Source: Bacilli bacterium (GTDB taxonomy: Bacteria > Bacillota_I > Bacilli_A > RFN20 > CAG-826). Taken from it: a stretch of 64,000 nt of DNA. Positions 1 to 64,000 of this stretch are shown here, piece after piece. A program made the translations under genes and the position numbers. The stretch's first letter is position 1; every line of letters starts with the position of its first letter. The stretch is from contig JALCDB010000003.1 of assembly GCA_022641095.1 (NCBI GenBank), positions 62,001 through 126,000 on the forward strand, read 5' to 3'. The notes under the pieces are model-generated. The model searched no databases and had not been told where the DNA came from. It worked only from the letters and a program-made list of their open reading frames with translations.

Positions 1-212
1 CGACGCGGGAAAGGTAAGCCGCTTGGGCTTCGGCGTCGGTGTTCACGGACCAATGGATATCCGTCAATTGGAGGACGCGGAAACCATCGTGCCAAAGGAT
101 GTCGTCATGGCCATTGAGCGCGAAATAGTCGCTTATGGCCACTTCGCCGGCGTTTCCGCAGGACGCCAAAAGCGGTACCAAAAGCGCGCTCACGAGCAAT
201 TTATGTTTCATA
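1..212 (-). CDS. Lipoprotein metallophosphoesterase, N-terminal fragment (runs off the window)
   Basis: The reading frame starts at the ATG complementary to 210-212 and stays open to the window edge, giving about 70 residues. It begins with a short lipoprotein signal ending in a lipobox-like LLASC, so the protein should be anchored outside the membrane by a Cys near residue 17. About 30 residues on it reads FRVLQLTDIHW, the first metal-binding block (D-x-H) of calcineurin-like phosphoesterases. It lies 20 bases downstream of the deformylase gene on the same strand and is probably co-transcribed with it. The substrate cannot be told because the rest of the catalytic domain is outside the window. 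Confidence 0.75.
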
Positions 213-232
213 ACGGCTTTATTCTACGCGAA

Positions 233-787
233 TTAGATGGCGATGGCATCCACAATCGTTTTGTCCGGATCCAATTTGTCGATATGGTCATAGAACAAAA
301 CGCCATGGAGATGGTCGATTTCGTGCTGCAAGACGACGGCATCGAAGCCTTCGGCCTCGATTTCGACTTCTTTGCCGAGCGTCGCTTCGTAGGCTTTGAC
401 TTTGATTCTGTTCTTGCGATAGACCTTGCCGGGATGCGGATCGTCGACCGAAAGGCAACCTTCCCCGCCTTGCAGATAGCATAAGCGAATCGATTCCTCG
501 ACGATGAGGGGGTTGACGAGCTCATAAGAAACGATTTTCGGTTTCTCTTCGCTCCCGGCTTCGTAATAGATGGCGAGCATGCATTTGTTGATGCCGATTT
601 GGGGGGCGGCGAGCCCGACGCCCTCGCGGACGCGCGGATGGCGTTCCCGCCACTCGGGGTTTTGGGAGTTCTTGAGATATTGGAGCATGGCGTCGAGAAT
701 CCGTTTGTAACGGGCTTCGAGGGGGAGAGCGATCTCCACGGATGGCTGATGCAGGGATTTGACTTTGTCTTTGACGATGCGAAGCAT
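233..787 (-). CDS. def: Peptide deformylase
   Basis: Removes the formyl group from the N-terminal methionine of new proteins in the cytoplasm. All three family motifs are present: GVGLAAPQIG at residues 56-65, EGCLS at 109-113 (metal-ligand Cys) and HEIDH at 155-159 (two His ligands and catalytic Glu). At 184 residues it has the length of a Gram-positive type II deformylase. The ATG at 787 has no Shine-Dalgarno sequence; a TGCTACAAT extended -10 on the minus strand ends only six bases upstream, so the mRNA is probably leaderless. The gene is divergent from ylbF, and the two -10 boxes are 21 bases apart. Confidence 0.96.
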   Translation of the reverse strand: MLRIVKDKVKSLHQPSVEIALPLEARYKRILDAMLQYLKNSQNPEWRERHPRVREGVGLAAPQIGINKCMLAIYYEAGSEEKPKIVSYELVNPLIVEESIRLCYLQGGEGCLSVDDPHPGKVYRKNRIKVKAYEATLGKEVEIEAEGFDAVVLQHEIDHLHGVLFYDHIDKLDPDKTIVDAIAI

Positions 788-793
788 ACGAGT

Positions 794-826
794 ATTGTAG
801 CATGAAACGGAAAAAATACTTACAAT
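794..826. promoter_or_regulatory. Divergent def/ylbF promoter with two -10 boxes and leaderless starts
   Basis: On the minus strand TGCTACAAT (794-802) ends six bases before the def ATG. On the plus strand TACAAT (821-826) ends six bases before the ylbF ATG at 833. Neither gene has a Shine-Dalgarno sequence. Each -35 region must overlap the other promoter, so polymerases probably compete. The -10 boxes are read directly; transcription starts are inferred. Confidence 0.6.
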
Positions 827-832
827 AGCACT

Positions 833-1198
833 ATGGGAAAAGAGCTCTTGGAATCGCTAGTTAGCCTCAAAGAGGCTCTTTCGTCCGACCCGAGGGTAAA
901 GCGCCTTGACGAATTGGAGAAATCCGTGAGCGTCGACCCCATCGTCAAAGATCTTTCGAAACGCATGAACGCCCTCGAAAAAAGCTATGAGGATGTTTTG
1001 GCCTATAAAAAGGCGAGCGACTTAGAGGCTATTCAGGCCCAAAAGGCTCTTTATGAAGCCAAAACGAAACTGGATTCCTACCCGCTCGTTGAGGAATACG
1101 ATTCCGCTTACGTTCTCGTACGGGATCTGTACATGGCGGTCGACGACGCCCTTTTTTCCGCTTTCAGAAAACGGAGCCTTGACTGGGAGAGCACTTGA
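833..1198 (+). CDS. ylbF: YlbF/YmcA family protein
   Basis: A 121-residue, almost wholly helical and charged protein of the YlbF/YmcA family. In Bacillus subtilis YlbF works with YmcA and YaaT as a complex that influences RNase Y-dependent mRNA maturation, competence and sporulation. The assignment rests on length, helical character and gene order: it precedes rsmD and coaD as in Bacillus ylbF-(ylbG)-rsmD-coaD. Its TGA stop overlaps the ATG of rsmD, so the two are translationally coupled. The start has no ribosome binding site and sits six bases after a TACAAT -10 box. Confidence 0.8.
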   Translation: MGKELLESLVSLKEALSSDPRVKRLDELEKSVSVDPIVKDLSKRMNALEKSYEDVLAYKKASDLEAIQAQKALYEAKTKLDSYPLVEEYDSAYVLVRDLYMAVDDALFSAFRKRSLDWEST

Positions 1199-1743
1199 TG
1201 GGACTCGTCATCGGAAGCGGTCTTTACCGCAGGCGCCTCATCGAAGTCCCCTCCTATCTTGAGGTGCCGACCAAAGCGGTCGTGCGCCTTGCCCTCGGGA
1301 ACGCTTTGGGAGAAAAAACCCGAGACGCCGAGGTCTTAGATCTCTTCGCCGGCAGCGGCGCGGTCGGCATTGAGCTTTTGTCACGCGGGGCCTCTCATTG
1401 CGTTTTCGTCGACGAGAACCCGGAAGCGATCGCCACCATCAAAGGAAATTTGGCGAAATTGGGATGCGATAGGGGCGTGGTTCTTCATGGCGAAGCGCTT
1501 GGGGCCTTGTCCGTTCTCGCTTCGAGAAAAGCCTCTTTCGATATTGTTTTCATCGATCCACCCTATTCCTTTATCGAACTATATCGATCCTCAATCGATT
1601 TCGTTTTGAGCCACGCCCTTTTGAAACCTCAAGGCGTCCTTGTCGTCGAACACGAAAAGGGGATTCCGCTTCCAACTGCGGCTTTTTCGCGCGCCAAATC
1701 GTATAATCATGGTCGGAGCCACTTAACCATCCTTTGGAGGTAA
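1198..1743 (+). CDS. rsmD: 16S rRNA (guanine(966)-N2)-methyltransferase
   Basis: Methylates N2 of G966 in 16S rRNA using S-adenosylmethionine. The Rossmann SAM-binding motif DLFAGSG lies at about residues 48-54 and the catalytic N6/N2-amino methylase motif DPPY at 120-123. Length (181 residues) fits the family. I chose the ATG at 1198, which overlaps the ylbF stop, over the TTG three bases earlier. Its position between ylbF and coaD repeats the Bacillus order and supports the call. The stop lies four bases before coaD, so the three genes form one operon. Confidence 0.93.
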   Translation: MGLVIGSGLYRRRLIEVPSYLEVPTKAVVRLALGNALGEKTRDAEVLDLFAGSGAVGIELLSRGASHCVFVDENPEAIATIKGNLAKLGCDRGVVLHGEALGALSVLASRKASFDIVFIDPPYSFIELYRSSIDFVLSHALLKPQGVLVVEHEKGIPLPTAAFSRAKSYNHGRSHLTILWR

Positions 1744-1747
1744 GAGC

Positions 1748-2227
1748 ATGCGTATCGCCGTTTATCCAGGGTCCTTCGACCCCATAACCAATGGTCACTT
1801 GGATGTCCTCAAGCGGGCTTTGGGCGTCTTCGATGAAGTGATTTTGCTTCTTGCGGTCAACCCCGCCAAAAAATCCGTTTTCACCCTTCAGGAGCGGCTT
1901 GCGATGATGAAGGAGGCCACCGCGGGGATAAAAGGCGTTTTGGTCGACTATTACTCGGGCCTCACGGTCGATTATTGCCGGAAACACCAAGCCAAGCACC
2001 TTATCAGGGGGCTGCGGGCCGTCACCGATTTCGAATATGAGTTTCAGCTCGCCGCAGCCAACGAATTCGCCGATCCGGACATCGACATGGTTTTCTTCAT
2101 GTCGCGAAAAGAGGAAACGTTCATTTCCTCAAGCACCATTAACGAGCTTTATGCCAACGGAATCGATATTTCGGCTCTTGTCCCGCCCACCGTGGTGAAA
2201 TTTTTCAAAGCGAAGAAGCGAAAATGA
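1748..2227 (+). CDS. coaD: Phosphopantetheine adenylyltransferase
   Basis: Transfers AMP from ATP to 4'-phosphopantetheine, the fourth step of coenzyme A synthesis. The nucleotidyltransferase signature PGSFDP (residues 7-12) followed by TNGHL supplies the T/HxGH ATP-binding site, and the C-terminal SSSTINEL segment is the second nucleotide-binding motif. The 159-residue length is standard. The gene has the Shine-Dalgarno sequence TTGGAGG about eight bases upstream of the ATG, follows rsmD by four bases and is closed by a strong terminator. Confidence 0.97.
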   Translation: MRIAVYPGSFDPITNGHLDVLKRALGVFDEVILLLAVNPAKKSVFTLQERLAMMKEATAGIKGVLVDYYSGLTVDYCRKHQAKHLIRGLRAVTDFEYEFQLAAANEFADPDIDMVFFMSRKEETFISSSTINELYANGIDISALVPPTVVKFFKAKKRK

Positions 2228-2241
2228 CGATGAAAAAAGAA

Positions 2242-2268
2242 ACGGCCACCGCGATGGTGGCCGTTTTC
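2242..2268 (+). terminator. Terminator after coaD
   Basis: A nine-base-pair GC-rich stem (2242-2250 with 2256-2264) and a five-base loop are followed by TTTT. It ends the ylbF-rsmD-coaD unit and is preceded by an A-rich stretch, so it may also stop transcripts from the opposite strand. Confidence 0.8.
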
Positions 2269-2272
2269 ACGT

Positions 2273-2839
2273 TTAGGCGACGGTGATATAAGAAGGGTTT
2301 TTGCCCTCTTCGCCCCGAAGCTTGCTGTAGAGCAGATCCTCGCATTCGAAGGTGTCGTGGTTATCGAGGTAAATATTGTCGAAGGGAATCCCAAGTTTCC
2401 TCAGCATCACGACCGCCATCATGCGAGCGTCGAAGAAATCGATGCCATCCGTTCGCTTCGTGGCGGCTCGGTAGCCATGGTTGAGAAGATTCACGATGAA
2501 ATCCCGTTCGACAAGGATGTGACTGAAGGTCAGCGACGGACCCAGGTAAACGACCATATCGCTTGGCGCGAAAGCGTATTGGACCATGATGGGCTTGAAC
2601 TTTTTCAAGACGATCTCATTTTTGACATCCTCAATCGAGAGGGCGGCCCCACCATAGGAATGGGTCTTTCGGTCAAAGAAAAAGAAGGGTATTTCGTCGG
2701 CGGAGAGCAAGGAGCGGGTCTCATGGTCGCTATAGACGCGAAACGGTTCCAGTTTCCGGGATTCGGGATAAGCCAAATTCTCCTTCGTATAGGTTTCGAC
2801 CCTGAATTCGGGCAGTTCGGAGAAGGCGATTTTTTCCAT
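2273..2839 (-). CDS. Probable laccase-domain (YfiH/LACC1-like) protein, short and divergent
   Basis: A 188-residue cytoplasmic protein whose C-terminal half follows the YfiH (DUF152) pattern: a YLGPS strand, then FFDAR, LRKLGIPFDNIY, an HDTF block and a final SKLRGEEG. YfiH proteins are purine nucleoside phosphorylases once called polyphenol oxidases. The family is normally about 250 residues, and the Cys of its His-Cys-His metal site is not seen here, so activity is doubtful. The ATG at 2839 has AGAGG four bases upstream; longer versions have no start signal. Family membership is inference from pattern and moderately sure. Confidence 0.5.
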   Translation of the reverse strand: MEKIAFSELPEFRVETYTKENLAYPESRKLEPFRVYSDHETRSLLSADEIPFFFFDRKTHSYGGAALSIEDVKNEIVLKKFKPIMVQYAFAPSDMVVYLGPSLTFSHILVERDFIVNLLNHGYRAATKRTDGIDFFDARMMAVVMLRKLGIPFDNIYLDNHDTFECEDLLYSKLRGEEGKNPSYITVA

Positions 2840-2870
2840 ATCCTCTTTATCATAGACTAAATAGGCGAAA

Positions 2871-2895
2871 GAAAAAGCCCCACCGGAGCGGGGCT
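2871..2895 (-). terminator. Terminator of the thioredoxin-like gene
   Basis: A six-base-pair stem, AGCCCC (2876-2881) with GGGGCT (2890-2895), is followed on the minus strand by TTTTT. It lies just past the stop of the 2911-3807 gene and before the laccase-domain gene. Confidence 0.75.
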
Positions 2896-2910
2896 CGTTC
2901 GGCTTGCCGA

Positions 2911-3807
2911 TCAATGATTGTAATAGTTTGAGAAGGTGTTGCCGTAGCCGTCGCCGATCGTGTCGGTGTCGGTATGATTCCACATCTTCATGAGATACTC
3001 GGCTTTGTCTTGGCTCTTCGAGAGGCTGTCAAGGCCACCAAAGAGGATTTCGCTCACGCCGGCGCGGTTTTGATCTTGAGCCACTTTGGTGTAATCGACA
3101 AGAAGGATCGTCGGGACGACGAATTTCCCTTCCGAGATAGACGGCTGACCATAGTATTTGTAATTCTCTTCGGTTGGGCTTTCGTGGATGTAATAAGGGG
3201 TGGTTTCAAGGAAACCCTCGGTGTCGTTGAAGAAAGGAACGTAATTGCTCAGCATGCGGTGGAAAGCGACGTCCCAAGGAGCGTCGTAACCGTCGTCGTT
3301 GGCCGAATCCTGATCGGTGAAGATGGTGTAGCACTTGAAAGCGCCTTTGTCGGTTGGCTCATAGATGGCGTTCCAGTTGTCGCGGAGCTCTTTGAAGCCC
3401 GGTTCCAGAGTATTGCATCCCGAGCAGTCGCTGCCAACAAAGAGGACGAAGAACTTCTCGCCGTAAGCCGCGTCGTCGATTTTGTCGTACTTGGCGTCGT
3501 CGCCGCCGTTGCCCTCATAGGCCAAAGTGGTGTTGCGATAGAGCGAGGTCATCAGTTTGTCGGCGCTAGAAGAAGAAGAGCCGTCGGTTTCGACGCGCTG
3601 CTCGCCTTCAAGCGAGACTTGGTATTTTTTGAAGAAAGCGCCTTCGGTGTCCCCGCCGATGGATTTGGCCCAGGTGGTGATGGAAGGAATCGAGAAGATA
3701 ATCGCGAAAATGGCGCCCACGATAAGAAGAGGCTGGACCCAAGCGGTATCCTTGATCCAACGCCAGATTTTTACGAAGAACGCTCCGATTGCCTTTAAGA
3801 TAACCAT
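2911..3807 (-). CDS. Membrane-anchored thioredoxin-like protein
   Basis: A 298-residue protein with one N-terminal membrane segment (about residues 24-42), a Ser-rich linker near 77-81 and an extracytoplasmic thioredoxin-like domain. The sequence FVGSDCSGC carries a CxxC redox pair at about residues 128 and 131, preceded by a hydrophobic strand as in thioredoxin folds. A likely role is thiol exchange or a thioredoxin-type sensor on the cell surface; no partner is encoded nearby. I chose the ATG at 3807 because GGAGG lies eight bases upstream. The C-terminus is unusually rich in Asp, Asn and Tyr. Confidence 0.7.
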   Translation of the reverse strand: MVILKAIGAFFVKIWRWIKDTAWVQPLLIVGAIFAIIFSIPSITTWAKSIGGDTEGAFFKKYQVSLEGEQRVETDGSSSSSADKLMTSLYRNTTLAYEGNGGDDAKYDKIDDAAYGEKFFVLFVGSDCSGCNTLEPGFKELRDNWNAIYEPTDKGAFKCYTIFTDQDSANDDGYDAPWDVAFHRMLSNYVPFFNDTEGFLETTPYYIHESPTEENYKYYGQPSISEGKFVVPTILLVDYTKVAQDQNRAGVSEILFGGLDSLSKSQDKAEYLMKMWNHTDTDTIGDGYGNTFSNYYNH

Positions 3808-3981
3808 GATGATGCCTCCGACTAAAGCGGTCAGTTCATGCGAACAGCGTGATAATAATACCATCGCCCACCATAGGTGGCAACAAAGGGTTGCAAGAGT
3901 TTTGTTTTCCTTTCAATCCATGGCGATTTTCATTGGAAAGACAGGGTCTTTAGCGGCTTCGATTGTTTTAACTCGCGGGGT

Positions 3982-3990
3982 TGCTATAAT
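3982..3990 (+). promoter_or_regulatory. Extended -10 box of the yitT-like gene
   Basis: TGCTATAAT, a perfect extended -10, ends nine bases before the ATG at 4000. No Shine-Dalgarno sequence fits in between, so a leaderless or near-leaderless mRNA is inferred. Confidence 0.65.
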
Positions 3991-3999
3991 CTATTCGCA

Positions 4000-5103
4000 A
4001 TGGTCCTCAAAAAGCGGGTCTTTGACGATATCAAACTCAAGCAGAAGGATTGGATGCTCGATCATCCGATTTGGAAGAATATCATCGATTATGGCTTAAC
4101 TTTTTTCGTTTCCACTCTTTCGGCTTTGGTGTTTGCTTTCGGTTTTAACGCCTTCATGGATCCTGGCGCCAATCTGAAGGATGATAGCGGCACTTCCGTG
4201 CTTTTGGCCAAACTCGTCGCCGGAGGCGTTTCGGGAGTCGGCCAAGCGATCGCCATTTTCCTCGAACTATGCGGCGTGAGAAGTTTAGCCATGGGCGGCT
4301 CGTTCGATGAGCACCTTTTCTATTCGATCGTTTATTTCGCGATTAACGTCCCCTTGTTCGTTTTGGCATGGCGCGGGATTGGGAAACGGTTCGCCGTTTT
4401 TACGATCATCAATGTCGCGGAAGTCTCGCTTTTCATTAAATTACTGACTGTCGATCGAGTTGCCGGCATTAATTTTCTCGCGCTTTTCATCAACAGCAAC
4501 GGCGGTCTTTTCGCACGGGCCTTTTTCGCTGGCGTTTGCACGGGTCTTTCAAGCGCCTTGGCCTTTAAGGTCGATATCTCGTCGGGCGGGATCGACGTCA
4601 TCGCTTACTATATCGCTCTACGAAAAGGGACGATGGTCGGCAAGTATTCCGTCATCATGAACAGCATCACGGTTTTGCTTTTCTCGCTTTTCGCCTCGGC
4701 TCTCGGCAATCCGGTCGTGGGCAGTGGCTTCATCGCCGCTTGGGATCCCGAATACACAGCCGAAACATTCGGCCGTATCTTCTATTCCGCGCTTTACATG
4801 CTTATTGGTATGTTCCTCGTCGACGCTATCAACGTCCGCAACAAGAAGATGAAGGTCGAAATCGTTACCGATCGCAAGGATTTAGGGCAGGTGCTTATTT
4901 CCTGCGTCCCTCACGGAGCCACCCTCGTCCAAGGGGAAGGGGTTTTCACGGGTCAGCCTCGTTACGTCATTACGATGGTCGTTTCCAGCTTTGAGACAAG
5001 AGACGTCGTGAAAATCGTCAGAAAAGAAGACCCGCGAGCCTTCATTCAGGTCGTCAGTTTAGCGCGCGTTTACGGTCGTTTCTTCATGAAACCCGTAAAA
5101 TAA
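4000..5103 (+). CDS. YitT family membrane protein
   Basis: A 367-residue integral membrane protein with the DUF161 (YitT membrane) domain in the first two-thirds and a cytoplasmic DUF2179 domain at the end, starting near VEIVTDRKDLG. The DUF161 part has about six hydrophobic segments and a typical DISSGGIDVIAYY motif. Members are common in Firmicutes; the transported substrate is not established. I chose the ATG at 4000 since everything upstream in this frame overlaps the promoter. An N-terminal charged extension of about 30 residues precedes the first membrane segment. Confidence 0.85.
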   Translation: MVLKKRVFDDIKLKQKDWMLDHPIWKNIIDYGLTFFVSTLSALVFAFGFNAFMDPGANLKDDSGTSVLLAKLVAGGVSGVGQAIAIFLELCGVRSLAMGGSFDEHLFYSIVYFAINVPLFVLAWRGIGKRFAVFTIINVAEVSLFIKLLTVDRVAGINFLALFINSNGGLFARAFFAGVCTGLSSALAFKVDISSGGIDVIAYYIALRKGTMVGKYSVIMNSITVLLFSLFASALGNPVVGSGFIAAWDPEYTAETFGRIFYSALYMLIGMFLVDAINVRNKKMKVEIVTDRKDLGQVLISCVPHGATLVQGEGVFTGQPRYVITMVVSSFETRDVVKIVRKEDPRAFIQVVSLARVYGRFFMKPVK

Positions 5104-5123
5104 TCTTTTCGTTTTGGCCAATC

Positions 5124-5156
5124 GAAAAAAGCGCCTGCTCGTTTGGGCGGGCGCTT
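5124..5156 (-). terminator. Terminator between yitT-like and DUF362 genes
   Basis: An eleven-base-pair stem with two G-T pairs (5130-5140 with 5145-5155) and a GTTT loop. The U-run (TTTTTT) follows on the minus strand, so it ends the DUF362 transcript; it may also slow readthrough from the yitT-like gene. Confidence 0.75.
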
Positions 5157-5175
5157 CTTGAAACCGAATTGGCGA

Positions 5176-6048
5176 TCACTTGATTTCTGCGAGTTCGTAT
5201 TCGCGCGGACCGAAGCCAAGCGCAGTGGCGGCCTCGATCGTATGGATTCCGTGGCGCGATTCGACGCGTTCGATGAAGTGGGCCTTTCCGGGGTCCTCGC
5301 TTTTGTAAACGAGATCGAGGCAAGCCTGGTCGATCGCGATCGGATCGAGCGAGGCTAAGATGCCGACGTCTTTGAGGCAGGGATCCTCCGCCACGGCGCA
5401 GCAATCGCAGTCGACGGACATGTTCTTCATGATGGAGACGAAGCCGCAATGGGCCTTGAAACGCCCATAAACCGCGGATGCGGCATCGGCCATGGCTTCG
5501 AGGAACCGGTCGCGGTCAGCGGTCCACATTTCCTCGGGTTTGTCGCTTCCGGCGGTGTGGATGTGCATCTTGCCATAACTGGAGGCGCAACCGATCGAGA
5601 GCTGTTTGAGGGCGCCCCCGTATCCTCCCATTGGATGCCCTTTGAAGTGGCTTACGACGACGAGGGAATCGTAATTGAGGAGGTCTTTGCCGACGTAATC
5701 CTCCTTGATGTTGCGGCCTTTAGGGATCCGCAAGAGGGCATCGGGCCCCTCGGCGTCGAGCAAATCGACCTTGAAGGCCTCGCTCCAGCCGTGTTTGGCT
5801 AAAAGTTTTCGATGCCTTTCGGTGGTATTGCGGGCTCCCTCATATGCGGTGTTGCACTCCACGACCGTGGCATTCAGTTCCTTGACGATGGGTCTGAACC
5901 AATCGGGTCCAAGGTAATTCTGGTTGCCTTCTTCGCCGGAGTGGAGTTTTAAGGCGACCCTCCCCGTCACGTTGGCTTTGATGGGGCCAAACGCCTTGGC
6001 CACGCCTTCGGGCGTCAGATCCCTTGTGAAATAAACGATTGGTCTCAT
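5176..6048 (-). CDS. DUF362 family protein
   Basis: A 290-residue cytoplasmic protein covering a complete DUF362 domain, with the typical KLHSGEEGNQNYL start, a SHFKGHPMGGYGGALKQLSIG centre and a C-terminal LDPIAIDQACLDLV block. A Cys group, DCDCC, lies near residue 215. DUF362 proteins often sit beside ferredoxins and are suspected iron-sulphur or redox proteins; the biochemical role is not known. It lacks the C-terminal 4Fe-4S ferredoxin found in longer members. It stands alone between two terminator-flanked units. Confidence 0.85.
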   Translation of the reverse strand: MRPIVYFTRDLTPEGVAKAFGPIKANVTGRVALKLHSGEEGNQNYLGPDWFRPIVKELNATVVECNTAYEGARNTTERHRKLLAKHGWSEAFKVDLLDAEGPDALLRIPKGRNIKEDYVGKDLLNYDSLVVVSHFKGHPMGGYGGALKQLSIGCASSYGKMHIHTAGSDKPEEMWTADRDRFLEAMADAASAVYGRFKAHCGFVSIMKNMSVDCDCCAVAEDPCLKDVGILASLDPIAIDQACLDLVYKSEDPGKAHFIERVESRHGIHTIEAATALGFGPREYELAEIK

Positions 6049-6152
6049 ACGGTCGAAAACCTCCTGCTCTTACTGCGATAAACGGCTTAATAGTATCGCT
6101 TCAATAAGGATGAACACAAAAAACAAGCATCGATCCTGGCTTTCGCCCGTTG

Positions 6153-7160
6153 CTACTTGCCTTTGTCCGCCAAGGCTTCGCGAACGGCTCGTCGCGCCTC
6201 GTCTTGGGTCAGATATTCGCCCGCCTCAGGGTATTGTTTTTGGCTGATGTCTTCGGGGGCCCCTTCCGCCGCCTCTCCATAGAGGGCTGCCCGGACGGCC
6301 GTTCGGGCGTCGCTTTCGGTCGCGAAGCCTTCTTCCTCGTCCGCTTCGTCCGTGGTGGTGATGTATTGGACCATTTGGGGCCCGGTTTGCCGAGGAGGCT
6401 GGTCGCTTTGGGAGGGGATCACGATAACCCGATCTTTGCCCGGAACGTTTTGGACGATGACCTGAATCGGGTTCTCGCTTGAAGTCTTTTGAGCCTTGGC
6501 ATCCGCGGGGGAGGCTCTTTTCTTGCGCCCGGCGTCGATCATCGAAATAACGTAGCCCACCAAAGATAGAAGGATGGCAGAACAGGCGAGAATGAACGGC
6601 AAGAGGACCATCGTCTTGGTCTTGACGCTTGCATAATCGGCATACCCGCCTTCTCTCACGTAAGCGATTATGTTCATGAACAGGGAGTCGGCGTCGGTGG
6701 TAGGCTTCCAAATATTGAGGGTGGCGTCATAAACGTTGAAGGAGCGGCCCAGAACCACTGGGATGAGGAAGACGACGAGCAGCATATAGGAGACGAAAGC
6801 GACGGCGGCCCAAAGGATTCCGGCGCCGAAAGCGTACCATTTCCGGTGCGCGCACATCATGATGAAGTGAATGAGGAGGAGCAAAGCCGCGAGAACAAGG
6901 AATCCCACGACGAGGTAGAAGAAAGGCATGTCCCCGTGGGCGCTGCACACGGCGAACATGTTCCTAAAGTCAAAGTAGTTTTTGAAATTGTTTTGCAATC
7001 CCCTGAAGATATCGGAGAAGCCACCGGTGAAAATGGAAAAGACGTTTTTGCCCCCGAGGGAACCGGTTTCCTCCGTGAGGGCGGGGAGGCCTAGGAAAAC
7101 GAGACTGGCGATCGACAGTATCAATCCGATGAATAGAAGGATGACGGCTGCAACGTTCAT
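6153..7160 (-). CDS. Four-TM membrane protein with a repeated C-terminal helix motif
   Basis: A 335-residue protein of unknown function. The first 220 residues hold about four hydrophobic segments with an extracytoplasmic loop after the first. The rest is a charged cytoplasmic tail. Its end carries two copies of a short motif, about 40 residues apart: TESDARTAVRAAL and TQDEARRAVREAL. The ATG at 7160 follows AAGAGG with suitable spacing; the longer frame upstream lacks a start signal. No family was recognised. Confidence 0.65.
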   Translation of the reverse strand: MNVAAVILLFIGLILSIASLVFLGLPALTEETGSLGGKNVFSIFTGGFSDIFRGLQNNFKNYFDFRNMFAVCSAHGDMPFFYLVVGFLVLAALLLLIHFIMMCAHRKWYAFGAGILWAAVAFVSYMLLVVFLIPVVLGRSFNVYDATLNIWKPTTDADSLFMNIIAYVREGGYADYASVKTKTMVLLPFILACSAILLSLVGYVISMIDAGRKKRASPADAKAQKTSSENPIQVIVQNVPGKDRVIVIPSQSDQPPRQTGPQMVQYITTTDEADEEEGFATESDARTAVRAALYGEAAEGAPEDISQKQYPEAGEYLTQDEARRAVREALADKGK

Positions 7161-7242
7161 TATCTGACCTCTTCGTGGCTTATTCACACATTTTACTATC
7201 GCATGCGCGAGCAATGAAAGCCTTTATCGTTTCCAGACGCGT

Positions 7243-7635
7243 TCATTTCGACGTTGGCTGCACGTTGTCGATTCGTTGGTTTTGGGGGCAATTGATGCAA
7301 TGGGAGACGATGCCCGTGAGAAAGAATTGGCTCTCGCCGTCCTTTTTCTCCTTTTGGTTTTGCTCGATCGTGACGAGGGAGAAAGCGGTCCGCTTGCGGT
7401 TGCTGAGGCAACGCTTGACCGTTTTGCCGAGGAACGTTTTGGCGAAATCGACCGTCTCTTTCTTCCATTTGCCCCCAAGGGCGATGAAAAGTTGGGAGTC
7501 GTCACTGCGAAAAAAAAGGATGAACACCAAGGCCTGATAGCCGTTCAATGGTTTGCAATCGACCTTGCGCACCATCGCGTCGAGCGCGGGGTGGAAAGGG
7601 TTGAATTCGCGAATGAGGTCCTTAGTTAAAAGCAT
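7243..7635 (-). CDS. Small hypothetical protein with an HCxxC tail
   Basis: A possible 130-residue protein with a coherent mixed composition (hydrophobic core, basic middle) and a C-terminal HCINC motif that could bind metal. No family was recognised. The ATG at 7635 is preferred because TGCTAAGAT (7647-7655, minus strand) forms an extended -10 ending eleven bases upstream; a second ATG at 7656 would overlap that box. The frame remains open further upstream but overlaps the genes at 7765 and 8122, so the longer form is rejected. Reality of the gene is moderately sure. Confidence 0.5.
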   Translation of the reverse strand: MLLTKDLIREFNPFHPALDAMVRKVDCKPLNGYQALVFILFFRSDDSQLFIALGGKWKKETVDFAKTFLGKTVKRCLSNRKRTAFSLVTIEQNQKEKKDGESQFFLTGIVSHCINCPQNQRIDNVQPTSK

Positions 7636-7764
7636 TTGGTGAAAGTATCTTAGCATGAAAGGGCGGTTTTGGCCCGTTTTTGAGAAGAAGGGGTCCGTTC
7701 GCGAGGCGAAATAGTCGCCATCCCTAAATTTTGAGGCTATCTTAGTTATTGAAGGAGGCCATTT

Positions 7765-8118
7765 ATGGACGAAAAGAAGGACAAGAAAGGCGGCTCCGCC
7801 AAAAAAGCGAGCCCAAAAGAGGGAAAGAAGTTCCTCAAGGCCATCGTCATCAACGGCGTTCCTTATGGGCCTTTGAGCGTCAAGCAGCAAAAAGCGCTTA
7901 TGGATTTTCTGGATGAAGGGGCTATTTCGACCCTTGATGCGGGGGAGTTCGATTCCGCGTCGTATCGGCTCGGTTTCTCGGTCGCGGTGGCGCTTACGAA
8001 GGTTTATTTGTGCACGGGCGGCGGCAAACGGTTCAAGGACACGATGGCCAGACTCGGCAAACTCGTGGGCGGGGACGCCTCTTTGGCGGGCGGCGACCAG
8101 GTTTTGTGGAAAGCCTGA
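7765..8118 (+). CDS. Hypothetical protein, 117 residues
   Basis: Begins with about 22 Lys-, Ser- and Gly-rich residues that look disordered, followed by a compact domain of about 90 residues with alternating helices and a GGGKRF segment. The ATG is preceded by GAAGGAGG at good distance, which makes this a convincing gene. It lies three bases before an acetyltransferase gene and is probably co-transcribed. No family was recognised. Confidence 0.7.
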   Translation: MDEKKDKKGGSAKKASPKEGKKFLKAIVINGVPYGPLSVKQQKALMDFLDEGAISTLDAGEFDSASYRLGFSVAVALTKVYLCTGGGKRFKDTMARLGKLVGGDASLAGGDQVLWKA

Positions 8119-8121
8119 AAG

Positions 8122-8634
8122 ATGAAGGAAACCCCCTTCATCAGAACCGAGCGGTTGTCGTTGCGTTCTTTTGTGTACGCCGATGCTCGCGCGGTTCACG
8201 AATGGTGCGGCTCGCTTTCGTGCACCCGTTACGTTTTCTGGCATCCCCATCGCGACCTTGCGGCCACGGAGAGAATCCTTGCCGGCTGGATCAGGAAAAG
8301 GCGGAACCTCAGTTGGGCCCTCGTCCTCGATGGGGAGCCCATCGGCGAGGTGGAAATCGTCAAAAATCTGCCGGGGAAGGGATTCGAGGTTGGCTATATC
8401 CTCCGCGAAGAGAGTTGGGGCCGCGGTTTCATGAAGGAGGCGCTCTCATCGGTCCTTGCCTACATGAAAGGGATCGGAAAGCTTTTTTGCTATGCCGAAA
8501 CGGATGAAAGAAACGTCTCTTCGCGTCGGCTTTTGGAGCGGCTGGGATTTTCCTTGATTGGGGAGGAGAAAGGCCGCCACATCGCCAAAAAAGACGAAAC
8601 GATAAACGTCGTCATGTATCAAAAAACGTTTTAA
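8122..8634 (+). CDS. GNAT acetyltransferase, RimJ/RimL type
   Basis: A 170-residue acetyltransferase that should transfer acetyl from acetyl-CoA to an amine, such as a protein N-terminus. It starts with the RimJ/RimL pattern (TERLSLRSFVYADA), has the acetyl-CoA loop as SWGRGFMKEAL near residue 98 and ends with the N-E/N-x-S-R segment DERNVSSRRLLERLGF. It forms a two-gene unit with the hypothetical gene upstream. The actual substrate cannot be told. Confidence 0.85.
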   Translation: MKETPFIRTERLSLRSFVYADARAVHEWCGSLSCTRYVFWHPHRDLAATERILAGWIRKRRNLSWALVLDGEPIGEVEIVKNLPGKGFEVGYILREESWGRGFMKEALSSVLAYMKGIGKLFCYAETDERNVSSRRLLERLGFSLIGEEKGRHIAKKDETINVVMYQKTF

Positions 8635-8654
8635 GAGTCGGGAAAAAGACGGAT

Positions 8655-9548
8655 TCATGAGGATTGGACGGAATCGATATAGAGATCGGTGATGTTGAAT
8701 TCCATGCCCCGGTAGCAATCGTTGCTGCCGTTGCTGTCGCGGTAATAGTAGTCGTGGGTTCCGTCCGTGGAGCTGTACTTGTAGTAGCAATCGCTCTTGT
8801 TGGAAAAACCGAGAGTGAAGAAGACGAGGTTGGTGTGGTCGCCTTCGATGGTGCCCGACCACATAAGGTATCCGTTCGGGTCCAGTTGTTGGGTGTTGTC
8901 ATAGAACGTGAAGTAATCGCGGCCGTTCCATTCGCAGATATAGGTGGTCATGTATTGGGCGGCATGGGCCGTGTTCTCGGCGTTTGTGCCCTTGGGGTAG
9001 TTGTTGGGATACATGTCGATCGCGCTGGCGAGGCAAACGGGAACGGGGTAGGCGTGCGGGCCGGCAAGATAGCAAACCCCGTTTCCGGGCGAATACCAGT
9101 TTCGGCAATAGAAGCGGACACTGGTGGTCTTTGCGGCGTATATTTCGAAAACGAAGGTGTGGACGACGCCCGGAACCAAGTTCTTCATGTCCAAAGGCCC
9201 GTTTTCTTTGTAGACGTTGCCCGGAACCGAAATGAAGTCCGACGAATAATCGACGCAGGTCTTCCGTTGGCGGGGGTCGGTCGTCGTGGGAGGGCGAGGA
9301 TCGTTGTAACCCGCGAAGGTCGCGACGGGTTTTCCGTCGGCATCGTATGTTGTCGTTTTGTTGTAGACGCAGTATTTTATCTGAACTTTGACGTTTGACG
9401 GATCGGAGATTTTCATGCTCCAAAAAGCGATGTTGGTGCCGGATTTGACGTTGAACCAAGCGAACGTGCTCACGGCCAAAGAGGCGATGGTAAGGAGGGC
9501 CATCATCATCGTGGCGGCGACGTTTTTCGTGAACTTGAACCGACGCAT
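8655..9548 (-). CDS. Secreted surface protein with SipW-type signal (third gene of operon)
   Basis: A 297-residue exported protein. Residues 1-33 form a signal with a long hydrophobic core followed at once by STFAWF, the pattern seen in TasA/camelysin-type proteins cleaved by SipW-like signal peptidases. The mature part is rich in Tyr, Asn, Asp and Cys and is probably beta-structured. It is the last gene of a three-gene operon, two bases after its neighbour, under the c-di-GMP riboswitch at 14193-14254. A minor fibre or adhesin role is inferred, not shown. No SipW peptidase gene is in the window. Confidence 0.65.
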   Translation of the reverse strand: MRRFKFTKNVAATMMMALLTIASLAVSTFAWFNVKSGTNIAFWSMKISDPSNVKVQIKYCVYNKTTTYDADGKPVATFAGYNDPRPPTTTDPRQRKTCVDYSSDFISVPGNVYKENGPLDMKNLVPGVVHTFVFEIYAAKTTSVRFYCRNWYSPGNGVCYLAGPHAYPVPVCLASAIDMYPNNYPKGTNAENTAHAAQYMTTYICEWNGRDYFTFYDNTQQLDPNGYLMWSGTIEGDHTNLVFFTLGFSNKSDCYYKYSSTDGTHDYYYRDSNGSNDCYRGMEFNITDLYIDSVQSS

Positions 9549-9550
9549 GG

Positions 9551-12337
9551 CTACCTCCTGAGGAGCATCGCCTTGGCGTAGCCCTCTGTGTTCATGGGCT
9601 CGTAAGCGAAGTTCGTGTAGTCGGCGTGGACGGAGGCCCCGTAGCCATCCTCGGTGGCCTCGCGATAGTAATAATACGTGGCGTTCCCGGAGGCCAAAGC
9701 CGTCGTGACGTCGAAGGAAACGCGGGTATCGGAGGCTCGATTCCAGGACGCAAAGGAATCGGTGGGGCCATCGAATTCGACGTCGGAGGCCCTATAAAGG
9801 TAGTCAACGTCCTTCATGGTCGAGGAGACGTTGCCATTCGCCCCGGCGAAGAGGAAACCGAAGGAGAGGACATCGAGCGATAAGTCGCCTTGAAGGGCGA
9901 AAAAGCTGTTAAAGAATTGGGCTTCGTCGCCTTGAAGGCCCCGCTGGGAGACCTGAGGGTTCCGATATTGCGGATTCTCCGAGACGAAAGGGCCGCGCCA
10001 AACGTCGTAGAAATTGTTCCAGTTGCCATTCGAGCCGTCGGTGATTTGACTGGCACCGGTCAATGAAGCGGCTTTCCAATGGGTTGCCGAATCGTCTTTC
10101 CCCGGCCCGATCGCGAAGCAAGGATTCCAGGCGGAGGAAGAAGGGTAATCGCCGTAATAGGCCGCCCAAAACGCGGCGTCGTCCCGATTGATTTCAATTG
10201 AAAGCGTCGCCGTCTGCCTCGTCCCGTCGTCAACGATGGGGACCGGGGTGTATTGCGAACCGATCTCGCGATAGCAACGATCGGCGTCGCTATATTGGTA
10301 GGGGTGGTGAAGATCGTACCAAAGAAGGTTCTGCAAAGTCGCGTCTTTGTAGAAGAAGCCTTGGGGGTCGCCACTGCGGTCGTTGTACACCGGTTGGAAC
10401 CTGTGGATGTTCTGGTTGCTGGCATTGTACATGATCTGCCAGCTGTTTTGGTTATGGATGGGATTGGCGGTGGTCGCGACGTAATCGATCGTGAAAGTGA
10501 GGCTGAAAGCCGTTTTGCCGGCGATGGCGTTGATGATGTCCTCGCCGCCGCCGTTGGTGGATACCAAGAAACCGTTATTGAGGCAATAGCCGACCGGAAC
10601 GTTTAAGTCGAGGTCGTAAAGGGAGGCGTCTAGTTCCCCCCGGAGATCGGGATCGTCGTCGCTGAGATCGACCGCGTGGTCGTAGTCGTCGCTTTGCTTG
10701 ATGTCGCCTTCATCGACGAGGCCGTCGCCGTTGCGGTCCGCTATCGCGCCCATGTCGTAACGCCAGTCGCGGCAAAGAGTGTCGGTTGCCCCGGATAGCG
10801 GCTCGTTGAAACGCATCGCGGTTCGACCCGTGGTTTCGTGGATGCTGCCGTCTCCGCTTGCGTAAGCGTAGGATACGTTCTCGTTCTCGCTGGCCGTAGG
10901 ATAAACGCGCATGTATTTGTAGGCCTCGCTGTCGGTCGCGCCGCTAGGCAACTTCAGGTATTCTTTGCTCAACGCGTTCGAATTGGCGATCTGGCGGGCG
11001 ATGTTTCCGCTCGCGTAAGAGTCCAAAGAGGAGCTCTTATCGCGGTAATAATACGTTCCTTCATATGGTTTGGCGGGGGCCTCGAAACTATAGCTGGTGA
11101 CGTTTTTGCCAAAATCGAACGCATGGCCGTATCTTCTGCCGCCCGCCCCATCGCGAACATCATCGTCGCGGCAATGCCCCACGAGCGAGGAACTGGAGGC
11201 GGCCGGGCGGCCCGAAACGACGATTTTGGCGTTGGCGGAGGAGCCGTAATCGTTGCCTCCGACAAGGCCGCAGCACTTGGCGGATCCGTCGAGATCCCCA
11301 CAGAAAAAGCCGACGTAGACGCCATGATAATCACTCGTGCCCCCGTTTGGGTCAAGCGGCCAAATGGTTTTGAAAATGCCGTTTTCCTCATCGACGGAAA
11401 CCCCGGTGCCCTCGTCGGTTATGGAAGTCAGGCCGTCGCTGATCGTCCCATTTCCGAGGACATTGACTTCGTAGCGTTCGACGGTGTAGGCGGAGACCTT
11501 GCCGTCGATTTCGGCGAAAACGCGACCGGTTAGCATCGCCGGAAAGAGGTCCGCGTCCGGATGCTCGCTGGCGGTGGCGTGGGTCACCCACGCCCCGTTT
11601 TCGTAACTTAACAGGCTCTCATCGCTGCTTTCGTAGGCGATCGCGTGCGAATCGCCGTTGGCGTCGACGAGGGATGAGGCAAGGCCCGAGATGGTGGAAC
11701 CGCCGTCGCGATCGGTCCAGGAAACGTAGCCTTCCCCGCTTTGGGTGAGGCTGGGTATCGGCAAATTTTGGGCGGCCCTTTTGAGGATTGAGTGCAGCGG
11801 ATTCGTGCTGTCGGCGTTGCCTCCATCGGCATTGGCCCCGACGCAAACGGTCGGCCCGTCGAGAATAAGGTTCTTGATCGTCCCAGTGATGCCGACGTAA
11901 CCGAACATGCCGATGTCCCAAGTTTGGAAGCCATCGACGAGAAGGCCCGTGATCGTGTGCCCTCGGCCGTCGAAAGTCCCCTCAAAAGGGATGTCGTCGC
12001 TCCCGATCGGCCGCAAAGCCTCGCCGCTCCAAAGGATGTCCGCGCTTAATTCGAATTCGGTCGAAGGGTCGAACAGGCCCAAGGAGTTGAGTTTCTGCAA
12101 ATTGCGCAGCTGCGAGGCCGTGCCGATTAGGTAAGGATTTGAGAGCGTTCCATCGCCGCCGGAAAAATAGGTCGCGCCGACGTTCTCGGTTTCGTAGGTC
12201 ACCGGATTCCTGAACGTGGCCACGTCAAGGTACGCCGCTAGAGAGGCGACGGAGGAAAGGGCAATGACGCTCGCGCCCGAGCACGCGAGGAGGGCGCTTA
12301 GGATCCGTTTGGTTTTCGCGCTCAGTGGCTTTCCCAT
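9551..12337 (-). CDS. Large secreted surface protein with GLUG-like repeat region
   Basis: A 928-residue exported protein. The N-terminal signal (residues 1-35) ends in an AAYLD stretch like SipW-type substrates. Residues 55-170 contain LSNPYLIGTASQLRNLQKL and FEGTFDGRGHTITGL, which resemble the beta-helical GLUG surface-protein repeats and typically lead into adhesin folds. The remainder is long, acidic, Tyr/Asn/Ser-rich and includes several DxDxDG-like acidic loops (for example DRNGDGLVDEGD) that could bind calcium, similar to a dockerin or EF loop. It follows the first gene of the operon by three bases. Function is inferred as surface attachment or matrix. Confidence 0.7.
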   Translation of the reverse strand: MGKPLSAKTKRILSALLACSGASVIALSSVASLAAYLDVATFRNPVTYETENVGATYFSGGDGTLSNPYLIGTASQLRNLQKLNSLGLFDPSTEFELSADILWSGEALRPIGSDDIPFEGTFDGRGHTITGLLVDGFQTWDIGMFGYVGITGTIKNLILDGPTVCVGANADGGNADSTNPLHSILKRAAQNLPIPSLTQSGEGYVSWTDRDGGSTISGLASSLVDANGDSHAIAYESSDESLLSYENGAWVTHATASEHPDADLFPAMLTGRVFAEIDGKVSAYTVERYEVNVLGNGTISDGLTSITDEGTGVSVDEENGIFKTIWPLDPNGGTSDYHGVYVGFFCGDLDGSAKCCGLVGGNDYGSSANAKIVVSGRPAASSSSLVGHCRDDDVRDGAGGRRYGHAFDFGKNVTSYSFEAPAKPYEGTYYYRDKSSSLDSYASGNIARQIANSNALSKEYLKLPSGATDSEAYKYMRVYPTASENENVSYAYASGDGSIHETTGRTAMRFNEPLSGATDTLCRDWRYDMGAIADRNGDGLVDEGDIKQSDDYDHAVDLSDDDPDLRGELDASLYDLDLNVPVGYCLNNGFLVSTNGGGEDIINAIAGKTAFSLTFTIDYVATTANPIHNQNSWQIMYNASNQNIHRFQPVYNDRSGDPQGFFYKDATLQNLLWYDLHHPYQYSDADRCYREIGSQYTPVPIVDDGTRQTATLSIEINRDDAAFWAAYYGDYPSSSAWNPCFAIGPGKDDSATHWKAASLTGASQITDGSNGNWNNFYDVWRGPFVSENPQYRNPQVSQRGLQGDEAQFFNSFFALQGDLSLDVLSFGFLFAGANGNVSSTMKDVDYLYRASDVEFDGPTDSFASWNRASDTRVSFDVTTALASGNATYYYYREATEDGYGASVHADYTNFAYEPMNTEGYAKAMLLRR

Positions 12338-12340
12338 CGG

Positions 12341-14176
12341 TTACCCCAAAAGATAAAGACAAGGGTCAAGCGTGGCCTCTTCGCCGTTTTTAAAGATGGC
12401 GGGCCGATTCTCCGAAAAGCCGCGTTTCGCCGAATCGCAACCAGGTTCGCCCATGGCGAGCCCCCAAAGGGCGATGTCGTTGACCGTCACGGCGAACGCG
12501 CTCGTGCATCCGCCATAGGAAACGGTGATGACTTGGGTCCCGACGACATTGAGATCGGTCGGCGTAAAGCCGCAAGAGCCGGAAACAAATGCGTGGGTGC
12601 CGTCGTTCCAGGCCGCGGTGACGACGAGACCCGTCGTATCCAAGACTTCCCCTTTTAGATAGACCGTTTTGTCAGGAGGAGTGGTAACGGCGATGGAAAC
12701 AAGGGTTTTGTTTTCCTTTGTGACGGAGATGGCGCAGGTGGCCGTTTTGGTGCTGAAACCATCGGTCGCGGTCACCGTAAGCACGCTTTCGCCGATGGCG
12801 ACCGGAACGATGGCAATCAAGGTTCCGTTTATGGAGACGGACGCGACGGACGGTTCGCTTGAAACGGCTCCGATCGTGGCCTCGCCGTCGAAGTTGCAGG
12901 TCTCCGCCATTATGGTGGCATAGCCCCCCATTTTCACCGTAACGACATTTGCCGAAAGGGTCAGGTTAGGACCGGATATGCGCACAACCAGAGTCGCCTC
13001 GGCCGATTGGCTGCCGTTATAAGCCCTTACGTCGAGGGCGGCGGTCCCACTCGTTGGCCCCGAGGCCAGAACCAAAACGTTATTGGCGTCGACCTGGGCG
13101 GAGGCGAGGAGATTGCCCTTGGCGTATGTGATGGCGTAAGTGGGTCTATTCCAGAAATTGAAGGCCGAGACGCCGATTGACCGATCGGTGCTCGAGGGCT
13201 TCATGGCAAGCGTGGAGGCGCTGAGGGCCAGACGCGGGGAATTTGAGTATGAAGAGTCGTAATAGGGAGTGTTCGAAAAATTGAGCCCAACGTCGAAAGA
13301 GACCCCGAAATTGTATTGCCGGGAGCTTGCGCCGTCGTGATTCTGGAAGTATCGCACCCAACTTAGGGGATCGACGCGAAACTCCAAGAAAGTGGATTTC
13401 GAATAATAGTAGTTCGAAGCGTCGTACATATAAGGGAAACCGGGAACGTAGAGCTGATTCTGAACCGTGTAGGAAGCCCCGTAGCTATACCCCGCCATGT
13501 CGGTCGTGTCATTATAGACGTCAAAGTCCCCCGTCTCCTCGGTGATCGCGGTCCAATCGCTTGAGATGTAGGCGCTATCCCCATAAGCGGCCGTGAAACC
13601 ATTGATGCGCTTCTTGGCGGGAGTGTTTTGCTCCGTGACGGCGCGGTACTGGAATTTCAAAGAGCCGTTGAGGTTCGTGTACCCGTCGACGTCGGCGGCG
13701 TAAGCGATGTTCTTAACCCGCGCCTGAATGAAGCCGTCGAACGTCGGCTTGGTGTAACGGAATTCGAGGTAGAGGTGGGGAAAGGACCGCTCATACTGGA
13801 AAAGCTCGTCCCCATAGAGTTCGGCATAGGAGAAATCCGTCGAGAGGGCCGCACTTGAAAAGGTGACCGTGTAAGTGGCCGATCCCGCCTCCGTCTGCTT
13901 TGAGGCATTGAGCAAAGGATTATCGCCATGGTTGCTATGGGCCGCCTCGATGGGGTCGCCGTTTTCGTCCGTCGCGTATCCGGGCACATAGGCATATCCA
14001 TCAACGATCACCGAGCTGTCGTCGGCCGTCATGACGATCTTATTCGCCCCTGGCAGCCGTTGGGTGAACCAGGCGTAGGTGGCGATACTCATCGTGAGAA
14101 TCGATAAAATAAGGCACGATCCGACGATGAGCGTTTTGCCTTGCCCGTGAAATCTTTCCGCTAGTCGCTTAAACAT
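12341..14176 (-). CDS. Secreted surface protein with SipW-type signal and bacterial Ig-like domains
   Basis: A 611-residue protein heading the operon. The signal has a hydrophobic core ending in ATYAWF, again the SipW-substrate pattern. After a region of about 340 residues it has a Big_2-like domain (about 390-470, SVASVSINGT and VLTVTATDG) and a Big_3/4-like domain (about 475-565, with VSIAVTTPPDKTVYLKGE and VITVSYGG). Such domains occur in adhesins. The ATG at 14176 is preferred to a TTG at 14197, because the TTG lies inside the closing stem of the riboswitch. Expression should respond to c-di-GMP. Confidence 0.75.
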   Translation of the reverse strand: MFKRLAERFHGQGKTLIVGSCLILSILTMSIATYAWFTQRLPGANKIVMTADDSSVIVDGYAYVPGYATDENGDPIEAAHSNHGDNPLLNASKQTEAGSATYTVTFSSAALSTDFSYAELYGDELFQYERSFPHLYLEFRYTKPTFDGFIQARVKNIAYAADVDGYTNLNGSLKFQYRAVTEQNTPAKKRINGFTAAYGDSAYISSDWTAITEETGDFDVYNDTTDMAGYSYGASYTVQNQLYVPGFPYMYDASNYYYSKSTFLEFRVDPLSWVRYFQNHDGASSRQYNFGVSFDVGLNFSNTPYYDSSYSNSPRLALSASTLAMKPSSTDRSIGVSAFNFWNRPTYAITYAKGNLLASAQVDANNVLVLASGPTSGTAALDVRAYNGSQSAEATLVVRISGPNLTLSANVVTVKMGGYATIMAETCNFDGEATIGAVSSEPSVASVSINGTLIAIVPVAIGESVLTVTATDGFSTKTATCAISVTKENKTLVSIAVTTPPDKTVYLKGEVLDTTGLVVTAAWNDGTHAFVSGSCGFTPTDLNVVGTQVITVSYGGCTSAFAVTVNDIALWGLAMGEPGCDSAKRGFSENRPAIFKNGEEATLDPCLYLLG

Positions 14177-14192
14177 ATTCTCGGCCGTTTCT

Positions 14193-14254
14193 GACAACTG
14201 GCTATCTCATCGAGACCCTATAGCTTTGCGTCGCCGGTTCGCGCCGGTTTTGCC
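14193..14254 (-). ncRNA. c-di-GMP-I (GEMM) riboswitch
   Basis: Read on the minus strand, the leader has the hallmarks of the class I cyclic di-GMP aptamer: GGCAAAACC, a short hairpin with a GCGA tetraloop flanked by two CCGG arms, the invariant GACGCAAAGC, then GCTATAGGGTCT, and ATAGCCAGTT. GCTAT pairs with ATAGC and TCTC with GAGA to form the second arm; GGCAA (14250-14254) pairs with TTGTC (14193-14197) to close the aptamer. It ends 16 bases before the ATG with no terminator between, so control is probably at translation. It governs the three surface-protein genes. Confidence 0.92.
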
Positions 14255-14268
14255 TTTTTAATACGTTA

Positions 14269-14296
14269 ATTTTATAAAATGATGGATTATTGTCAA
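14269..14296 (-). promoter_or_regulatory. Promoter of the surface-protein operon
   Basis: On the minus strand a perfect TTGACA (14291-14296) is separated by 16 bases from TAAAAT (14269-14274). The RNA would start near 14262, just before the riboswitch aptamer, leaving a leader of about 85 bases. Confidence 0.8.
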
Positions 14297-14555
14297 TGCG
14301 TGAACGATCGCGAATGGGCTCGCTCGCGTGAAGATCGTTTTTTTGCCAAAGGCGAAAAGCAAGCAAACGACTAACGAAAATTTTACGAACGCTGGCATCG
14401 ATAAATGAAGAAGGGTTTAATTGTAAAATTAACCGAAAGAGGGGTGAGTAACTGCCCAGAGGTCCATCTGCGCCCAAAACAAAAGGTAGAACTTTGGGTT
14501 TTTAAGGGCTTAATTTAATGAGTTTCGAAAATCGGCGGATCGCTGATGGCGAAAG
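14297..14555. other. Intergenic region, no gene seen
   Basis: This stretch lies upstream of the surface operon promoter and downstream of the purine permease stop. It is more AT-rich than its surroundings. A 91-codon minus-strand frame across 14202-14477 runs through the riboswitch and promoter and is not credible. No clear terminator for the permease was seen. Confidence 0.6.
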
Positions 14556-16013
14556 CTATCCGGTCGCCCCTAGGTTGGCGAGGACGGAACTGAGGGCAAA
14601 ATCAAGAACGTAGATCCCGGCGATGAGGTAGAGGATCCACGAAACCTTTTTGCCTTTGCCCTTGGCAAGCATGATGGCGCAGTAGACGAACAAGCCAAAG
14701 CCGATGCCATTGGTAAGCGAATAGGTGAGGACGATCATGAGAATCGTGACGAAGGCCGTGAAGCCGATTTCGGCGTCGGACCATTTGATGGTTTTGAGAT
14801 TGCTTGAGAAAATCATGGCGCCTACGACGACGAGGGCGGGACAGGTGACGCAAGAGTAGGTGAAGGCCTGGAAAATCGGATAGGCGAAGGCCGAAAGAAG
14901 GAAAAGGGAGGCCGTCACGACCGAGGCCAGCCCCGTTTTGGCGCCGATTTTCACGCCGATCGTCGATTCGACGAACGAGGTGACGGTGGCGGTGCCTAGA
15001 GGCGCGCAGATGAGGGCGCCCGTGGCGTCGGCCATGATGACCCGGTTGCTTTTCATTTTGCCGTCTTCGCCAAACAGTTTGGTCTCTCTGCCGATGGCCA
15101 TCAAAGTGGCTGTAGTGTCAAATAGATTGACGAACATCAACGAGAAAATGACAACGTAGGAGGCCGGCTGGGCGAAAACATCGCCGACGAGGCCCCAAAA
15201 ACCGTTTCCGGTCACGACCCCCGCTTGTCCCGAGGAAAAAAGGCCATAGGCGAAAACGTTTTGGTAATCGTTCATGCCCCAGTTAGCGGAGAAATCCGCC
15301 CATGGCAAACCGTCATTGTCAACCCCGCAGGCTCTGATTAGGATACCCGCGATGGCGACCGTCGCCATGCCGATGGGCACGGATAGAGACGAGAGGAGCC
15401 CTTTTTTGGTCTTCACGTTCATAAGAATCAGGACGAGAATTATGCCAAGGACCGCGAGAAGGACGGATGGGTCCGACAAAGATCCCAAAGCCACCAAAGT
15501 GGAATCGTCGGCGACGATGATCCCGGCGCCTTTAAGGCCGACGAAGGCGATGAATCCGCCGAGGCCGGCCGAGATGATGGCCTTAAGATCGGTCGGGAAC
15601 GAGTCGATGATTTTCCGCCGTATGGGGGTCAAGGAGAAAACGAAGAAAACGACGCCGGTCACGGTAAGCAGAACCATGGCTTCCTGCCAACTGTAGCCAA
15701 GCTGCCCGCAGACCGTATAGGCCAAATACGCGTTCAGGCCCATCCCGGAGCTGAGGGCGATCGGGCAATTGGCCACGAGGGCCATGATAAGCGTGACGAT
15801 CGCGCTGACGAGGGCGGTGCTTCCGAAGACGCCCAAAGAATCCATGCCCGCGTCGGAAAGGATTCTGGCATTGACCGGAAGGATATAAGACATCGCAAGG
15901 AAAGTGACGATGCCGCCTAGAATCTCGGCACTGAACTTGCCCCCTCGCTCCCGGAGGTGGAAGAATTTTGAAATCCGACTCTCCGGTTTCGCCAACGTCG
16001 TTTCGTCGTTCAT
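14556..16013 (-). CDS. AzgA-type purine (guanine/hypoxanthine) permease
   Basis: A 485-residue NCS2-family permease of the AzgA/PbuG branch, importing purine bases across the membrane by proton symport. The first motif, SSGMGLNAYLAYTV, and the central FVNLFDTTATLMAIG block are typical of AzgA proteins; about twelve to fourteen hydrophobic segments are visible. The ATG at 16013 follows GAGGTGG at four bases; longer frames upstream cover the promoter. It is divergent from preT-preA, suggesting a nucleobase-salvage locus. A conventional purine riboswitch was looked for in the 140-base leader and not found. Confidence 0.9.
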   Translation of the reverse strand: MNDETTLAKPESRISKFFHLRERGGKFSAEILGGIVTFLAMSYILPVNARILSDAGMDSLGVFGSTALVSAIVTLIMALVANCPIALSSGMGLNAYLAYTVCGQLGYSWQEAMVLLTVTGVVFFVFSLTPIRRKIIDSFPTDLKAIISAGLGGFIAFVGLKGAGIIVADDSTLVALGSLSDPSVLLAVLGIILVLILMNVKTKKGLLSSLSVPIGMATVAIAGILIRACGVDNDGLPWADFSANWGMNDYQNVFAYGLFSSGQAGVVTGNGFWGLVGDVFAQPASYVVIFSLMFVNLFDTTATLMAIGRETKLFGEDGKMKSNRVIMADATGALICAPLGTATVTSFVESTIGVKIGAKTGLASVVTASLFLLSAFAYPIFQAFTYSCVTCPALVVVGAMIFSSNLKTIKWSDAEIGFTAFVTILMIVLTYSLTNGIGFGLFVYCAIMLAKGKGKKVSWILYLIAGIYVLDFALSSVLANLGATG

Positions 16014-16159
16014 GATGCCACCTCGCCAGGAAATAACGAACTTAACATTTTGCGCTTCTTTGCCCTTTGAAAAAAGAGCGAAGTGGGGCGAGTCGCGGTC
16101 GCCTGGGCTTTTCCCTTGGCAAAAAAACGGTCCGACCCGATTGTTTGGTTGACGATTCC

Positions 16160-16167
16160 ATTTTATA
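16160..16167 (-). promoter_or_regulatory. -10 region of the purine permease gene
   Basis: TATAAAAT on the minus strand, giving a leader of about 140 bases. Within it a small hairpin near 16122-16135 is followed by seven U residues and could act as a weak attenuator; this is a guess from shape only. Confidence 0.4.
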
Positions 16168-16216
16168 CGTCGCCTTTTCAAAAGATACGATAAATCGGTA
16201 TTCGTTTCTTCATATC

Positions 16217-16245
16217 TTTGCGGAAGCGCATACATAGGGTAGACT
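16217..16245 (+). promoter_or_regulatory. Promoter of preT-preA
   Basis: TTTGCG (16217-16222), a 17-base spacer and TAGACT (16240-16245). A short leader with GAGG eight bases before the ATG at 16265 follows. Confidence 0.45.
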
Positions 16246-16264
16246 TAACACTGAGGTCAACTAT

Positions 16265-17476
16265 ATGGACAATCGCAAATACGTGCAGCCATTCGAAGAG
16301 GCTCTCTCTTTGAAGACGGTCACTGAAGAAGCGGACCGTTGCCTTCTATGCCTTGACGCGCCTTGCAGCGCGGCTTGCCCCGCCGGGACCGACCCGGGCA
16401 AGTTCATTCGGAGCGTGCGTTTCCTTAATTACGTGGGCGCGGCCGAAACCATTCGCGCAAACAATCCGCTGGGCTCCGTTTGCGCCCGGGTCTGCCCCAC
16501 CGAACGCTACTGTCAGAAAGGATGCTCCCGAAGCGGCATCGACCGCCCGATCGACATCGGCAAGATCCAACAATTCGTCACCGATTACGAGGAGGCCCGC
16601 GGTTTTAAGTTCCTGCCAAAGGGGAAGGCCAACGGCAAGAAAGTCGCGATCGTCGGCGCTGGCCCTTCGGGCCTAACCGCCGCGGCCACGCTGGAGAAAC
16701 TTGGCTACGCGGTGGAGGTTTTCGACAAGAATCCCGAAGCCGGCGGCTACCTCCGCTACGGCATTCCCGAATACCGTCTTCCCAACAAAGTCGTGGACGA
16801 GGAGATCGGGCGCATCGAGGAACTGGGCGTCAAGATCCATCTTAACGCCGAAATCGTTCAAAAAACGCTCAACGACCTAAAAGATCGTTTCGACGCGGTC
16901 GTTCTTGCCATCGGGGCGAGCCAAGGGAAAGTCCTCCCGATGTTCAAAGACGCCAAAAACGTCGTCACGGCGGTCGATTTCCTCGCGAAGACGAAAAGCA
17001 AGGCCGGCAAAATCGATTTGCCGAAAAGCGCGCTCGTCATCGGCGGAGGCGACGTCGCGATGGATACCGTCACCTCCCTTAAGCTCCTCGGAGTGGAGGA
17101 GGTCACCGACGTGGTCTACGAGACATTCGCCGAATTCAAAGCCAGCAAAAAAGAGCTCCAAGGCGCTCAAAGGCTTGGCGTTTCGATTCTTGACGGCTAC
17201 ATGCCCACGAAGTTCGAGGGCGGCGTCGTGGAATTCACGCATCGTTACAAGGAAAGCAAACTTTCCGTCAAAGCCGATCTAATCGTCTTGGCCGTCGGCC
17301 AGATCAGCGACCTTGGCGACATCACGGACATCCACCTAAGCAAAGGCGAAGGGACCGACAGAGGAAACGTCTTCGTCACGGGCGACATCGCCCACGGCGA
17401 CAAAACGGTCGTTTACGGCGTTCGAACCGGCAAAGAGGTCGCCTACCGGATCGACGCTTACCTGGAGGGAAAATAA
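16265..17476 (+). CDS. preT: NAD-dependent dihydropyrimidine dehydrogenase, subunit PreT
   Basis: Flavoprotein subunit that passes electrons between NADH and PreA for interconversion of uracil/thymine and their dihydro forms. The 403-residue protein begins with two 4Fe-4S sites (C26-C29-C34-C38 and C73-C77-C83-C87), then an FAD-binding GAGPSG at 131-136 and a second dinucleotide motif, [10 protein letters not shown], near 258. This is the architecture of PreT and of glutamate synthase small subunits; the adjacent preA decides between them. The two genes are separated by one base. Confidence 0.92.
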
Positions 17477-17477
17477 C

Positions 17478-18719
17478 ATGGCCAACAAAGATCTTTCGAT
17501 CACGTTCATGGGGGTCAAGTTCCCCAATCCGTTTTGCTTGAGCGCATCTCCGGTCGGCAATTGCTACGACATGTGCGCGAAAGCCTATAAGACCGGGTGG
17601 GGCGGCGTGGTGTTCAAGACCATCGGCTTCTTCATCGCCGACGAGGTCTCGCCGCGTTTCGACAAACTCGCCAAGGAGGACACCCCGTTCGTCGGCTTCA
17701 AGAACATGGAGCAAATCGCCGAGCACCCTCTTGCGGACAATCTTCGCGACATCAGGGCGCTGAAGCGTGACTACCCAAGCAACGTCCTCATCGCCTCGAT
17801 CATGGGGGCCAACGAAAAGGAGTGGGAGGACCTCGCTCGCCTTGCCACCGAAGCCGGAGCCGACATGCTCGAGCTCAATTTCTCCTGCCCTCAGATGACC
17901 TCTCACGCGATGGGGAGCGACGTCGGCAGCGATCCGGAGTTGTGCAGGAAATACTGCGCGGCCGTCCGCCGCGGCAGCGCATTGCCGTTCATGGCCAAGA
18001 TGACCCCGAACATCACCGATATGGTTCCGGTGGCCAAGGCTTGCCTTGAAGGCGGGGCCAACGGCATCGCCGCCATCAATACCGTCAAGTCCATTTGCAA
18101 CGTCGATCTCGACAAAAAGATCGGCATGCCGATCGTTAATGGCAAATCGTCCATCAGCGGCTACAGCGGCAAGGCGGTCAAGCCGATCGCCCTCCGCTTC
18201 ATCCAGCAGATGCGCGAAGCCATGCCCAATCTCGAGATTTCGGGAATCGGTGGCATCGAGACCTGGGTCGACGCGGCGGAGTTTATCCTCCTCGGCGCCA
18301 AGACCTTGCAGGTGACCACCTCCGTCATGGAGTACGGCTACCGGATCGTCGAAGATATGAAAAACGGCCTTCAGCATTATATGGAGGAGCAGGGCGTCGA
18401 CCGTCTGGAGGATCTCGTCGGCTTAGCCAATAAGAGCATCATCCCGGCCGAGAAACTGGATCGCGATTACAAAGTCTATCCTTCGATCGACGAGGATCGC
18501 TGCGTCGGTTGCGGACGTTGCGTCGTCTCTTGCTACGATGGGGCCCACCAAGCCATGGAATGGGACAAGGACAAGCGCCGCCCGAAGTGCGACCACGACA
18601 AGTGCGTCGGTTGCCTTCTGTGCTCTCTCGTTTGCCCGGTCGGCGCCATCGGCAAAGGCGAGATCGAATTCAAGAAAGGCCGCCAGGGGAAGCGCAAAAA
18701 AGAGGATATCGTTCTCTGA
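17478..18719 (+). CDS. preA: NAD-dependent dihydropyrimidine dehydrogenase, subunit PreA
   Basis: Catalytic FMN subunit that reduces (or oxidises) uracil and thymine. The 413-residue protein is a dihydroorotate-dehydrogenase-type TIM barrel (LNFSCPQM active-site region at about residue 134; NTVKSI and [11 protein letters not shown]-phosphate loops) with a C-terminal ferredoxin domain carrying CVGCGRC and CVGCLLC motifs. Together with PreT it forms the pyrimidine reductase; the neighbouring purine permease and the uracil/xanthine permease at 31316 fit a nucleobase theme. A terminator follows the stop. Confidence 0.94.
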
Positions 18720-18733
18720 AACGGCTCATGGAG

Positions 18734-18766
18734 CCCCGTTGGATATTTATTTCAGCGGGGTTTTCA
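18734..18766 (+). terminator. Terminator after preA
   Basis: An eight-base-pair stem (18734-18741 with 18753-18760, one G-T pair) and an eleven-base loop followed by TTTT. Confidence 0.7.
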
Positions 18767-19132
18767 CACGGCTAAGACGATCACGAAAACCAAACCGACG
18801 AAACCTAAAAGCCCCCAAAACGAATACATGGACGAGACGTAGTAGCGGCGGGCGGCGAGATCGAAGTCGGCATAGTTTTTGGGCCCTTTCACCGACGAGG
18901 TGGAAATCAGCGCGTTTGGGTCGACGATACCGACGATCGTGACGGCGAGCCCAAGGACGATGACGAGAGCGAAGGCGATGTTGGCCAGCATCCATCCCGA
19001 AGAGCCGATCGCGTAGGCGAGGGCGAAAGCGGTGGCGAAGAGGGAAGCGTCGACGAGGAAGCAAGCCAGGTTGATCGCGAGGTGCCTCTTGTAGGAATCG
19101 ATGCGAAGTTTTTCGGATCCGTTCTTTTTCAT
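18764..19132 (-). CDS. Small membrane protein, 122 residues
   Basis: After a basic start of about 15 residues the protein has three hydrophobic segments (about residues 19-42, 47-68 and 102-120) separated by a polar loop, so most of it lies in the membrane. No family was recognised. It sits downstream of the MFS gene on the same strand with about 70 bases between, and could belong to the same transcript. Function unknown. Confidence 0.65.
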   Translation of the reverse strand: MKKNGSEKLRIDSYKRHLAINLACFLVDASLFATAFALAYAIGSSGWMLANIAFALVIVLGLAVTIVGIVDPNALISTSSVKGPKNYADFDLAARRYYVSSMYSFWGLLGFVGLVFVIVLAV

Positions 19133-19203
19133 TGCCTATCCATTGTAACGGAACGCGAAGGGAACGATAGAGAAAAAAGCCTTCGGTTTTCTCTAGGGGA
19201 CGG

Positions 19204-20679
19204 CTATTCCTGCGTGACCGCCTTGTCGATGTCGGCGCCTTTGGTTTCCTTGACTTTGCCCATAAGGAAGACGAGGGAAAGGATGAAGCAAGGGATGGCA
19301 AGGCAAATCGAGAAGAGGCCGATGTAGGATGATGGCATTTTGAAAACCTTGAGGGCTATGGATCCCAAGCCTTGGCTCGCGACCATGCCGATGCCATAGA
19401 ACATCGTTTGGGCCGACATGATGGAGGCGCGCAGGTTCGTCGGGGCGCTTTCTCCGGTCATGAGGATGAGCGTGTCGCCGTTGCTCCAGTACGCCCCTAA
19501 GAAAAGGCCTATGAGCAAGCCAAGGGCGAATTCGTTCCACTGGAGGTAAGCCCCCAGAACGAACAGGCTGAGCGAGACGATGGTGATCGCCAAAAGGGTT
19601 ATGGACGTGATTTTGCGCCCGACTTTGTCGCTTAGGAAGCCATAGGCGAAAACGATAAGAGCCGCCGTGATCGGATACATGAAAAGGGCGTTCGTCGTTT
19701 GGGCGCCCGTGAATCCCGCGGCGTCGAGGATAGGCGAGTACTCGCTCGTGATCCATCGCGACAAAGTGAAAAGGATCGTGACGATGAAAATCCAGCGGAG
19801 TTGCTTGCCGCCCCAGCCGTACCTGACCGCGGCGAAAAAACCGCCCTGCTTTTTGGACTGATCCTTTTTCTCTTTGGCGATCGATAGGCGCTCCGCGGGC
19901 GAGAGTTTGAGGAACCTCATGCGCGATTCGATGAAAGGATCGGTTTCGCGGGCGAAGAAGCAAAGGAAAAAACTGACGGCGGCGCCTATGCAGGCTGGGA
20001 TCAGGAAAACCATCCTCCAACCGTTGCCGAGCGAGTCGATGAAGAGGTAACGGCCAAGGGGGATCAGAAGAAGCCCGAGTTCGGCGGTGCCTTTGACGCC
20101 GCTATAGATGGAGCCGCGCTTTTCCTTCGGGGCCGACTCGAAGATATAGACGATTTGCTCATCGGGCGTCACGAAGAAACGGATGACGCAGAAGCCGAGG
20201 ATGTAAACCGCGAGGTTGGGGCCCCATAAGCACAGAAGCAGGCCTCCGACCATGCCGATCGTGTTGGCGATGAGGAATGGCTTGCGGCCGAAGCGGTCGG
20301 CCAAGGCTTTGTAGAAGAAACCGATGACCAACAAAATGTTGGCGACCATTTCCATGGTGCTGAAAGTGCCTAAGCCGTTCGAGGTCTCCTCGCTCATGAG
20401 ATGAGGGTCGGAACTCGTGAGGAAAAAGGAGGAAACGGCCTCGTTCACTATGCCATTATGGATTCCGGTGGCCACCTCATCGACGATGTAAACGAGGCAA
20501 AGGAAGAAAATCAGATACCATAAGTATCCTTTTCCTTTGGGCCGGGCCTTCTCTTTCTCCAACCGTTTCATTTCGCGGGCCTCGCTGGCGAAGCGGCGCT
20601 TCTCCTTGGTTTCCTCGCGTTCCCTCTTCTTGGCTTCCGCAGCCAAACGCCGCCGTTCTTTCTCTTCGGGGGTGCCCAT
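19204..20679 (-). CDS. MFS transporter with a long charged N-terminus
   Basis: A 491-residue major facilitator superfamily transporter with about twelve membrane segments. The loop 2-3 signature appears as ADRFGRKPFL and its partner in the second half as SDKVGRKITS, and the first half has KEKRGSIYSGVKG. Residues 1-45 are almost all Glu, Lys and Arg and should form a cytoplasmic helix, which is unusual for the family. The ATG at 20679 follows AGAGGAAT. An in-frame extension to 20817 has no start signal. The substrate is not predictable. Confidence 0.85.
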   Translation of the reverse strand: MGTPEEKERRRLAAEAKKREREETKEKRRFASEAREMKRLEKEKARPKGKGYLWYLIFFLCLVYIVDEVATGIHNGIVNEAVSSFFLTSSDPHLMSEETSNGLGTFSTMEMVANILLVIGFFYKALADRFGRKPFLIANTIGMVGGLLLCLWGPNLAVYILGFCVIRFFVTPDEQIVYIFESAPKEKRGSIYSGVKGTAELGLLLIPLGRYLFIDSLGNGWRMVFLIPACIGAAVSFFLCFFARETDPFIESRMRFLKLSPAERLSIAKEKKDQSKKQGGFFAAVRYGWGGKQLRWIFIVTILFTLSRWITSEYSPILDAAGFTGAQTTNALFMYPITAALIVFAYGFLSDKVGRKITSITLLAITIVSLSLFVLGAYLQWNEFALGLLIGLFLGAYWSNGDTLILMTGESAPTNLRASIMSAQTMFYGIGMVASQGLGSIALKVFKMPSSYIGLFSICLAIPCFILSLVFLMGKVKETKGADIDKAVTQE

Positions 20680-20838
20680 AAGGTTATTCCTCTTTTCAAT
20701 CAGTCTACGACCCGCGGGAAACCTTTGAAAGCCGAAATCGGAGGCGAGTGAGGTCGCGCGCTTTTTTCGGGAGCGCAAACGCTTTGGCGATTTTTCTGCC
20801 GACATACCGGTTTTCATGGAAACGCTTTCAATAAACTT

Positions 20839-20856
20839 ATCGGTAATTGTACTGAT
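20839..20856. repeat. Operator-like palindrome 1 upstream of adhE
   Basis: ATCGGTA-ATTG-TACTGAT, an inverted repeat with one mismatch. It is one of three related sites (with 20890-20909 and 20949-20964) in the adhE upstream region and lies about 110 bases before the transcription start. Confidence 0.55.
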
Positions 20857-20889
20857 ATTAAGCCAGTCCTCATCGGCATTATATTTAAT

Positions 20890-20909
20890 ATCGGTAAAAG
20901 TGTACTGAA
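20890..20909. repeat. Operator-like palindrome 2 upstream of adhE
   Basis: ATCGGTA, a six-base spacer and TACTGAA. The left half is identical to site 1, and the site ends five bases before the -35 box. Confidence 0.55.
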
Positions 20910-20914
20910 ACCTA

Positions 20915-20943
20915 TTGATTTTAATGACGTCAGCCCATAGAAT
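20915..20943 (+). promoter_or_regulatory. Promoter of adhE-hfs operon
   Basis: TTGATT (20915-20920), 17 bases, TAGAAT (20938-20943). The start point should be near 20950, exactly inside palindrome 3. Confidence 0.7.
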
Positions 20944-20948
20944 GTGGC

Positions 20949-20964
20949 CGGTAAAATATTACCG
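20949..20964. repeat. Operator-like palindrome 3 at the adhE transcription start
   Basis: CGGTAA-AATA-TTACCG, a perfect six-base inverted repeat that overlaps the predicted start of transcription and precedes the Shine-Dalgarno sequence AAGGAG. Its place suits a repressor. The bound protein is not known from sequence; it does not match the Rex consensus TTGTGAA...TTCACAA. Confidence 0.65.
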
Positions 20965-20982
20965 ATAAATAAGGAGAGAAAT

Positions 20983-23613
20983 ATGAGCGAAAAAAACGAA
21001 GCGCCCGTCGACGAAGCCGCGGCTGCGAAAGCGGAAGTGGATGAGTTGGTCAGGAAGGGTTTGACGGCCCTTGGCCAATTTGAATCTTTCAATCAGGAGC
21101 AGATCGATTACATCGTCGCCAAGATGTCCGTCGCCGGACTCGACAAGCACGGTTTCTTGGCCCGCAAGGCCATCGAGGAGACCCATCGCGGCGTCTTTGA
21201 GGACAAGGCGACGAAGAACCTTTTCGCCTGCGAATATGTCGTGAACAACATGCGTCACCTCAAGACCGTGGGCGTCATTTCGGAGAACCCGGTCACCGGC
21301 ATCACCGAAATCGCCGAACCCGTCGGCGTCATCGCCGGCATCACCCCGGTCACGAACCCGACCTCGACCGTCATTTTCAAATCGCTCATCTCGTTGAAGA
21401 CGAGGAACCCCATCATCTTCGCCTTCCATCCGAAAGCCCAGGAGTGCTCGAAGGCCGCCGCCCTCGTCATGCGCGAGGCCGCCGTCGCGGCCGGGGCCCC
21501 CGAGAATTGCATCCAATGGATCGAGCATCCTTCGATGGACGCCACGACCGCGCTCATGCAGCACCCCGGCGTCGCCACCATCCTCGCTACAGGAGGCAAC
21601 TCCATGGTCAAAGCCGCCTATAGTTGCGGCAAGCCGGCGTTGGGCGTCGGCGCCGGCAACGTCCCGTGCTACATCAACGCCTCATGCGACCAGGATCAAA
21701 CCGTCAACGACGTCGTCCTTTCGAAGAATTTCGACAACGGCATGATCTGCGCCAGCGAATCGGCCGTCTTCGTCGACGAGGCGATATACGAGGCGATGAA
21801 AGGGAAGTTCGCTCGTTTCCACGTCTATTTCGCCTCAAAGGAGGAAAAGGCCAAACTCGAAAAATTCATGTTCGGCTACTCCCGCGGGGAAAAAGGCGTC
21901 GAATCGGCGCGGTTGAACCCCGACGTGGCCGGAATGTCGCCCGCCTGGATCGCCGAGAGGAGCGGTTTTCCCGTTCCGAAGAAGACGGCGATCATCGCGG
22001 TGGAACTCAAGGACGTCGGGCCCGAGGAGCCGCTTTCGCGCGAGAAACTGTCGCCTGTTCTTGGCTTTTACAAAGTCAAGGGCCCGGAAGAGGGTTTCGC
22101 GATGGCTGAGAGGATGCTGGAATTCGGCGGGTTGGGCCACAGCGCCGCGATCCACTGCAAGGAGCAGGCAATGGCCGACGCCTATGGGGACAAGGTCAAG
22201 GCCCTTCGCGTCATCTGGAATTCCCCGTCCACCTTCGGCGGAATCGGCAACGTCTACAATTCGTTCTTGCCCTCGCTCACTTTGGGCTGCGGCTCCTATG
22301 GCCGCAACTCCGTCGGCGGTAACGTCAGCGCCATCAACCTGCTGAATATCAAAAAAGTCGGCAAAAGGAGAAACACCATGCAATGGTTCAAGGTTCCGCA
22401 GAAGATCTATTTCGAACGCAACAGCATCCAATACCTCCGTTCGTGCAAGGAGGTTGGCAAGGTTTTCATCGTCACCGACCATTCGATGGTGGAGTTGGGG
22501 TTCCTCAACAAAATCATCGATGAGCTGAATCTCCGTCGCAACCCCGTGACTTATCAGTTGTTCGCCGAGGTCGAGCCGGATCCCGACATCACGACCGTTC
22601 GCCGCGGCGTCGAGCTTATGGACACCTTCAAGCCCGACACCATCATCGCCCTCGGCGGCGGTTCCTCGATGGACGCCGCGAAGGCGATGTGGATCTTCTA
22701 CGAGCACCCCGAAGTCAATTTCGACGACCTCAAAGAGAAATTCATGGACATCCGCAAACGCGCTTTCAAATATCCGGAGCTTGGCCGCAAGAGCAAGCTC
22801 ATCTGCATCCCGACGACTTCCGGGACCGGCAGCGAAGTCTCGCCTTTCGCCGTCATCAGCGACAAGGCCCATGGCAAGAAATACCCGCTGACCGATTACT
22901 CGCTTACCCCTTCCATCGCCATCGTCGATCCGGAATTCACGACCAACTTGCCAGCCAAGTCGACCGCCTATACCGGCATGGACGTCCTCACCCACGCCAT
23001 CGAGGCCTACACCTCCGTCATGGCGAGCGACTACACCGACGGCCTTGCCCTCGAGGCGATCAAGCTAGTCTTCGCCTATCTGCCGCGCGCCGTCAAAGAC
23101 GGCAAGCATGACCTCAAAGCCCGTGAGAAGATGCATAACGCGGCGACGATCGCCGGCATGGCCTTCGCCAACGCCTTCCTTGGCCTCTGCCACAGTCTGG
23201 CCCATAAACTCGGCGCCGAATACCATTTAATCCATGGGCAAACCTGCGCCATCCTCCTTCCCCACGTCATCCGCTATAACGGCGTCGCTCCGACCAAACT
23301 CAGCGTCTGGCCGAAGTACGAGGAGTACCAATGCGACGAGAAGTATCTCGAAATCTGCAACGTTCTCGGCTTGGGGGCCAAGGGCAAGGCGGATGCCGCG
23401 GAGGTCCTTTCCGAGGCCGTCATGGCTTTAGGCAAGGAAGTCGGCATCGACATGAATTTCCAAAGTCTCGTCCCAGACGAGAAACTATGGGATAATAACC
23501 TCGAAAAGATTTCCTACCTCGCTTATGAGGACCAGTGCACCCCGGCCAATCCGCGGGTTCCGCTCGTCGTCGACATGGAGGGGATCCTCAAAAAAGCCTA
23601 TAAGGGGAATTGA
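20983..23613 (+). CDS. adhE: Bifunctional acetaldehyde-CoA/alcohol dehydrogenase
   Basis: Reduces acetyl-CoA to acetaldehyde and then to ethanol with two NADH. The 876-residue protein has an N-terminal aldehyde dehydrogenase domain (catalytic Cys in FDNGMICASE near residue 255) and a C-terminal iron-dependent alcohol dehydrogenase domain with GGGSSMDAAK and the iron-binding His set in GLCHSLAHKLGAEYH. The ATG at 20983 has AAGGAGAG upstream. It leads directly into the hydrogenase genes, four bases before the next start, so ethanol and H2 formation are encoded in one operon under the same operators. Confidence 0.97.
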   Translation: MSEKNEAPVDEAAAAKAEVDELVRKGLTALGQFESFNQEQIDYIVAKMSVAGLDKHGFLARKAIEETHRGVFEDKATKNLFACEYVVNNMRHLKTVGVISENPVTGITEIAEPVGVIAGITPVTNPTSTVIFKSLISLKTRNPIIFAFHPKAQECSKAAALVMREAAVAAGAPENCIQWIEHPSMDATTALMQHPGVATILATGGNSMVKAAYSCGKPALGVGAGNVPCYINASCDQDQTVNDVVLSKNFDNGMICASESAVFVDEAIYEAMKGKFARFHVYFASKEEKAKLEKFMFGYSRGEKGVESARLNPDVAGMSPAWIAERSGFPVPKKTAIIAVELKDVGPEEPLSREKLSPVLGFYKVKGPEEGFAMAERMLEFGGLGHSAAIHCKEQAMADAYGDKVKALRVIWNSPSTFGGIGNVYNSFLPSLTLGCGSYGRNSVGGNVSAINLLNIKKVGKRRNTMQWFKVPQKIYFERNSIQYLRSCKEVGKVFIVTDHSMVELGFLNKIIDELNLRRNPVTYQLFAEVEPDPDITTVRRGVELMDTFKPDTIIALGGGSSMDAAKAMWIFYEHPEVNFDDLKEKFMDIRKRAFKYPELGRKSKLICIPTTSGTGSEVSPFAVISDKAHGKKYPLTDYSLTPSIAIVDPEFTTNLPAKSTAYTGMDVLTHAIEAYTSVMASDYTDGLALEAIKLVFAYLPRAVKDGKHDLKAREKMHNAATIAGMAFANAFLGLCHSLAHKLGAEYHLIHGQTCAILLPHVIRYNGVAPTKLSVWPKYEEYQCDEKYLEICNVLGLGAKGKADAAEVLSEAVMALGKEVGIDMNFQSLVPDEKLWDNNLEKISYLAYEDQCTPANPRVPLVVDMEGILKKAYKGN

Positions 23614-23616
23614 CCT

Positions 23617-23871
23617 ATGGTAAATGTCAGCATCTGCGTCGGCAGTTCGTGTCACCTCAAGGGATCCTTCGACGTCATCGAAGGGTTCCGCAAAGAGGTC
23701 GCGGATCGCCATCTGGAGAGGAAGGTCGAACTGAAGGCCGCGTTCTGCTTAGGCAAATGCGCCTTTGACGGCGTCACCATCCAGGTCAACGACAAAATCA
23801 TCACCGGCGTCACGAAGGACAACCTGCCTTCCGTTTTCGCCTCGGAGGTCCTTCCCCTCGTGGAGGCCTAA
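23617..23871 (+). CDS. Thioredoxin-fold [2Fe-2S] protein (NuoE/HfsA-like)
   Basis: An 84-residue protein with four Cys at 7, 12, 44 and 48, the spacing of thioredoxin-like [2Fe-2S] ferredoxins such as the C-terminal half of NuoE and hydrogenase small subunits. It probably carries electrons to or from the sensory hydrogenase that starts one base after its stop. Its place at the head of the hydrogenase genes resembles the hfs operon of Thermoanaerobacterium. It is shorter than full NuoE and lacks the helical N-terminal part. Confidence 0.85.
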   Translation: MVNVSICVGSSCHLKGSFDVIEGFRKEVADRHLERKVELKAAFCLGKCAFDGVTIQVNDKIITGVTKDNLPSVFASEVLPLVEA

Positions 23872-23872
23872 G

Positions 23873-25564
23873 ATGAGCACAGCCCTCACGAGCCGGGAGA
23901 ACGACTGCCGCAGCTGCTACAAGTGCATCCGCGTCTGCCCGACCAAAAGCATTTCCTTCCGCAACGGCCAAGCCTCGATCATCGCTGGGGAATGCGTCAT
24001 GTGCGGGGCGTGCTATCTCGCTTGTCCCCAATCCTGCAAAGTCATCCGCGACGACACCTCGAAAGCCCTGGATCTCATCGCCATGGGCCACGCCATCGCC
24101 TCGGTGGCCCCTTCTTTCCTCGCGGCCTTCCCGGGCTGCGATTTCGCCTCGGTCAAGGAGGCTTTACGGAAACTCGGCTTCCTCGACGCCGAAGAGACGG
24201 CCATCGGGGCCACGATCGTCAAAAGGCAATACGACGATCTCTGCGACGACGGGAAGCACGACATTATCATCTCAACCTGCTGCCATTCGCTTAATTTGCT
24301 CGTGGAGAAGCACTATCCGGACGCCGCTAAATACCTAGCCCCGGTCCTTTCGCCGATGCTGGCCCATGGGCAGGACATCAAGCGGCGCCATCCCGGCGCC
24401 AAGGTCGTTTTCCTAGGGCCTTGCATCAGCAAGAAGGGCGAAATCGAGATGTATCCCGATTACGTCGATTGCGTGCTGACTTTCATTGAGCTGAGGAATC
24501 TTTTGGAAAAGAAGGGAATCACCGTGGGGCCCGCCAAAAAAGGCTCGGAAAAGGAAGAGAAGAGCCGAGCCCGGCTCTTCCCGATCGACGACGGGATCCT
24601 CCTCACGATGAAGCGGGACAACCCCGATTTCGCGTATCTGTCCGTATCCGGGATGGAAAATTGCATCGCCGCGCTCAAGGATATTCTCTCAGGGAAAATC
24701 CATCACGCTTTCCTGGAGATGTCCTCCTGCGGCGGCAGCTGCATCAACGGGCCCGCCCTTTCCTCCCCCCATTCCCCCATAAAGAGCAACCTCGAGATCC
24801 GCCGTTCGGCGGGCCGCGAGGATTTCTCGGTCCACTCCTATGCCTCCGCGGAGCTCAGCAAGCGCCTTCCGGCCTTCAGCGTCGCTTCGCTTGAACCAAA
24901 CGAGAAGGAAATAAAGAAGGTTTTGGCCCAAATCGGCAAAACCGAAAAAAAGGACGAGCTCAATTGCTCCAGTTGCGGCTATGCGACTTGCCGTGACAAG
25001 GCCATTGCCGTCATTAAGGGCAAGGCCTCGCTTGAGATGTGCCTGCCTTATCTTATGGACAAGGCCAGGAGTTTTTCGAACAACATCGTCGAAGGCAGCG
25101 ACAACGCGATCGTCGTGACCGACGAAAGGCTGAGGATCCAACTCGCGAACGCTTCGTTCGCCCATTTGGTCAAGACCGGCGATTCCAAAGGGCTTGTCGG
25201 CACTTCGATCGACACGTATCTCGACAGCGGCCTTTTTTCCCTCGCCCTAGGCGGGGAAGCGACCAAGAACAGGAAAGTCTACCTCGGCCAATACGGGGCC
25301 TACGTCGAGGCGACGGTCTCCTTTGACCCCCACTTCCATATCGTCATCGCGGTCCTTCGCGACGTGACGCGGCTTGAGGAGGAACGCAAAAAAGAGGAGG
25401 CGGCCGCTCAGGAGACGAGCCGCGTCACGGCCGAAGTCATCGAAAAGAACATGCGGGCGGTTCAGGAAATCGCCTCGCTCCTCGGGCAAAGCGCCGCCGA
25501 GACGAAAGTGGCGCTCACGGCCTTAGAAAAGGCGCTTAACAAAGGCAAAGGCCACGATGAGTGA
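23873..25564 (+). CDS. Sensory [FeFe]-hydrogenase with PAS domain (HfsB-like, group C)
   Basis: A 563-residue regulatory hydrogenase. In order: two 4Fe-4S motifs (C12-C22 and C41-C51), an H-cluster domain with ligands in STCCHS (136-137), GPCISKKGE (184) and SSCGGSC (286, 290), a further 4Fe-4S domain (C365, C368, C373, C390), a PAS domain (about 400-505) and a coiled-coil tail. The first H-cluster loop has CCH where catalytic enzymes have CCP. Such group C proteins are thought to sense H2 or redox and signal through a partner. The partner is probably the phosphatase whose start overlaps the end of this gene by eight bases. Confidence 0.9.
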   Translation: MSTALTSRENDCRSCYKCIRVCPTKSISFRNGQASIIAGECVMCGACYLACPQSCKVIRDDTSKALDLIAMGHAIASVAPSFLAAFPGCDFASVKEALRKLGFLDAEETAIGATIVKRQYDDLCDDGKHDIIISTCCHSLNLLVEKHYPDAAKYLAPVLSPMLAHGQDIKRRHPGAKVVFLGPCISKKGEIEMYPDYVDCVLTFIELRNLLEKKGITVGPAKKGSEKEEKSRARLFPIDDGILLTMKRDNPDFAYLSVSGMENCIAALKDILSGKIHHAFLEMSSCGGSCINGPALSSPHSPIKSNLEIRRSAGREDFSVHSYASAELSKRLPAFSVASLEPNEKEIKKVLAQIGKTEKKDELNCSSCGYATCRDKAIAVIKGKASLEMCLPYLMDKARSFSNNIVEGSDNAIVVTDERLRIQLANASFAHLVKTGDSKGLVGTSIDTYLDSGLFSLALGGEATKNRKVYLGQYGAYVEATVSFDPHFHIVIAVLRDVTRLEEERKKEEAAAQETSRVTAEVIEKNMRAVQEIASLLGQSAAETKVALTALEKALNKGKGHDE

Positions 25565-26729
25565 ATGCGTTCTCGAAAGCGGATACCTCTCCGTCAACAA
25601 GCGCGGCGAGGAACTTTGCGGCGATCACGTGGAGATCAAGCGCAAGGATAACGGCGAGCAATTGCTCGTCCTCGCGGATGGGCTCGGCTCGGGCGTCAGG
25701 GCCAACATTCTCGCGACCCTCACCTCCTCGATGCTCTCGACGATGATCGACGGCGGCCTTTCGCTGAAGGAATCGGTCGAAAGCCTGACTCGGACGCTGC
25801 CCGTAGCGACCGATCGCGGCAACGTGGCGTACAGCACCTTCACTTTGGTGCGAGCTCGGAACGACAGCCTCCTTATCTACAATTACGACAATCCCGAGCC
25901 GATTCTTCTGCGAAACCAGAAAGAGCGGAAGATCGATTGGCTGAGCGCGAGCCTCGAGGGGAAGAAGGTCTGTTTCGCGGCTTTCCCGTTTTTGGAGGGC
26001 GACGAGCTCGCGATCGTGAGCGACGGGGCGGTTTACGCGGGGGTGGGGGAATCCCTCAACTTCGGTTGGACCCGAAACGAGATCGCCCGATATCTCGAAG
26101 GGGTGGCCCTTCCCAGCGTCAGCGCCAAAAACGTCGCCAAAATCCTCATCGATCGCTGCGTGAACCTTTATAATGGCGAACCGGGCGACGACACGACCGC
26201 CCTCATCGTGAAGAAGCGGCCCGTCAGCCGGGTCAACGTCTTCGTGGGCCCGCCGACGAACCCCGACGACGACGGCAAAGTCCTCGCGGCTTATTTCGCC
26301 CAAAGCGGCCGGCACATCGTTTGCGGCGGCACGAGCGCCAAAATCGTCTCGCGTTGCCTCAAGAAGCCGATCAAGGCTTCGCTTGCCTACTTCGATAAGG
26401 ACATCCCCCCGACGAGCGCCATCGAGGGCGTCGATCTCGTGACGGAGGGCATCATAACCCTCAATAGGCTCAACGAGATCGGCAAAGACTATTTGTCTCA
26501 GGACGACGATTACTTCAATTGGGTTTATCGGCAAGACGGGGCTTCCCTTCTCGCCAAAGCGCTTTTCGAGGAGGCCACAGACGTCAGTTTCTACGTCGGT
26601 TGCGCGGTAAACCCGGCCCATCAGGACCCCCGTTACAGTATCTCCATCTCGACGAAGATGCAGATTGTCGACGAACTGACAAAAATCTTGAAGGCGATGG
26701 ACAAGCGCGTCCGCGTCGCCTATTTCTAA
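25557..26729 (+). CDS. PP2C/SpoIIE-type protein phosphatase (HfsC-like)
   Basis: A 390-residue cytoplasmic Ser/Thr phosphatase. The metal-binding residues of the SpoIIE family are seen as CGDH (about 21-24), LADGLGSG (39-46), SDGAVY (near 157) and GDDTT (near 209). Residues 225-390 form a second domain of unknown role. It is translationally coupled to the PAS hydrogenase and precedes the catalytic hydrogenase, the same order as hfsB-hfsC-hfsD in Thermoanaerobacterium. A signal path from sensor hydrogenase through dephosphorylation to gene control is inferred; the target protein is not encoded nearby. Confidence 0.88.
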   Translation: MSECVLESGYLSVNKRGEELCGDHVEIKRKDNGEQLLVLADGLGSGVRANILATLTSSMLSTMIDGGLSLKESVESLTRTLPVATDRGNVAYSTFTLVRARNDSLLIYNYDNPEPILLRNQKERKIDWLSASLEGKKVCFAAFPFLEGDELAIVSDGAVYAGVGESLNFGWTRNEIARYLEGVALPSVSAKNVAKILIDRCVNLYNGEPGDDTTALIVKKRPVSRVNVFVGPPTNPDDDGKVLAAYFAQSGRHIVCGGTSAKIVSRCLKKPIKASLAYFDKDIPPTSAIEGVDLVTEGIITLNRLNEIGKDYLSQDDDYFNWVYRQDGASLLAKALFEEATDVSFYVGCAVNPAHQDPRYSISISTKMQIVDELTKILKAMDKRVRVAYF

Positions 26730-26745
26730 AAGGAGGGCAACCGCC

Positions 26746-28185
26746 ATGACACCGAAATTCGACACCACGGTCCAACAACTTAAGTACCGCGTCCTCAAGG
26801 AGGTCGCGAAAAGCTACTATGCCGGAACCCTCCAGGAAGACCTTCTTAGCATTCCGAAAATCATTTCCCCGGGCCCCAAACCCACGATGCGTTGCTGCAT
26901 CTATAAGGAGCGGGCCATCGCCGCCGAGCGCGTCAAACTCGCCATGGGCGGCGACAAAAGCAACCCCAATTTGCTGGAGATCATCGAGCCGGCTTGCGAT
27001 CAGTGCCCCATCGGCGGCATGGAAGTGACCGACGCCTGCCGCGGATGCTTGGCCCACCGTTGCGCCTCCGCTTGCCATATGAAAGCCATCTCTTTCGATT
27101 CCCATTTGCGGGCCCATATCGACAAGAGCAAATGCGTGAACTGCGGCCTGTGCCTCAAGGCCTGCCAGTTCGGGGCCATCGTGAACCACAAACGACCTTG
27201 CGAATCGGCTTGCAAGGTCAAGGCGATCCATGAGCGCGCGGATGGCATCAGCGAGATCGACGAAAGCAAATGCACCCGTTGCGGGGCATGCAGCTTCGCC
27301 TGCCCTTTCGGCGCCATCATGGACAAGAGCTTCATCCTGAAATGCATCGACATAAGCAAGGAAAACGAGCGCGGAACCGCAAATGCCTACATGATCGCGG
27401 CCCCTTCCGTTTCCTCGCAGTTCCATTACGCGAGCCTTGGCCAAGTCATCACCGGCATCAAGAGCCTCGGCTTCCACGCGGTCGTCGAGGCGGCCCTCGG
27501 GGCCGATATGGTGGCTTACGAAGAAGCGGGTGAGCTCGCCGAGCGCGGAAGACTCACGTCAAGCTGCTGCCCGGCTTTCGTCCGCTACGTCGAGCAAAGT
27601 TTCCCGGAGCTGAAGGGGAAAGTCAGCGATTGCCTCTCCCCGATGCAGGCCATCGCCCGTTTCATCAAGAAAGGCGACCCCAAGGCCAAGGTGGTTTTCG
27701 TCGGGCCCTGCATCGCCAAGAAAGGCGAGGTGGCCCGCGGAAAGGGTTTCTCCTATGTCGACTGCGTCATCACGTTCGAGGAGTTGCAGGCTCTTATCGA
27801 CGCCAGAGGGATCGATTTGCCCTCCCTTGCGGAATCGCCGCTTGACAACGCCTCTTATTTCGGGCGCATTTTCGCCCGGAGCGGCGGCCTGGGCGACGCG
27901 ATAAAGGAGGGCTTAAAGGAACTTGGCTCTTCCTTTGAGGCCAAGGTCCAAGCCGCTTCCGGACTCGACGGCTGCCGAACGGCTCTCAATCAGATGAAAA
28001 GCGGGTCGGCGTCCTTCAATTTCCTGGAGGGAATGGCGTGTCCCGGCGGATGCATCGGCGGCCCATGCTGCCTCACCCACGAGGTCAGAGACGCCGTTTC
28101 GGTCGACAAATATGGTCACGAGTCGAAGGAAACCACGATCGTTGGATCCCTTGATTCGATCATGGCGTTGCCACCTGAAAAATAG
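26746..28185 (+). CDS. Catalytic [FeFe]-hydrogenase, group B-like (HfsD-like)
   Basis: Produces H2 from reduced ferredoxin in the cytoplasm. The 479-residue protein has a Cys-rich N-terminal third with ferredoxin motifs (C130-C140 and C176-C186) and additional Cys groups, then the H-cluster domain with TSSCCPAF (C274, C275), GPCIAKKGE (C322) and EGMACPGGC (C432, C436). Length and N-terminal Cys pattern fit monomeric group B enzymes. AGGAGG precedes the ATG. The maturation genes hydE, hydF and hydG are not in the window and must lie elsewhere if the enzyme works. Confidence 0.92.
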   Translation: MTPKFDTTVQQLKYRVLKEVAKSYYAGTLQEDLLSIPKIISPGPKPTMRCCIYKERAIAAERVKLAMGGDKSNPNLLEIIEPACDQCPIGGMEVTDACRGCLAHRCASACHMKAISFDSHLRAHIDKSKCVNCGLCLKACQFGAIVNHKRPCESACKVKAIHERADGISEIDESKCTRCGACSFACPFGAIMDKSFILKCIDISKENERGTANAYMIAAPSVSSQFHYASLGQVITGIKSLGFHAVVEAALGADMVAYEEAGELAERGRLTSSCCPAFVRYVEQSFPELKGKVSDCLSPMQAIARFIKKGDPKAKVVFVGPCIAKKGEVARGKGFSYVDCVITFEELQALIDARGIDLPSLAESPLDNASYFGRIFARSGGLGDAIKEGLKELGSSFEAKVQAASGLDGCRTALNQMKSGSASFNFLEGMACPGGCIGGPCCLTHEVRDAVSVDKYGHESKETTIVGSLDSIMALPPEK

Positions 28186-28204
28186 AGGAGGGGATAAGCG
28201 AACG

Positions 28205-28232
28205 AAAAAAGCCGCGCGACCAAGGCGCGGCT
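28205..28232 (-). terminator. Terminator between hydrogenase and XRE genes
   Basis: A seven-base-pair GC stem (28211-28217 with 28225-28231) with TTTTTT following on the minus strand. It ends the XRE transcript; the plus side has only a loose TTTT, so it may be partly bidirectional. Confidence 0.75.
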
Positions 28233-28255
28233 GAACTGGTTTTAAGGAAGTGCCC

Positions 28256-28930
28256 TCACTCGTCGAAGGAAGAGACCTGAACGCTTGCCTCTTCGCTTGA
28301 GGAAGAGGAAACTTCTAGGCTTGAGGAAGCCGCGTCGGGCACATAAGCCCCTTTGGCGGCGCTTTCGATTCGGCGCATCCAAAAGGGCGAAGTGGCTCCG
28401 ACGATGATGGCGGCGATCGCCAAAGCCCCGATCGAGCCCCAAACGATTTTGCCACCGATTTTCGTTTTGGTGGCGGCCTTGGGGGCGAGGGTCGTGAAGT
28501 AGAGAGCCCCAGGAGTCAGGCCGAAATGCTTTAGGTAGGCGTCCACGACTTCCCAACTTGGGACCGAGACGCCCCGCTCATAGTTGGCGATGGAGCGCTT
28601 CGAAACCTTGATGATGAGGGCGAGGGCGTATTGGGACAAGCCTTCCTTCAGGCGAAGGTAGGAGATGTTTTCGGCGAACGTCAGGCCGTCGAAAGGCGGA
28701 ACGGGGTTCTTTTTGCCCGGTTTCCTTTCCATCGCGAAGAATTCGTCGATGGAAATATCGAGGGCGTTGCAAAGGGCGGGAACCAAGGCTCCGGCCGGTT
28801 GGGACAAGCCTTTCTCCATTTTGGAGATGGCCTGGACGCTGTAATTAATGCGCTTGCCAAGGTCGATTTGGCGTAAGCCCAATCCCTTTCGCCTCTCGGC
28901 GATGAACTGCCCTATGGTTCTATTTGTCAT
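28256..28930 (-). CDS. Membrane-anchored regulator with two XRE helix-turn-helix domains
   Basis: A 224-residue protein with two HTH-XRE domains in series (about residues 6-60 and 80-135, each with the LSQ/Q-x-x-S-x-x-E-R pattern), one membrane segment near 158-178 and a Ser/Glu-rich extracytoplasmic tail. Its arrangement suggests a DNA-binding protein tethered to the membrane, as in some cell-envelope or signal sensors. The ATG at 28930 lies seven bases after TATCAT (28938-28943, minus strand) with no Shine-Dalgarno sequence. A cre-like site sits in the promoter. Whether it acts on the adjacent hydrogenase operon is unknown. Confidence 0.8.
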   Translation of the reverse strand: MTNRTIGQFIAERRKGLGLRQIDLGKRINYSVQAISKMEKGLSQPAGALVPALCNALDISIDEFFAMERKPGKKNPVPPFDGLTFAENISYLRLKEGLSQYALALIIKVSKRSIANYERGVSVPSWEVVDAYLKHFGLTPGALYFTTLAPKAATKTKIGGKIVWGSIGALAIAAIIVGATSPFWMRRIESAAKGAYVPDAASSSLEVSSSSSEEASVQVSSFDE

Positions 28931-28950
28931 AAAAACAATGATACGACAAA

Positions 28951-28964
28951 GGAAAACGTTTGCA
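28951..28964. promoter_or_regulatory. cre-like site (CcpA) between XRE and isomerase genes
   Basis: GGAAAACGTTTGCA matches the cre consensus TGNAANCGNTNNCA at 13 of 14 positions on either strand. It overlaps the -35 region of the XRE gene and lies about 75 bases upstream of the isomerase promoter. No ccpA gene is in the window. Confidence 0.5.
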
Positions 28965-29040
28965 CGCAAAAGAGAAAAAATAGGCTAAAAAAGTGGAATC
29001 GATTGTTAAAAGGCCCATCGTGCCGAGTATTTCTAAAACG

Positions 29041-29070
29041 TTGCCCCCCCGTTCCCAGGATTGGTATAAT
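29041..29070 (+). promoter_or_regulatory. Promoter of the isomerase-like gene
   Basis: TTGCCC (29041-29046), 18 bases, TATAAT (29065-29070), with TG one base before the -10. The leader to the ATG at 29095 is about 18 bases. Confidence 0.65.
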
Positions 29071-29094
29071 CAAATCAAGGCAACGGAAACGGAT

Positions 29095-30285
29095 ATGGAC
29101 ATCGCACTGGTCACTTTGCGAAGCGCTCTTAGCGACGAGCGGCGGGCCTCCCTCGACAAGAGCAGCCACGCTTTCCTGCAGGCCATCGACCCCGAGAGCG
29201 AGTTCGTCTATCAGCGTCTGCGGGACGAGGCCTGTCCCCTTACCCTTTTTCTCATCGAAAGCGGAGGCAGCGAAGCCCCGTTTCTGAAAATCTACGAAAA
29301 CTACTCCCCGCCTTATTACCTATTGGCTCAAGGGGGCGACAACTCCTTGGCCTCGGCCCTTGAGATCCTTTCTTTTTTGCAAAGGAAGGGCATTAAGGGC
29401 GAAATCCTTTACGGCGACCCGCTTTCGATCAACGCCCGCATCAAGACGCTCTATCGGATCGGTGAGGCGCGGGCTTATCTAAGGAAGGCCCGCTATGGGC
29501 TTTTCGGCGAGCCGAGCGATTGGCTCATCGCTTCCGATGTTTCCTTTGGGGAAGCGCGACGGAAATTCGGCTGTTCGTTCGTTAACGTGCCTTTCGACGA
29601 ATTGAAGGAAGAGATCGACAGGCGGGAGTACGACGCCCCGGAATGGCATCCTGAGTTGGTGGAGAAAGCCGAGGGGAACCAGACCATCAAGGGGGCGTTG
29701 GGGATCTATGGGGCCATCAAACGGCTCGTAAGGAAATACGAGCTGACGGCCTTCTCGATCCGCTGCTTCGATTTGCTCGGGATTTACAGAAACACGCCCT
29801 GTTTGGCTCTTGCCCTTCTTAACGAAGAAGGCATCACCGCCGCCTGCGAAGGCGACGAAGCCTCTTTGCTTTCGATGGATATTTGTCGGGCCTTGACGGG
29901 CAGGGCTTCCTTCCAATGCAATCCTTCGTCCATGGATTTGCCGAACCGCACCATGGTTCTCGCCCACTGCACAGTTCCTTTTTCCATGGTGGGGAAATAC
30001 GAATTCATGAGCCACTTCGAGTCGAATCTTGGCGTGGGTATTCGGGGTCAGATGAAAGAAGGGCCCGTCACCGTCTTCAAAATCTCGCCGAATCTCGCCG
30101 ATTATCATCTGATCGAGGGCGAGATCGAAGCCAACCTCGCCCGCGAAGACCTTTGCCGCACGCAGATCCAAGTCAAGTTCGACGGGGACATTTCGGATTT
30201 CCTCTTCCATCCCTACGGCAACCACCTCATCGTTTCCTACGGCCGCTTTGCCTCCGACGTCGTGGAACTCCTCGATTCCTATTGA
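29095..30285 (+). CDS. L-fucose/L-arabinose isomerase-fold protein
   Basis: A 396-residue protein whose C-terminal half follows the fucose/arabinose isomerase superfamily: AIKRLVRKYELTAFSIRCFDLL, CLALALLNEEGITAACEGD, and late blocks with NRTMVLAHCTVPFSM and HFESNLGVGIRG. In family members the Glu/Asp near CLAL...EGD and a later His bind the metal. The substrate sugar is not deducible; proteins of this sort also include sulphosugar isomerases. It is a single-gene unit with its own promoter and a cre-like site upstream, which suits carbohydrate use. Confidence 0.7.
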   Translation: MDIALVTLRSALSDERRASLDKSSHAFLQAIDPESEFVYQRLRDEACPLTLFLIESGGSEAPFLKIYENYSPPYYLLAQGGDNSLASALEILSFLQRKGIKGEILYGDPLSINARIKTLYRIGEARAYLRKARYGLFGEPSDWLIASDVSFGEARRKFGCSFVNVPFDELKEEIDRREYDAPEWHPELVEKAEGNQTIKGALGIYGAIKRLVRKYELTAFSIRCFDLLGIYRNTPCLALALLNEEGITAACEGDEASLLSMDICRALTGRASFQCNPSSMDLPNRTMVLAHCTVPFSMVGKYEFMSHFESNLGVGIRGQMKEGPVTVFKISPNLADYHLIEGEIEANLAREDLCRTQIQVKFDGDISDFLFHPYGNHLIVSYGRFASDVVELLDSY

Positions 30286-30301
30286 TTGAATCCGCGAAAA
30301 A

Positions 30302-30326
30302 GCACCTCCCTTCAAGAGGCGCCTTC
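30302..30326 (-). terminator. Terminator of the Sel1-repeat gene
   Basis: Six of seven bases pair between 30302-30308 and 30316-30322, followed on the minus strand by TTTTT. It lies just past the stop at 30329. Confidence 0.6.
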
Positions 30327-30328
30327 TT

Positions 30329-31231
30329 TCACTTAGGGGCGCCTAAGGAGCGCCGCATATGCTCTTCGGCCTGAGCCCAGGTGTAACCGTCTTTGAAACA
30401 GGCCAAGTCGCTTTTGGCTTTTCGGCTTCCCTTGTCGGCAGCCAAACTCAACCAGTAATAAGCCGCCATCATGTCGCCGCCTTCTTTCATCAAAAGCTCG
30501 CCATAGGCCAAGCGGGCCGCGCGGTCGCCCGCGCAAGCGCCCGCCCTCAGGTGAACGATCGCCCTTTCGCGATGGGGCTCTTCGCGGTTGAGGCAGAGAA
30601 TCCCCAACCAGTATTCGGCGTGAGGATCGCCTTTCGCGGCGGCTTCGTGAAAGAGGCCGCGGGCTTTTTCGCGGTCAGGCGGGACCCCGATCCCTCGTTC
30701 ACGGCACTCAGCCATTTTCGTCAAGGCGCGGACATCGCCTTGGGAAGCGCCCTTCTCCAAATAAGCGAAAGCCCGGGCTTCGTTTTTCTCCGTTCCGATG
30801 CCATAGAGGCAAAAATAAGCGGCCACGCGATTCGCTTGGCGGCATCCGGCCCCGATGGAGCGGACGATCCACCGAAAGGCCTTTTTGAAGTCCTTGCGGC
30901 ACCCGCGCCCCCGGAAATAAAGGAGCGACAGGTTCATCATCGCGTTTCCGTCCCCTTCGTGGGCGGACATAACAAAATAATGGAAGGCCTTTCGATCATC
31001 GCTCAGGGTCCCAAGGCCGCGAAGGCACATATAACCCAAAGGGTTGAGGGCTTCCTTCATCCCGTGTTTGGCGGCCCGTTCGATCCAATAGAAGGCTTGC
31101 CCATATATCTTCGCTTTATAGAGGGCGTCCCCGACCGCCCATTCCGCCGAGGGGAAACCCATCGTCGCGGCCTTGACGAGGGCGGGATCCACGACGGAGG
31201 CATCGGTTTCGAAAGGAACGGCTTCTTCCAT
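30329..31231 (-). CDS. Sel1-repeat protein
   Basis: A 300-residue cytoplasmic protein built of about seven Sel1-like helical repeats of 36 residues (for example LNPLGYMCLRGLGTLSDDRKAFHYF and YFCLYGIGTEKNEARAFAYLEKGA). These solenoids bind other proteins; the partner is unknown. The ATG at 31231 has no Shine-Dalgarno sequence; TAGAAT on the minus strand ends ten bases upstream. A second Sel1 protein, with a zinc finger, lies at 62171. Confidence 0.85.
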   Translation of the reverse strand: MEEAVPFETDASVVDPALVKAATMGFPSAEWAVGDALYKAKIYGQAFYWIERAAKHGMKEALNPLGYMCLRGLGTLSDDRKAFHYFVMSAHEGDGNAMMNLSLLYFRGRGCRKDFKKAFRWIVRSIGAGCRQANRVAAYFCLYGIGTEKNEARAFAYLEKGASQGDVRALTKMAECRERGIGVPPDREKARGLFHEAAAKGDPHAEYWLGILCLNREEPHRERAIVHLRAGACAGDRAARLAYGELLMKEGGDMMAAYYWLSLAADKGSRKAKSDLACFKDGYTWAQAEEHMRRSLGAPK

Positions 31232-31279
31232 GGCTGCCGCTATTCTACGTCTTTTGCCTTCGCCGATAAACAAAACGAA

Positions 31280-31303
31280 GAAGGGGCCTTTCCCGTCCCC
31301 TTC
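31280..31303 (-). terminator. Terminator of the uracil/xanthine permease gene
   Basis: A seven-base-pair stem, GAAGGGG (31280-31286) with CCCCTTC (31297-31303), followed on the minus strand by TTCGTTTTG. It separates the permease from the Sel1 gene downstream. Confidence 0.6.
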
Positions 31304-31315
31304 ATAAGAGAAAGC

Positions 31316-32821
31316 TCATTTTCCATCGGAGCCTTCCGCCTTTTTGCGGTGGAAGAGACGGACGCTCATGGTATCGGGCAGGACCCAGCTCAGGACGAAA
31401 CCGATGAGGAACATCATGATGACATTGTTCTGAAAAACCCCGCCAAGATAGGGGTCGATGGCCCCCATCGCGTCGATGAAGTCGCCAGCGACGGACATGC
31501 CGAAGCCAAGGCAAAGGGCGATCGAGATGATCATGATGTTTTTGTCGCTCCAGCCGGCTTCTCCGCACATTTTCATGCCAATCACGCCGATCGAGCCGAA
31601 AAGGATGACCATCGTGCCGCCGATGACGCAATTGGGGATAGTGTAGATAACCGCCGCGATGGGCGGGAAAAAGGAAGCCAAGACGAGGAAGCAACCGCCG
31701 ATGAAAACCGTGAAGCGGTTCACGACTTTGGTTTGGGCGACAAGACCGACGTTTTGCGAGAAAGTCGTGAGGGGGAAACTCCCGAACATCGCCCCCAACC
31801 CCGAATTGAGGCCGTCGAAGACCAATGTGCCCGTGACTTCGCGGGTCGTGATTTTTCGCCCGAGGCCCATTTCGGCGATGGAGGAACTGTCGCCGATCGA
31901 CTCGACGGTTGAAGCGATGAAGCAAAGGCTCGTCATGATCGTGGGAACCCACTCGAAGTGAGCGAAGACCAGGGATGGGTCGACGAATCGCGGGACCCCG
32001 ATCCAGCCGTTAGCCCCCACTCCGCCGATGGAGGAGAGGGTCGAGAAATCGACGAAACCCGGAACCCCGATGCTGATGAGGCAACTCAGGACATAGCCGA
32101 AGACGATGCCGAACATGATGTTGAGGTTCTTGTAGACGCCCGGGACGAAAACGTTCCAGCACAAGGCGGATAGAAGCGAGCCGAAAGCGACGATGAGATA
32201 AAGATAATAAGGCGCTCCGCCGGTGGCGCCGCCGTTAGCGGCCATGTGGCTCAGCAAATCGCTCCCCCCGAAGAAATCGGTCGCGCCCGAACTGAGGAGG
32301 GAAAGCCCGATGCCGAGGACGACGATTCCGGGAACGATCGGTTTGATGAGCCGGCCCCAAAACTTATAGAAGAGGCTGTATACGGCCACGAAAAGGCCGC
32401 CGATGAATGAGGAGCAGACGATGGTGTAATAGGCGTCGATGCCATTCCCGCCCGATCGCATGAGGGATGCCCCGATGACGCAGAAAATGGGGACGAAGGT
32501 GAAACTGGTGCCGATGACCATCGGAAGGCGGCTGCCGATCAAAAGTTGGATCAAAGTTCCGAAACCGGCGACGAGGAGGGCGGCCATGAGGGCGCTTTGG
32601 GCCTCCGGGCTTTGCGTGATGCCAAGGCTACTGAAGACGATAAGGAACGGCGTGACGTTGGCCGCGAACATCGTGAAGACGTGCTGAAGTCCGAAGGGTA
32701 TGGCTCTTCGAAGCGGGACCCTTCCGTTGAGCCGATAGACGTTTTCGGGGTCGCTTGGCCCGGCGAACATAGCTTTGATGGAAGAGCCAAGGTCCGCGAA
32801 GAATGATTTTTTTCCGCTCAT
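31316..32821 (-). CDS. Uracil/xanthine permease, NCS2 family
   Basis: A 501-residue nucleobase:proton symporter with about fourteen membrane segments. The start of the domain, GLQHVFTMFAANVTPFLIV, is the standard NCS2 opening, and a mid-protein Q/E-G-x-x-S/T region is present as ASTVESIGDSSSIAEMGLG (the uracil/xanthine permease substrate-site segment). It differs from the AzgA-type permease at 14556, so the cell has two nucleobase importers here. The ATG at 32821 has AAAGGA eight bases upstream and a clear promoter. Confidence 0.88.
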   Translation of the reverse strand: MSGKKSFFADLGSSIKAMFAGPSDPENVYRLNGRVPLRRAIPFGLQHVFTMFAANVTPFLIVFSSLGITQSPEAQSALMAALLVAGFGTLIQLLIGSRLPMVIGTSFTFVPIFCVIGASLMRSGGNGIDAYYTIVCSSFIGGLFVAVYSLFYKFWGRLIKPIVPGIVVLGIGLSLLSSGATDFFGGSDLLSHMAANGGATGGAPYYLYLIVAFGSLLSALCWNVFVPGVYKNLNIMFGIVFGYVLSCLISIGVPGFVDFSTLSSIGGVGANGWIGVPRFVDPSLVFAHFEWVPTIMTSLCFIASTVESIGDSSSIAEMGLGRKITTREVTGTLVFDGLNSGLGAMFGSFPLTTFSQNVGLVAQTKVVNRFTVFIGGCFLVLASFFPPIAAVIYTIPNCVIGGTMVILFGSIGVIGMKMCGEAGWSDKNIMIISIALCLGFGMSVAGDFIDAMGAIDPYLGGVFQNNVIMMFLIGFVLSWVLPDTMSVRLFHRKKAEGSDGK

Positions 32822-32849
32822 GGGGAGAGTCCTTTCTCTGAAGCCAAAT

Positions 32850-32878
32850 ATCCTAACTTTCATATAGGCGATAGTCAA
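32850..32878 (-). promoter_or_regulatory. Promoter of the uracil/xanthine permease gene
   Basis: On the minus strand TTGACT (32873-32878), a 17-base spacer and TAGGAT (32850-32855). The leader is about 25 bases, too short for a PyrR or purine riboswitch. Confidence 0.7.
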
Positions 32879-33050
32879 AGCATTTCAATGATGCTCGGCG
32901 CCGTGGGCGCGCTTTTGTTTTCTCAGTCTTTTTGGCGAGTTCGCGAATCGAGCCCCGGTGGTTGTCTTTTCGGGCGTCCACGAAAACCTTTGCGACGTTG
33001 TCTTTCGCTTCTTCTGGCGGGGATTTTCATTCATGCGAACCGCTTGCCGC

Positions 33051-33086
33051 GCGAGAAAGCGATGACAAAATAATCGCGCTTCTCGC
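33051..33086. repeat. Inverted repeat between permease and epimerase genes
   Basis: GCGAGAA-A-GCG pairs with CGC-TTCTCGC to give about ten base pairs with a single bulged A and a loop of about 15 bases. No U-run follows on either strand and no gene reads into it, so it is not a normal terminator; an operator is possible. The rest of the 32879-33134 gap shows only the epimerase promoter region (a TATGAT near 33094). Confidence 0.45.
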
Positions 33087-33134
33087 TTGATTTTATGATA
33101 ATGTAGGTTACATTCGTAGCAAAGGGCATTTTGC

Positions 33135-34701
33135 ATGTCAATTATCATTTCGTTGACGGGCGCGAGCGGCGCCATGGGCGGAGAGGCCCTCGATCAACTG
33201 CTCGATCTGAAAGCCGATATTCGAATTCGGCTCTTCCAATGGGAGAAAGACAAAAAGAAGACATCGTTCTTTCGCAAGGGGCTTAGGAAAGGGCGCGGCC
33301 GCGTCGAAATCGTCAAAGGCGATCTGGCGCGGTACGAGGATTGCCTGCGTTTCGTCGATGGGGCCGATTACGTGCTTCATTGCGCGGCTCTTATCCCTCC
33401 GCGGAGCGATCACAACGAGAAACTCGCCTATGAGTGCGATTACCTCGCGAGCAAAAACCTCGTGGACGCGATCAACGCCTCCCCTAACCGTGAGCGCATC
33501 AAGTTCGTTTACATCGGGACCGTGGCGGAGTATGGCAATCGCAATCGCAAGACCTTGTGGGGTCGGGTCGGCGATCCGATGATAAGCAGCGATTACGATT
33601 GCTATTCAATGAATAAAATAAGGGCCGAACGTTATCTTTTTGAGCACCGACCCGCCAACTTCGTTTCGTTGCGTCAGACAGCGATCGCCCATAAATACCT
33701 TTTCGTGAACAATATGTCGGACGGGCTTATGTTCCACACTTCTTGGAACGGTCCTTTGGAATGGGTGAGCGACCGCGATTCCGGTCGTTTGCTGACCCAT
33801 TTGGTCGCCTATGACATGCAGGGCCGCCTCAAAGGTTTCTGGAATAAAATCTATAACATCGGCGGCGGCCGTTCGTGCCGGGCGACCGGTTTCGAGTCGA
33901 TGAGCCAAGGCTTCGCCCTCATGGGACGCTCCGCCAAGGACTTCTTCTCGCCGGAATGGAACATCACTCGCAATTTCCACGGCTGCTATTTCCTCGATGG
34001 GGACAAACTGGAGTCGATCCTTCATTTTCGGCGGGATAGCCTCGCCGATTTCTGGGCGCGGATGGGCAAGAAGCATTGGTATTTGAAATTGGCGAGAATC
34101 GTGCCTCCGGCTCTTATTAAGAGCCTAGTGTTCAAACCGCTTCTCAAAAATGAGAACGCCCCGATGCATTGGGTCGATAGCGGTTGCGAGGGCCATGTCA
34201 AAGCGTTCTTCGGCGGGCGCGAGGCTTTCGCCAAGATTCCGCGGAGTTGGGACAAATTCAACCTTTATTGCGAGGGCCATGACGAAAGCGGAAAACCATT
34301 TGACAACGAGGCCAGCAAGGATCTCGCTTGGGCGAAAAAGAACCACATGGCTCTCGACCACGGCTATGAGGAAAGCAAGCCCGTCGGCTCGCTGACTATC
34401 GAGGACATGAGGCAAGCCGCCGCCTTTCGGGGCGGGGAATGCCTCAGCGATTCGATGGAGAAGGGGGACCTTTGGACCAAACTGAAATGGCGGTGCGCCG
34501 AGGGGCACGAGTTCCTGATGAGCCCCCTTCGCGTTGCTCTTCGGGGGCTATTGGTGCCCCGATTGTGAACAGCCAAAGCCGTGGGCGACTGGAAAACTCG
34601 CCGCCCATTCGCCGTTTTTCGGTCAGGTCTATTTCGCCGATCATGGCGCGAACGAAGTCGGAGACACGTATCCTCTTGGCGGCAAAGAGGGCAGGGATTG
34701 A
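33135..34701 (+). pseudogene. NAD-dependent epimerase with C-terminal zinc-ribbon domain, frameshifted
   Basis: A short-chain dehydrogenase/epimerase: GASGAMGG near residue 9 is the NAD-binding loop and YSMNK the catalytic Tyr-Lys pair. As sequenced, the frame ends at 34568 (477 residues). The end, WRCAEGHEF, is half of a treble-clef zinc ribbon. Removing one C from the C5 run at 34523-34527 continues it as FALLFGGYWCPDCEQ, restoring the second Cys pair, and the frame then runs to 34701, where TGATG overlaps the start of the next gene. The intact protein would be about 521 residues. The shift may be a sequencing error, phase variation or real damage. AAAGGG precedes the ATG. Confidence 0.8.
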
Positions 34702-35591
34702 TGAAAGTTTGCCTGTATTTCTTCTCAGGGACCGGCAACACCGAAAAGATCGCCCTTTGCCTCAAGAGAGCCTTCGGCGAAGATACCGTCGTCTATAAGA
34801 TGGTCTATCCGTTTGCCGCCTATCCTAATCCGAACGATTTTGACCTCATAGGGGTTGGCTATCCGATTCACGCTTTCAACGCCCCCAAGGTTGTGAATGA
34901 TTTCTATAAGCGCTTCCCAAAGGCCGATAAACCGAAGGAATACTTCATTTTTAAGACCTCGGGTGAGCCGCTCCGCTTTAATGATTTCTCGTCGCGGGAA
35001 CTTATCCGCAGCCTGAAGAAAAAAGGTTATGCCTGCATCCAGGAATTCCATTACATCATGCCTTATAACATGGTCTTCCGCCATAGTGACTCCATGGCCA
35101 AGAAGATGTGGATTTACGCCCAAAAGATGGTGGATTTGAATGTTCGCAAAATCCTTTCTGGAAAAGTGAGAACGCTGCGTTTCCGGCCTTTTCAGGGTTG
35201 GTATACCGTTCCGTTCCGGGTCGAGTGGCCTTTCGCCTCAGCCAACGGCCGCTTCTTCAAAGTCGAGGAGGGCAAGTGCGTCCATTGCCTCCGTTGCGTC
35301 CGTTCCTGCCCCCTCAAGAACATCGAATTGAAAGATGGGAAAATAACCTTTGGCAACCGCTGCGCTTTATGCATGGATTGCTCTTTTTCCTGCCCCCAAA
35401 AAGCGATCGTTCCCGGAGTGTTTGCCGGCAAGTGGCTCATCAACGGCCAATATCGCCTGGAGCAACTCGAGAAAGATGGGGCCATCCCCATCCCTTCGAA
35501 GAGCCACGAGGCCCATTTCAACAAAGCCTACGACCGCTATTTCGCGGAATGCGACGAGGCGTTGCGCGCTTTTCCGCCCCAAAACCCGTAA
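34701..35591 (+). CDS. EFR1-type flavodoxin/ferredoxin protein
   Basis: A 296-residue electron carrier that joins an N-terminal flavodoxin domain (FMN phosphate loop FFSGTGNTEK at about 7-16) to a C-terminal ferredoxin domain with two 4Fe-4S motifs (KCVHCLRC and RCALCMDC). It matches the EFR1 family common in gut anaerobes. The start overlaps the restored end of the epimerase frame, which supports both the start and the frameshift correction. Its redox partner may be the epimerase or the OYE-type enzyme downstream. Confidence 0.88.
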   Translation: MKVCLYFFSGTGNTEKIALCLKRAFGEDTVVYKMVYPFAAYPNPNDFDLIGVGYPIHAFNAPKVVNDFYKRFPKADKPKEYFIFKTSGEPLRFNDFSSRELIRSLKKKGYACIQEFHYIMPYNMVFRHSDSMAKKMWIYAQKMVDLNVRKILSGKVRTLRFRPFQGWYTVPFRVEWPFASANGRFFKVEEGKCVHCLRCVRSCPLKNIELKDGKITFGNRCALCMDCSFSCPQKAIVPGVFAGKWLINGQYRLEQLEKDGAIPIPSKSHEAHFNKAYDRYFAECDEALRAFPPQNP

Positions 35592-35817
35592 AATTCCGTT
35601 AAGACGATTCAAAAGCGCGTTCTTCTGTTTGCGACCGCGGCGGTCAGGGGCGTTTTTTTTCGTCCGCGTCAAGGAACGGGACAAGGTGCCGCCTTTGGTC
35701 GATGCGTCCGTTTCCCCCGGCTTCGTCAATCGTCCATGGCCTTGTTTGGGCCACTCTCCAACTTGTTCGTGCAAACGCCAGTTTTTCGCTCTTCTCCTCC
35801 CTTAGCCCGCCTTGCGA
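35592..35817. other. Intergenic region with a weak hairpin
   Basis: GACCG-CGG-CGGTC near 35634-35646 is followed after AGGGGCG by eight T residues. This may end the EFR1 transcript, although the gap between stem and T-run is longer than usual. Nothing else was seen. Confidence 0.4.
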
Positions 35818-35823
35818 TATAAT
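35818..35823 (+). promoter_or_regulatory. -10 box of the OYE-type gene
   Basis: TATAAT with a short leader that contains GATGAGG eight bases before the ATG at 35845. No convincing -35. Confidence 0.55.
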
Positions 35824-35844
35824 TATTTCGATGAGGTAAATAAA

Positions 35845-37899
35845 ATGGATAAGAAATACGAGCCTTTGTTCACGCCGTGGAAAATCGGCAACGTCGAGAT
35901 CAAAAACCGCATCGTCATGACATCGATGGGGGGAACCTCCATCTTCGGTTGGATGAAACCGAACCATTTTGACAAAGAGGCGGCCCATTTCCTTTTGGAG
36001 CGGGCCAAGAACAACGTCGGCCTCATCTTGCCAGGCATCGCCCCCTTGCGGAACCCGATTCTCGGGCAATGGCTTTATTCGAACAAAGGCATGTACCGGA
36101 AACTGAAGTCCTTCATGGGGGAAATCCACAAGACCGGGGCAAAGATGTTCGTCCAAATCACCGCCGGCTTCGGCCGTTCGATGGCGGTCAACAAAACCAT
36201 GGAGGCGATCAGCGACAACGCCTTCCTCAATTTCGTCTGCAAGCCGATTCTGAATGTCGACGCCTGCTGCATGAGCGCCTCGCCCAACCCCAATCGTTGG
36301 AGCGACAAAGTGCCATCGAAGGAAATGAGCGAGAAGCAGATCCGTAAGTTCATCGATGGCTTCGCCAAAGTGGCTAAGCTATGTCAGGAGGCGGACGTGG
36401 ACGGAGTCGAGGTCCACGCCGTCCATGAAGGTTATCTCCTTGATCAGTTCACCCTCAAGTACGCCAACCAAAGAACCGACAAATGGGGCGGTAGTTTTGA
36501 GAATCGTTATCGTTTTCCCGTCGAAATCGTGAGGGCCATCAAAAAGGCTTGCGGCGAAAACTATCCGGTTTCCCTCCGCTACTCGGTCGTCAGCAAGACC
36601 AAAGGCTTCCGCGAGGGAGCTTTGCCGGGCGAGGAATACATCGAGGTGGGCCGCGACCTCGAGGAAGGCAAGAAAGCGGCCAAATACCTGGAGGACGCCG
36701 GTTACGACATGCTTAACTGCGACAACGGGACCTATGACGCCTGGTATTGGAGCCACCCTCCTCTTTATATGCCGGAGAACTGCAATCTCCCCGAGGCCGA
36801 GGCCATCAAGCCTTGCGTTAAGATTCCGGTCGTCTGCGCCGGACGCATGAGCCCCGACGTGGCCGCGGAAGCCATTAAGGACGGAAAAATCGACGCGATG
36901 GGCGTGGCCCGTCAGTTCCTCGCCGATCCCGAGTGGGTCACGAAGCTCATGGAAGGGAGGGTTGACGATATCCGTCCTTGCATTTGCTGCCATAACGCCT
37001 GTTTCACGATGGCGCACTATAAAGGCGTCCCGAACGATCAGGACATGGAGGACACGGTCCACATGGCCCGTTGCGCGATCAACGCCGAGACGATGCAAAG
37101 CGATCTCTTCCATATCGAAAAGACGAAAAAGCCGAAGAGCGTCGCCATCGTCGGCGGCGGCATCGGCGGGATGGAAGCCGCGCGAGTGCTCGTTTTGCGT
37201 GGGCACAAACCCGTTATTTACGAGAAAACCGGGAACTTAGGGGGCGTCTTTCACGTGGCCTCCACGCCTTCGTTCAAGAAGGAAGACAAGCTCTTGCTTG
37301 AGTGGTATAAGAAGCAGATGAAGGACCTTGGGGTGGAAATTCGCTTCAACAGTGAGGTGAGGACCCCGGACGTCCTTAAAGAAGATGAGGTTATCGTCGC
37401 CACGGGCAGCAAGCCGCGTCGCTTCGCCGGTCTGCCGGGAATCGAGAAAACGATCGAAGCTTGCGAGTATCTTGGCGGGAAGGAAGTCGGGGATAACGTT
37501 GTCGTGGTCGGCGGTGGGCTCACGGGTTGCGAGATCGCCTATGACCTTTACCTAAAGGGCAAGAAGCCGTCAATCGTTGAAATGAAAGACGATCTTATCG
37601 CCCAAAAAGGCGTTTGCATGGCCAACAGCACCTATCTTCGCGAGTTCTTCGCCTGGAAGAAAGTTCCGGTCTATCTGAACTCCAAAGCCAAAGAAGTGAA
37701 AGACGGTTCCATCGTCGTCACCGGCCAAGACGGGAAAGACTTCGAGGTCAAGGCCGATTCCGTCATCGTTTCGATCGGCTACGTTCCGACGCCTTTGGCC
37801 CCGGAAAGCAAGCGGGTTCACCTTGTGGGCGATTGCTTGTCCGTGGGGAACCTCCGTTCGGTCATTTGGCGGGCTTACGCGGTCGCGATGAAGATCTGA
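35845..37899 (+). CDS. Old-yellow-enzyme family NADH-dependent ene-reductase (FMN, 4Fe-4S, FAD)
   Basis: A 684-residue multidomain flavoenzyme of the 2-enoate reductase / 2,4-dienoyl-CoA reductase / BaiCD type. Residues 1-370 form the FMN TIM barrel (opening PLFTPWKIGNVEIKNRIVM; VEVHAVHEGYLLDQF near the substrate site). A 4Fe-4S cluster follows in CICCHNAC...C near 378-403. Then come an FAD-binding GGGIGGMEAARVL and an NAD-binding GGGLTGCEIAYDLYLKG. It should reduce activated C=C bonds of an organic acid or similar compound; the substrate is unknown. It is a single-gene unit. Confidence 0.9.
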   Translation: MDKKYEPLFTPWKIGNVEIKNRIVMTSMGGTSIFGWMKPNHFDKEAAHFLLERAKNNVGLILPGIAPLRNPILGQWLYSNKGMYRKLKSFMGEIHKTGAKMFVQITAGFGRSMAVNKTMEAISDNAFLNFVCKPILNVDACCMSASPNPNRWSDKVPSKEMSEKQIRKFIDGFAKVAKLCQEADVDGVEVHAVHEGYLLDQFTLKYANQRTDKWGGSFENRYRFPVEIVRAIKKACGENYPVSLRYSVVSKTKGFREGALPGEEYIEVGRDLEEGKKAAKYLEDAGYDMLNCDNGTYDAWYWSHPPLYMPENCNLPEAEAIKPCVKIPVVCAGRMSPDVAAEAIKDGKIDAMGVARQFLADPEWVTKLMEGRVDDIRPCICCHNACFTMAHYKGVPNDQDMEDTVHMARCAINAETMQSDLFHIEKTKKPKSVAIVGGGIGGMEAARVLVLRGHKPVIYEKTGNLGGVFHVASTPSFKKEDKLLLEWYKKQMKDLGVEIRFNSEVRTPDVLKEDEVIVATGSKPRRFAGLPGIEKTIEACEYLGGKEVGDNVVVVGGGLTGCEIAYDLYLKGKKPSIVEMKDDLIAQKGVCMANSTYLREFFAWKKVPVYLNSKAKEVKDGSIVVTGQDGKDFEVKADSVIVSIGYVPTPLAPESKRVHLVGDCLSVGNLRSVIWRAYAVAMKI

Positions 37900-38011
37900 G
37901 GCGATGTTTTTGCTGCCTGCTATTTTCCTTTCGTTTTTGCCGCGAAAGGCATCGCTTTCCTGCTTTTATAGCCTTTCGTCGATGAAAAATCGTTCTTTTT
38001 CCAAATTATTG

Positions 38012-38017
38012 TTGACA
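38012..38017 (+). promoter_or_regulatory. -35 box of the leader peptide/trpXYZ unit
   Basis: A perfect TTGACA. The -10 is poor (CAAACT at 38034-38039, 16-base spacing), so the start point is uncertain. Confidence 0.4.
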
Positions 38018-38065
38018 ATATTTCGGATTATTCCAAACTACCCTCGAGCAAAGGAGGAACCCATT

Positions 38066-38152
38066 ATGCTTCAAACGCTTAACGTCACGTCTTTCTTTGC
38101 TTTCTTTTATTGCTATTACTATCACGAGCTCATTCCCTCTCGTCTTGTTTAG
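38066..38152 (+). CDS. Phe/Tyr-rich leader peptide
   Basis: A 28-codon reading frame with one of the best ribosome binding sites in the window (AAAGGAGG, 38050-38057). Eight of its residues are Phe or Tyr, packed into SFFAFFYCYYYH (codons 9-20); it has no Trp. This is the make-up of an attenuation leader peptide such as PheL: scarce charged tRNA-Phe or tRNA-Tyr would stall the ribosome here. It is followed by competing hairpins and a terminator ahead of an amino-acid ABC transporter. The peptide itself probably has no other function. Confidence 0.85.
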   Translation: MLQTLNVTSFFAFFYCYYYHELIPSRLV

Positions 38153-38162
38153 CAATGAACGG

Positions 38163-38219
38163 GGCGGAATGGGCGAATGCTCATAGCCGCCTAGTTGAAG
38201 AAAGAGACTCAGGCGGTTA
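38163..38219 (+). promoter_or_regulatory. Antiterminator and anti-antiterminator structures of the leader
   Basis: Bases 38184-38192 pair with 38211-38219 over nine base pairs (one G-T). This would block the left arm of the terminator at 38207-38213. A competing hairpin pairs GGCGG (38163-38167) with CCGCC (38187-38191), which would free the terminator. Further upstream, inside the leader peptide frame, GAGC and ATTC (38126-38135) can pair with GAATGCTC (38175-38182). These mutually exclusive pairings are read directly; the regulatory logic is not settled. Confidence 0.75.
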
Positions 38220-38237
38220 ACCCCCACCTGAGTTTTT
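38207..38237 (+). terminator. Attenuator terminator upstream of the trpX-like gene
   Basis: ACTCAGG (38207-38213) pairs with CCTGAGT (38227-38233), followed by a run of T. It lies between the leader peptide and the transporter genes, 26 bases before the substrate-binding protein's ATG, so it must be overcome for transporter expression. Confidence 0.88.
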
Positions 38238-38262
38238 CTTTCACGCAAGGAGGCTGAAAGCC

Positions 38263-39234
38263 ATGAAAAAATCCGTCCTTCCGATCCTATCCGCCGCCCT
38301 TTTGCTCTCCCTCACGGGATGCGGGGGGACTAGCGCCGTCAAAATCGGGATTCTCCAACTGGTGACCGCGACCCCGCTCAACCGTGTGGAATCCTCCTTC
38401 GAGTCGACCATGAAAGACTCGGAATTCGCTAGAGGCAACAAAATCGAGTTCGATCTCCAAAACCCGGAAGCCAACGACGCGACGATGACCACCATGGCGT
38501 CTTTGCTCGCCGAGGAAAGCGACATCGTCCTCACCATCGCCACCAACTCGACCTTAGCGGTCAAAAACGCGATCGACAAAGGCGACAACGACATTCCCCT
38601 CGTCTTCTCGGCCGTCACCAACGCCGTGGATAGTGGCATCGTGAGCACGAACGACGCCGGACGGAAAGAGAACATCACCGGCGTCAGCGACAAAGGCGAT
38701 GGCACGGCTCCGTTCATGGATGAGCTCATCGCGGGCTTTTCTTCGCTCGCGAGCCACAAAATCGGCCTTATCTACAACTCAACGGAGAGCAATTCCGTTC
38801 AGCAAATCGCCGAAGCCAAGGCGGAAATCTCCGCCAAAGGCTGGGAGTACGAGGAGAAGACGGTCACGAAGGACAGCGAGATCGAAACCGTCTGCAATTC
38901 CCTCTCGGCCCCGGTCCTTTACTACCCGACCGACAACCTTCTCGTCTCCAACAAGGCCATCGTGAGCAAAGTCGCTAAGGAAAAAGGCATCGTTGTCGCC
39001 ACGAGCGATCCCTCGACCGCCGAAACGGACGCTTTGGTGGCTCGCGGCGTCGACTATAGCGACATCGGCGTGGTCGCCGCGGAAGTGGTGGAGCGAATCC
39101 TTTCCGGCGCCAAGGCCTCCGACATCGCCGTCAAGGTCCCCTCGGGCCGCCTGGTCGTCAACGAGACTTTGGCCGAGGAGTGGGGAGTCGCTCTTCCCGA
39201 GGCCCTTATCAGCGAGGCGGACAGCGTTTTATGA
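38263..39234 (+). CDS. ABC transporter substrate-binding lipoprotein, TrpX type
   Basis: A 323-residue lipoprotein (lipobox LTGC, Cys at about 20) of the ABC_sub_bind family (PF04392). Members with a matching permease and ATPase, as here, are predicted or shown to bind tryptophan or other aromatic amino acids. It contains VKIGILQLV at the start of the mature fold and the paired-lobe pattern (ESDIVLTIATNSTLAVKNA, DIPLVFSAVTNAVDSGIV). AAGGAGG precedes the ATG. The Phe/Tyr leader peptide suggests Phe or Tyr rather than Trp as the regulating and perhaps transported amino acid. The stop overlaps the permease start by four bases (ATGA). Confidence 0.85.
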   Translation: MKKSVLPILSAALLLSLTGCGGTSAVKIGILQLVTATPLNRVESSFESTMKDSEFARGNKIEFDLQNPEANDATMTTMASLLAEESDIVLTIATNSTLAVKNAIDKGDNDIPLVFSAVTNAVDSGIVSTNDAGRKENITGVSDKGDGTAPFMDELIAGFSSLASHKIGLIYNSTESNSVQQIAEAKAEISAKGWEYEEKTVTKDSEIETVCNSLSAPVLYYPTDNLLVSNKAIVSKVAKEKGIVVATSDPSTAETDALVARGVDYSDIGVVAAEVVERILSGAKASDIAVKVPSGRLVVNETLAEEWGVALPEALISEADSVL

Positions 39235-40211
39235 TCCTATCCGCCGCCTCGTCGGGAGATAGTGTCGTTCGCATGCTCTTAAGCGAGCCGATGAAACTCG
39301 CCCTCATTTGGGGCTTGCTCGCCCTTGGCCTTTACCTTTCCTTTCGCATCCTGGATGTGGCGGACCTTTCCCTTGAAGGGACCTTCCCCGTTAGTGGGAT
39401 CATCACCGTGCTCGCGATCAACGCGGGCCTTAATCCATGGGTCAGCCTTCTCCTCGCCATGGCTTTCGGGGCTCTCATGGGGCTCGTCACGGCCGCCCTT
39501 AACGTTTACCTGAAAATACCGTTCCTCCTTTCCGGCATCATCGTGATGACCGCCCTTTTCTCGGTGAACGTTTTGCTCGGCCACGGCTCCGTGACCATCG
39601 CCGAAAGTTCCAACACCGTCTTCGGCTGGCTCGACGACGCTTTCGTCTCCGGGCTTTCCGGCCTTGGGTGGGGCACCCCGAAGTATTGGGGGAATTTCTT
39701 CGGCACGGCCCTCGTCCTCGTCCTCATCGACGCGGCGGTCGCCGGGATGGTTTACTGGTTCTTCGGGACCGAGATCGGACTCGCCATCCGCGCGAGCGGC
39801 CGCAACCGGGAGACCGCCTCCGCCTCAGGGATCAACAACCGCCTTTCCGTGCTCCTATGCATGTCTATCAGCGGCGCCGTGATCGCTTTGGCGGGCTCGC
39901 TCTACGCCCAAGACAAAATAACCGCGACCAACACGGCGGGGCAGGGGACCCTCGTTTTATCCCTTGCCATCGTTTTTATCGGCGAACTCGTCCTGCGCGG
40001 AGTCAGTTTCAAGACCCACCTCGCCTCGATTTTCGTCGGTGGCTTCGTCTACTGGCTCATCCTCGGGCTCATCGAGAAGATCCCGGGTTTCAACGTCAAT
40101 TTCATCTATTTGATCCAAGCCGCCATGATGACGGTCGTCATGGTGTTGGGGCTGCTCATAAAGAAACTTCCCAAGAAGGGCGCCAAAAAGGAGGCCGTGA
40201 CGCATGCTTGA
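39231..40211 (+). CDS. ABC transporter permease, TrpY type
   Basis: A 326-residue inner-membrane permease of the BPD_transp_2 (LivH-like) class with about eight to nine membrane segments. The sequences FRILDVADLSLEGTFPVSG and EIGLAIRASGRNRETASASGIN are typical of permeases paired with PF04392 binding proteins. It starts within the stop codon of the preceding gene and overlaps the ATPase gene by eight bases. It forms the channel for the aromatic amino-acid transporter proposed here. Confidence 0.88.
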   Translation: MILSAASSGDSVVRMLLSEPMKLALIWGLLALGLYLSFRILDVADLSLEGTFPVSGIITVLAINAGLNPWVSLLLAMAFGALMGLVTAALNVYLKIPFLLSGIIVMTALFSVNVLLGHGSVTIAESSNTVFGWLDDAFVSGLSGLGWGTPKYWGNFFGTALVLVLIDAAVAGMVYWFFGTEIGLAIRASGRNRETASASGINNRLSVLLCMSISGAVIALAGSLYAQDKITATNTAGQGTLVLSLAIVFIGELVLRGVSFKTHLASIFVGGFVYWLILGLIEKIPGFNVNFIYLIQAAMMTVVMVLGLLIKKLPKKGAKKEAVTHA

Positions 40212-40998
40212 AATCAGGAATCTCCGCAAATCCTTCCCCCTAGAAGGCGATGCCTCCAAAGAGAGAAGGGCCGTTCAGGGGTTGGATCTTACCCTTAACG
40301 ATGGGGATTTCCTCGTCGTCATCGGTGGCAACGGAAGCGGCAAATCCACCCTCCTCAACCTTATCGCCGGAACGATCAGGCCCGATGAGGGCGATATCCT
40401 CATCGACGGGATGAGCCTCGAGGCCCTGCCCGAAAGGAAACGGGCCCGCTTCATCGGCCGCGTCTTCCAGGACCCGAAGGCGGGTTCGATCGGGGATTTC
40501 ACCCTCTTCGAGAATCTGGCCTTGGCCCTGAACCGCGGCCATCCCCACACCCTCAGATGGTCAATGAGCAAGGAACGCCGCGCCTTTTTCGTCAAGACGC
40601 TGTCTCCTTTGGGGCTAGGCCTCGAGACGCGGCTCGACGAGCGAATGTCCTCCTTCAGCGGCGGCGAGCGTCAAGCCGCCACCCTCCTCATGTCCACCTT
40701 TAACGACCCCAAGCTCCTTCTCCTCGACGAGCACACTTCCGCCCTCGATCCGAAGACCTCGGCGATGGTGTTGGCCCTCACCGACAAATTCGCCTCCTCC
40801 ATCAAAGGCTCGACCCTTATGATCACCCACAACCTCAAGGACGCGATCGCCCACGGCAACCGCCTTCTCATGATGAAAGAGGGCCGGGCGGTCTATGAAG
40901 CCTTCGCGGAAGAAAAAGCCACGCTCACGGTAGCCGATTTGATCGCCAAATACAGCAGCGAATCGGGGGAGGCGCTGAGCGCTTCGGCTCTCGACTGA
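40204..40998 (+). CDS. ABC transporter ATP-binding protein, TrpZ type
   Basis: A 264-residue ATPase with Walker A GGNGSGKST (about residues 40-48), signature SFSGGERQA (near 150) and Walker B LLLLDEHTSALD (note the His after DE where most ABC proteins have Pro). It overlaps the permease gene by eight bases and ends the transporter operon. It powers the uptake system preceded by the Phe/Tyr leader. Confidence 0.92.
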   Translation: MLEIRNLRKSFPLEGDASKERRAVQGLDLTLNDGDFLVVIGGNGSGKSTLLNLIAGTIRPDEGDILIDGMSLEALPERKRARFIGRVFQDPKAGSIGDFTLFENLALALNRGHPHTLRWSMSKERRAFFVKTLSPLGLGLETRLDERMSSFSGGERQAATLLMSTFNDPKLLLLDEHTSALDPKTSAMVLALTDKFASSIKGSTLMITHNLKDAIAHGNRLLMMKEGRAVYEAFAEEKATLTVADLIAKYSSESGEALSASALD

Positions 40999-41071
40999 CC
41001 GCTTTTGGCGAATCGGACGCGTAATTTCGTCTTTTTTGCGCTATAGTACTATTCGGGAAAGGAAAACGGGA

Positions 41072-41338
41072 ATGGCTGTTCACTCTTGCGCAAACTGCGG
41101 AAGCGAATTATCCGACGGCGACAAATACTGCCCGAAGTGCGGGGCGGCCAATATGCATTACGTGCCCACGGAGAGCCATCTTACGGGTCCGGCTTCCTCC
41201 GATACCGGGCTCTATTCCTCCGCCTCGAAGACAAACCCTCCTAGGAAGCGCCTCAACGTTTTCGTTCTTATTGTCCTTCTTATTTGCTTTTGGCCTGCCG
41301 CGATCATTTACGCGATTGTCATGAGCGTAAAGGAATAA
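41072..41338 (+). CDS. Zinc-ribbon membrane protein, 88 residues
   Basis: Starts with a zinc ribbon (CANCGSEL and CPKCGAAN, the four Cys within the first 30 residues), has a Ser/Thr-rich linker and ends with one membrane segment (about residues 62-82). This is the common Gram-positive architecture of zinc-ribbon domain membrane proteins of unknown role. AAAGGA precedes the ATG, and TATAGT near 41043 is a plausible -10. Confidence 0.8.
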   Translation: MAVHSCANCGSELSDGDKYCPKCGAANMHYVPTESHLTGPASSDTGLYSSASKTNPPRKRLNVFVLIVLLICFWPAAIIYAIVMSVKE

Positions 41339-41354
41339 ATCGTTGGGGGGACGA

Positions 41355-41386
41355 AAAAAAGCGAGGTTCAACCCCGCTTTTTGTTT
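41355..41386. terminator. Bidirectional terminator between zinc-ribbon and lipoprotein genes
   Basis: AGCGAGG pairs with CCCCGCT around a short loop (one mismatch); A7 precedes the stem and T5 follows it, so it can stop transcripts from both convergent genes. Confidence 0.7.
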
Positions 41387-41400
41387 ATCTTTGAAAGGCT

Positions 41401-42291
41401 CTATTCAGCCGAAGAATAGACGAGCCAAGGCCCGAACATCCCCTTCACGATGAGGCAGTCCTTTTCCGTGTCCTTGACCTCGTGGACGAAAAGAAGGTTC
41501 TCGTAATCGCAAATGGAAATTGAATTTTCGGCGTCCTGAATGATTGGCGTCGTCCCATAAATCATCTTAACGGTCTCATAGTCTTCGGCGTTGCAGACGA
41601 CGGCCACAAGATCCCCAAGCCGCTCCGCCACGCCCAACTCTTGGAGGGAGCTGTCCTTTCGGTACGTTTTCTTACCGATGGGGAATGATTCCGGTATCGC
41701 ATCATGCCGTTCGTCTGTCTTTTGGGGGTTATTGGGGTCAAAACTCATTATGGTGTACGGATGCACCGAATAATACCCTGACACCGTTTCGGTTATTTCG
41801 GACTTCAGGTAGGAAACGTAGAGTTTTGAATCGTCCTTGAGCGCGCTTAAAGGAGTCAACGAAAAATCGAGATTGAGCGCATAAGGCATATCGCATGTAT
41901 ATACCGAGTAGTTGGAGCCGAGCTCCTCGGATGTCAGATCATAATAGGCGCCGTCGGAGCCGGGCTGGTTTCGTTTCCTGACCGTGACGTCGACGAGGTC
42001 CGCCTTCCTGAGGTCGGTCGCGACCGTTTTTCCTTCTTTGTTTAAGCCGACAAGAACGGAATCGCCAGGATAAACCTTCCTTTCCGATTTGATTGCCTCG
42101 GCGGTTTCTTCCGACAAGCCATCGATGTTGAGGTAGGCCGCGTCGCGTCTGGCGTTCGCGACGAGCCGCGCTTTGTGAGAGACGCTCTCATAAATCTCTT
42201 CCGATGCGTCCGAAACTGCGGATCCCCCAAGCGCGCATCCCGCAAGCAGGGGGGTGAGAAGAAGAATAACCAAACTATTTCGTTTCATCAT
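41401..42291 (-). CDS. Lipoprotein of unknown function
   Basis: A 296-residue lipoprotein with a signal ending in LAGC. The mature part is acidic, with many Tyr and Ser residues and a predicted beta-rich make-up (VYPGDSVLVGLNKEGKTV). No family was recognised. It is on the same strand as, and downstream of, the two MacB-like exporters, and may serve them as an accessory lipoprotein, but a 370-base gap separates them. Confidence 0.7.
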   Translation of the reverse strand: MMKRNSLVILLLTPLLAGCALGGSAVSDASEEIYESVSHKARLVANARRDAAYLNIDGLSEETAEAIKSERKVYPGDSVLVGLNKEGKTVATDLRKADLVDVTVRKRNQPGSDGAYYDLTSEELGSNYSVYTCDMPYALNLDFSLTPLSALKDDSKLYVSYLKSEITETVSGYYSVHPYTIMSFDPNNPQKTDERHDAIPESFPIGKKTYRKDSSLQELGVAERLGDLVAVVCNAEDYETVKMIYGTTPIIQDAENSISICDYENLLFVHEVKDTEKDCLIVKGMFGPWLVYSSAE

Positions 42292-42661
42292 GGTTTAACC
42301 TTCATGAGAAGATATTTTCGCGGCGGCGGGCGACCGAAAAGGGCGCATAAGCGGTTTGACCAAAAATAACCCCAAGCAACGCAAAGAGCATTTGAACCAT
42401 TCAAATTACCCCCCTTTATATTTTTTGCATTAGTATTTTATCATTACTATATTGAATTCGCAAATTTTGGCGATGAGGATAAACTGAAACGAAGTTAAAA
42501 ATGGAATTTGTTAAGGACAAAAAACGTCATTCTTCGGATGGCTCTTTGCGAGTTTCCATACAATCAGGCGATCCTATGATGAATCTGAATCTTTAATGAT
42601 ACGCACAAGGCCCGAAGATGCCTGCATCGAGGGATAAGCCACGACCCGCTATTTTCCGAAA
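42292..42661. other. AT-rich intergenic region, no gene seen
   Basis: About 370 bases, clearly richer in A and T than the genes around it (for example 42415-42500). It probably holds the promoter of the lipoprotein gene; an A-T-rich TATAAAGG lies near 42415. No open frame with a start signal, RNA gene or terminator was convincing. Confidence 0.6.
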
Positions 42662-44500
42662 CTAGTTTCTTTGATCGCTTGGATCCTTCTTCGTCTCGGA
42701 TATTATGGAACCTCGTTGGCTTCGACTGCGCAGGTTGGCCACCCCCGTGAGTCCTAAACCCAGCAAGGCGAACAGACTCATGGAAACGAGAAAGGAATAC
42801 GCCACGGTGGGGAAGGAGAGTTCGATGAGGGGGCTAAGGTTATCGATGACATAGAAACCCACTAACCAATTCTGCAAGAACGGGAAGGCGATGGCGGCGG
42901 CGATGAGCGAACCCCCAAAAGCCGTGAGATGACTGATTGCGTCGGCGGCCAGAACGATTCCTTCGCCTCTCCACGAGTTGCCATCCATGTATTTATAGAG
43001 CCGGAGTTTGCGACGGAAAGAAGAGCGAAGCCCGACGAGGTACAGATAGCTCGCCACGGCATAGAAGGCGGCCCCGATGGCTAGGCCATACGCGTAGAAG
43101 CGGTCTTGGGTCTCTTTGCCGGCCCAAAACGAAGCCGTTTCCCCGCCGCTTAGGGCCAAATAAAGCGGGATGGATTCCACGGATTCTTTCCTTGCGAGGT
43201 AGAGGGTCGAGCAATAGGCGAATTGATAAACGAAATCCCCTTGTCCGTCTCTTCTAGCGAGGGAACTGGCCATAAGGATGGGGCGGCGATATTCATCGAT
43301 GAGTCCAGCCGCCTCTTCCCCATAGGCGGAGACGAGCCGTTCCCGATCGAGGGGGGAGCCTTCGTCAGGGTAAACGCTTTCGACGGTGACGGAAAGGGAC
43401 GAACCCTCGACGGAAACGTCCCAAGCCTCACCGGGGGAAAGGCTCAGCGTTTCGGCGAGGCTCGCGGGGACCGCCAGCCCGTTCGGCGAATCGAGCCTCA
43501 GCCCGTTCGAGGGGGTCGTAAACGCCTCGTTCTCGTTGAAAATAGCGGGATAGGGGCCATCATCGCCGAATGAGATGAAATCGCCCATCGCGGTGAGGGA
43601 ATCGGATCTAAGGTATTTCTCACATAGAAGGCCGTCCACGTTGTCCCGCCTCATTTCCCTATACGCGGCCCCCTCGAGGTCGGAGCCGAGGAAGGAGAAG
43701 CAGACGAGAAACAGGAAATCGAGCGCCATGAAGACCGGGGTGAGGATCAGGGTTTGCTTTTTGGCGTGGGAGAAAAGGCTCCCTAGCAATTTGGCGAACG
43801 GGGATCCGCCTCTTTCCCGTTTTGCGTTCTTGAGCGCGGCCACTGGTTTTCGCGCAGGCCGATTGGGGGCGGGGGCCGCGGTTTCCTTCGTCGTTTCGAA
43901 GCGGTGGCCGCCATAAGAAAAGACGACGTCGCTTTCCGCCTCGGCGTTATCGAGGTCGTGGCTCGAGGCGATCACGATGTGGTCGCGGCTGAGTTTCTTG
44001 AGGAGACGAAACGCCAAGAGGCCGTTCTTCTCGTCGAGGTTCCCCGTCGGCTCATCGAAAAGCATGACGTCTTTGTCCTGGATGGCCATGCGGGCGATGG
44101 CGAGGCGCGCCGCCTCGCCTTTGCTCAATTTGGCGCCGCGGATGTTCGCGCGCTTTTCCAGACCCGCCTCGCGCAGGGCGTTTTCGATGACGCGATTATC
44201 TGAGGTGACGAGACGGAGGTTCTCCTTTGCCGTCAGTTCCATGAAAATCTGGGAGTCTTGGGAGAAAAAGGCGATATCCTCGCTTGGGCGGGCGGCCCGC
44301 CCGAAGGAGACGGATCCCGCGCTGGGGCTTAGGTATTGGGCCACGAGGTTGAGCATCGTCGTCTTCCCGCATCCGGAAGGGCCGATGAAGAGGTAAAGGC
44401 GCCCAGGGGCGAACGTATAGCTGAAATCGCTGAAAAGAAGCCTTCCTTGGAAACCCTTGGCGACTTTGCTAAGGCGTATTTCCGCGATCTCGCGAGCCAT
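42662..44500 (-). CDS. MacB-like ABC exporter (fused ATPase and permease), second of pair
   Basis: A 612-residue fusion. Residues 1-205 are an ABC ATPase (Walker A GPSGCGKTT near 38; signature LSKGEAARL; Walker B VMLFDEPTGNLDE). After a basic linker comes one membrane segment (about 254-275), an extracytoplasmic domain of about 170 residues and three more membrane segments: MacB topology. The signature has LSKGE where most have LSGGQ. It begins one base after the stop of the 807-residue partner, and the two likely form a heterodimer. Antibiotic peptide export or lipoprotein handling are possible roles. Confidence 0.82.
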   Translation of the reverse strand: MAREIAEIRLSKVAKGFQGRLLFSDFSYTFAPGRLYLFIGPSGCGKTTMLNLVAQYLSPSAGSVSFGRAARPSEDIAFFSQDSQIFMELTAKENLRLVTSDNRVIENALREAGLEKRANIRGAKLSKGEAARLAIARMAIQDKDVMLFDEPTGNLDEKNGLLAFRLLKKLSRDHIVIASSHDLDNAEAESDVVFSYGGHRFETTKETAAPAPNRPARKPVAALKNAKRERGGSPFAKLLGSLFSHAKKQTLILTPVFMALDFLFLVCFSFLGSDLEGAAYREMRRDNVDGLLCEKYLRSDSLTAMGDFISFGDDGPYPAIFNENEAFTTPSNGLRLDSPNGLAVPASLAETLSLSPGEAWDVSVEGSSLSVTVESVYPDEGSPLDRERLVSAYGEEAAGLIDEYRRPILMASSLARRDGQGDFVYQFAYCSTLYLARKESVESIPLYLALSGGETASFWAGKETQDRFYAYGLAIGAAFYAVASYLYLVGLRSSFRRKLRLYKYMDGNSWRGEGIVLAADAISHLTAFGGSLIAAAIAFPFLQNWLVGFYVIDNLSPLIELSFPTVAYSFLVSMSLFALLGLGLTGVANLRSRSQRGSIISETKKDPSDQRN

Positions 44501-44501
44501 G

Positions 44502-46925
44502 TCAGGCTTCTTCCTTGATCTCGCTCACGGCCTTTTTTCTTCGTCCGAGGAAGGAAAGAAGGAAAACGATGAGGGAGAAGGCGAGCAGGGCGGCGATCTG
44601 AACCGCATAGGCTAAGCCCGTCCCGGAAACGGCCAAGACCCCGGAAAAGGAGGATCCTTTCGCGGTAAGGGCCAAGATGCCCTTGACGAGCAACCCCGAA
44701 AAGGAGACGCTGACGAGATAAGATGGAACTAGCAGCGGCATCAACCCCAGCCCCAAAAGGAGATAATGGGACCATTTTCCTTTGCCCATGAGGTCGAGCG
44801 TCGCGAAAGAACGGAGGAATCCGTTATGCACGTTGATCGCGTACGCCGCGGAGATAAGAAGCGAAAGGACGCCCATGGCGATCGCGACTCCGGTGATAAA
44901 CTTGGCTGTGGAGATGGCGTTCCCGTACGCCAGCACGCAGGCCTCCCAAGCGCTGGAAACCATGGCGATGTCGCCCGATAAAAGGGAAGCGACGTGCGTT
45001 TTCACGTAATTCCGGTCGGCGAAGAAGGCGGGTAGGCCCGGACCTTCTTTCCCTCCCCCTTCTATCTGGGCGAAGAGTTTGGCGTATAGGGAGTCGGACA
45101 CCATGACGCAGTCCTTCATCGTGATCCCCTCCTCATTTAGGTAGTAAGAGCCGGAGACGACGGCGGAGGTTTTGCCGACGAGGCCGATGGGTTCGTAGGC
45201 GTCGACCAAAGGGAATCCGATGGCCCCGTCTTTGAGGTAAGGGGCGAAGAACCCCTTATCCTCCCGCGACTCGAAGCCCTCGTCGTATTGGAGGAGATCG
45301 GCCATTTTCCTCACGTCGCCGGAATCGTCCGGAAGCATGATCCAGTCTTCCTGAAGCGGCCTCTTTCCCGAATAATAGATTTTTCCGTCGCTTGAGGAAG
45401 GGGTTGTCCCGCTTTCGGCGAATAAGCCGGCGAAGTCAGAGTATCTCACAAGCGTGGTGAGGGGAAGAAAATCGGGGCTGGAGATCGGGTCACCGATTCC
45501 GTGGGCCTCGCAATACGCGGCGTAATCCGTGAAAAGCGAGTTTAGCGACTTTTCGATCGACCAACAACGGATTCCATTCGCGCGCAAGCAAGACAGGTAG
45601 TCGTCCCTCTTCATCACGCAGGGGAACGATTCATCCAGATTCAAGGAGCTGACCCCCTGATCCGTGCCGTAATCGAAAACGCCGGCGACGACGAAGAAAT
45701 CGTTTTTGGTCGCGTGGGAAACGGCATATCCATCGTCGATCAGGGAAAACGGAAACAGATCGCCTGTCTTCAAAACGATCGAAAGCGATTTTGACAAGAA
45801 TCTTTGCTGCTCGCTCGTGATGAGGATGGGGTAATAGGCGTGCGTCTCATCGTTGGCGTAAGCGGGGCCGAGGGTGAAATCATCGAAGACACCTTTAAGT
45901 TGGCCGGCAAGGCTTTCGTCGAGATCCTCAAGGCACGTCATGTTGACGGTGGTCCCGTTGCCTTGCATGGTCGTTGCCACGAAAACGCCCTCTTCGCCGG
46001 CGAAAACGCTCTCGCCGAGCGATAAGGATGGGTTGTTTTCGTCTCTGACTTGGTTATATCCGTATGGCAAAGAATCGATGGCGCTCCCGAAGGTGGCTTC
46101 CTTATCGACTTCGCTGAGGGCCGAGGACAGGAACGAGCACATCAGAAAGACGGACATAAGCAAAAAGCTTAAGCCGAACTGGATTGCGTGTTTGAAGGAA
46201 ATGGGCAGGGAAAGCTTCAAGAAAGTCGGCATTAAGCGACCGCCGACATGGGCTTTTTCAAAAAGCGGCCGATCGGCCTTTTCCTCGTCTTGGGCGGTCA
46301 TCGCCAAGACCCCGTCCTTGATCTCGTATCTGGAACAGCCGTCTTCGATGAACTTCGCGTCGTGGGTCGCCACGATGACCAGATGGCTTACGGAATATTC
46401 GCTCAGGACGCCGAACACGGCTTTCTTGTTCGCTTCGTCGAGATTCGCGGTGGGCTCGTCGAGCAAAAGGATCGGCGTGTTCTTGAGCAGGGCCACGGCG
46501 ATCGCGGTCCGGGCTTGCTCGCCGGTTGAGCATAGGGCCGTTTTGCGGTTCTTTAGGTCACGCAGGGAGAGATCTTTCATGACCCTATCGATGGCTTTCC
46601 GGTCGTTTGAAACGAGTTTGAGGTGGTCGAGAACGGTGAGTTCGGGGATGCAGCAGCCGTCAGCGGTCACATAAGAGAGGTAGTTCTTGAACAAGTCCTT
46701 TCGTTTGCGGATGTCCTCCCCGTTGAAAAGAACCGAACCGTCGAAATCGTCGCCCATATTCGCAAGGACGTTGAGCAAACTCGTCTTTCCGCTTCCGGAA
46801 GGCCCGGCAAGGACGTTCAAATGGCCCGACCGAAAAACGGTGGAGACTGAATTAAGGAGACACTCCTGCCTATCTTTTCCCTTCTTGGGGATATATAGGC
46901 GGAAGTTTTGCAGGCAAATTTTCAT
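44502..46925 (-). CDS. MacB-like ABC exporter (fused ATPase and permease), first of pair
   Basis: An 807-residue fusion with an ATPase at residues 1-225 (Walker A GPSGSGKTS near 42, signature CSTGEQART, Walker B ILLLDEPTANLDE), one membrane segment near 255-275, a large extracytoplasmic domain of about 400 residues and three C-terminal membrane segments, again MacB topology. The signature CSTGE is degenerate. Its extracytoplasmic domain is more than twice as large as that of its partner. The promoter is not clear; the AT-rich region 46926-47063 lies upstream. Confidence 0.82.
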   Translation of the reverse strand: MKICLQNFRLYIPKKGKDRQECLLNSVSTVFRSGHLNVLAGPSGSGKTSLLNVLANMGDDFDGSVLFNGEDIRKRKDLFKNYLSYVTADGCCIPELTVLDHLKLVSNDRKAIDRVMKDLSLRDLKNRKTALCSTGEQARTAIAVALLKNTPILLLDEPTANLDEANKKAVFGVLSEYSVSHLVIVATHDAKFIEDGCSRYEIKDGVLAMTAQDEEKADRPLFEKAHVGGRLMPTFLKLSLPISFKHAIQFGLSFLLMSVFLMCSFLSSALSEVDKEATFGSAIDSLPYGYNQVRDENNPSLSLGESVFAGEEGVFVATTMQGNGTTVNMTCLEDLDESLAGQLKGVFDDFTLGPAYANDETHAYYPILITSEQQRFLSKSLSIVLKTGDLFPFSLIDDGYAVSHATKNDFFVVAGVFDYGTDQGVSSLNLDESFPCVMKRDDYLSCLRANGIRCWSIEKSLNSLFTDYAAYCEAHGIGDPISSPDFLPLTTLVRYSDFAGLFAESGTTPSSSDGKIYYSGKRPLQEDWIMLPDDSGDVRKMADLLQYDEGFESREDKGFFAPYLKDGAIGFPLVDAYEPIGLVGKTSAVVSGSYYLNEEGITMKDCVMVSDSLYAKLFAQIEGGGKEGPGLPAFFADRNYVKTHVASLLSGDIAMVSSAWEACVLAYGNAISTAKFITGVAIAMGVLSLLISAAYAINVHNGFLRSFATLDLMGKGKWSHYLLLGLGLMPLLVPSYLVSVSFSGLLVKGILALTAKGSSFSGVLAVSGTGLAYAVQIAALLAFSLIVFLLSFLGRRKKAVSEIKEEA

Positions 46926-47063
46926 TTTCTGATGTGTTTTTGGTCGCGTTGATTTTTAAACTATAAAAACCATCATACCCTGATTATGGGAGTCCACACT
47001 ACGAAACTAGCGTCTGATTTATTAATAAAAACGGAATTATGTTTCCTGAAAAATAGCTTATAA

Positions 47064-47543
47064 GGGGAAAAACTATTTTCATGGTTTCTCGTTTATGCGA
47101 AGACCCAGCGATTGGGATCGCACCAACGAGAGGCGAGCGTTTTGGAGAACTTCAGCGACCCCCTTCGTCCAAAATGCCGAAAAACCGGAAGGGATTCGAT
47201 CAGGGGACAACTATCAAAAAGATTGAAGAGGTCCGATTTCTCGGACAAGTTGCACGGGGCCCTGACTTTGGGCGAGACTTCCGTCCGGAGGCTCAATCGG
47301 GCCTACGCTCGGTCCGTTGGCCTCGTTCCGCTGAAGATACGCGAGTTCCGGCACAGTTGCGCCTCTAGTCTTCTTAAAAACGGTTTGTCGCTTCGGGTTG
47401 TTGCAAGATGGCTGGGCGACACCGAATACACTGCTTCTTCCACCTATAGCCATCTTCTTCCCGACGAGAAAGATCTCATCAGCGATTTCTATGACGGGGA
47501 AACCTCCAAAAACTGTGGTAAAACCGTGGTATCGCAAAAATAA
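47064..47543 (+). pseudogene. Tyrosine integrase relic (C-terminal part)
   Basis: The open frame keeps the C-terminal catalytic part of a phage-type integrase: IREFRHSCASSLLKNG (the H-x-x-R-like box with His), LSLRVVARWLGD and TYSHLLPDE, which holds the nucleophilic Tyr. The N-terminal DNA-binding domains and the first catalytic Arg and Lys are missing, and the frame upstream of about 47112 has no good start. It points at, and stops 35 bases from, the 3' end of the tRNA-Ser gene, the normal position of an integrase that used this tRNA as attachment site. Likely dead. Confidence 0.7.
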
Positions 47544-47570
47544 AAAACCTAGAATTTATCTAGGTTTTTT
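47542..47570. terminator. Bidirectional terminator between integrase relic and tRNA-Ser
   Basis: AAAAAACCTAGA pairs perfectly with TCTAGGTTTTTT around a five-base loop. It serves both the relic (plus) and the tRNA (minus). Confidence 0.85.
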
Positions 47571-47577
47571 GGCTATA

Positions 47578-47670
47578 TGGCGGAGAAGCAGGGATTTGAA
47601 CCCTGGCTGGGCCTTACGACCCACTATCAGTTTTCGAAACTGACCCCTTCGGCCACTTGGGTACTTCTCC
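47578..47670 (-). tRNA. tRNA-Ser (anticodon CGA)
   Basis: A complete serine tRNA of 93 bases with CCA encoded. The acceptor stem (GGAGAAG with CTTCTCC), the long variable arm typical of tRNA-Ser, the anticodon stem-loop TTCGAAA (anticodon CGA, reading UCG) and the T-loop GGTTCAAATC are all visible. A TGCTATCAT extended -10 (47681-47689, minus strand) lies ten bases upstream of the 5' end. Confidence 0.95.
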
Positions 47671-47680
47671 GGCGCGGATA

Positions 47681-47689
47681 ATGATAGCA
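47681..47689 (-). promoter_or_regulatory. Extended -10 box of tRNA-Ser(CGA)
   Basis: TGCTATCAT on the minus strand, ten bases before the mature 5' end. It shares the TGC extension seen before several leaderless genes. Confidence 0.6.
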
Positions 47690-47758
47690 CCTCGAAATCG
47701 GCCGTTCCATAAGAAGAGTATCCCGCCCGCGTTTGCGCGTGCCTCTTCGCGAGGCGGG

Positions 47759-47767
47759 TGCTACAAT
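47759..47767 (+). promoter_or_regulatory. Extended -10 box of the GGDEF/EAL-like gene
   Basis: TGCTACAAT ends eleven bases before the ATG at 47779; no Shine-Dalgarno sequence is present. Confidence 0.6.
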
Positions 47768-47778
47768 CAAACGAGATT

Positions 47779-49575
47779 ATGGCCAAGCTCTTTTGTCTAT
47801 CTCTTGACGCCTTGAGCGGCTTTCCGGAGTCGCTCTCCTCGTTTCGGTGGGACGCCGTCTCCTTTTATGTCTCTTTCGTTTTGCTGGGGCTCACCATCGC
47901 CGCTCTGATCGTTGGTCTCGTCTGGGCCAAAACGCGCGATCAGGCCTTCGCCAAGGAAATGTCCTACCAATCCTCGAGCGTTCGCGTTTTCCGCATCGAC
48001 GCCCCCCACGACGCGGTCCGCTATTTCAACCTCAGTGACATGTCCGCCGTCAAAACGGTTTCGATGAATGAGTTCTTCTCTTCCTTTCCTCTAAGCGAAC
48101 GAACGCGGGTTCGCGATTGGATCATGGCCGTTCTGAACGGGGAAAACCATCCGACGTATCTGGTCACGAACGTCCTCTTCCATAAGGCCCGCCACCTTTT
48201 TCCGTCGTTTCTTAAAATCGTCTCTTCGCGCCCCGACAAGGGAATCGTTCATTTGGAGTCTTACCTGCTCCGGTATGGCAAGTCGAAGCGGGCTTTCACC
48301 CGCGGTTTCGCGACGGAAGCCGATTTCGCTCAGGCCGTCAAAGCCAACGGCACCCGCAGCGGCATGACGTTTTGCTTCGCCCTTCTCGTCAACGAGGGCG
48401 AAGGAGCCTCCTATGAAGGCGACAGGCCGGCCCTTATCCCGGAAGCCCTCGTTCGCTTCCGGGAAGCCGTGGGCCCCTTCGCGACCGGCAACCAGAAAAT
48501 CATCCAAGCCACCGAAAACGAGCTCATCATCGCCAATTTCGATATGGTTGACGCCTCGCAAGGCATCACTTTCGCCCTTCGGGTGATCGACGCCGCCAAC
48601 AAAGCGTTGGCCGCTTACAAAGAGAAGGCCGCCCCGACCTATGTCGTCCGGGCCGGCATCGTCGCCAACAAAGACCTCTTGGGCGACAGCGATGCCATCC
48701 TCGCCGAAGCCCGCCGCTCGGCCGAAAGCGGTTATGACACCAACGGCGTCATCAGTTTCTTCAAAAAGGGATCCCAGGATTTCAGCGTCACCGACGAACT
48801 CGGATACCGCACCGAGGTCGAGCGTCTCATAAATCAGCGGAAGATAAGCTATACCTACCGCCCCGTCTTCGATTGCCGTTCCCTTTCGGTTCGCGGTTAT
48901 CTGGCGCGTGCCTTGCCGATCAACTCATCGTTTGCCTCGATCGACGAACTCAAGAATTACGCCGTGAGGGCCAAAGACGAGCGGAATCTTTTCGCCGCCA
49001 TCGCCAAGAGTCTTATCCCGCGGTTCGTGAATGAGCGGCCCGATGCCTCGGCGAGGCTTTATTACCCCGTTCGGATGTCGGAACGGAATCAGATCCTGCC
49101 TTTCTTCACCCATTTCCCGGAGTCGAAGAAAGCCAATCTCGTCTTTCTTTTCCGGGAGGAAGACATCGTCTCTTCCCTCGATAAGGCCGGCGAAACCTCT
49201 TTTCTAAGCGAAATCGCGGCCTACCGAAAAGCCGGTTATGGTTTCGGGCTTGTCCTTTCGGGCAAGTCGCTTTCCCTCGACGGGGCCGTCTATGGGGCCT
49301 CGGACGTCTTCTTCGTCGATTTTTCCTCCAGCGGCGAGGAGGGGACGATCGACACCAAGCTCCGCAGCGCCCTTCGCGCCCTCGTGGAGAAACTCCTGAA
49401 ATACGGCAAGCCGATTGTCGGCTCCAACTTAATGAGTTGGAACGCGCTCGAACTCGTAGTAGAATCGGGCGTCGATTGCATATCGAGCGACATCTTCGCC
49501 CCCTATGACACGATGTTCCGGCCGGTCATATCCCGGTCGATCGAGCGCGTCAAAGCGATGAAAGAAAGAAAATAG
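47779..49575 (+). CDS. Membrane protein with degenerate GGDEF- and EAL-like domains
   Basis: A 598-residue protein with one membrane segment (about 26-50), then a region of about 300 residues with a GGDEF-like layout but no GGDEF motif, and a C-terminal EAL-like domain. The latter opens with INQRKISYTYRPVFDCRSLSVRGYLARAL, an EAL start in which the catalytic ExL is replaced. The later metal-binding residues are not recognisable. It probably does not make or break c-di-GMP; a binding or structural role is possible. Interesting beside the c-di-GMP riboswitch at 14193. Domain calls are inference from pattern. Confidence 0.55.
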   Translation: MAKLFCLSLDALSGFPESLSSFRWDAVSFYVSFVLLGLTIAALIVGLVWAKTRDQAFAKEMSYQSSSVRVFRIDAPHDAVRYFNLSDMSAVKTVSMNEFFSSFPLSERTRVRDWIMAVLNGENHPTYLVTNVLFHKARHLFPSFLKIVSSRPDKGIVHLESYLLRYGKSKRAFTRGFATEADFAQAVKANGTRSGMTFCFALLVNEGEGASYEGDRPALIPEALVRFREAVGPFATGNQKIIQATENELIIANFDMVDASQGITFALRVIDAANKALAAYKEKAAPTYVVRAGIVANKDLLGDSDAILAEARRSAESGYDTNGVISFFKKGSQDFSVTDELGYRTEVERLINQRKISYTYRPVFDCRSLSVRGYLARALPINSSFASIDELKNYAVRAKDERNLFAAIAKSLIPRFVNERPDASARLYYPVRMSERNQILPFFTHFPESKKANLVFLFREEDIVSSLDKAGETSFLSEIAAYRKAGYGFGLVLSGKSLSLDGAVYGASDVFFVDFSSSGEEGTIDTKLRSALRALVEKLLKYGKPIVGSNLMSWNALELVVESGVDCISSDIFAPYDTMFRPVISRSIERVKAMKERK

Positions 49576-49588
49576 AAGGTCAAAACAC

Positions 49589-51028
49589 ATGGCTAAGCAA
49601 ATGAAAAACCAGGCGATTACGGGGCGCGACGTCGATTTCACCCAATGGTACACCGACGTTTGCCGCAAGGCGGAGCTCATGGATTACAGTTCCGTCAAAG
49701 GCTTCATCGATTACCTTCCTTACGGCTACGCGATCTGGGAGCGGATCCAAAGTTACATGAACGCGCGCTTCCAGGCCGAGGGGGCCGAAAACGTCTATTT
49801 GCCCATGGCGATCCCCTCTTCCCTTTTCAACAAGGAAAAGGATCACATCGAGGGTTTTGCCCCCGAGTGCCTCGTCGCCACGATCGGCGGGGGCGAGAAA
49901 TTGGCCGACCCGCTTATCATCCGCCCGACCTCCGAGGTCCTTTTCAGCGATCTTTATAAGCGGATCGTCTCCTCTTATCGCGATTTGCCGAAGATGTTCA
50001 ACCAATGGTGCTCCGTCGTCCGTTGGGAGAAAACGACCCGCCCGTTCCTCCGCGGCAGCGAGTTCCTTTGGCAAGAGGGCCATTGCCTTTTCGAGACCCA
50101 CGAGGAAGCCGAGAGGAACGTGAGGGTTTTTCTCGATATCTACGACGACACGGGCCGCGATTTGCTCGCCATCCCCTTCGTCAAAGGCCGGAAAACCGAA
50201 CATGAGAAATTCGCGGGGGCGGTGGCGACTTACTCGGTCGAGGCGCTCATGCATGACGGCAAGGCTCTCCAAAGCGGGACGAGCCACGATCTTGGCCAGG
50301 GTTTCGCCAAGGCTTTCGGCATCGCCTTCCAAGGCCGCTCGAACGCTCTTGAGACCCCCTGGCAAACCTCCTGGGGCGTCTCGACGCGCCTGATCGGGGC
50401 CTTGATCATGGTCCATGGCGACGACAACGGGTTGGTCTTGCCCCCATACGTGGCCCCGATCCAAGTCGTCATCGTCCCGATCCGCCAAAGCGAGCCGGGC
50501 GTTTTGGACGCCTGCGAGGGCATAAAGGAAAGGCTGAGCGAGGAAGGGATCCGCGCCAAAGTCGACGCCGACGAGAACAAGACCCCCGGCTGGAAGTTCT
50601 CCGAATGGGAAATGAAGGGCGTGCCGCTTCGCGTCGAAGTGGGGCCGCGCGACTTGGCCAACAGGCAAGCCGTTCTCGTCAAACGCGTGAACGGTGAGAA
50701 AACGATCGCCCCCATCGAGGCCATCGAAAAGGAAATACCCTCCGTTCTCAAGGAAATCCATGGGGCCATGTTCAGGAAGGCCGCCGCTTTCCTGGAAAGT
50801 CACATCACCCATGTCGAGACCATCGACGAACTGAAAGCCGTCCTCGATAAGGGCGGCTATGCCAAGATGGCTTTTTGCGGCCGCGAGGAGTGCGAAGCGA
50901 GGATCAAGGAGATCACCGAAGGCGGGACCGCTCGCTGCATCGCCGAGGATCCGGTCGAAGAAGGGGTCAAGTGCCCTGTCTGCGGCGCCCCGGCGACGAT
51001 GGTGGTTTACTTCGCGAAAGCCTATTGA
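49589..51028 (+). CDS. proS: Prolyl-tRNA synthetase, type 3 (archaeal/eukaryotic-like)
   Basis: Charges tRNA-Pro. At 479 residues it is of the short type found in archaea, eukaryotes and some Firmicutes and Mollicutes, without the editing insertion. Class II motifs are seen: motif 2 in WCSVVRWEKTTRPFLRGSEFLWQEGH and RPTSE at about residues 110-114. The C-terminus has the type 3 zinc-binding Cys set (FCGREEC ... CPVCGAP). GAAGG lies nine bases before the ATG. It follows the GGDEF/EAL-like gene by 13 bases and may share its transcript. Confidence 0.95.
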   Translation: MAKQMKNQAITGRDVDFTQWYTDVCRKAELMDYSSVKGFIDYLPYGYAIWERIQSYMNARFQAEGAENVYLPMAIPSSLFNKEKDHIEGFAPECLVATIGGGEKLADPLIIRPTSEVLFSDLYKRIVSSYRDLPKMFNQWCSVVRWEKTTRPFLRGSEFLWQEGHCLFETHEEAERNVRVFLDIYDDTGRDLLAIPFVKGRKTEHEKFAGAVATYSVEALMHDGKALQSGTSHDLGQGFAKAFGIAFQGRSNALETPWQTSWGVSTRLIGALIMVHGDDNGLVLPPYVAPIQVVIVPIRQSEPGVLDACEGIKERLSEEGIRAKVDADENKTPGWKFSEWEMKGVPLRVEVGPRDLANRQAVLVKRVNGEKTIAPIEAIEKEIPSVLKEIHGAMFRKAAAFLESHITHVETIDELKAVLDKGGYAKMAFCGREECEARIKEITEGGTARCIAEDPVEEGVKCPVCGAPATMVVYFAKAY

Positions 51029-51040
51029 GCGAATCGGCGA

Positions 51041-51068
51041 AAAAAAGGCGCGGATGCGTTTCCGCGCT
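51041..51068 (-). terminator. Hairpin after proS
   Basis: A seven-base-pair stem (51049-51055 with 51062-51068). The U-run (T7) is on the minus strand, although no minus-strand gene reads into it; on the plus side the following sequence is not T-rich. Its use as a proS terminator is doubtful. Confidence 0.35.
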
Positions 51069-51175
51069 CGTCTTGGGTCGCCGCTCGCCGGCATAAACAA
51101 CATTTTTTGCCCATTCGTTTGCTTCCATGCTAAACCAAGCATAAAATAGGCGTAATAAAGGGGTTGATTCTCACA

Positions 51176-51877
51176 ATGAACGCAAAAGTTGCGGAAAAGG
51201 CGATAGTCGCATGTTTGGGGGTTTTGGCCCTCGCGAGTTGCACGGCCGGGAAAGTCATCGATCGCGCCGAAGCCGAGACGCTGCTAAGCTCCATCTCCGA
51301 GAACCCGGGTAGTTTCACCAAAGTGACTTATACCCTTAAGAACTGCCTCACTAACGGGAGCCTCGTCAGTGGCACCGAGGTCATCGACATGGACAAATCC
51401 TACGAGCATGTCATGATGTCGGTCGTTTCCGGCGGGACGACGATTCACGCCGATTCGTACTACTACATCCGGGATAAACTCGCCTATGAGGTCGACGCGG
51501 CCAATAAAGTATATGCGTCGGGCGGTTCCTTCTCTTATGTCGAAGATGTCAGAACGCACATTTCCAAAGATGCCGCCGCCATACGGGAAGTGACCCCCAA
51601 AACCGCGGATCTTTGCAGCGAAGTTTTGACTCAACTTGACGCGGGGACGCAATCGGTGACCGGGGAAGCCTATCACAGCGCCGGGGAGGGCAACGTTTCC
51701 CTCGAATTCGTGGATGTGTCCAATTCCGCCAATGCCGTTCAATATTCCGATTTCAAGATGTCTTTCTCCGGCAGTCTTCTTACGAGCATGGTTGAGGGCA
51801 CCCAAAGCTGCACCGCGAAGTACGGAACCGCCTCAATCTCCTTTCCGAATCTCTCGGGCTATAATATGTTCGCCTAG
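51176..51877 (+). CDS. Lipoprotein of unknown function, paralog 1
   Basis: A 233-residue lipoprotein (lipobox LASC, Cys at about 22). Right after the signal comes a DRAEAETLLSSI helix that is matched in the next gene by TRAEAEDRLTSF, so the two are related. The mature part is mostly beta-strand-like and Ser/Thr-rich. The ATG at 51176 has AAAGGGG twelve bases upstream; a TTG at 51164 is too close to that site. Function unknown; a terminator follows. Confidence 0.7.
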   Translation: MNAKVAEKAIVACLGVLALASCTAGKVIDRAEAETLLSSISENPGSFTKVTYTLKNCLTNGSLVSGTEVIDMDKSYEHVMMSVVSGGTTIHADSYYYIRDKLAYEVDAANKVYASGGSFSYVEDVRTHISKDAAAIREVTPKTADLCSEVLTQLDAGTQSVTGEAYHSAGEGNVSLEFVDVSNSANAVQYSDFKMSFSGSLLTSMVEGTQSCTAKYGTASISFPNLSGYNMFA

Positions 51878-51897
51878 CCTTCACAAAGCGCGGAAAA

Positions 51898-51925
51898 GGC
51901 CGACGTCTCATGCGTCGGCCTTTTT
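51898..51925 (+). terminator. Terminator after lipoprotein paralog 1
   Basis: An eight-base-pair GC-rich stem (51898-51905 with 51913-51920) and TTTTT. Confidence 0.88.
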
Positions 51926-51949
51926 CTTTGCCTCGCGAGGGTGGTAACC

Positions 51950-51955
51950 TATACT
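51950..51955 (+). promoter_or_regulatory. -10 box of lipoprotein paralog 2
   Basis: TATACT, eight bases before the ATG at 51964; TTTGCC lies 17 bases upstream as a possible -35. No Shine-Dalgarno sequence. Confidence 0.6.
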
Positions 51956-51963
51956 CGTTTACC

Positions 51964-52668
51964 ATGAACAAGTATCAGCGCTTAATCGTCCTTGCCCCCG
52001 CTCTCGCGATGCTATTGGGGTGCTCAAAGCCCCTCACGCGCGCCGAGGCGGAGGATAGGCTGACTTCTTTCCTTGCCGACACGAGCGCCGAAGGCTATGT
52101 CCTTCCCTCTTGCTGGACCAGCACGACGACTTACGAGCGCGAGGATCTTCGCGGCTCCTTTTCGGTTTCCTTCGACGCGGCGAATCGCTACTACCATCGC
52201 AAAGAAAGTCTTGTCTCAAGCGCCGATTCGAGTTCAAGCGCCACATCAGGGGAACTCTATCTCTATATTCAGGACGGCGTTTACCATTACGCGGACGCCG
52301 CCAACGGCGTTTATAGGCACAGCGACGAAGATCCTCTCGCCTCATGGAGAGAGGCTCTTGCCGAGAATTACGACCCATCCTTGGTTCTTTGCGACGCTTT
52401 CGTTTCCGTTCCGAGCCTTCTTTTGTCGCGGTTGCAAGGGTTCGACGCCGACGGAATGGACCTTCTTGACGAAAGCTATAAGAGCGGCGGGGATGGCGAG
52501 TTGGAGGTCTCGACGAAAATCAGTCTCAGCGACGGATCGCGCAAGCGCGAAACCCTCTCTTTCGAGGACGAACGCTTTTTCCAGCGCGTCGAGGATGGCA
52601 GCGGCGGGAAGACGAGCGAGATTTACGCCTGGGACATGGTTTCCCTTATTTATCCGAGCGAGAAATAG
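51964..52668 (+). CDS. Lipoprotein of unknown function, paralog 2
   Basis: A 234-residue lipoprotein (lipobox LLGC, Cys at about 20), similar in size and layout to the gene before it, with the shared RAEAE helix, a strand-rich middle (YREDL-like Tyr pairs, LYIQDGVYHYADAANGVYRH) and an acidic tail. It has its own promoter, and its start codon lies only eight bases after TATACT. Function unknown; possibly part of a lipoprotein family specific to the lineage. Confidence 0.7.
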   Translation: MNKYQRLIVLAPALAMLLGCSKPLTRAEAEDRLTSFLADTSAEGYVLPSCWTSTTTYEREDLRGSFSVSFDAANRYYHRKESLVSSADSSSSATSGELYLYIQDGVYHYADAANGVYRHSDEDPLASWREALAENYDPSLVLCDAFVSVPSLLLSRLQGFDADGMDLLDESYKSGGDGELEVSTKISLSDGSRKRETLSFEDERFFQRVEDGSGGKTSEIYAWDMVSLIYPSEK

Positions 52669-52748
52669 ACCTGCGACGGCTTTTGTCCCCCCCATTTTGC
52701 GTTTTCTAGGTGCGAACGTTCCCGTTTTGTTGTATATTATCGAGGCAC

Positions 52749-52840
52749 GGAGGCGTACCCAAGAGGCCGAAGGGGGCAGGTTGCTAACCTGTTAGATCGG
52801 GTTTCCCGGTGCTCGAGTTCGAATCTCGACGCCTCCGCCA
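52749..52840 (+). tRNA. tRNA-Ser (anticodon GCT)
   Basis: A 92-base serine tRNA with encoded CCA. Acceptor stem GGAGGCG with CGCCTCC, long variable arm, anticodon loop TTGCTAA (anticodon GCT, reading AGC/AGU) and T-loop GTTCGAATC. A TATATT lies near 52732-52737 as the likely -10. Confidence 0.96.
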
Positions 52841-52849
52841 GATAGCAAT

Positions 52850-52868
52850 CCCGGCTCTGCCGGGTTTT
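52850..52868 (+). terminator. Terminator after tRNA-Ser(GCT)
   Basis: CCCGGC (52850-52855), a TCT loop and GCCGGG (52859-52864), followed by TTTT. Confidence 0.85.
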
Positions 52869-52884
52869 CTTTTGCCCCGAAGAG

Positions 52885-52890
52885 TATACT
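52885..52890 (+). promoter_or_regulatory. -10 box of the acetyltransferase gene
   Basis: TATACT ends six bases before the ATG at 52897, the tightest spacing in the window, and again without a ribosome binding site. Confidence 0.6.
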
Positions 52891-52896
52891 GGCCTT

Positions 52897-53712
52897 ATGA
52901 TTCTTTGCGATTTGAGTCAAGCGGATACCAAAATCGTCTCCGATTACGTTTCCCTTGAGCCGGAGCTGAACCTTTTCATTTCCGGGGACGTCGAGTCTTT
53001 CGGGATCGATGGGAGGCACGTTCGCGTCAAAGGGCTTTTCGACGTGGCCGACGCCCTTTCCGGCGTCCTGCTCCGTTACATGGACCGCAATTACGTTTTC
53101 TACTCGCGTCGGGAGAAAATCCCTGGCGAACTCATCGCCGATTCGATTCTGGCCGACAATCCGGCTCTGAAAGGCGTTTGTCTCAATGGCAAAGCCTCGC
53201 TCATCCGGCAAATCGCGCCGTTTCTGCCTTCCTTGAAGGAAGAGGTCACGATGATGGCCCGTTGCGACAAGGTCAAACCCTTGTCTCGTCCAGCTCCCTC
53301 CGAGGCCCTCGTCCGGCCTTTGAAGGAAAGGGATTTCCATGAGTATTTCTCGCTTATCGGGACTATATCCGAATTTTCGCGTTCCCAAAAGAACGAGGAA
53401 AAGGAGAGAAACGATTGGATCGCGAACCTCAAAAGAGGTTCGGTGGCGTATGGGGTTTTCGTCGAAGGGGGTTTGCTGGCTCTCGCTTCCTCGACCGCCG
53501 ATACCGCGGACAGCGCCATGCTGGTCGGCGTGTGCACGAAAGAAGGGTTCCGCCGCCGTGGCTATGCCTCTTTGGCGGTCAGTGCCCTGCTTGAAGACCG
53601 TTTTATGAAAGGCGATAGATTCGTTTGCCTTTTCTACGATAACCCGCTCGCGGGGAGGATCTACCACAAATTCGGCTTCGTGGACGTCGCTCCGTTCACG
53701 ATGCTGCATTAG
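52897..53712 (+). CDS. GNAT family acetyltransferase, two-domain
   Basis: A 271-residue protein. The C-terminal half is a GNAT domain with the acetyl-CoA pyrophosphate loop in MLVGVCTKEGFRRRGYASLAV (near residue 210) and a terminal IYHKFGF motif. The N-terminal half resembles the degenerate first GNAT domain of FR47-like proteins. The substrate is unknown. The start follows the -10 box by six bases, so the mRNA should be leaderless. Confidence 0.85.
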   Translation: MILCDLSQADTKIVSDYVSLEPELNLFISGDVESFGIDGRHVRVKGLFDVADALSGVLLRYMDRNYVFYSRREKIPGELIADSILADNPALKGVCLNGKASLIRQIAPFLPSLKEEVTMMARCDKVKPLSRPAPSEALVRPLKERDFHEYFSLIGTISEFSRSQKNEEKERNDWIANLKRGSVAYGVFVEGGLLALASSTADTADSAMLVGVCTKEGFRRRGYASLAVSALLEDRFMKGDRFVCLFYDNPLAGRIYHKFGFVDVAPFTMLH

Positions 53713-53747
53713 CCGGCTTTTACTCGCCGAGAACGAAAGGAGGTTCG

Positions 53748-54818
53748 ATGAAAGAAGGACAAGGCGACGCTTCGCTCGTCGATGCCCTCAAGGCGTTCTC
53801 GCTTTGGGGCCGCGTGACCTCGCTTTCGCTTAACCGCAACGGGCGCGTCAACGACACGTACGTGGTGGGGACGGAGGCGGGCCGCTTCATCCTCCAGAAG
53901 GTCAACCGCTTTGTTTTCCCGCGTCCCGAAATGAATATGGCCAACATCGTCGGCGTCTCCTCCTTTCTGCGCGAGGCCGCCGCCAAACGGGGCGGCGATC
54001 CAAAGCGCGAGACGCTTCAGGTGGTCCCCACCAAGGCGGGGTCGTCCTATTTCGAGGCCCCGGACGGGGGTTTCTTCCGTTGCTTTTCCTATATCGAGGG
54101 GGCTCTCGTCCATCCTTCGACGCGCGAACCAAGCCTCCTCTACGAGGCAGGTCGGCTTTTGGGCCGCTTCGAGAAGGACCTGTCGCGCTACCCTCTGGGG
54201 GAACTCTATGAGACGATTCCCTCTTTCCATGACACCGAAAAGCGTTACGGGGCTTTTCTCGAGGCGGTCGCCTCAAACCCCCTCGGACGGGCCGCTTCCT
54301 GCCGTGAGGAGATCGAGTCGTGCGTCGATAGCCGCGCCCTGTCCGAGCCGATCGCGGGGTTGCCGGTTCGCGTGACCCATAACGACCCCAAACTCACGAA
54401 CGTCATGTTCGACGCGGAAAGCGGAAAGGCGTTGGCCCTGATCGATCTCGACACGGTGATGCCGGGCTACAGCGTCTTCGACTTCGGGGACGCGGTCCGT
54501 TATGATTGCTCGAGCGGAGACGAGGATGGGGATCCGAGGGGGGTTTCCTTCCTTTTGGGGTCATATGAGGCTTTTTTGCGGGGATACCTTTCGCTCGCCA
54601 AGGGGTTTTTGACCCCTCTGGAGAAGGCGAACCTGTCGCGCGGGGCTTTGCAGATGAGCTACGAATGCGGGCTTCGCTTCCTGACCGATTATTTGTTGGG
54701 CGACGTCTATTTTAAGACGAAAAGGCCAGGCGACAACTTGGCGCGGGCCCGTTCCCAAATAGGGCTCCTTGCCTCAATGAGGGAAAAGAAAGCCCAAATG
54801 GATTCCCTCGTCCGATAG
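53748..54818 (+). CDS. Sugar kinase of the APH/NahK type (N-acetylhexosamine kinase-like)
   Basis: A 356-residue kinase with the aminoglycoside-phosphotransferase fold. The catalytic loop is HNDPKLTNVMFD (about residues 207-218) and the metal-binding segment is ALIDLDTVMPGYSVFDFGDAVR (about 227-248), which closely follows N-acetylhexosamine 1-kinase and choline-kinase-type sequences. NahK phosphorylates GlcNAc/GalNAc at C1 in Bifidobacterium; no lacto-N-biose phosphorylase is near, so the substrate is inferred. AAAGGAGG precedes the ATG. Confidence 0.8.
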   Translation: MKEGQGDASLVDALKAFSLWGRVTSLSLNRNGRVNDTYVVGTEAGRFILQKVNRFVFPRPEMNMANIVGVSSFLREAAAKRGGDPKRETLQVVPTKAGSSYFEAPDGGFFRCFSYIEGALVHPSTREPSLLYEAGRLLGRFEKDLSRYPLGELYETIPSFHDTEKRYGAFLEAVASNPLGRAASCREEIESCVDSRALSEPIAGLPVRVTHNDPKLTNVMFDAESGKALALIDLDTVMPGYSVFDFGDAVRYDCSSGDEDGDPRGVSFLLGSYEAFLRGYLSLAKGFLTPLEKANLSRGALQMSYECGLRFLTDYLLGDVYFKTKRPGDNLARARSQIGLLASMREKKAQMDSLVR

Positions 54819-54820
54819 AT

Positions 54821-55810
54821 TCATTCCTCCGGATGGTCGATGACGTCCTTTTGGAAAGACGCGGGCCAAATCAGCTTCCAATAGATTTTGGGCGAGCCAG
54901 GAACGATGCCCTCGTGGTTGATGTGGGCGGCGATCGAGGAAATCGCCGCTTTTTCGTCGGCCCCCCCGAAAGACTTCTTCAGGCATGCGTGGAGGGCGGA
55001 ATAAATGCCTTTGGCCTCACCTAGAAGATCATAGAAACTTTCGTGCCTTCTTTCCCCGGCGGGCATCCGCCATTCGGAATGCCTTTCGTTAAGGAGGTCG
55101 ATTGCCTCAAAGCCTTTCAGGCTCTTCGGATAGACCAACCCATAAGGCAGGCTTTCGGGGCCCGCCAAGCGCTTGAAAAGCCCTTTTTTGTAGTGGAGGG
55201 GATCCCAGGCGAGGCGTACCGTGGAACGGTAATCGAGAAGGGACTTAAAGAAGGAATCGGCGACGACGTTCGGCACTTTTTGGTGGTCCGCATTGACCTC
55301 GCCCCACATTTTGGAGATGGCGAGGGCGTCTTTCTTTACGAGGAGGAGGGTCTTATCGGGGCGTTGGAAGGTCCCCTCCTTGTGGCTAACGATGAAATCG
55401 AGGAGGTTCTCCATCCACATGTGGCCGAAGTTGTAGTGACGGCGGACCGCCTCGCTGTCCTCGGGCCGATCGGTGAAGCCGGTGCTAAAGAAAATATAGG
55501 GGTGGCAGGCCCGGTCGACGGCGTAGTGCATGAAAAGCCCGTCGATATAGGCGAAAAGAAGTTCCTTGTCCTTGCTGCTTCGGGCATATTCGACCATGGC
55601 CCAATAGTTGTCGGTCAGCTCCTCGTGCTGAGTGAGGCCGCCGAGGGAACGGACGTCTTTCTTGTGTGGCCGCCTCCTAAAGGGCAGGACGCCATAGAAA
55701 AAGAAGGGGTCGGGCCCTTGGGCGCCGACGAAAGTGGCCTCCAAATGATCGGGGGAGGGGTCGAGAACGCTCTTTTTGGCGAACGTGTAATGGGTCAGGA
55801 TGTTGGGCAT
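54821..55810 (-). CDS. Zinc-dependent phospholipase C-like protein
   Basis: A 329-residue protein of the zinc-dependent phospholipase C family (PF00882). It starts MPNILTHYTFAKK, the common N-terminus of this group, and has His/Asp blocks suited to zinc (FMHYAVDRACHPYIF, HYNFGHMWMENLLD, AAHINHEG). No signal peptide is seen, so it probably acts inside the cell or is not a true lecithinase. It follows a methyltransferase-like gene by five bases in one operon. Confidence 0.82.
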   Translation of the reverse strand: MPNILTHYTFAKKSVLDPSPDHLEATFVGAQGPDPFFFYGVLPFRRRPHKKDVRSLGGLTQHEELTDNYWAMVEYARSSKDKELLFAYIDGLFMHYAVDRACHPYIFFSTGFTDRPEDSEAVRRHYNFGHMWMENLLDFIVSHKEGTFQRPDKTLLLVKKDALAISKMWGEVNADHQKVPNVVADSFFKSLLDYRSTVRLAWDPLHYKKGLFKRLAGPESLPYGLVYPKSLKGFEAIDLLNERHSEWRMPAGERRHESFYDLLGEAKGIYSALHACLKKSFGGADEKAAISSIAAHINHEGIVPGSPKIYWKLIWPASFQKDVIDHPEE

Positions 55811-55815
55811 GGCTT

Positions 55816-56814
55816 TCAGTTCAGCATAAGCGGGCCCTCGCTTCCCCCTTCGCGATCGAGGTGACCCAAAAGGCCCTTAAGGCTCGCCTCGCCGAGGAGG
55901 GAGACGATGTCGCGGAAGGAGCGGAACCTCGTCTCTTTCAGCGCGGCTTTGGTGGCCGATGTCAGCTCGTCATCGCCCTCCTTTTCCTCAGGGTAATGGT
56001 CCGCGGCGTCGAGCAAAACGATGAGCGCGCGGCGGTAATAGGCGAGCAAACTCCCTTCGATCCAATACTCGAAATGGGCATGGGGGTATCTCGCTTCCGC
56101 CCGATAGGCCTCCCCAAGCATCGCCAAGCCGTCGTTTTCGTCGTGCCAGGTGTCATAGAAAACGGAATCGGCCTCTTTTAAAAGGGGGCCAACCGTCGCC
56201 TCGTCGAAAGCGTCCCCTTCAACAAGCCTCAACTTCCCGAGGTTTGGGAAGAAAGGCGCGAGCGATTCGCGGAAGATGCGGATCAGGCGCGGGTCTTTTT
56301 CGACGACGGTGAGATGGCTGACTTCCTTTTTAAGGAGGCAATGGAACGCGAAATACCCAAGCCCCAGGCCCATCGCGACGACGCGTCCCTTCATGCGCCT
56401 AAGAGGCGCGCGCATGGTGTTGATCTCGTGAGGGATCACGCTCATCCACGTGCGCCCCCTTTCCTTGAGGCAAAGATATTCGTACGGGCGCGGGAAATAC
56501 CCAAGCGGGTTCTTTTCCGCATAGAAAGGAGCGCCGAGAGACGCGACGCCGTCGCTTAGGAAAACCTGGCGCGGCCGATAGCGTTCGTAGGTGAGCTCCC
56601 ACGAGCCGAACTTCCGCCGGTCGGGTTTCACGGATTTGGAATAAGGATCGAGGCGGTAGGCTTCGGGGTTCAGGGCCCTGGCTTCCTTAAGCAGGGAGCG
56701 GTCGGCTTCCTTCATCTTTTCGTTCAAGGCCCCGCTGGCCTTGACGTTGGCGTCGAAAACGGAGAGGAGTTCCCCGAATTTCCTTTCGTCGGTTTCGTTC
56801 AAGCGGAAAATCAC
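55816..56814 (-). CDS. SAM-dependent methyltransferase/spermidine synthase-like protein
   Basis: A 332-residue protein with a Rossmann core: GRVVAMGLGLGYFAFHCL is the SAM-binding loop, followed by LTVVEKDPRLIRIF (the acidic ribose-binding residue) and DSVFYDTWHD. The fold resembles spermidine synthase and small-molecule methyltransferases. The N-terminal 110 residues are of unknown function. The GTG at 56814, six bases after CATAAT (56821-56826, minus strand), is preferred; an in-frame ATG lies further upstream within the promoter. It is co-transcribed with the phospholipase C-like gene. Confidence 0.72.
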   Translation of the reverse strand: MIFRLNETDERKFGELLSVFDANVKASGALNEKMKEADRSLLKEARALNPEAYRLDPYSKSVKPDRRKFGSWELTYERYRPRQVFLSDGVASLGAPFYAEKNPLGYFPRPYEYLCLKERGRTWMSVIPHEINTMRAPLRRMKGRVVAMGLGLGYFAFHCLLKKEVSHLTVVEKDPRLIRIFRESLAPFFPNLGKLRLVEGDAFDEATVGPLLKEADSVFYDTWHDENDGLAMLGEAYRAEARYPHAHFEYWIEGSLLAYYRRALIVLLDAADHYPEEKEGDDELTSATKAALKETRFRSFRDIVSLLGEASLKGLLGHLDREGGSEGPLMLN

Positions 56815-56926
56815 GGGTCTATTATGGCGCATTCGCGCGGGAGGGGGCGAAAAAAACGATGGCCCGGACGGCCTCGGCGAGTTTTTCCCTTTCGCTCGCC
56901 CGCGCGGAAGATTAAACTCAATGGGT

Positions 56927-57334
56927 ATGAAGCTGAACGAGCGCGTCATCTTAACGAATATGTGCATGGTCTACCGCGCGGATGGCAGTTTTCTCGTCGA
57001 GAATCGGACGAAAAGCGACTGGCCGGGCCTCACTTTCCCGGGCGGGCACGTCAAAAAAGACGAGACGATGGCCTCCTCGGTGGTTCGTGAGATGAAGGAG
57101 GAGACGGGTTTGACCGTCTCGCAAATCGAGGAAGTCGGCGTCTACGAATGGAACGAGCCCAGCCAAGGGATTCGTCACGTGGCGGCCCTTTACCGGACGA
57201 ACCGCTACGAAGGCGTTTTGATTCCTGGGGATGAGGGCGATGTCTTTTGGATCACGCCTCCGCGGATCGCCGATTATCCCCTTTCGACCGACATGGATAA
57301 GCTCATCGCCATCATGAGGCGCGGCATCTTTTGA
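56927..57334 (+). CDS. Nudix hydrolase, MutT/8-oxo-dGTPase-like
   Basis: A 135-residue Nudix protein. The Nudix box starts GGHVKKDETMASS and continues VVREMKEETGL, fitting G-x5-E-x7-R-E-U-x-E-E-x-G. The ITP/8-oxo-dGTP branch is suggested by the N-terminal NMCMVYRADGSFLVENR and the length, but is not certain. The ATG at 56927 lies eight bases after TAAACT; another ATG at 56921 would leave only two bases. It is divergent from the methyltransferase gene. Confidence 0.87.
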   Translation: MKLNERVILTNMCMVYRADGSFLVENRTKSDWPGLTFPGGHVKKDETMASSVVREMKEETGLTVSQIEEVGVYEWNEPSQGIRHVAALYRTNRYEGVLIPGDEGDVFWITPPRIADYPLSTDMDKLIAIMRRGIF

Positions 57335-57404
57335 GGTTTCTCACCGTTTCCGTCCCATCCCTCCGTTTTCTTGGTCGATACCCCCGTTGCGGACCCAACC
57401 GATC

Positions 57405-58460
57405 ATGAAGCAAGCCCTCTTGATTCCTATTTATATGCCCAACGACAAGGTCGTGCCCTTCCTTAAGCGCATGGACCCAAAGGATTTTTCCGCGTTCGTG
57501 GTGGTGGATGACGGCAGTGGGGAGGCGAGCCGGCCGCTTTTCGACGAAATCCGGGCCCTTCCGGGATTCGAAGTCATCTCCTACCCCAAAAACGCCGGGA
57601 AGGGCCATGCCCTTAAAACGGCTTTCGAATTTATCCAGGCGAATCACCCCGACATCGCCGGAGTCGTGACGGCGGACGGGGACGGTCAGCATGCCTACGA
57701 AGACATTCTGCGGGTTCGGGATGCCCTCGAGGCCAATCCCGACTCCCTTATCATGGGGGTTCGCGATTTCTCGGGCAAGGGCGTCCCGCGGCCCAATCGT
57801 TGGGGGAACCGTTTCTCGAGCCTTTATTTCCTTCTTGCCGCCCACGTCAAGCTTCGCGACACCCAAACGGGGCTTCGGGGGATCCCGGCCAGCCTTTTCC
57901 CGTTGGCCTTGCGGGTCGGTGGCTTCCGTTACGATTACGAGATGAATTTCCTTCTTGAGGCGGCGCGGGAGACCCGCGTGGTGCAACTAGGCATCCAAAC
58001 CATCTACGACGACAACAAAGACAGCCATTTCAACCCGGTCGTCGATTCGTTTAGGATTTACCGAACCCCGATTCTGTATGCCCTCGTCGCTTTGGCGAGT
58101 TTCGGCGTCGACGAAGGCTTGGCGGCCCTTTTCTTTGGCGTCCTGCCGGAACTTGCGGGTTGGAAGATCGCCCTTGCCATCCTCGTTTCCCGCCTCGTTT
58201 CGGGCCCCTTGAATTTCTGCGCGAACAATTTCCTCGTTTTCCCCCATTCGGGCGACATTGGCAGGAAAATCGCCAAATACGCCGCTTTGTATTTCGTCAA
58301 CATGGGGGTGGGGATCGCCCTTGTCTACGCTTTCGATTATCTCCCCAGCAGCCTGATCGTCATCAAGATCGTCGTCGATGCCATCCTTTTCGTAATCAAC
58401 TATTTCGTCCAGCTCGTTTGGGTTTTCGCAAAGAAGCGAACCAAAGAAACCGAAAACTAA
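57405..58460 (+). CDS. Glycosyltransferase family 2 fused to a GtrA membrane domain
   Basis: A 351-residue polyprenyl-phosphate glycosyltransferase. Residues 1-215 are a GT2 domain with VVDDGSG, YPKNAGKGHALKTAF and TADGDGQH (the DxD-like metal site), the dolichyl-phosphate-mannose/GtrB pattern. Residues 225-345 are a four-helix GtrA domain, normally a separate protein that moves the lipid-linked sugar. The fusion would load and flip a sugar carrier for cell-wall or lipid glycosylation. The ATG at 57405 has no clear ribosome binding site. Confidence 0.87.
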   Translation: MKQALLIPIYMPNDKVVPFLKRMDPKDFSAFVVVDDGSGEASRPLFDEIRALPGFEVISYPKNAGKGHALKTAFEFIQANHPDIAGVVTADGDGQHAYEDILRVRDALEANPDSLIMGVRDFSGKGVPRPNRWGNRFSSLYFLLAAHVKLRDTQTGLRGIPASLFPLALRVGGFRYDYEMNFLLEAARETRVVQLGIQTIYDDNKDSHFNPVVDSFRIYRTPILYALVALASFGVDEGLAALFFGVLPELAGWKIALAILVSRLVSGPLNFCANNFLVFPHSGDIGRKIAKYAALYFVNMGVGIALVYAFDYLPSSLIVIKIVVDAILFVINYFVQLVWVFAKKRTKETEN

Positions 58461-58537
58461 CAAGGGCCTTGCCTTTGGCGGCGATAACCAACGGCCTCTC
58501 GCCAAACCCCGCCTCTTCACGGAAGGGCTTTCGGCTT

Positions 58538-60124
58538 CTATTTATCGAGGGCTCGGATCGCGGCTTCGTCGATTTTGCCGACCGCGGTCTTGGGAAGGGA
58601 CTTCAGAAAATACGTCTTGGTCGGAATCGCGAAGGCGGGCAGGTTCTTTTTAAGGCGGGTCGAAACGTTGTCGAGAAGCAGGGAAGCGTCGCCGCTTTCG
58701 TAGCCTTCCCGGAACACGAGGGCCAGATGCATCGCCTGACCGTTCCGCTCGTCGGGGACCCCATAGGCATAGGCCTCGTAAATCTCATAGAAGGAGAGGG
58801 CGACCTTCTCGACTTGGCTAGGGCAGACGGTCTCGCCTTTGATTTTGACGATGCGGCGGAGCCTTTGCTCGAAAAAGAGGTATCCGTCTTCATCCAGGTA
58901 GCCATAATCCCCGGTTTTGACGTAACGGGTTCCCTCAACCTCGATGAAGCCGCTCGCCCCTCCGTCGAGATATCCTTGCATAAGGGTATCGCCCGCAATC
59001 AGGATCTCCCCATGGGACAAGGGCGGAAGCACGGCGTGGGTCTTGGGGTCGACGATGATTTCGCTTAGCCCCGGGAGAGGCGTTCCGACGCTGCCCAAAC
59101 GATGCTTTTTGGCGGTGTTGACGTTGCTGACGTTCACGGTTTCGGTAAGGCCGTAGCCTTGGTAAAGCCGGGCCGGGCTTTGGAATTTCTCCATCGTTTC
59201 GTTCCAGCGGGTAAGCAGGCTTTCGGGAACCGAATCGCCCCCTACGAAGGCGATGATCTGCTTTTGGAGCCATTTGCCCGCGAAAGCGTCTTTGGAGAGC
59301 AAAGCGTTAAAGAGCGCCGGCACGCCGATAATGGCGGTGGCCTGCCCTTTTTTGATGAGGCGGATGGCGGTTTTGGTCGAGAAGCGGTTCATGAGGACGG
59401 TGCTCGCTCCGTTGGAAAGGGGGGTATGGATTCCCATGACGAGCCCAAATCCGTGGCAAAGCGGGACGACCGTGAGCATTTTGATGGCGGTCACTTTGCC
59501 GCCGATGAGCGGGTAGCCTTTGCGGCCCAAGCGGTTGATCGTTCCGTTCTGAAGGGCCACGATGCGGGGCTCGCCGGAGGTGCCGCCGGTGTTGAGGCAA
59601 ATGGCCAAATCGCTTTCCGAACCCTTTTCGACGTCGATCTTCTCGCTCTTAAGGGAAGAGAAACGAAGGATCCCTTTCTCAAGGCGAGAGAAACCATGGT
59701 AGGCGATCCTTTTATGGAGCCCGGCCCCGAAGAACGGGTTTACCGAGACGCAGGAGACGCTTTCCTCGCGCAGGACCCTATGGATGAGGTTGGCCTCCCT
59801 GCCGAGGACGAAGACGAGTTTCGGATGGCTGCGCTTAAGGTAGGATTTGAGCTGTTCGGCCGGAGTGCGGGGGTGAATGGGGTAACTGACGCCCCCGAGG
59901 GCGTTCACCGCGTAGAAAAGGAGCAGCGAGGCGAAGCAGTTCGGCAGCGCGATCATCGCCAAATCGCCTTTCTTGAACCCAAGTCTGGCGAGTTTTCCCG
60001 CGGTGAGAAGGATTTCTTTGTTGAGCCGCTCATAAGTCCAGGCCCGGCCTTCGTAACGGACGGCCTCCTCGTGGGGGAAGCCTTCCTCGGCCTGATGGAA
60101 TTGGGCGTAGAGGGTTGTGTTCAT
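58538..60124 (-). CDS. AMP-forming acyl-CoA synthetase/ligase
   Basis: A 528-residue adenylate-forming enzyme. The ATP loop appears as NTGGTSGEPRIV (the family SSGTTG loop), the A5 motif as YQGYGLTETVNVS, A7 as KTGDYGYLDEDGY and A10 as PKTAVGKIDEAAI with the catalytic Lys. It should activate a carboxylic acid, then pass it to CoA or a carrier. It lies five bases after a DUF1624-type acyltransferase gene on the same strand, so the acid is probably transferred to a glycan or lipid. The ATG at 60124 was chosen because the upstream part overlaps the acyltransferase stop. Confidence 0.88.
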   Translation of the reverse strand: MNTTLYAQFHQAEEGFPHEEAVRYEGRAWTYERLNKEILLTAGKLARLGFKKGDLAMIALPNCFASLLLFYAVNALGGVSYPIHPRTPAEQLKSYLKRSHPKLVFVLGREANLIHRVLREESVSCVSVNPFFGAGLHKRIAYHGFSRLEKGILRFSSLKSEKIDVEKGSESDLAICLNTGGTSGEPRIVALQNGTINRLGRKGYPLIGGKVTAIKMLTVVPLCHGFGLVMGIHTPLSNGASTVLMNRFSTKTAIRLIKKGQATAIIGVPALFNALLSKDAFAGKWLQKQIIAFVGGDSVPESLLTRWNETMEKFQSPARLYQGYGLTETVNVSNVNTAKKHRLGSVGTPLPGLSEIIVDPKTHAVLPPLSHGEILIAGDTLMQGYLDGGASGFIEVEGTRYVKTGDYGYLDEDGYLFFEQRLRRIVKIKGETVCPSQVEKVALSFYEIYEAYAYGVPDERNGQAMHLALVFREGYESGDASLLLDNVSTRLKKNLPAFAIPTKTYFLKSLPKTAVGKIDEAAIRALDK

Positions 60125-60129
60125 ACCAA

Positions 60130-61017
60130 TTAGAAAGTATAACCAAACGGAGCCAAAACGCACCACATAATCGCCAAAACGACTATTTGCTCGGTCAAAT
60201 AGACGACGAGGCTGTGGCGGCCTAGGAACGTGATGGGGCTCGCGTAGTTTCGCCAAGACGGCTTCCAAAGGCTATCCTTCGTTTTATATAGGGCTTTGCT
60301 GGCGGAGGCCCCGAGGAAGACGAAAGCGGACAGACGGATCGGGCTCCAACTGTCCGAACCCGCCGTGGCGTAACCGAGGAAGAGCTCGCCCAAATGGGCG
60401 ATGGCCTCGCTCGGGGTTTTATAGTAATAAGGATTGGGTTGGATCGCGGTGCCCGTCAGGTCGTAGCCGACTTTGAAGTTATAGAAGAGGGCGAAGAGAA
60501 CAAGGAAGAGGACTCCGAGGGAGAAGTCGACCCAAAGACTCTTGAAGAAGCGATCCACGAGGGCATAGAAGAGGATCGCGATCCCAAGGGCATGGAGCAA
60601 ACCGATGTAGACATTGACGTCGATGCCGAGGTAGTGATTGAGGGCGGAAAGGAAGATCGTCTCGAGCATGGCGAGGAAAAGCAGCCAATAGCCCCGCCAG
60701 GCGTTATGACGGGAAAAGCCGCAGGAGACCCCGCAAAGGAAGAAGAAGGAACTGGAGAAAAGAAGCTGGAACACGAGGAGCGGCTGACTGTACCAGAAGG
60801 AATGCCAAAAGGCGCTGCCGCTAACGACCCAAGCCGGTTCGGGGCCGGGTCCGAGGTAATGGAAGAACTGGCTCACGCTCCCGAGGGTGTAGGCCAAATG
60901 ATAAAGAACGAGCAGCAGCATCAGCGCGCCGCGAATGAAGTCGAGTTCAAAGATTCGTTCCTTGCGAGGGGCGCGCGATGGCAATTTCAGTTTCCTAGTC
61001 CCCGCTGATGCCGGCAT
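60130..61017 (-). CDS. DUF1624 (heparan-glucosaminide N-acetyltransferase-like) membrane protein
   Basis: A 295-residue membrane acyltransferase with about eight membrane segments. It starts RIFELDFIRGALMLLLVLYH, the family's RxxxLDxxRG motif, and keeps FSRHNAW and a terminal LGRHSLVVYLTEQ typical of DUF1624/COG3503. It should move an acyl group onto a surface sugar. The ATG follows TAAAAT (61027-61032, minus strand) by nine bases with no ribosome binding site. It is co-transcribed with the AMP-forming ligase. Confidence 0.85.
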   Translation of the reverse strand: MPASAGTRKLKLPSRAPRKERIFELDFIRGALMLLLVLYHLAYTLGSVSQFFHYLGPGPEPAWVVSGSAFWHSFWYSQPLLVFQLLFSSSFFFLCGVSCGFSRHNAWRGYWLLFLAMLETIFLSALNHYLGIDVNVYIGLLHALGIAILFYALVDRFFKSLWVDFSLGVLFLVLFALFYNFKVGYDLTGTAIQPNPYYYKTPSEAIAHLGELFLGYATAGSDSWSPIRLSAFVFLGASASKALYKTKDSLWKPSWRNYASPITFLGRHSLVVYLTEQIVVLAIMWCVLAPFGYTF

Positions 61018-61113
61018 AACGGAAACATTTTAATTGGTTTCCCGTTCCTTTCCCACATAAGAAAAAATGAGGGTGGAAGATAAAAAGACCCGTCATGCCG
61101 GCGGGGCATGTTC

Positions 61114-62076
61114 CTAGAGGTCGATTTCGAAGGCGCCGTCTTCCTTTTTGTCATGGCGTTTGGTTTTTCCTTTCTTGATTTTTTTGGATGGTTTTCCCTC
61201 TTTCCGTTCGAATCCGCGGCCATAGATGAGATAGGTCACGAGCGTTCCGACCCCAGTGCCGATCAAAGCGCTCCAGGAAACGTCGCTAAGGAAGTGCGAG
61301 CCGTCCGAAAGACGGGCGAGGGCGACGATAAGGGTCCATATTTCGCTAGCGAGGAAGAAATACGCGCCCTTTCCCTTTAGTTTCTCGTTGAGGCGTGGGA
61401 AAAGGGCGGTGAGAACGGCGAGGGCGGCGAGGGCCGCATGGGCGCTGGGCCATGAGGCGAAACTCGATGAACTCTCGTCGGGGAAGGCTTTCCTCACCGC
61501 GCTGTTGAAGGAGTACCAAGGCTGATAGTATCGCGTCCCTCCCTCCATCGAGACGAGAAAAATATACCGAGGCCGACTCGCGGCGCTTTTGAGCAAAAAG
61601 CAAAGGGCGAGGGCGATGACGACGGAAAAGAAAAAAGCCATCCCGGCGTTGAAGGCTTCTTTCTTGTCGGCGTTCTTAAAAAGGAAATAGAGGCCGATTT
61701 CGGCGGGGGCGAGAGCCGCGATCCCCAGGAAACAAGAAAGCGCGGCGTTTGAAACGCTTTCGTTGATGTCGTCGTATCCATAAAGGGTTCCGGCGATCAG
61801 CGGAAGCCCAAAAAGGAGGAGGAATGAAACGGTTTGGCCGAAAGCCCCTCTCTTCTCCCGCCTGCTGAGGAAAAAAAGGATGCCAGAGGCCCCGAAGAGA
61901 GCGTAAGCCGGATACTTGCCAACCAAGGCGAAAGCCATCCCAAAGGGGTTGCCGAGTCTGACGAAAGCCTCGGAAATCTGGAGGTCATAAACGGTTCCGA
62001 CGGCGATGCCGGCCACGAAGACGAGCAAAAGGGCAAGGGTTCCGAAAAAAGGAACGGCGAGGATTTTCTTTTTCAT
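61114..62076 (-). CDS. PAP2 superfamily phosphatase, membrane-bound
   Basis: A 320-residue protein with about eight membrane segments and a C-terminal PAP2 domain. The three catalytic motifs are present: KSAASRPRY, SWPSAHAAL (the PSGH motif with A for G) and ARLSDGSHFLSD (the S/A-R-x5-H-x3-D motif). Likely substrates are undecaprenyl pyrophosphate or phosphatidic acid. The basic, Lys-rich tail is cytoplasmic. TACAAT lies eleven bases before the ATG on the minus strand. Confidence 0.85.
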   Translation of the reverse strand: MKKKILAVPFFGTLALLLVFVAGIAVGTVYDLQISEAFVRLGNPFGMAFALVGKYPAYALFGASGILFFLSRREKRGAFGQTVSFLLLFGLPLIAGTLYGYDDINESVSNAALSCFLGIAALAPAEIGLYFLFKNADKKEAFNAGMAFFFSVVIALALCFLLKSAASRPRYIFLVSMEGGTRYYQPWYSFNSAVRKAFPDESSSSFASWPSAHAALAALAVLTALFPRLNEKLKGKGAYFFLASEIWTLIVALARLSDGSHFLSDVSWSALIGTGVGTLVTYLIYGRGFERKEGKPSKKIKKGKTKRHDKKEDGAFEIDL

Positions 62077-62154
62077 CGTTATTTATGATTGTATCTTTCT
62101 TGGCGGGGCTTCGCCAGTGGGGGAAGTCTTGCTTCGCGCGCACATGCGTTGTCG

Positions 62155-62163
62155 TGCTATGAT
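62155..62163 (+). promoter_or_regulatory. Extended -10 box of the zinc-finger/Sel1 gene
   Basis: TGCTATGAT ends seven bases before the ATG at 62171; no Shine-Dalgarno sequence. Confidence 0.6.
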
Positions 62164-62170
62164 TACACGT

Positions 62171-63547
62171 ATGAAAAACGAGAAGGAACTGACGGAGCTT
62201 GCCAAACACTCCAAACACAACGAGATCGAAATCATCAAAAGCAAGACCTGCTCTTGCTATTTTTGCCGTCAAAGCTATAGCGCCCGGGACGTGAACGACT
62301 GGGTTAACGACAAGGATGGGGTGACCGCCATCTGCCCCATTTGCGGCATGGACGCCGTCATCGGCGACGCTTGCGGCATCCCTTTTGGCAAGGCGGATCT
62401 AAAAGAACTGAATCTTGCCTATTATGGCGACGATTACATGGGAAAGCATCCCGCCGCGGCCCTCAAATACGTCGAGCGCTACAAGCGCGGGGCCATCACC
62501 CATAAGCGGGTGAACGAGAACCTCTACATCCAATATCTCTCCCTCTTGGCGGGCCGTGGCAACAGCCAAGCCGCCTACGATTTGGGCGAACTTTACGAAA
62601 ACGGAAGCGAATTCACGCCCGCCGACCCCAAAGCGGCCTTTTCCTATTTCGCGATGAAATGCCTTTCCAGCGATGGGGGGGCGTTGACCCGCCTTGGGAC
62701 GCTTAGCGAGAGCGGGGCGCTCGGCAAAGAGGATCCCAAAGGGGCTTACGAATGCTACGCCAAAGGCATGGCCATGGGTTCCATGGACGCTCTCGTCCAT
62801 TTCGCCGACTGCTACATCCGTGGGGTTTTCGTGGAGAAAAACCAGGAATTCGCCTTTGACGTGCTCTCAAGCGTTTGGCCCGACTGCTACGCTCGTTTCG
62901 TCGCCAGCGGCGGCAAGGAGATAAACGTTTTTCCGGACGTGGCCTTCCGTTTGGGGGTCTTCTTCCTCTATGGGACGCCTTTTGGCAAGGATTCGCGCGT
63001 GGCCCTTCGTTACTTCCTGTATGCCAAATTCGGTTTTGAACTCATGAAATCGGCGGGTCTAGCCACTGCGGAAAGCGAATCGGCGCTTGGCGAAGTAACG
63101 AAGAAAATCGCCGATTTGGCCAAAAAATTCGGCCTTAAGCGACAGGATCCGGTTTTTGATAACGACACTTTCGACGACACGATCGGGGAAGTCGCTTCCT
63201 CCCCTTCTTTTCTAACCCTTCAGGGTGGGGCCATTTCCGGGGTTGACTTCGACAAAGAGACCCATGAATGCTCATTCGACATCGCCGCCCGCGTCCCCGC
63301 GCTGGTGGTGGATGCCGGCAATTTGTTCTGCGGTTTCGTGCCTGGGTCGATCCATTGGGATTTCGTCGACGTCAGCGACGTTAGGGTCGGCAACGGCGCC
63401 GTTTTCGGCAAAATCGGCGGAAACTCCACCGACGGCTGGGATTTCATAGTGGATGAGGGCGGCAACGAAAGACCCGTTCTTTCGCTGGTTTTCTTTCGTG
63501 GCCCCATTAAACGCAAACAACTCAAGGATGGCGGCGGGGAGGCTTAG
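62171..63547 (+). CDS. Zinc-finger protein with Sel1 repeats and a C-terminal beta domain
   Basis: A 458-residue cytoplasmic protein. Residues 25-60 form a zinc finger (CSCYFC and CPICG). Residues about 95-310 hold about five Sel1-like helical repeats (for example AAYDLGELYENGSEFTPADPKAAFSYF). The last 130 residues are strand-rich, with no recognised family. Possibly a scaffold or regulator; the combination is unusual. It precedes an ABC exporter gene by nine bases and may share its transcript. Start chosen at the ATG just after the extended -10. Confidence 0.78.
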   Translation: MKNEKELTELAKHSKHNEIEIIKSKTCSCYFCRQSYSARDVNDWVNDKDGVTAICPICGMDAVIGDACGIPFGKADLKELNLAYYGDDYMGKHPAAALKYVERYKRGAITHKRVNENLYIQYLSLLAGRGNSQAAYDLGELYENGSEFTPADPKAAFSYFAMKCLSSDGGALTRLGTLSESGALGKEDPKGAYECYAKGMAMGSMDALVHFADCYIRGVFVEKNQEFAFDVLSSVWPDCYARFVASGGKEINVFPDVAFRLGVFFLYGTPFGKDSRVALRYFLYAKFGFELMKSAGLATAESESALGEVTKKIADLAKKFGLKRQDPVFDNDTFDDTIGEVASSPSFLTLQGGAISGVDFDKETHECSFDIAARVPALVVDAGNLFCGFVPGSIHWDFVDVSDVRVGNGAVFGKIGGNSTDGWDFIVDEGGNERPVLSLVFFRGPIKRKQLKDGGGEA

Positions 63548-63556
63548 GAGAGGACG

Positions 63557-64000
63557 ATGTTCAGGAACTCCCCGAGCCTCAAGCCGCTCAAGAGATACAA
63601 GGTCCAGGTCATCATCGGGCCCCTTTTGAAGCTTTTCGAGGTGGCGAGCGAGCTTTTCACGCCGTTCCTCACCAAATACATGATCGATCGCGGGATCGCC
63701 AACAAAGATTGGGAATACACTTTGGTTTTGGGCGCCGTCATGTTGGGGATGGCCGTCCTTGGTTTCGGGGTCACCATGATCGCCCAATGGCTCGCCTCCC
63801 GCGTCAGCGCCGATTACGGTTACGATTTGCGCAAGAAGATGTTCGCCCATCTTAGCGAATTGAGCGACAAGCAAGTCGACGGTTTCGGGAAAGAAAAGGC
63901 GCTCACCCTTATCAACAGCGATGCTTTTATCCTTCAAAACGGGGTCATGATGTATATGCGTTTGCTGGCCCGCAGCCCGATGCTCATCCTCGGGTCCACG
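63557..64000 (+). CDS. ABC exporter, N-terminal fragment (runs off the window)
   Basis: The frame opens at the ATG at 63557 (AGGAGAGG upstream) and reads 148 residues to the edge. It begins like an ABC-type multidrug exporter half-transporter: LKPLKRYKVQVIIGPLLKLFEVASEL, then FTPFLTKYMIDRGIANKDW, a membrane segment, and YGYDLRKKMFAHLSELSDKQVDGFGKEK, the intracellular-loop pattern of the family (F/G-x2-R and LsN/DSDA-like loop). The ATPase part lies outside the window. The substrate is unknown. Confidence 0.9.
   Translation, partial: MFRNSPSLKPLKRYKVQVIIGPLLKLFEVASELFTPFLTKYMIDRGIANKDWEYTLVLGAVMLGMAVLGFGVTMIAQWLASRVSADYGYDLRKKMFAHLSELSDKQVDGFGKEKALTLINSDAFILQNGVMMYMRLLARSPMLILGST

Follow-up and report, generated by a model that had tools for sequence, protein, structure and literature searches.

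In the c-di-GMP-I aptamer, G20, A47 and C92 are the published ligand-contact and stacking positions, and position 20 has been described as helping to determine which cyclic dinucleotide is selected; the Vc2 G20A/C92U double mutant binds c-di-AMP, and crystal structures of the C92U mutant of Vc2 exist. The Cd1 aptamer has also been described as being without P1, and in the pilM cGAMP riboswitch a terminator excludes the aptamer, forming an ON switch. With regard to exported proteins of the SipW-dependent type, bsaA is controlled by a two-component system, and in our literature search none of the papers listed was recognized as dealing with c-di-GMP riboswitches before SipW/TasA operons. Here we analyze a c-di-GMP-I riboswitch in a 64,000-nucleotide stretch of DNA (the window) from a 1.59-Mb Bacilli MAG that is 89% complete. 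It is one more riboswitch of a known family, within an interesting regulon that, in an uncultured order of small-genome Bacilli, links c-di-GMP with a SipW-like peptidase and with the secretion of TxAWF exported proteins, a large family that has no name.

The aptamer and its operon

A first-pass annotation had described a c-di-GMP-I aptamer here and had proposed an Rfam covariance search as a check. This search (cmscan, whole window) identified a match to the full RF01051 model (positions 1-87) at 14264-14190 on the minus strand, with a score of 52.4 bits (E = 2.2e-7 for the whole window) that lies above the family's gathering score of 35 bits and bears the description out; the three motifs that had been quoted, GACGCAAAGC, GCTATAGGGTC and ATAGCCAGTT, are all present in the aptamer. 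The stretch originally singled out, 14193-14296, takes in the promoter as well. To number the aptamer positions, we compared the sequence with 61 aptamers from related genomes and drew on the roles published for individual positions. The features of the locus are as follows.

14269-14296, minus strand: sigma-70-type promoter, TTGACA-16-TAAAAT, 11 of 12 consensus matches
14190-14264, minus strand: c-di-GMP-I (RF01051) aptamer from cmscan, with G20 at 14254, A47 at 14227, U92 at 14194 and C93 at 14193
14234-14247, minus strand: P2 hairpin, CCGG/CCGG (4 bp), with the GNRA loop GCGA and a C14243 x A14238 mismatch closing the loop
14196-14225, minus strand: P3 hairpin, complete, AGCU/AGUU, GG/CC and GUCUC/GAGAU
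14179-14183, minus strand: CGAGA before the start codon, which can pair with UCUCG of P3 (14215-14211); a weak candidate translational platform
12341-14176, minus strand: gene 1, 611 aa, N-terminal TM segment with a TYAWF motif and a Big_3 Ig-like domain
9551-12337, minus strand: gene 2, 928 aa, exported; a stretch of about residues 1-165 is found again in large proteins encoded close to aptamers in related genomes
8655-9548, minus strand: gene 3, 297 aa, exported "TFAWF" protein; iterating a profile built from it collects 38 ORFs of this TxAWF type from the loci retrieved

The promoter (14296-14269), which fits the consensus better than any other site in 9.7 kb, confirms the one that had been placed upstream of the aptamer. 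The aptamer begins a few bases from the predicted transcription start and fills nearly the whole leader, and the first ATG, at 14176, lies 16 nt past aptamer position 93 (14193), in agreement with the gap counted initially. The operon of three genes was likewise found as described, with the genes arranged head to tail downstream of the aptamer. A TTG start at 14197 was rejected, since it falls within the aptamer and shows no conservation as coding sequence.

The aptamer had also been called textbook, and the P2 with its GNRA loop and the complete P3 are in keeping with this, whereas U92, the C-A closing the P2 loop and the want of a convincing P1 are not. G20 and A47 are present, whereas at position 92 a U takes the place of the usual C. 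In a set of 62 aptamers, consisting of the window copy and 61 matches in its genome and in genomes of the same genus or order, U92 occurs in only 3: the window copy, its orthologue in the related genome G024 and one other. In a wider sample from other families of the class, however, 12 of 43 readable aptamers have U92; all 12 carry G20, and in most of them a clean P1 of the AAUG/CAUU type is seen, which argues that U92 alone is not damage. It is a well-established natural variant, not a lesion as such, and we therefore dropped it as a sign of decay. Very few other aptamers of the order show a mispair at the position that closes the P2 loop. Weak P1 stems are general in the order (median duplex -1.5 kcal/mol), and the absence of P1 was for this reason dropped as a special defect of the window copy.

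A coherent G20/U92 subset with AAUG/CAUU-type P1 was observed at L125, L127, L130, L134, L136, L142, L147 and L159, and at L155:126-577 (G087:C2:259425-259876) four tandem c-di-GMP-I aptamers, all G20/U92, lie within about 450 bases; further arrays are a triple in L167 (G075:C65) and a double in L156 (G105). An A, which marks cGAMP-type aptamers in Geobacter, stands at the G20-aligned position in 42 of the 62 aptamers of the order; the window copy has G20, without the A20 of cGAMP riboswitches (GEMM-Ib). There was no match to c-di-GMP-II (RF01786), though the control genomes gave none either.

A regulon of three aptamers and its exported proteins

The genome has three RF01051 aptamers: the window copy and one each on contigs C1 and C2. 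The C1 aptamer, which scores 48.2 bits, below the window copy, leads a paralogous three-gene operon whose homologues of genes 1, 2 and 3 are 39, 43 and 34% identical. The C2 aptamer leads an operon (L077:8216-17200, G000:C2) encoding two exported proteins, an AAA ATPase, a DUF2357 protein, a SipW-like signal peptidase and an EAL protein; the single match to TIGR02228 (SipW signal peptidase) in the genome, at 44.7 bits and below the 51.85 cut-off, lies inside this operon, and its EAL phosphodiesterase could possibly form a negative feedback loop on c-di-GMP. Both EAL matches of the genome are on contig C2, and three GGDEF proteins exceed the cut-off, with GGDEF/AGDEF signatures. Neither PilZ nor MshEN receptors turned up in this 89% complete genome, so that of the kinds of c-di-GMP receptor tested, RNA alone was detected.

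Across 61 related genomes, which are not independent events, aptamers were found in 27 of the 35 with GGDEF proteins and in 0 of the 26 without (Fisher p = 1.6e-10), and all 27 aptamer-bearing genomes have GGDEF proteins. In 13 of the 27, an aptamer is followed on its own strand, at a distance of 0.2-6.6 kb, by a TIGR02228 match, in many cases one below the curated cut-off. In the relatives, a TM segment that ends in TxAWF opens many of the first genes after an aptamer, and a gene 2-like N-terminal region recurs in their aptamer-bearing loci. The same leader had been proposed as something to look for before homologous operons, and aptamers do precede the paralogous C1 operon, the G024 orthologue and a diverged operon in G005, where a terminator and an aptamer with C92 are retained. 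The coupling of GGDEF proteins, c-di-GMP-I aptamers and exported-protein operons in this lineage is well supported, and to this extent the suggestion that the lineage switches surface or matrix proteins with c-di-GMP is upheld, but the surface or matrix nature of the proteins is a guess and the window copy a putative switch.

Gene 1 matches the Big_3 domain; for genes 2 and 3, no model of Pfam or NCBIfam reaches its cut-off. The SipW-cognate signal model (TIGR04088) has no match among the proteins of the window; one member of the family reached by the gene 3 profile (L031:622-1491) scores 18.3 bits against a cut-off of 19. The AF2 model of gene 3 (pLDDT 64) aligns with the TasA fibre subunit 8aur at Z 5.2 (140 residues, rmsd 4.5), no better than with unrelated beta-sandwiches, and the best Foldseek E of the model was 0.005, with nothing at 0.001; the gene 1 model (pLDDT 45) was too low for use. 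The initial wording "surface-fibre-like" therefore draws on the shared N-terminal motif, the SipW linkage and a weak TasA-like model match, but finds no family match to TasA or camelysin models, and we consider "fibre-like" a reasonable guess.

Candidate expression platforms in the window leader and its relatives

The first-pass annotation had noted that no terminator follows the aptamer and had suggested a very compact translational platform. On the coding strand there is indeed no intrinsic-terminator-like site between aptamer and gene, and the compact leader is a real class here, since the ATG lies 8-21 nt past the aptamer match in 16 loci. The start-codon pairing that such a platform would use is, however, not significant: in the window leader neither a partner for P3' (an anti-aptamer terminator) nor pairing of the P3 5' strand with the start region exceeds shuffled sequences (p = 0.36 for each). 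A translational platform in this leader is plausible. The UCUCG/CGAGA pairing scheme also occurs in G024 (p = 0.11 against shuffles), and in the window leader it may represent a weaker version of the pairing in C1. The basal P3 pairs seldom form in predicted folds of the leader, which is also the case in the relatives, and the folding software ignores the ligand and tertiary contacts.

In the C1 paralogue (L073:5301-5430, the leader of G000:C1:81301), the P3 5' strand can pair with AUGGCGGGACC, which would cover the start codon with an 11-bp helix (p = 0.0025 from 400 shuffles; with 61 leaders tested, chance would yield about 0.15 such cases), consistent with a possible compact translational ON platform without a terminator. 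A reading of the window locus in which a terminator-less G20/U92 switch has the P3 5' strand across the start codon as its sole platform, and so tunes translation of exported fibre proteins, draws on likeness to this paralogue, which appears to use the 11-bp helix; in so specific a form we consider it improbable.

A different arrangement is common among the relatives. Of the 61 leaders tested in the order, 29, including the C2 copy of the same genome, have a downstream strand complementary to P3' (through position 94) at p <= 0.05, often followed by a T-run. Terminator and aptamer would therefore exclude each other, and these relatives appear to have terminator-type ON switches with the logic described for pilM. 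In L063 (G014:C5:14704), L062 (G033:C119:125) and L087 (G016:C7:2911), the P3'-competing strand contains the start codon and is followed by a T-run, and the terminator in these leaders would overlap the first codons.

The window copy as a possible switch, and its known counterparts

The only close orthologue of the window leader seen, that of G024, carries the same promoter, aptamer and three genes, with 86-91% protein identity. This orthologue, which is 89% identical, has lost P2 through a 10-nt deletion between two CCGGC repeats, which leaves 34.5 bits. At the 4-fold sites of the operon 16% differ between the two genomes; the aptamer differs at 6 of 65 sites in addition to the deletion, which is no clear reduction from the 4-fold rate (p = 0.087), while the P3 half taken alone shows 1 change in about 38 nt (binomial p = 0.011, for a region picked after seeing the data), and both promoter hexamers are unchanged. 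The C2 aptamer differs at 2 of 87 sites (p = 0.001). The zero divergence of the C1 aptamer was dropped as a constraint control, since near-identity to G024 extends over the entire C1 operon: L073 and L072 (G000:C1 and G024:C1) are nearly 100% identical, against 16% at 4-fold sites of the other operon, which suggests recent transfer or recombination, or a binning error. The evidence on the window leader is thus mixed, and points to some constraint followed by P2 loss in one lineage.

A chance match to the covariance model could account for the atypical positions and for nothing further; it was rejected on its E of 2.2e-7, and given also the correct position and orientation at a promoter, and the aptamers before the paralogous and the diverged G005 operons, we regard chance as next to impossible and the window aptamer as a genuine c-di-GMP-I aptamer by descent. 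An altered pocket, in which G20/U92 prefers another dinucleotide such as mixed A/G, seems very unlikely to us, as common natural variants in structural work reportedly keep useful c-di-GMP affinity. The crystal structures of the Vc2 C92U mutant also stand against it, although the Vc2 double mutant indicates that pocket bases shift preference, position 20 bears on selectivity, and G20/U92 forms a coherent natural subset, with G20 in 12 of 12.

Considerably more weight belongs to an eroding relic, that is, an ancestral riboswitch that has lost ligand control and whose operon is now driven by the promoter alone. The deletion of P2 in G024, the mismatch closing the P2 loop of the window copy, the missing terminator of the kind kept in G005 and the want of a significant alternative pairing are all consistent with this, but the P3 half and the promoter are kept relative to G024, U92 is a recurrent natural variant, and the score is well above threshold and above that of the C1 copy; we thus hold a relic to be possible but the less probable outcome. 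On the whole we lean slightly towards the window copy being a working riboswitch, probably weakened relative to canonical ones, counting in its favor the RF01051 match, the kept P3 half and promoter, the co-occurrence with GGDEF proteins, the paralogous operon and the platforms of the relatives, and against it the P2 mismatch, the weak P1, the P2 loss in G024, the aptamer p of 0.087, the lack of significant pairing and the folds that rarely hold basal P3. Such a working switch would lead three exported-protein genes with a SipW-cognate-like TxAWF N-terminus, within a three-aptamer regulon that has GGDEF enzymes. Binding of c-di-GMP by the U92 copy, which we infer, would stabilize P3 and raise expression (ON), by analogy with the relatives; since there is no terminator, control would have to operate at translation, by way of the start region that lies 16 nt from the aptamer. 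With three aptamers on different platforms in a single cell and a half-lost orthologue, the system offers natural material on riboswitch loss and change of function.

In comparison with Vc2, Vc1 and Cd1 (RF01051), the window copy shares the full-length model match, G20, A47, the GACGCAAAG core, a GNRA-capped P2 and P3, whereas it differs by U92 in place of C92, a C-A-closed P2 loop, no convincing P1 and no terminator. The pilM cGAMP riboswitch (GEMM-I family) has the same fold, and its exclusion logic is shared by many relatives of the window copy, which itself has G20 and no terminator. Although the window proteins have no sequence-family match to TasA or camelysin models, they resemble those of the SipW-TasA and SipW-BsaA operons in the SipW-cognate-like N-terminus of the exported proteins and in the presence of a SipW-like peptidase within the riboswitch regulon.
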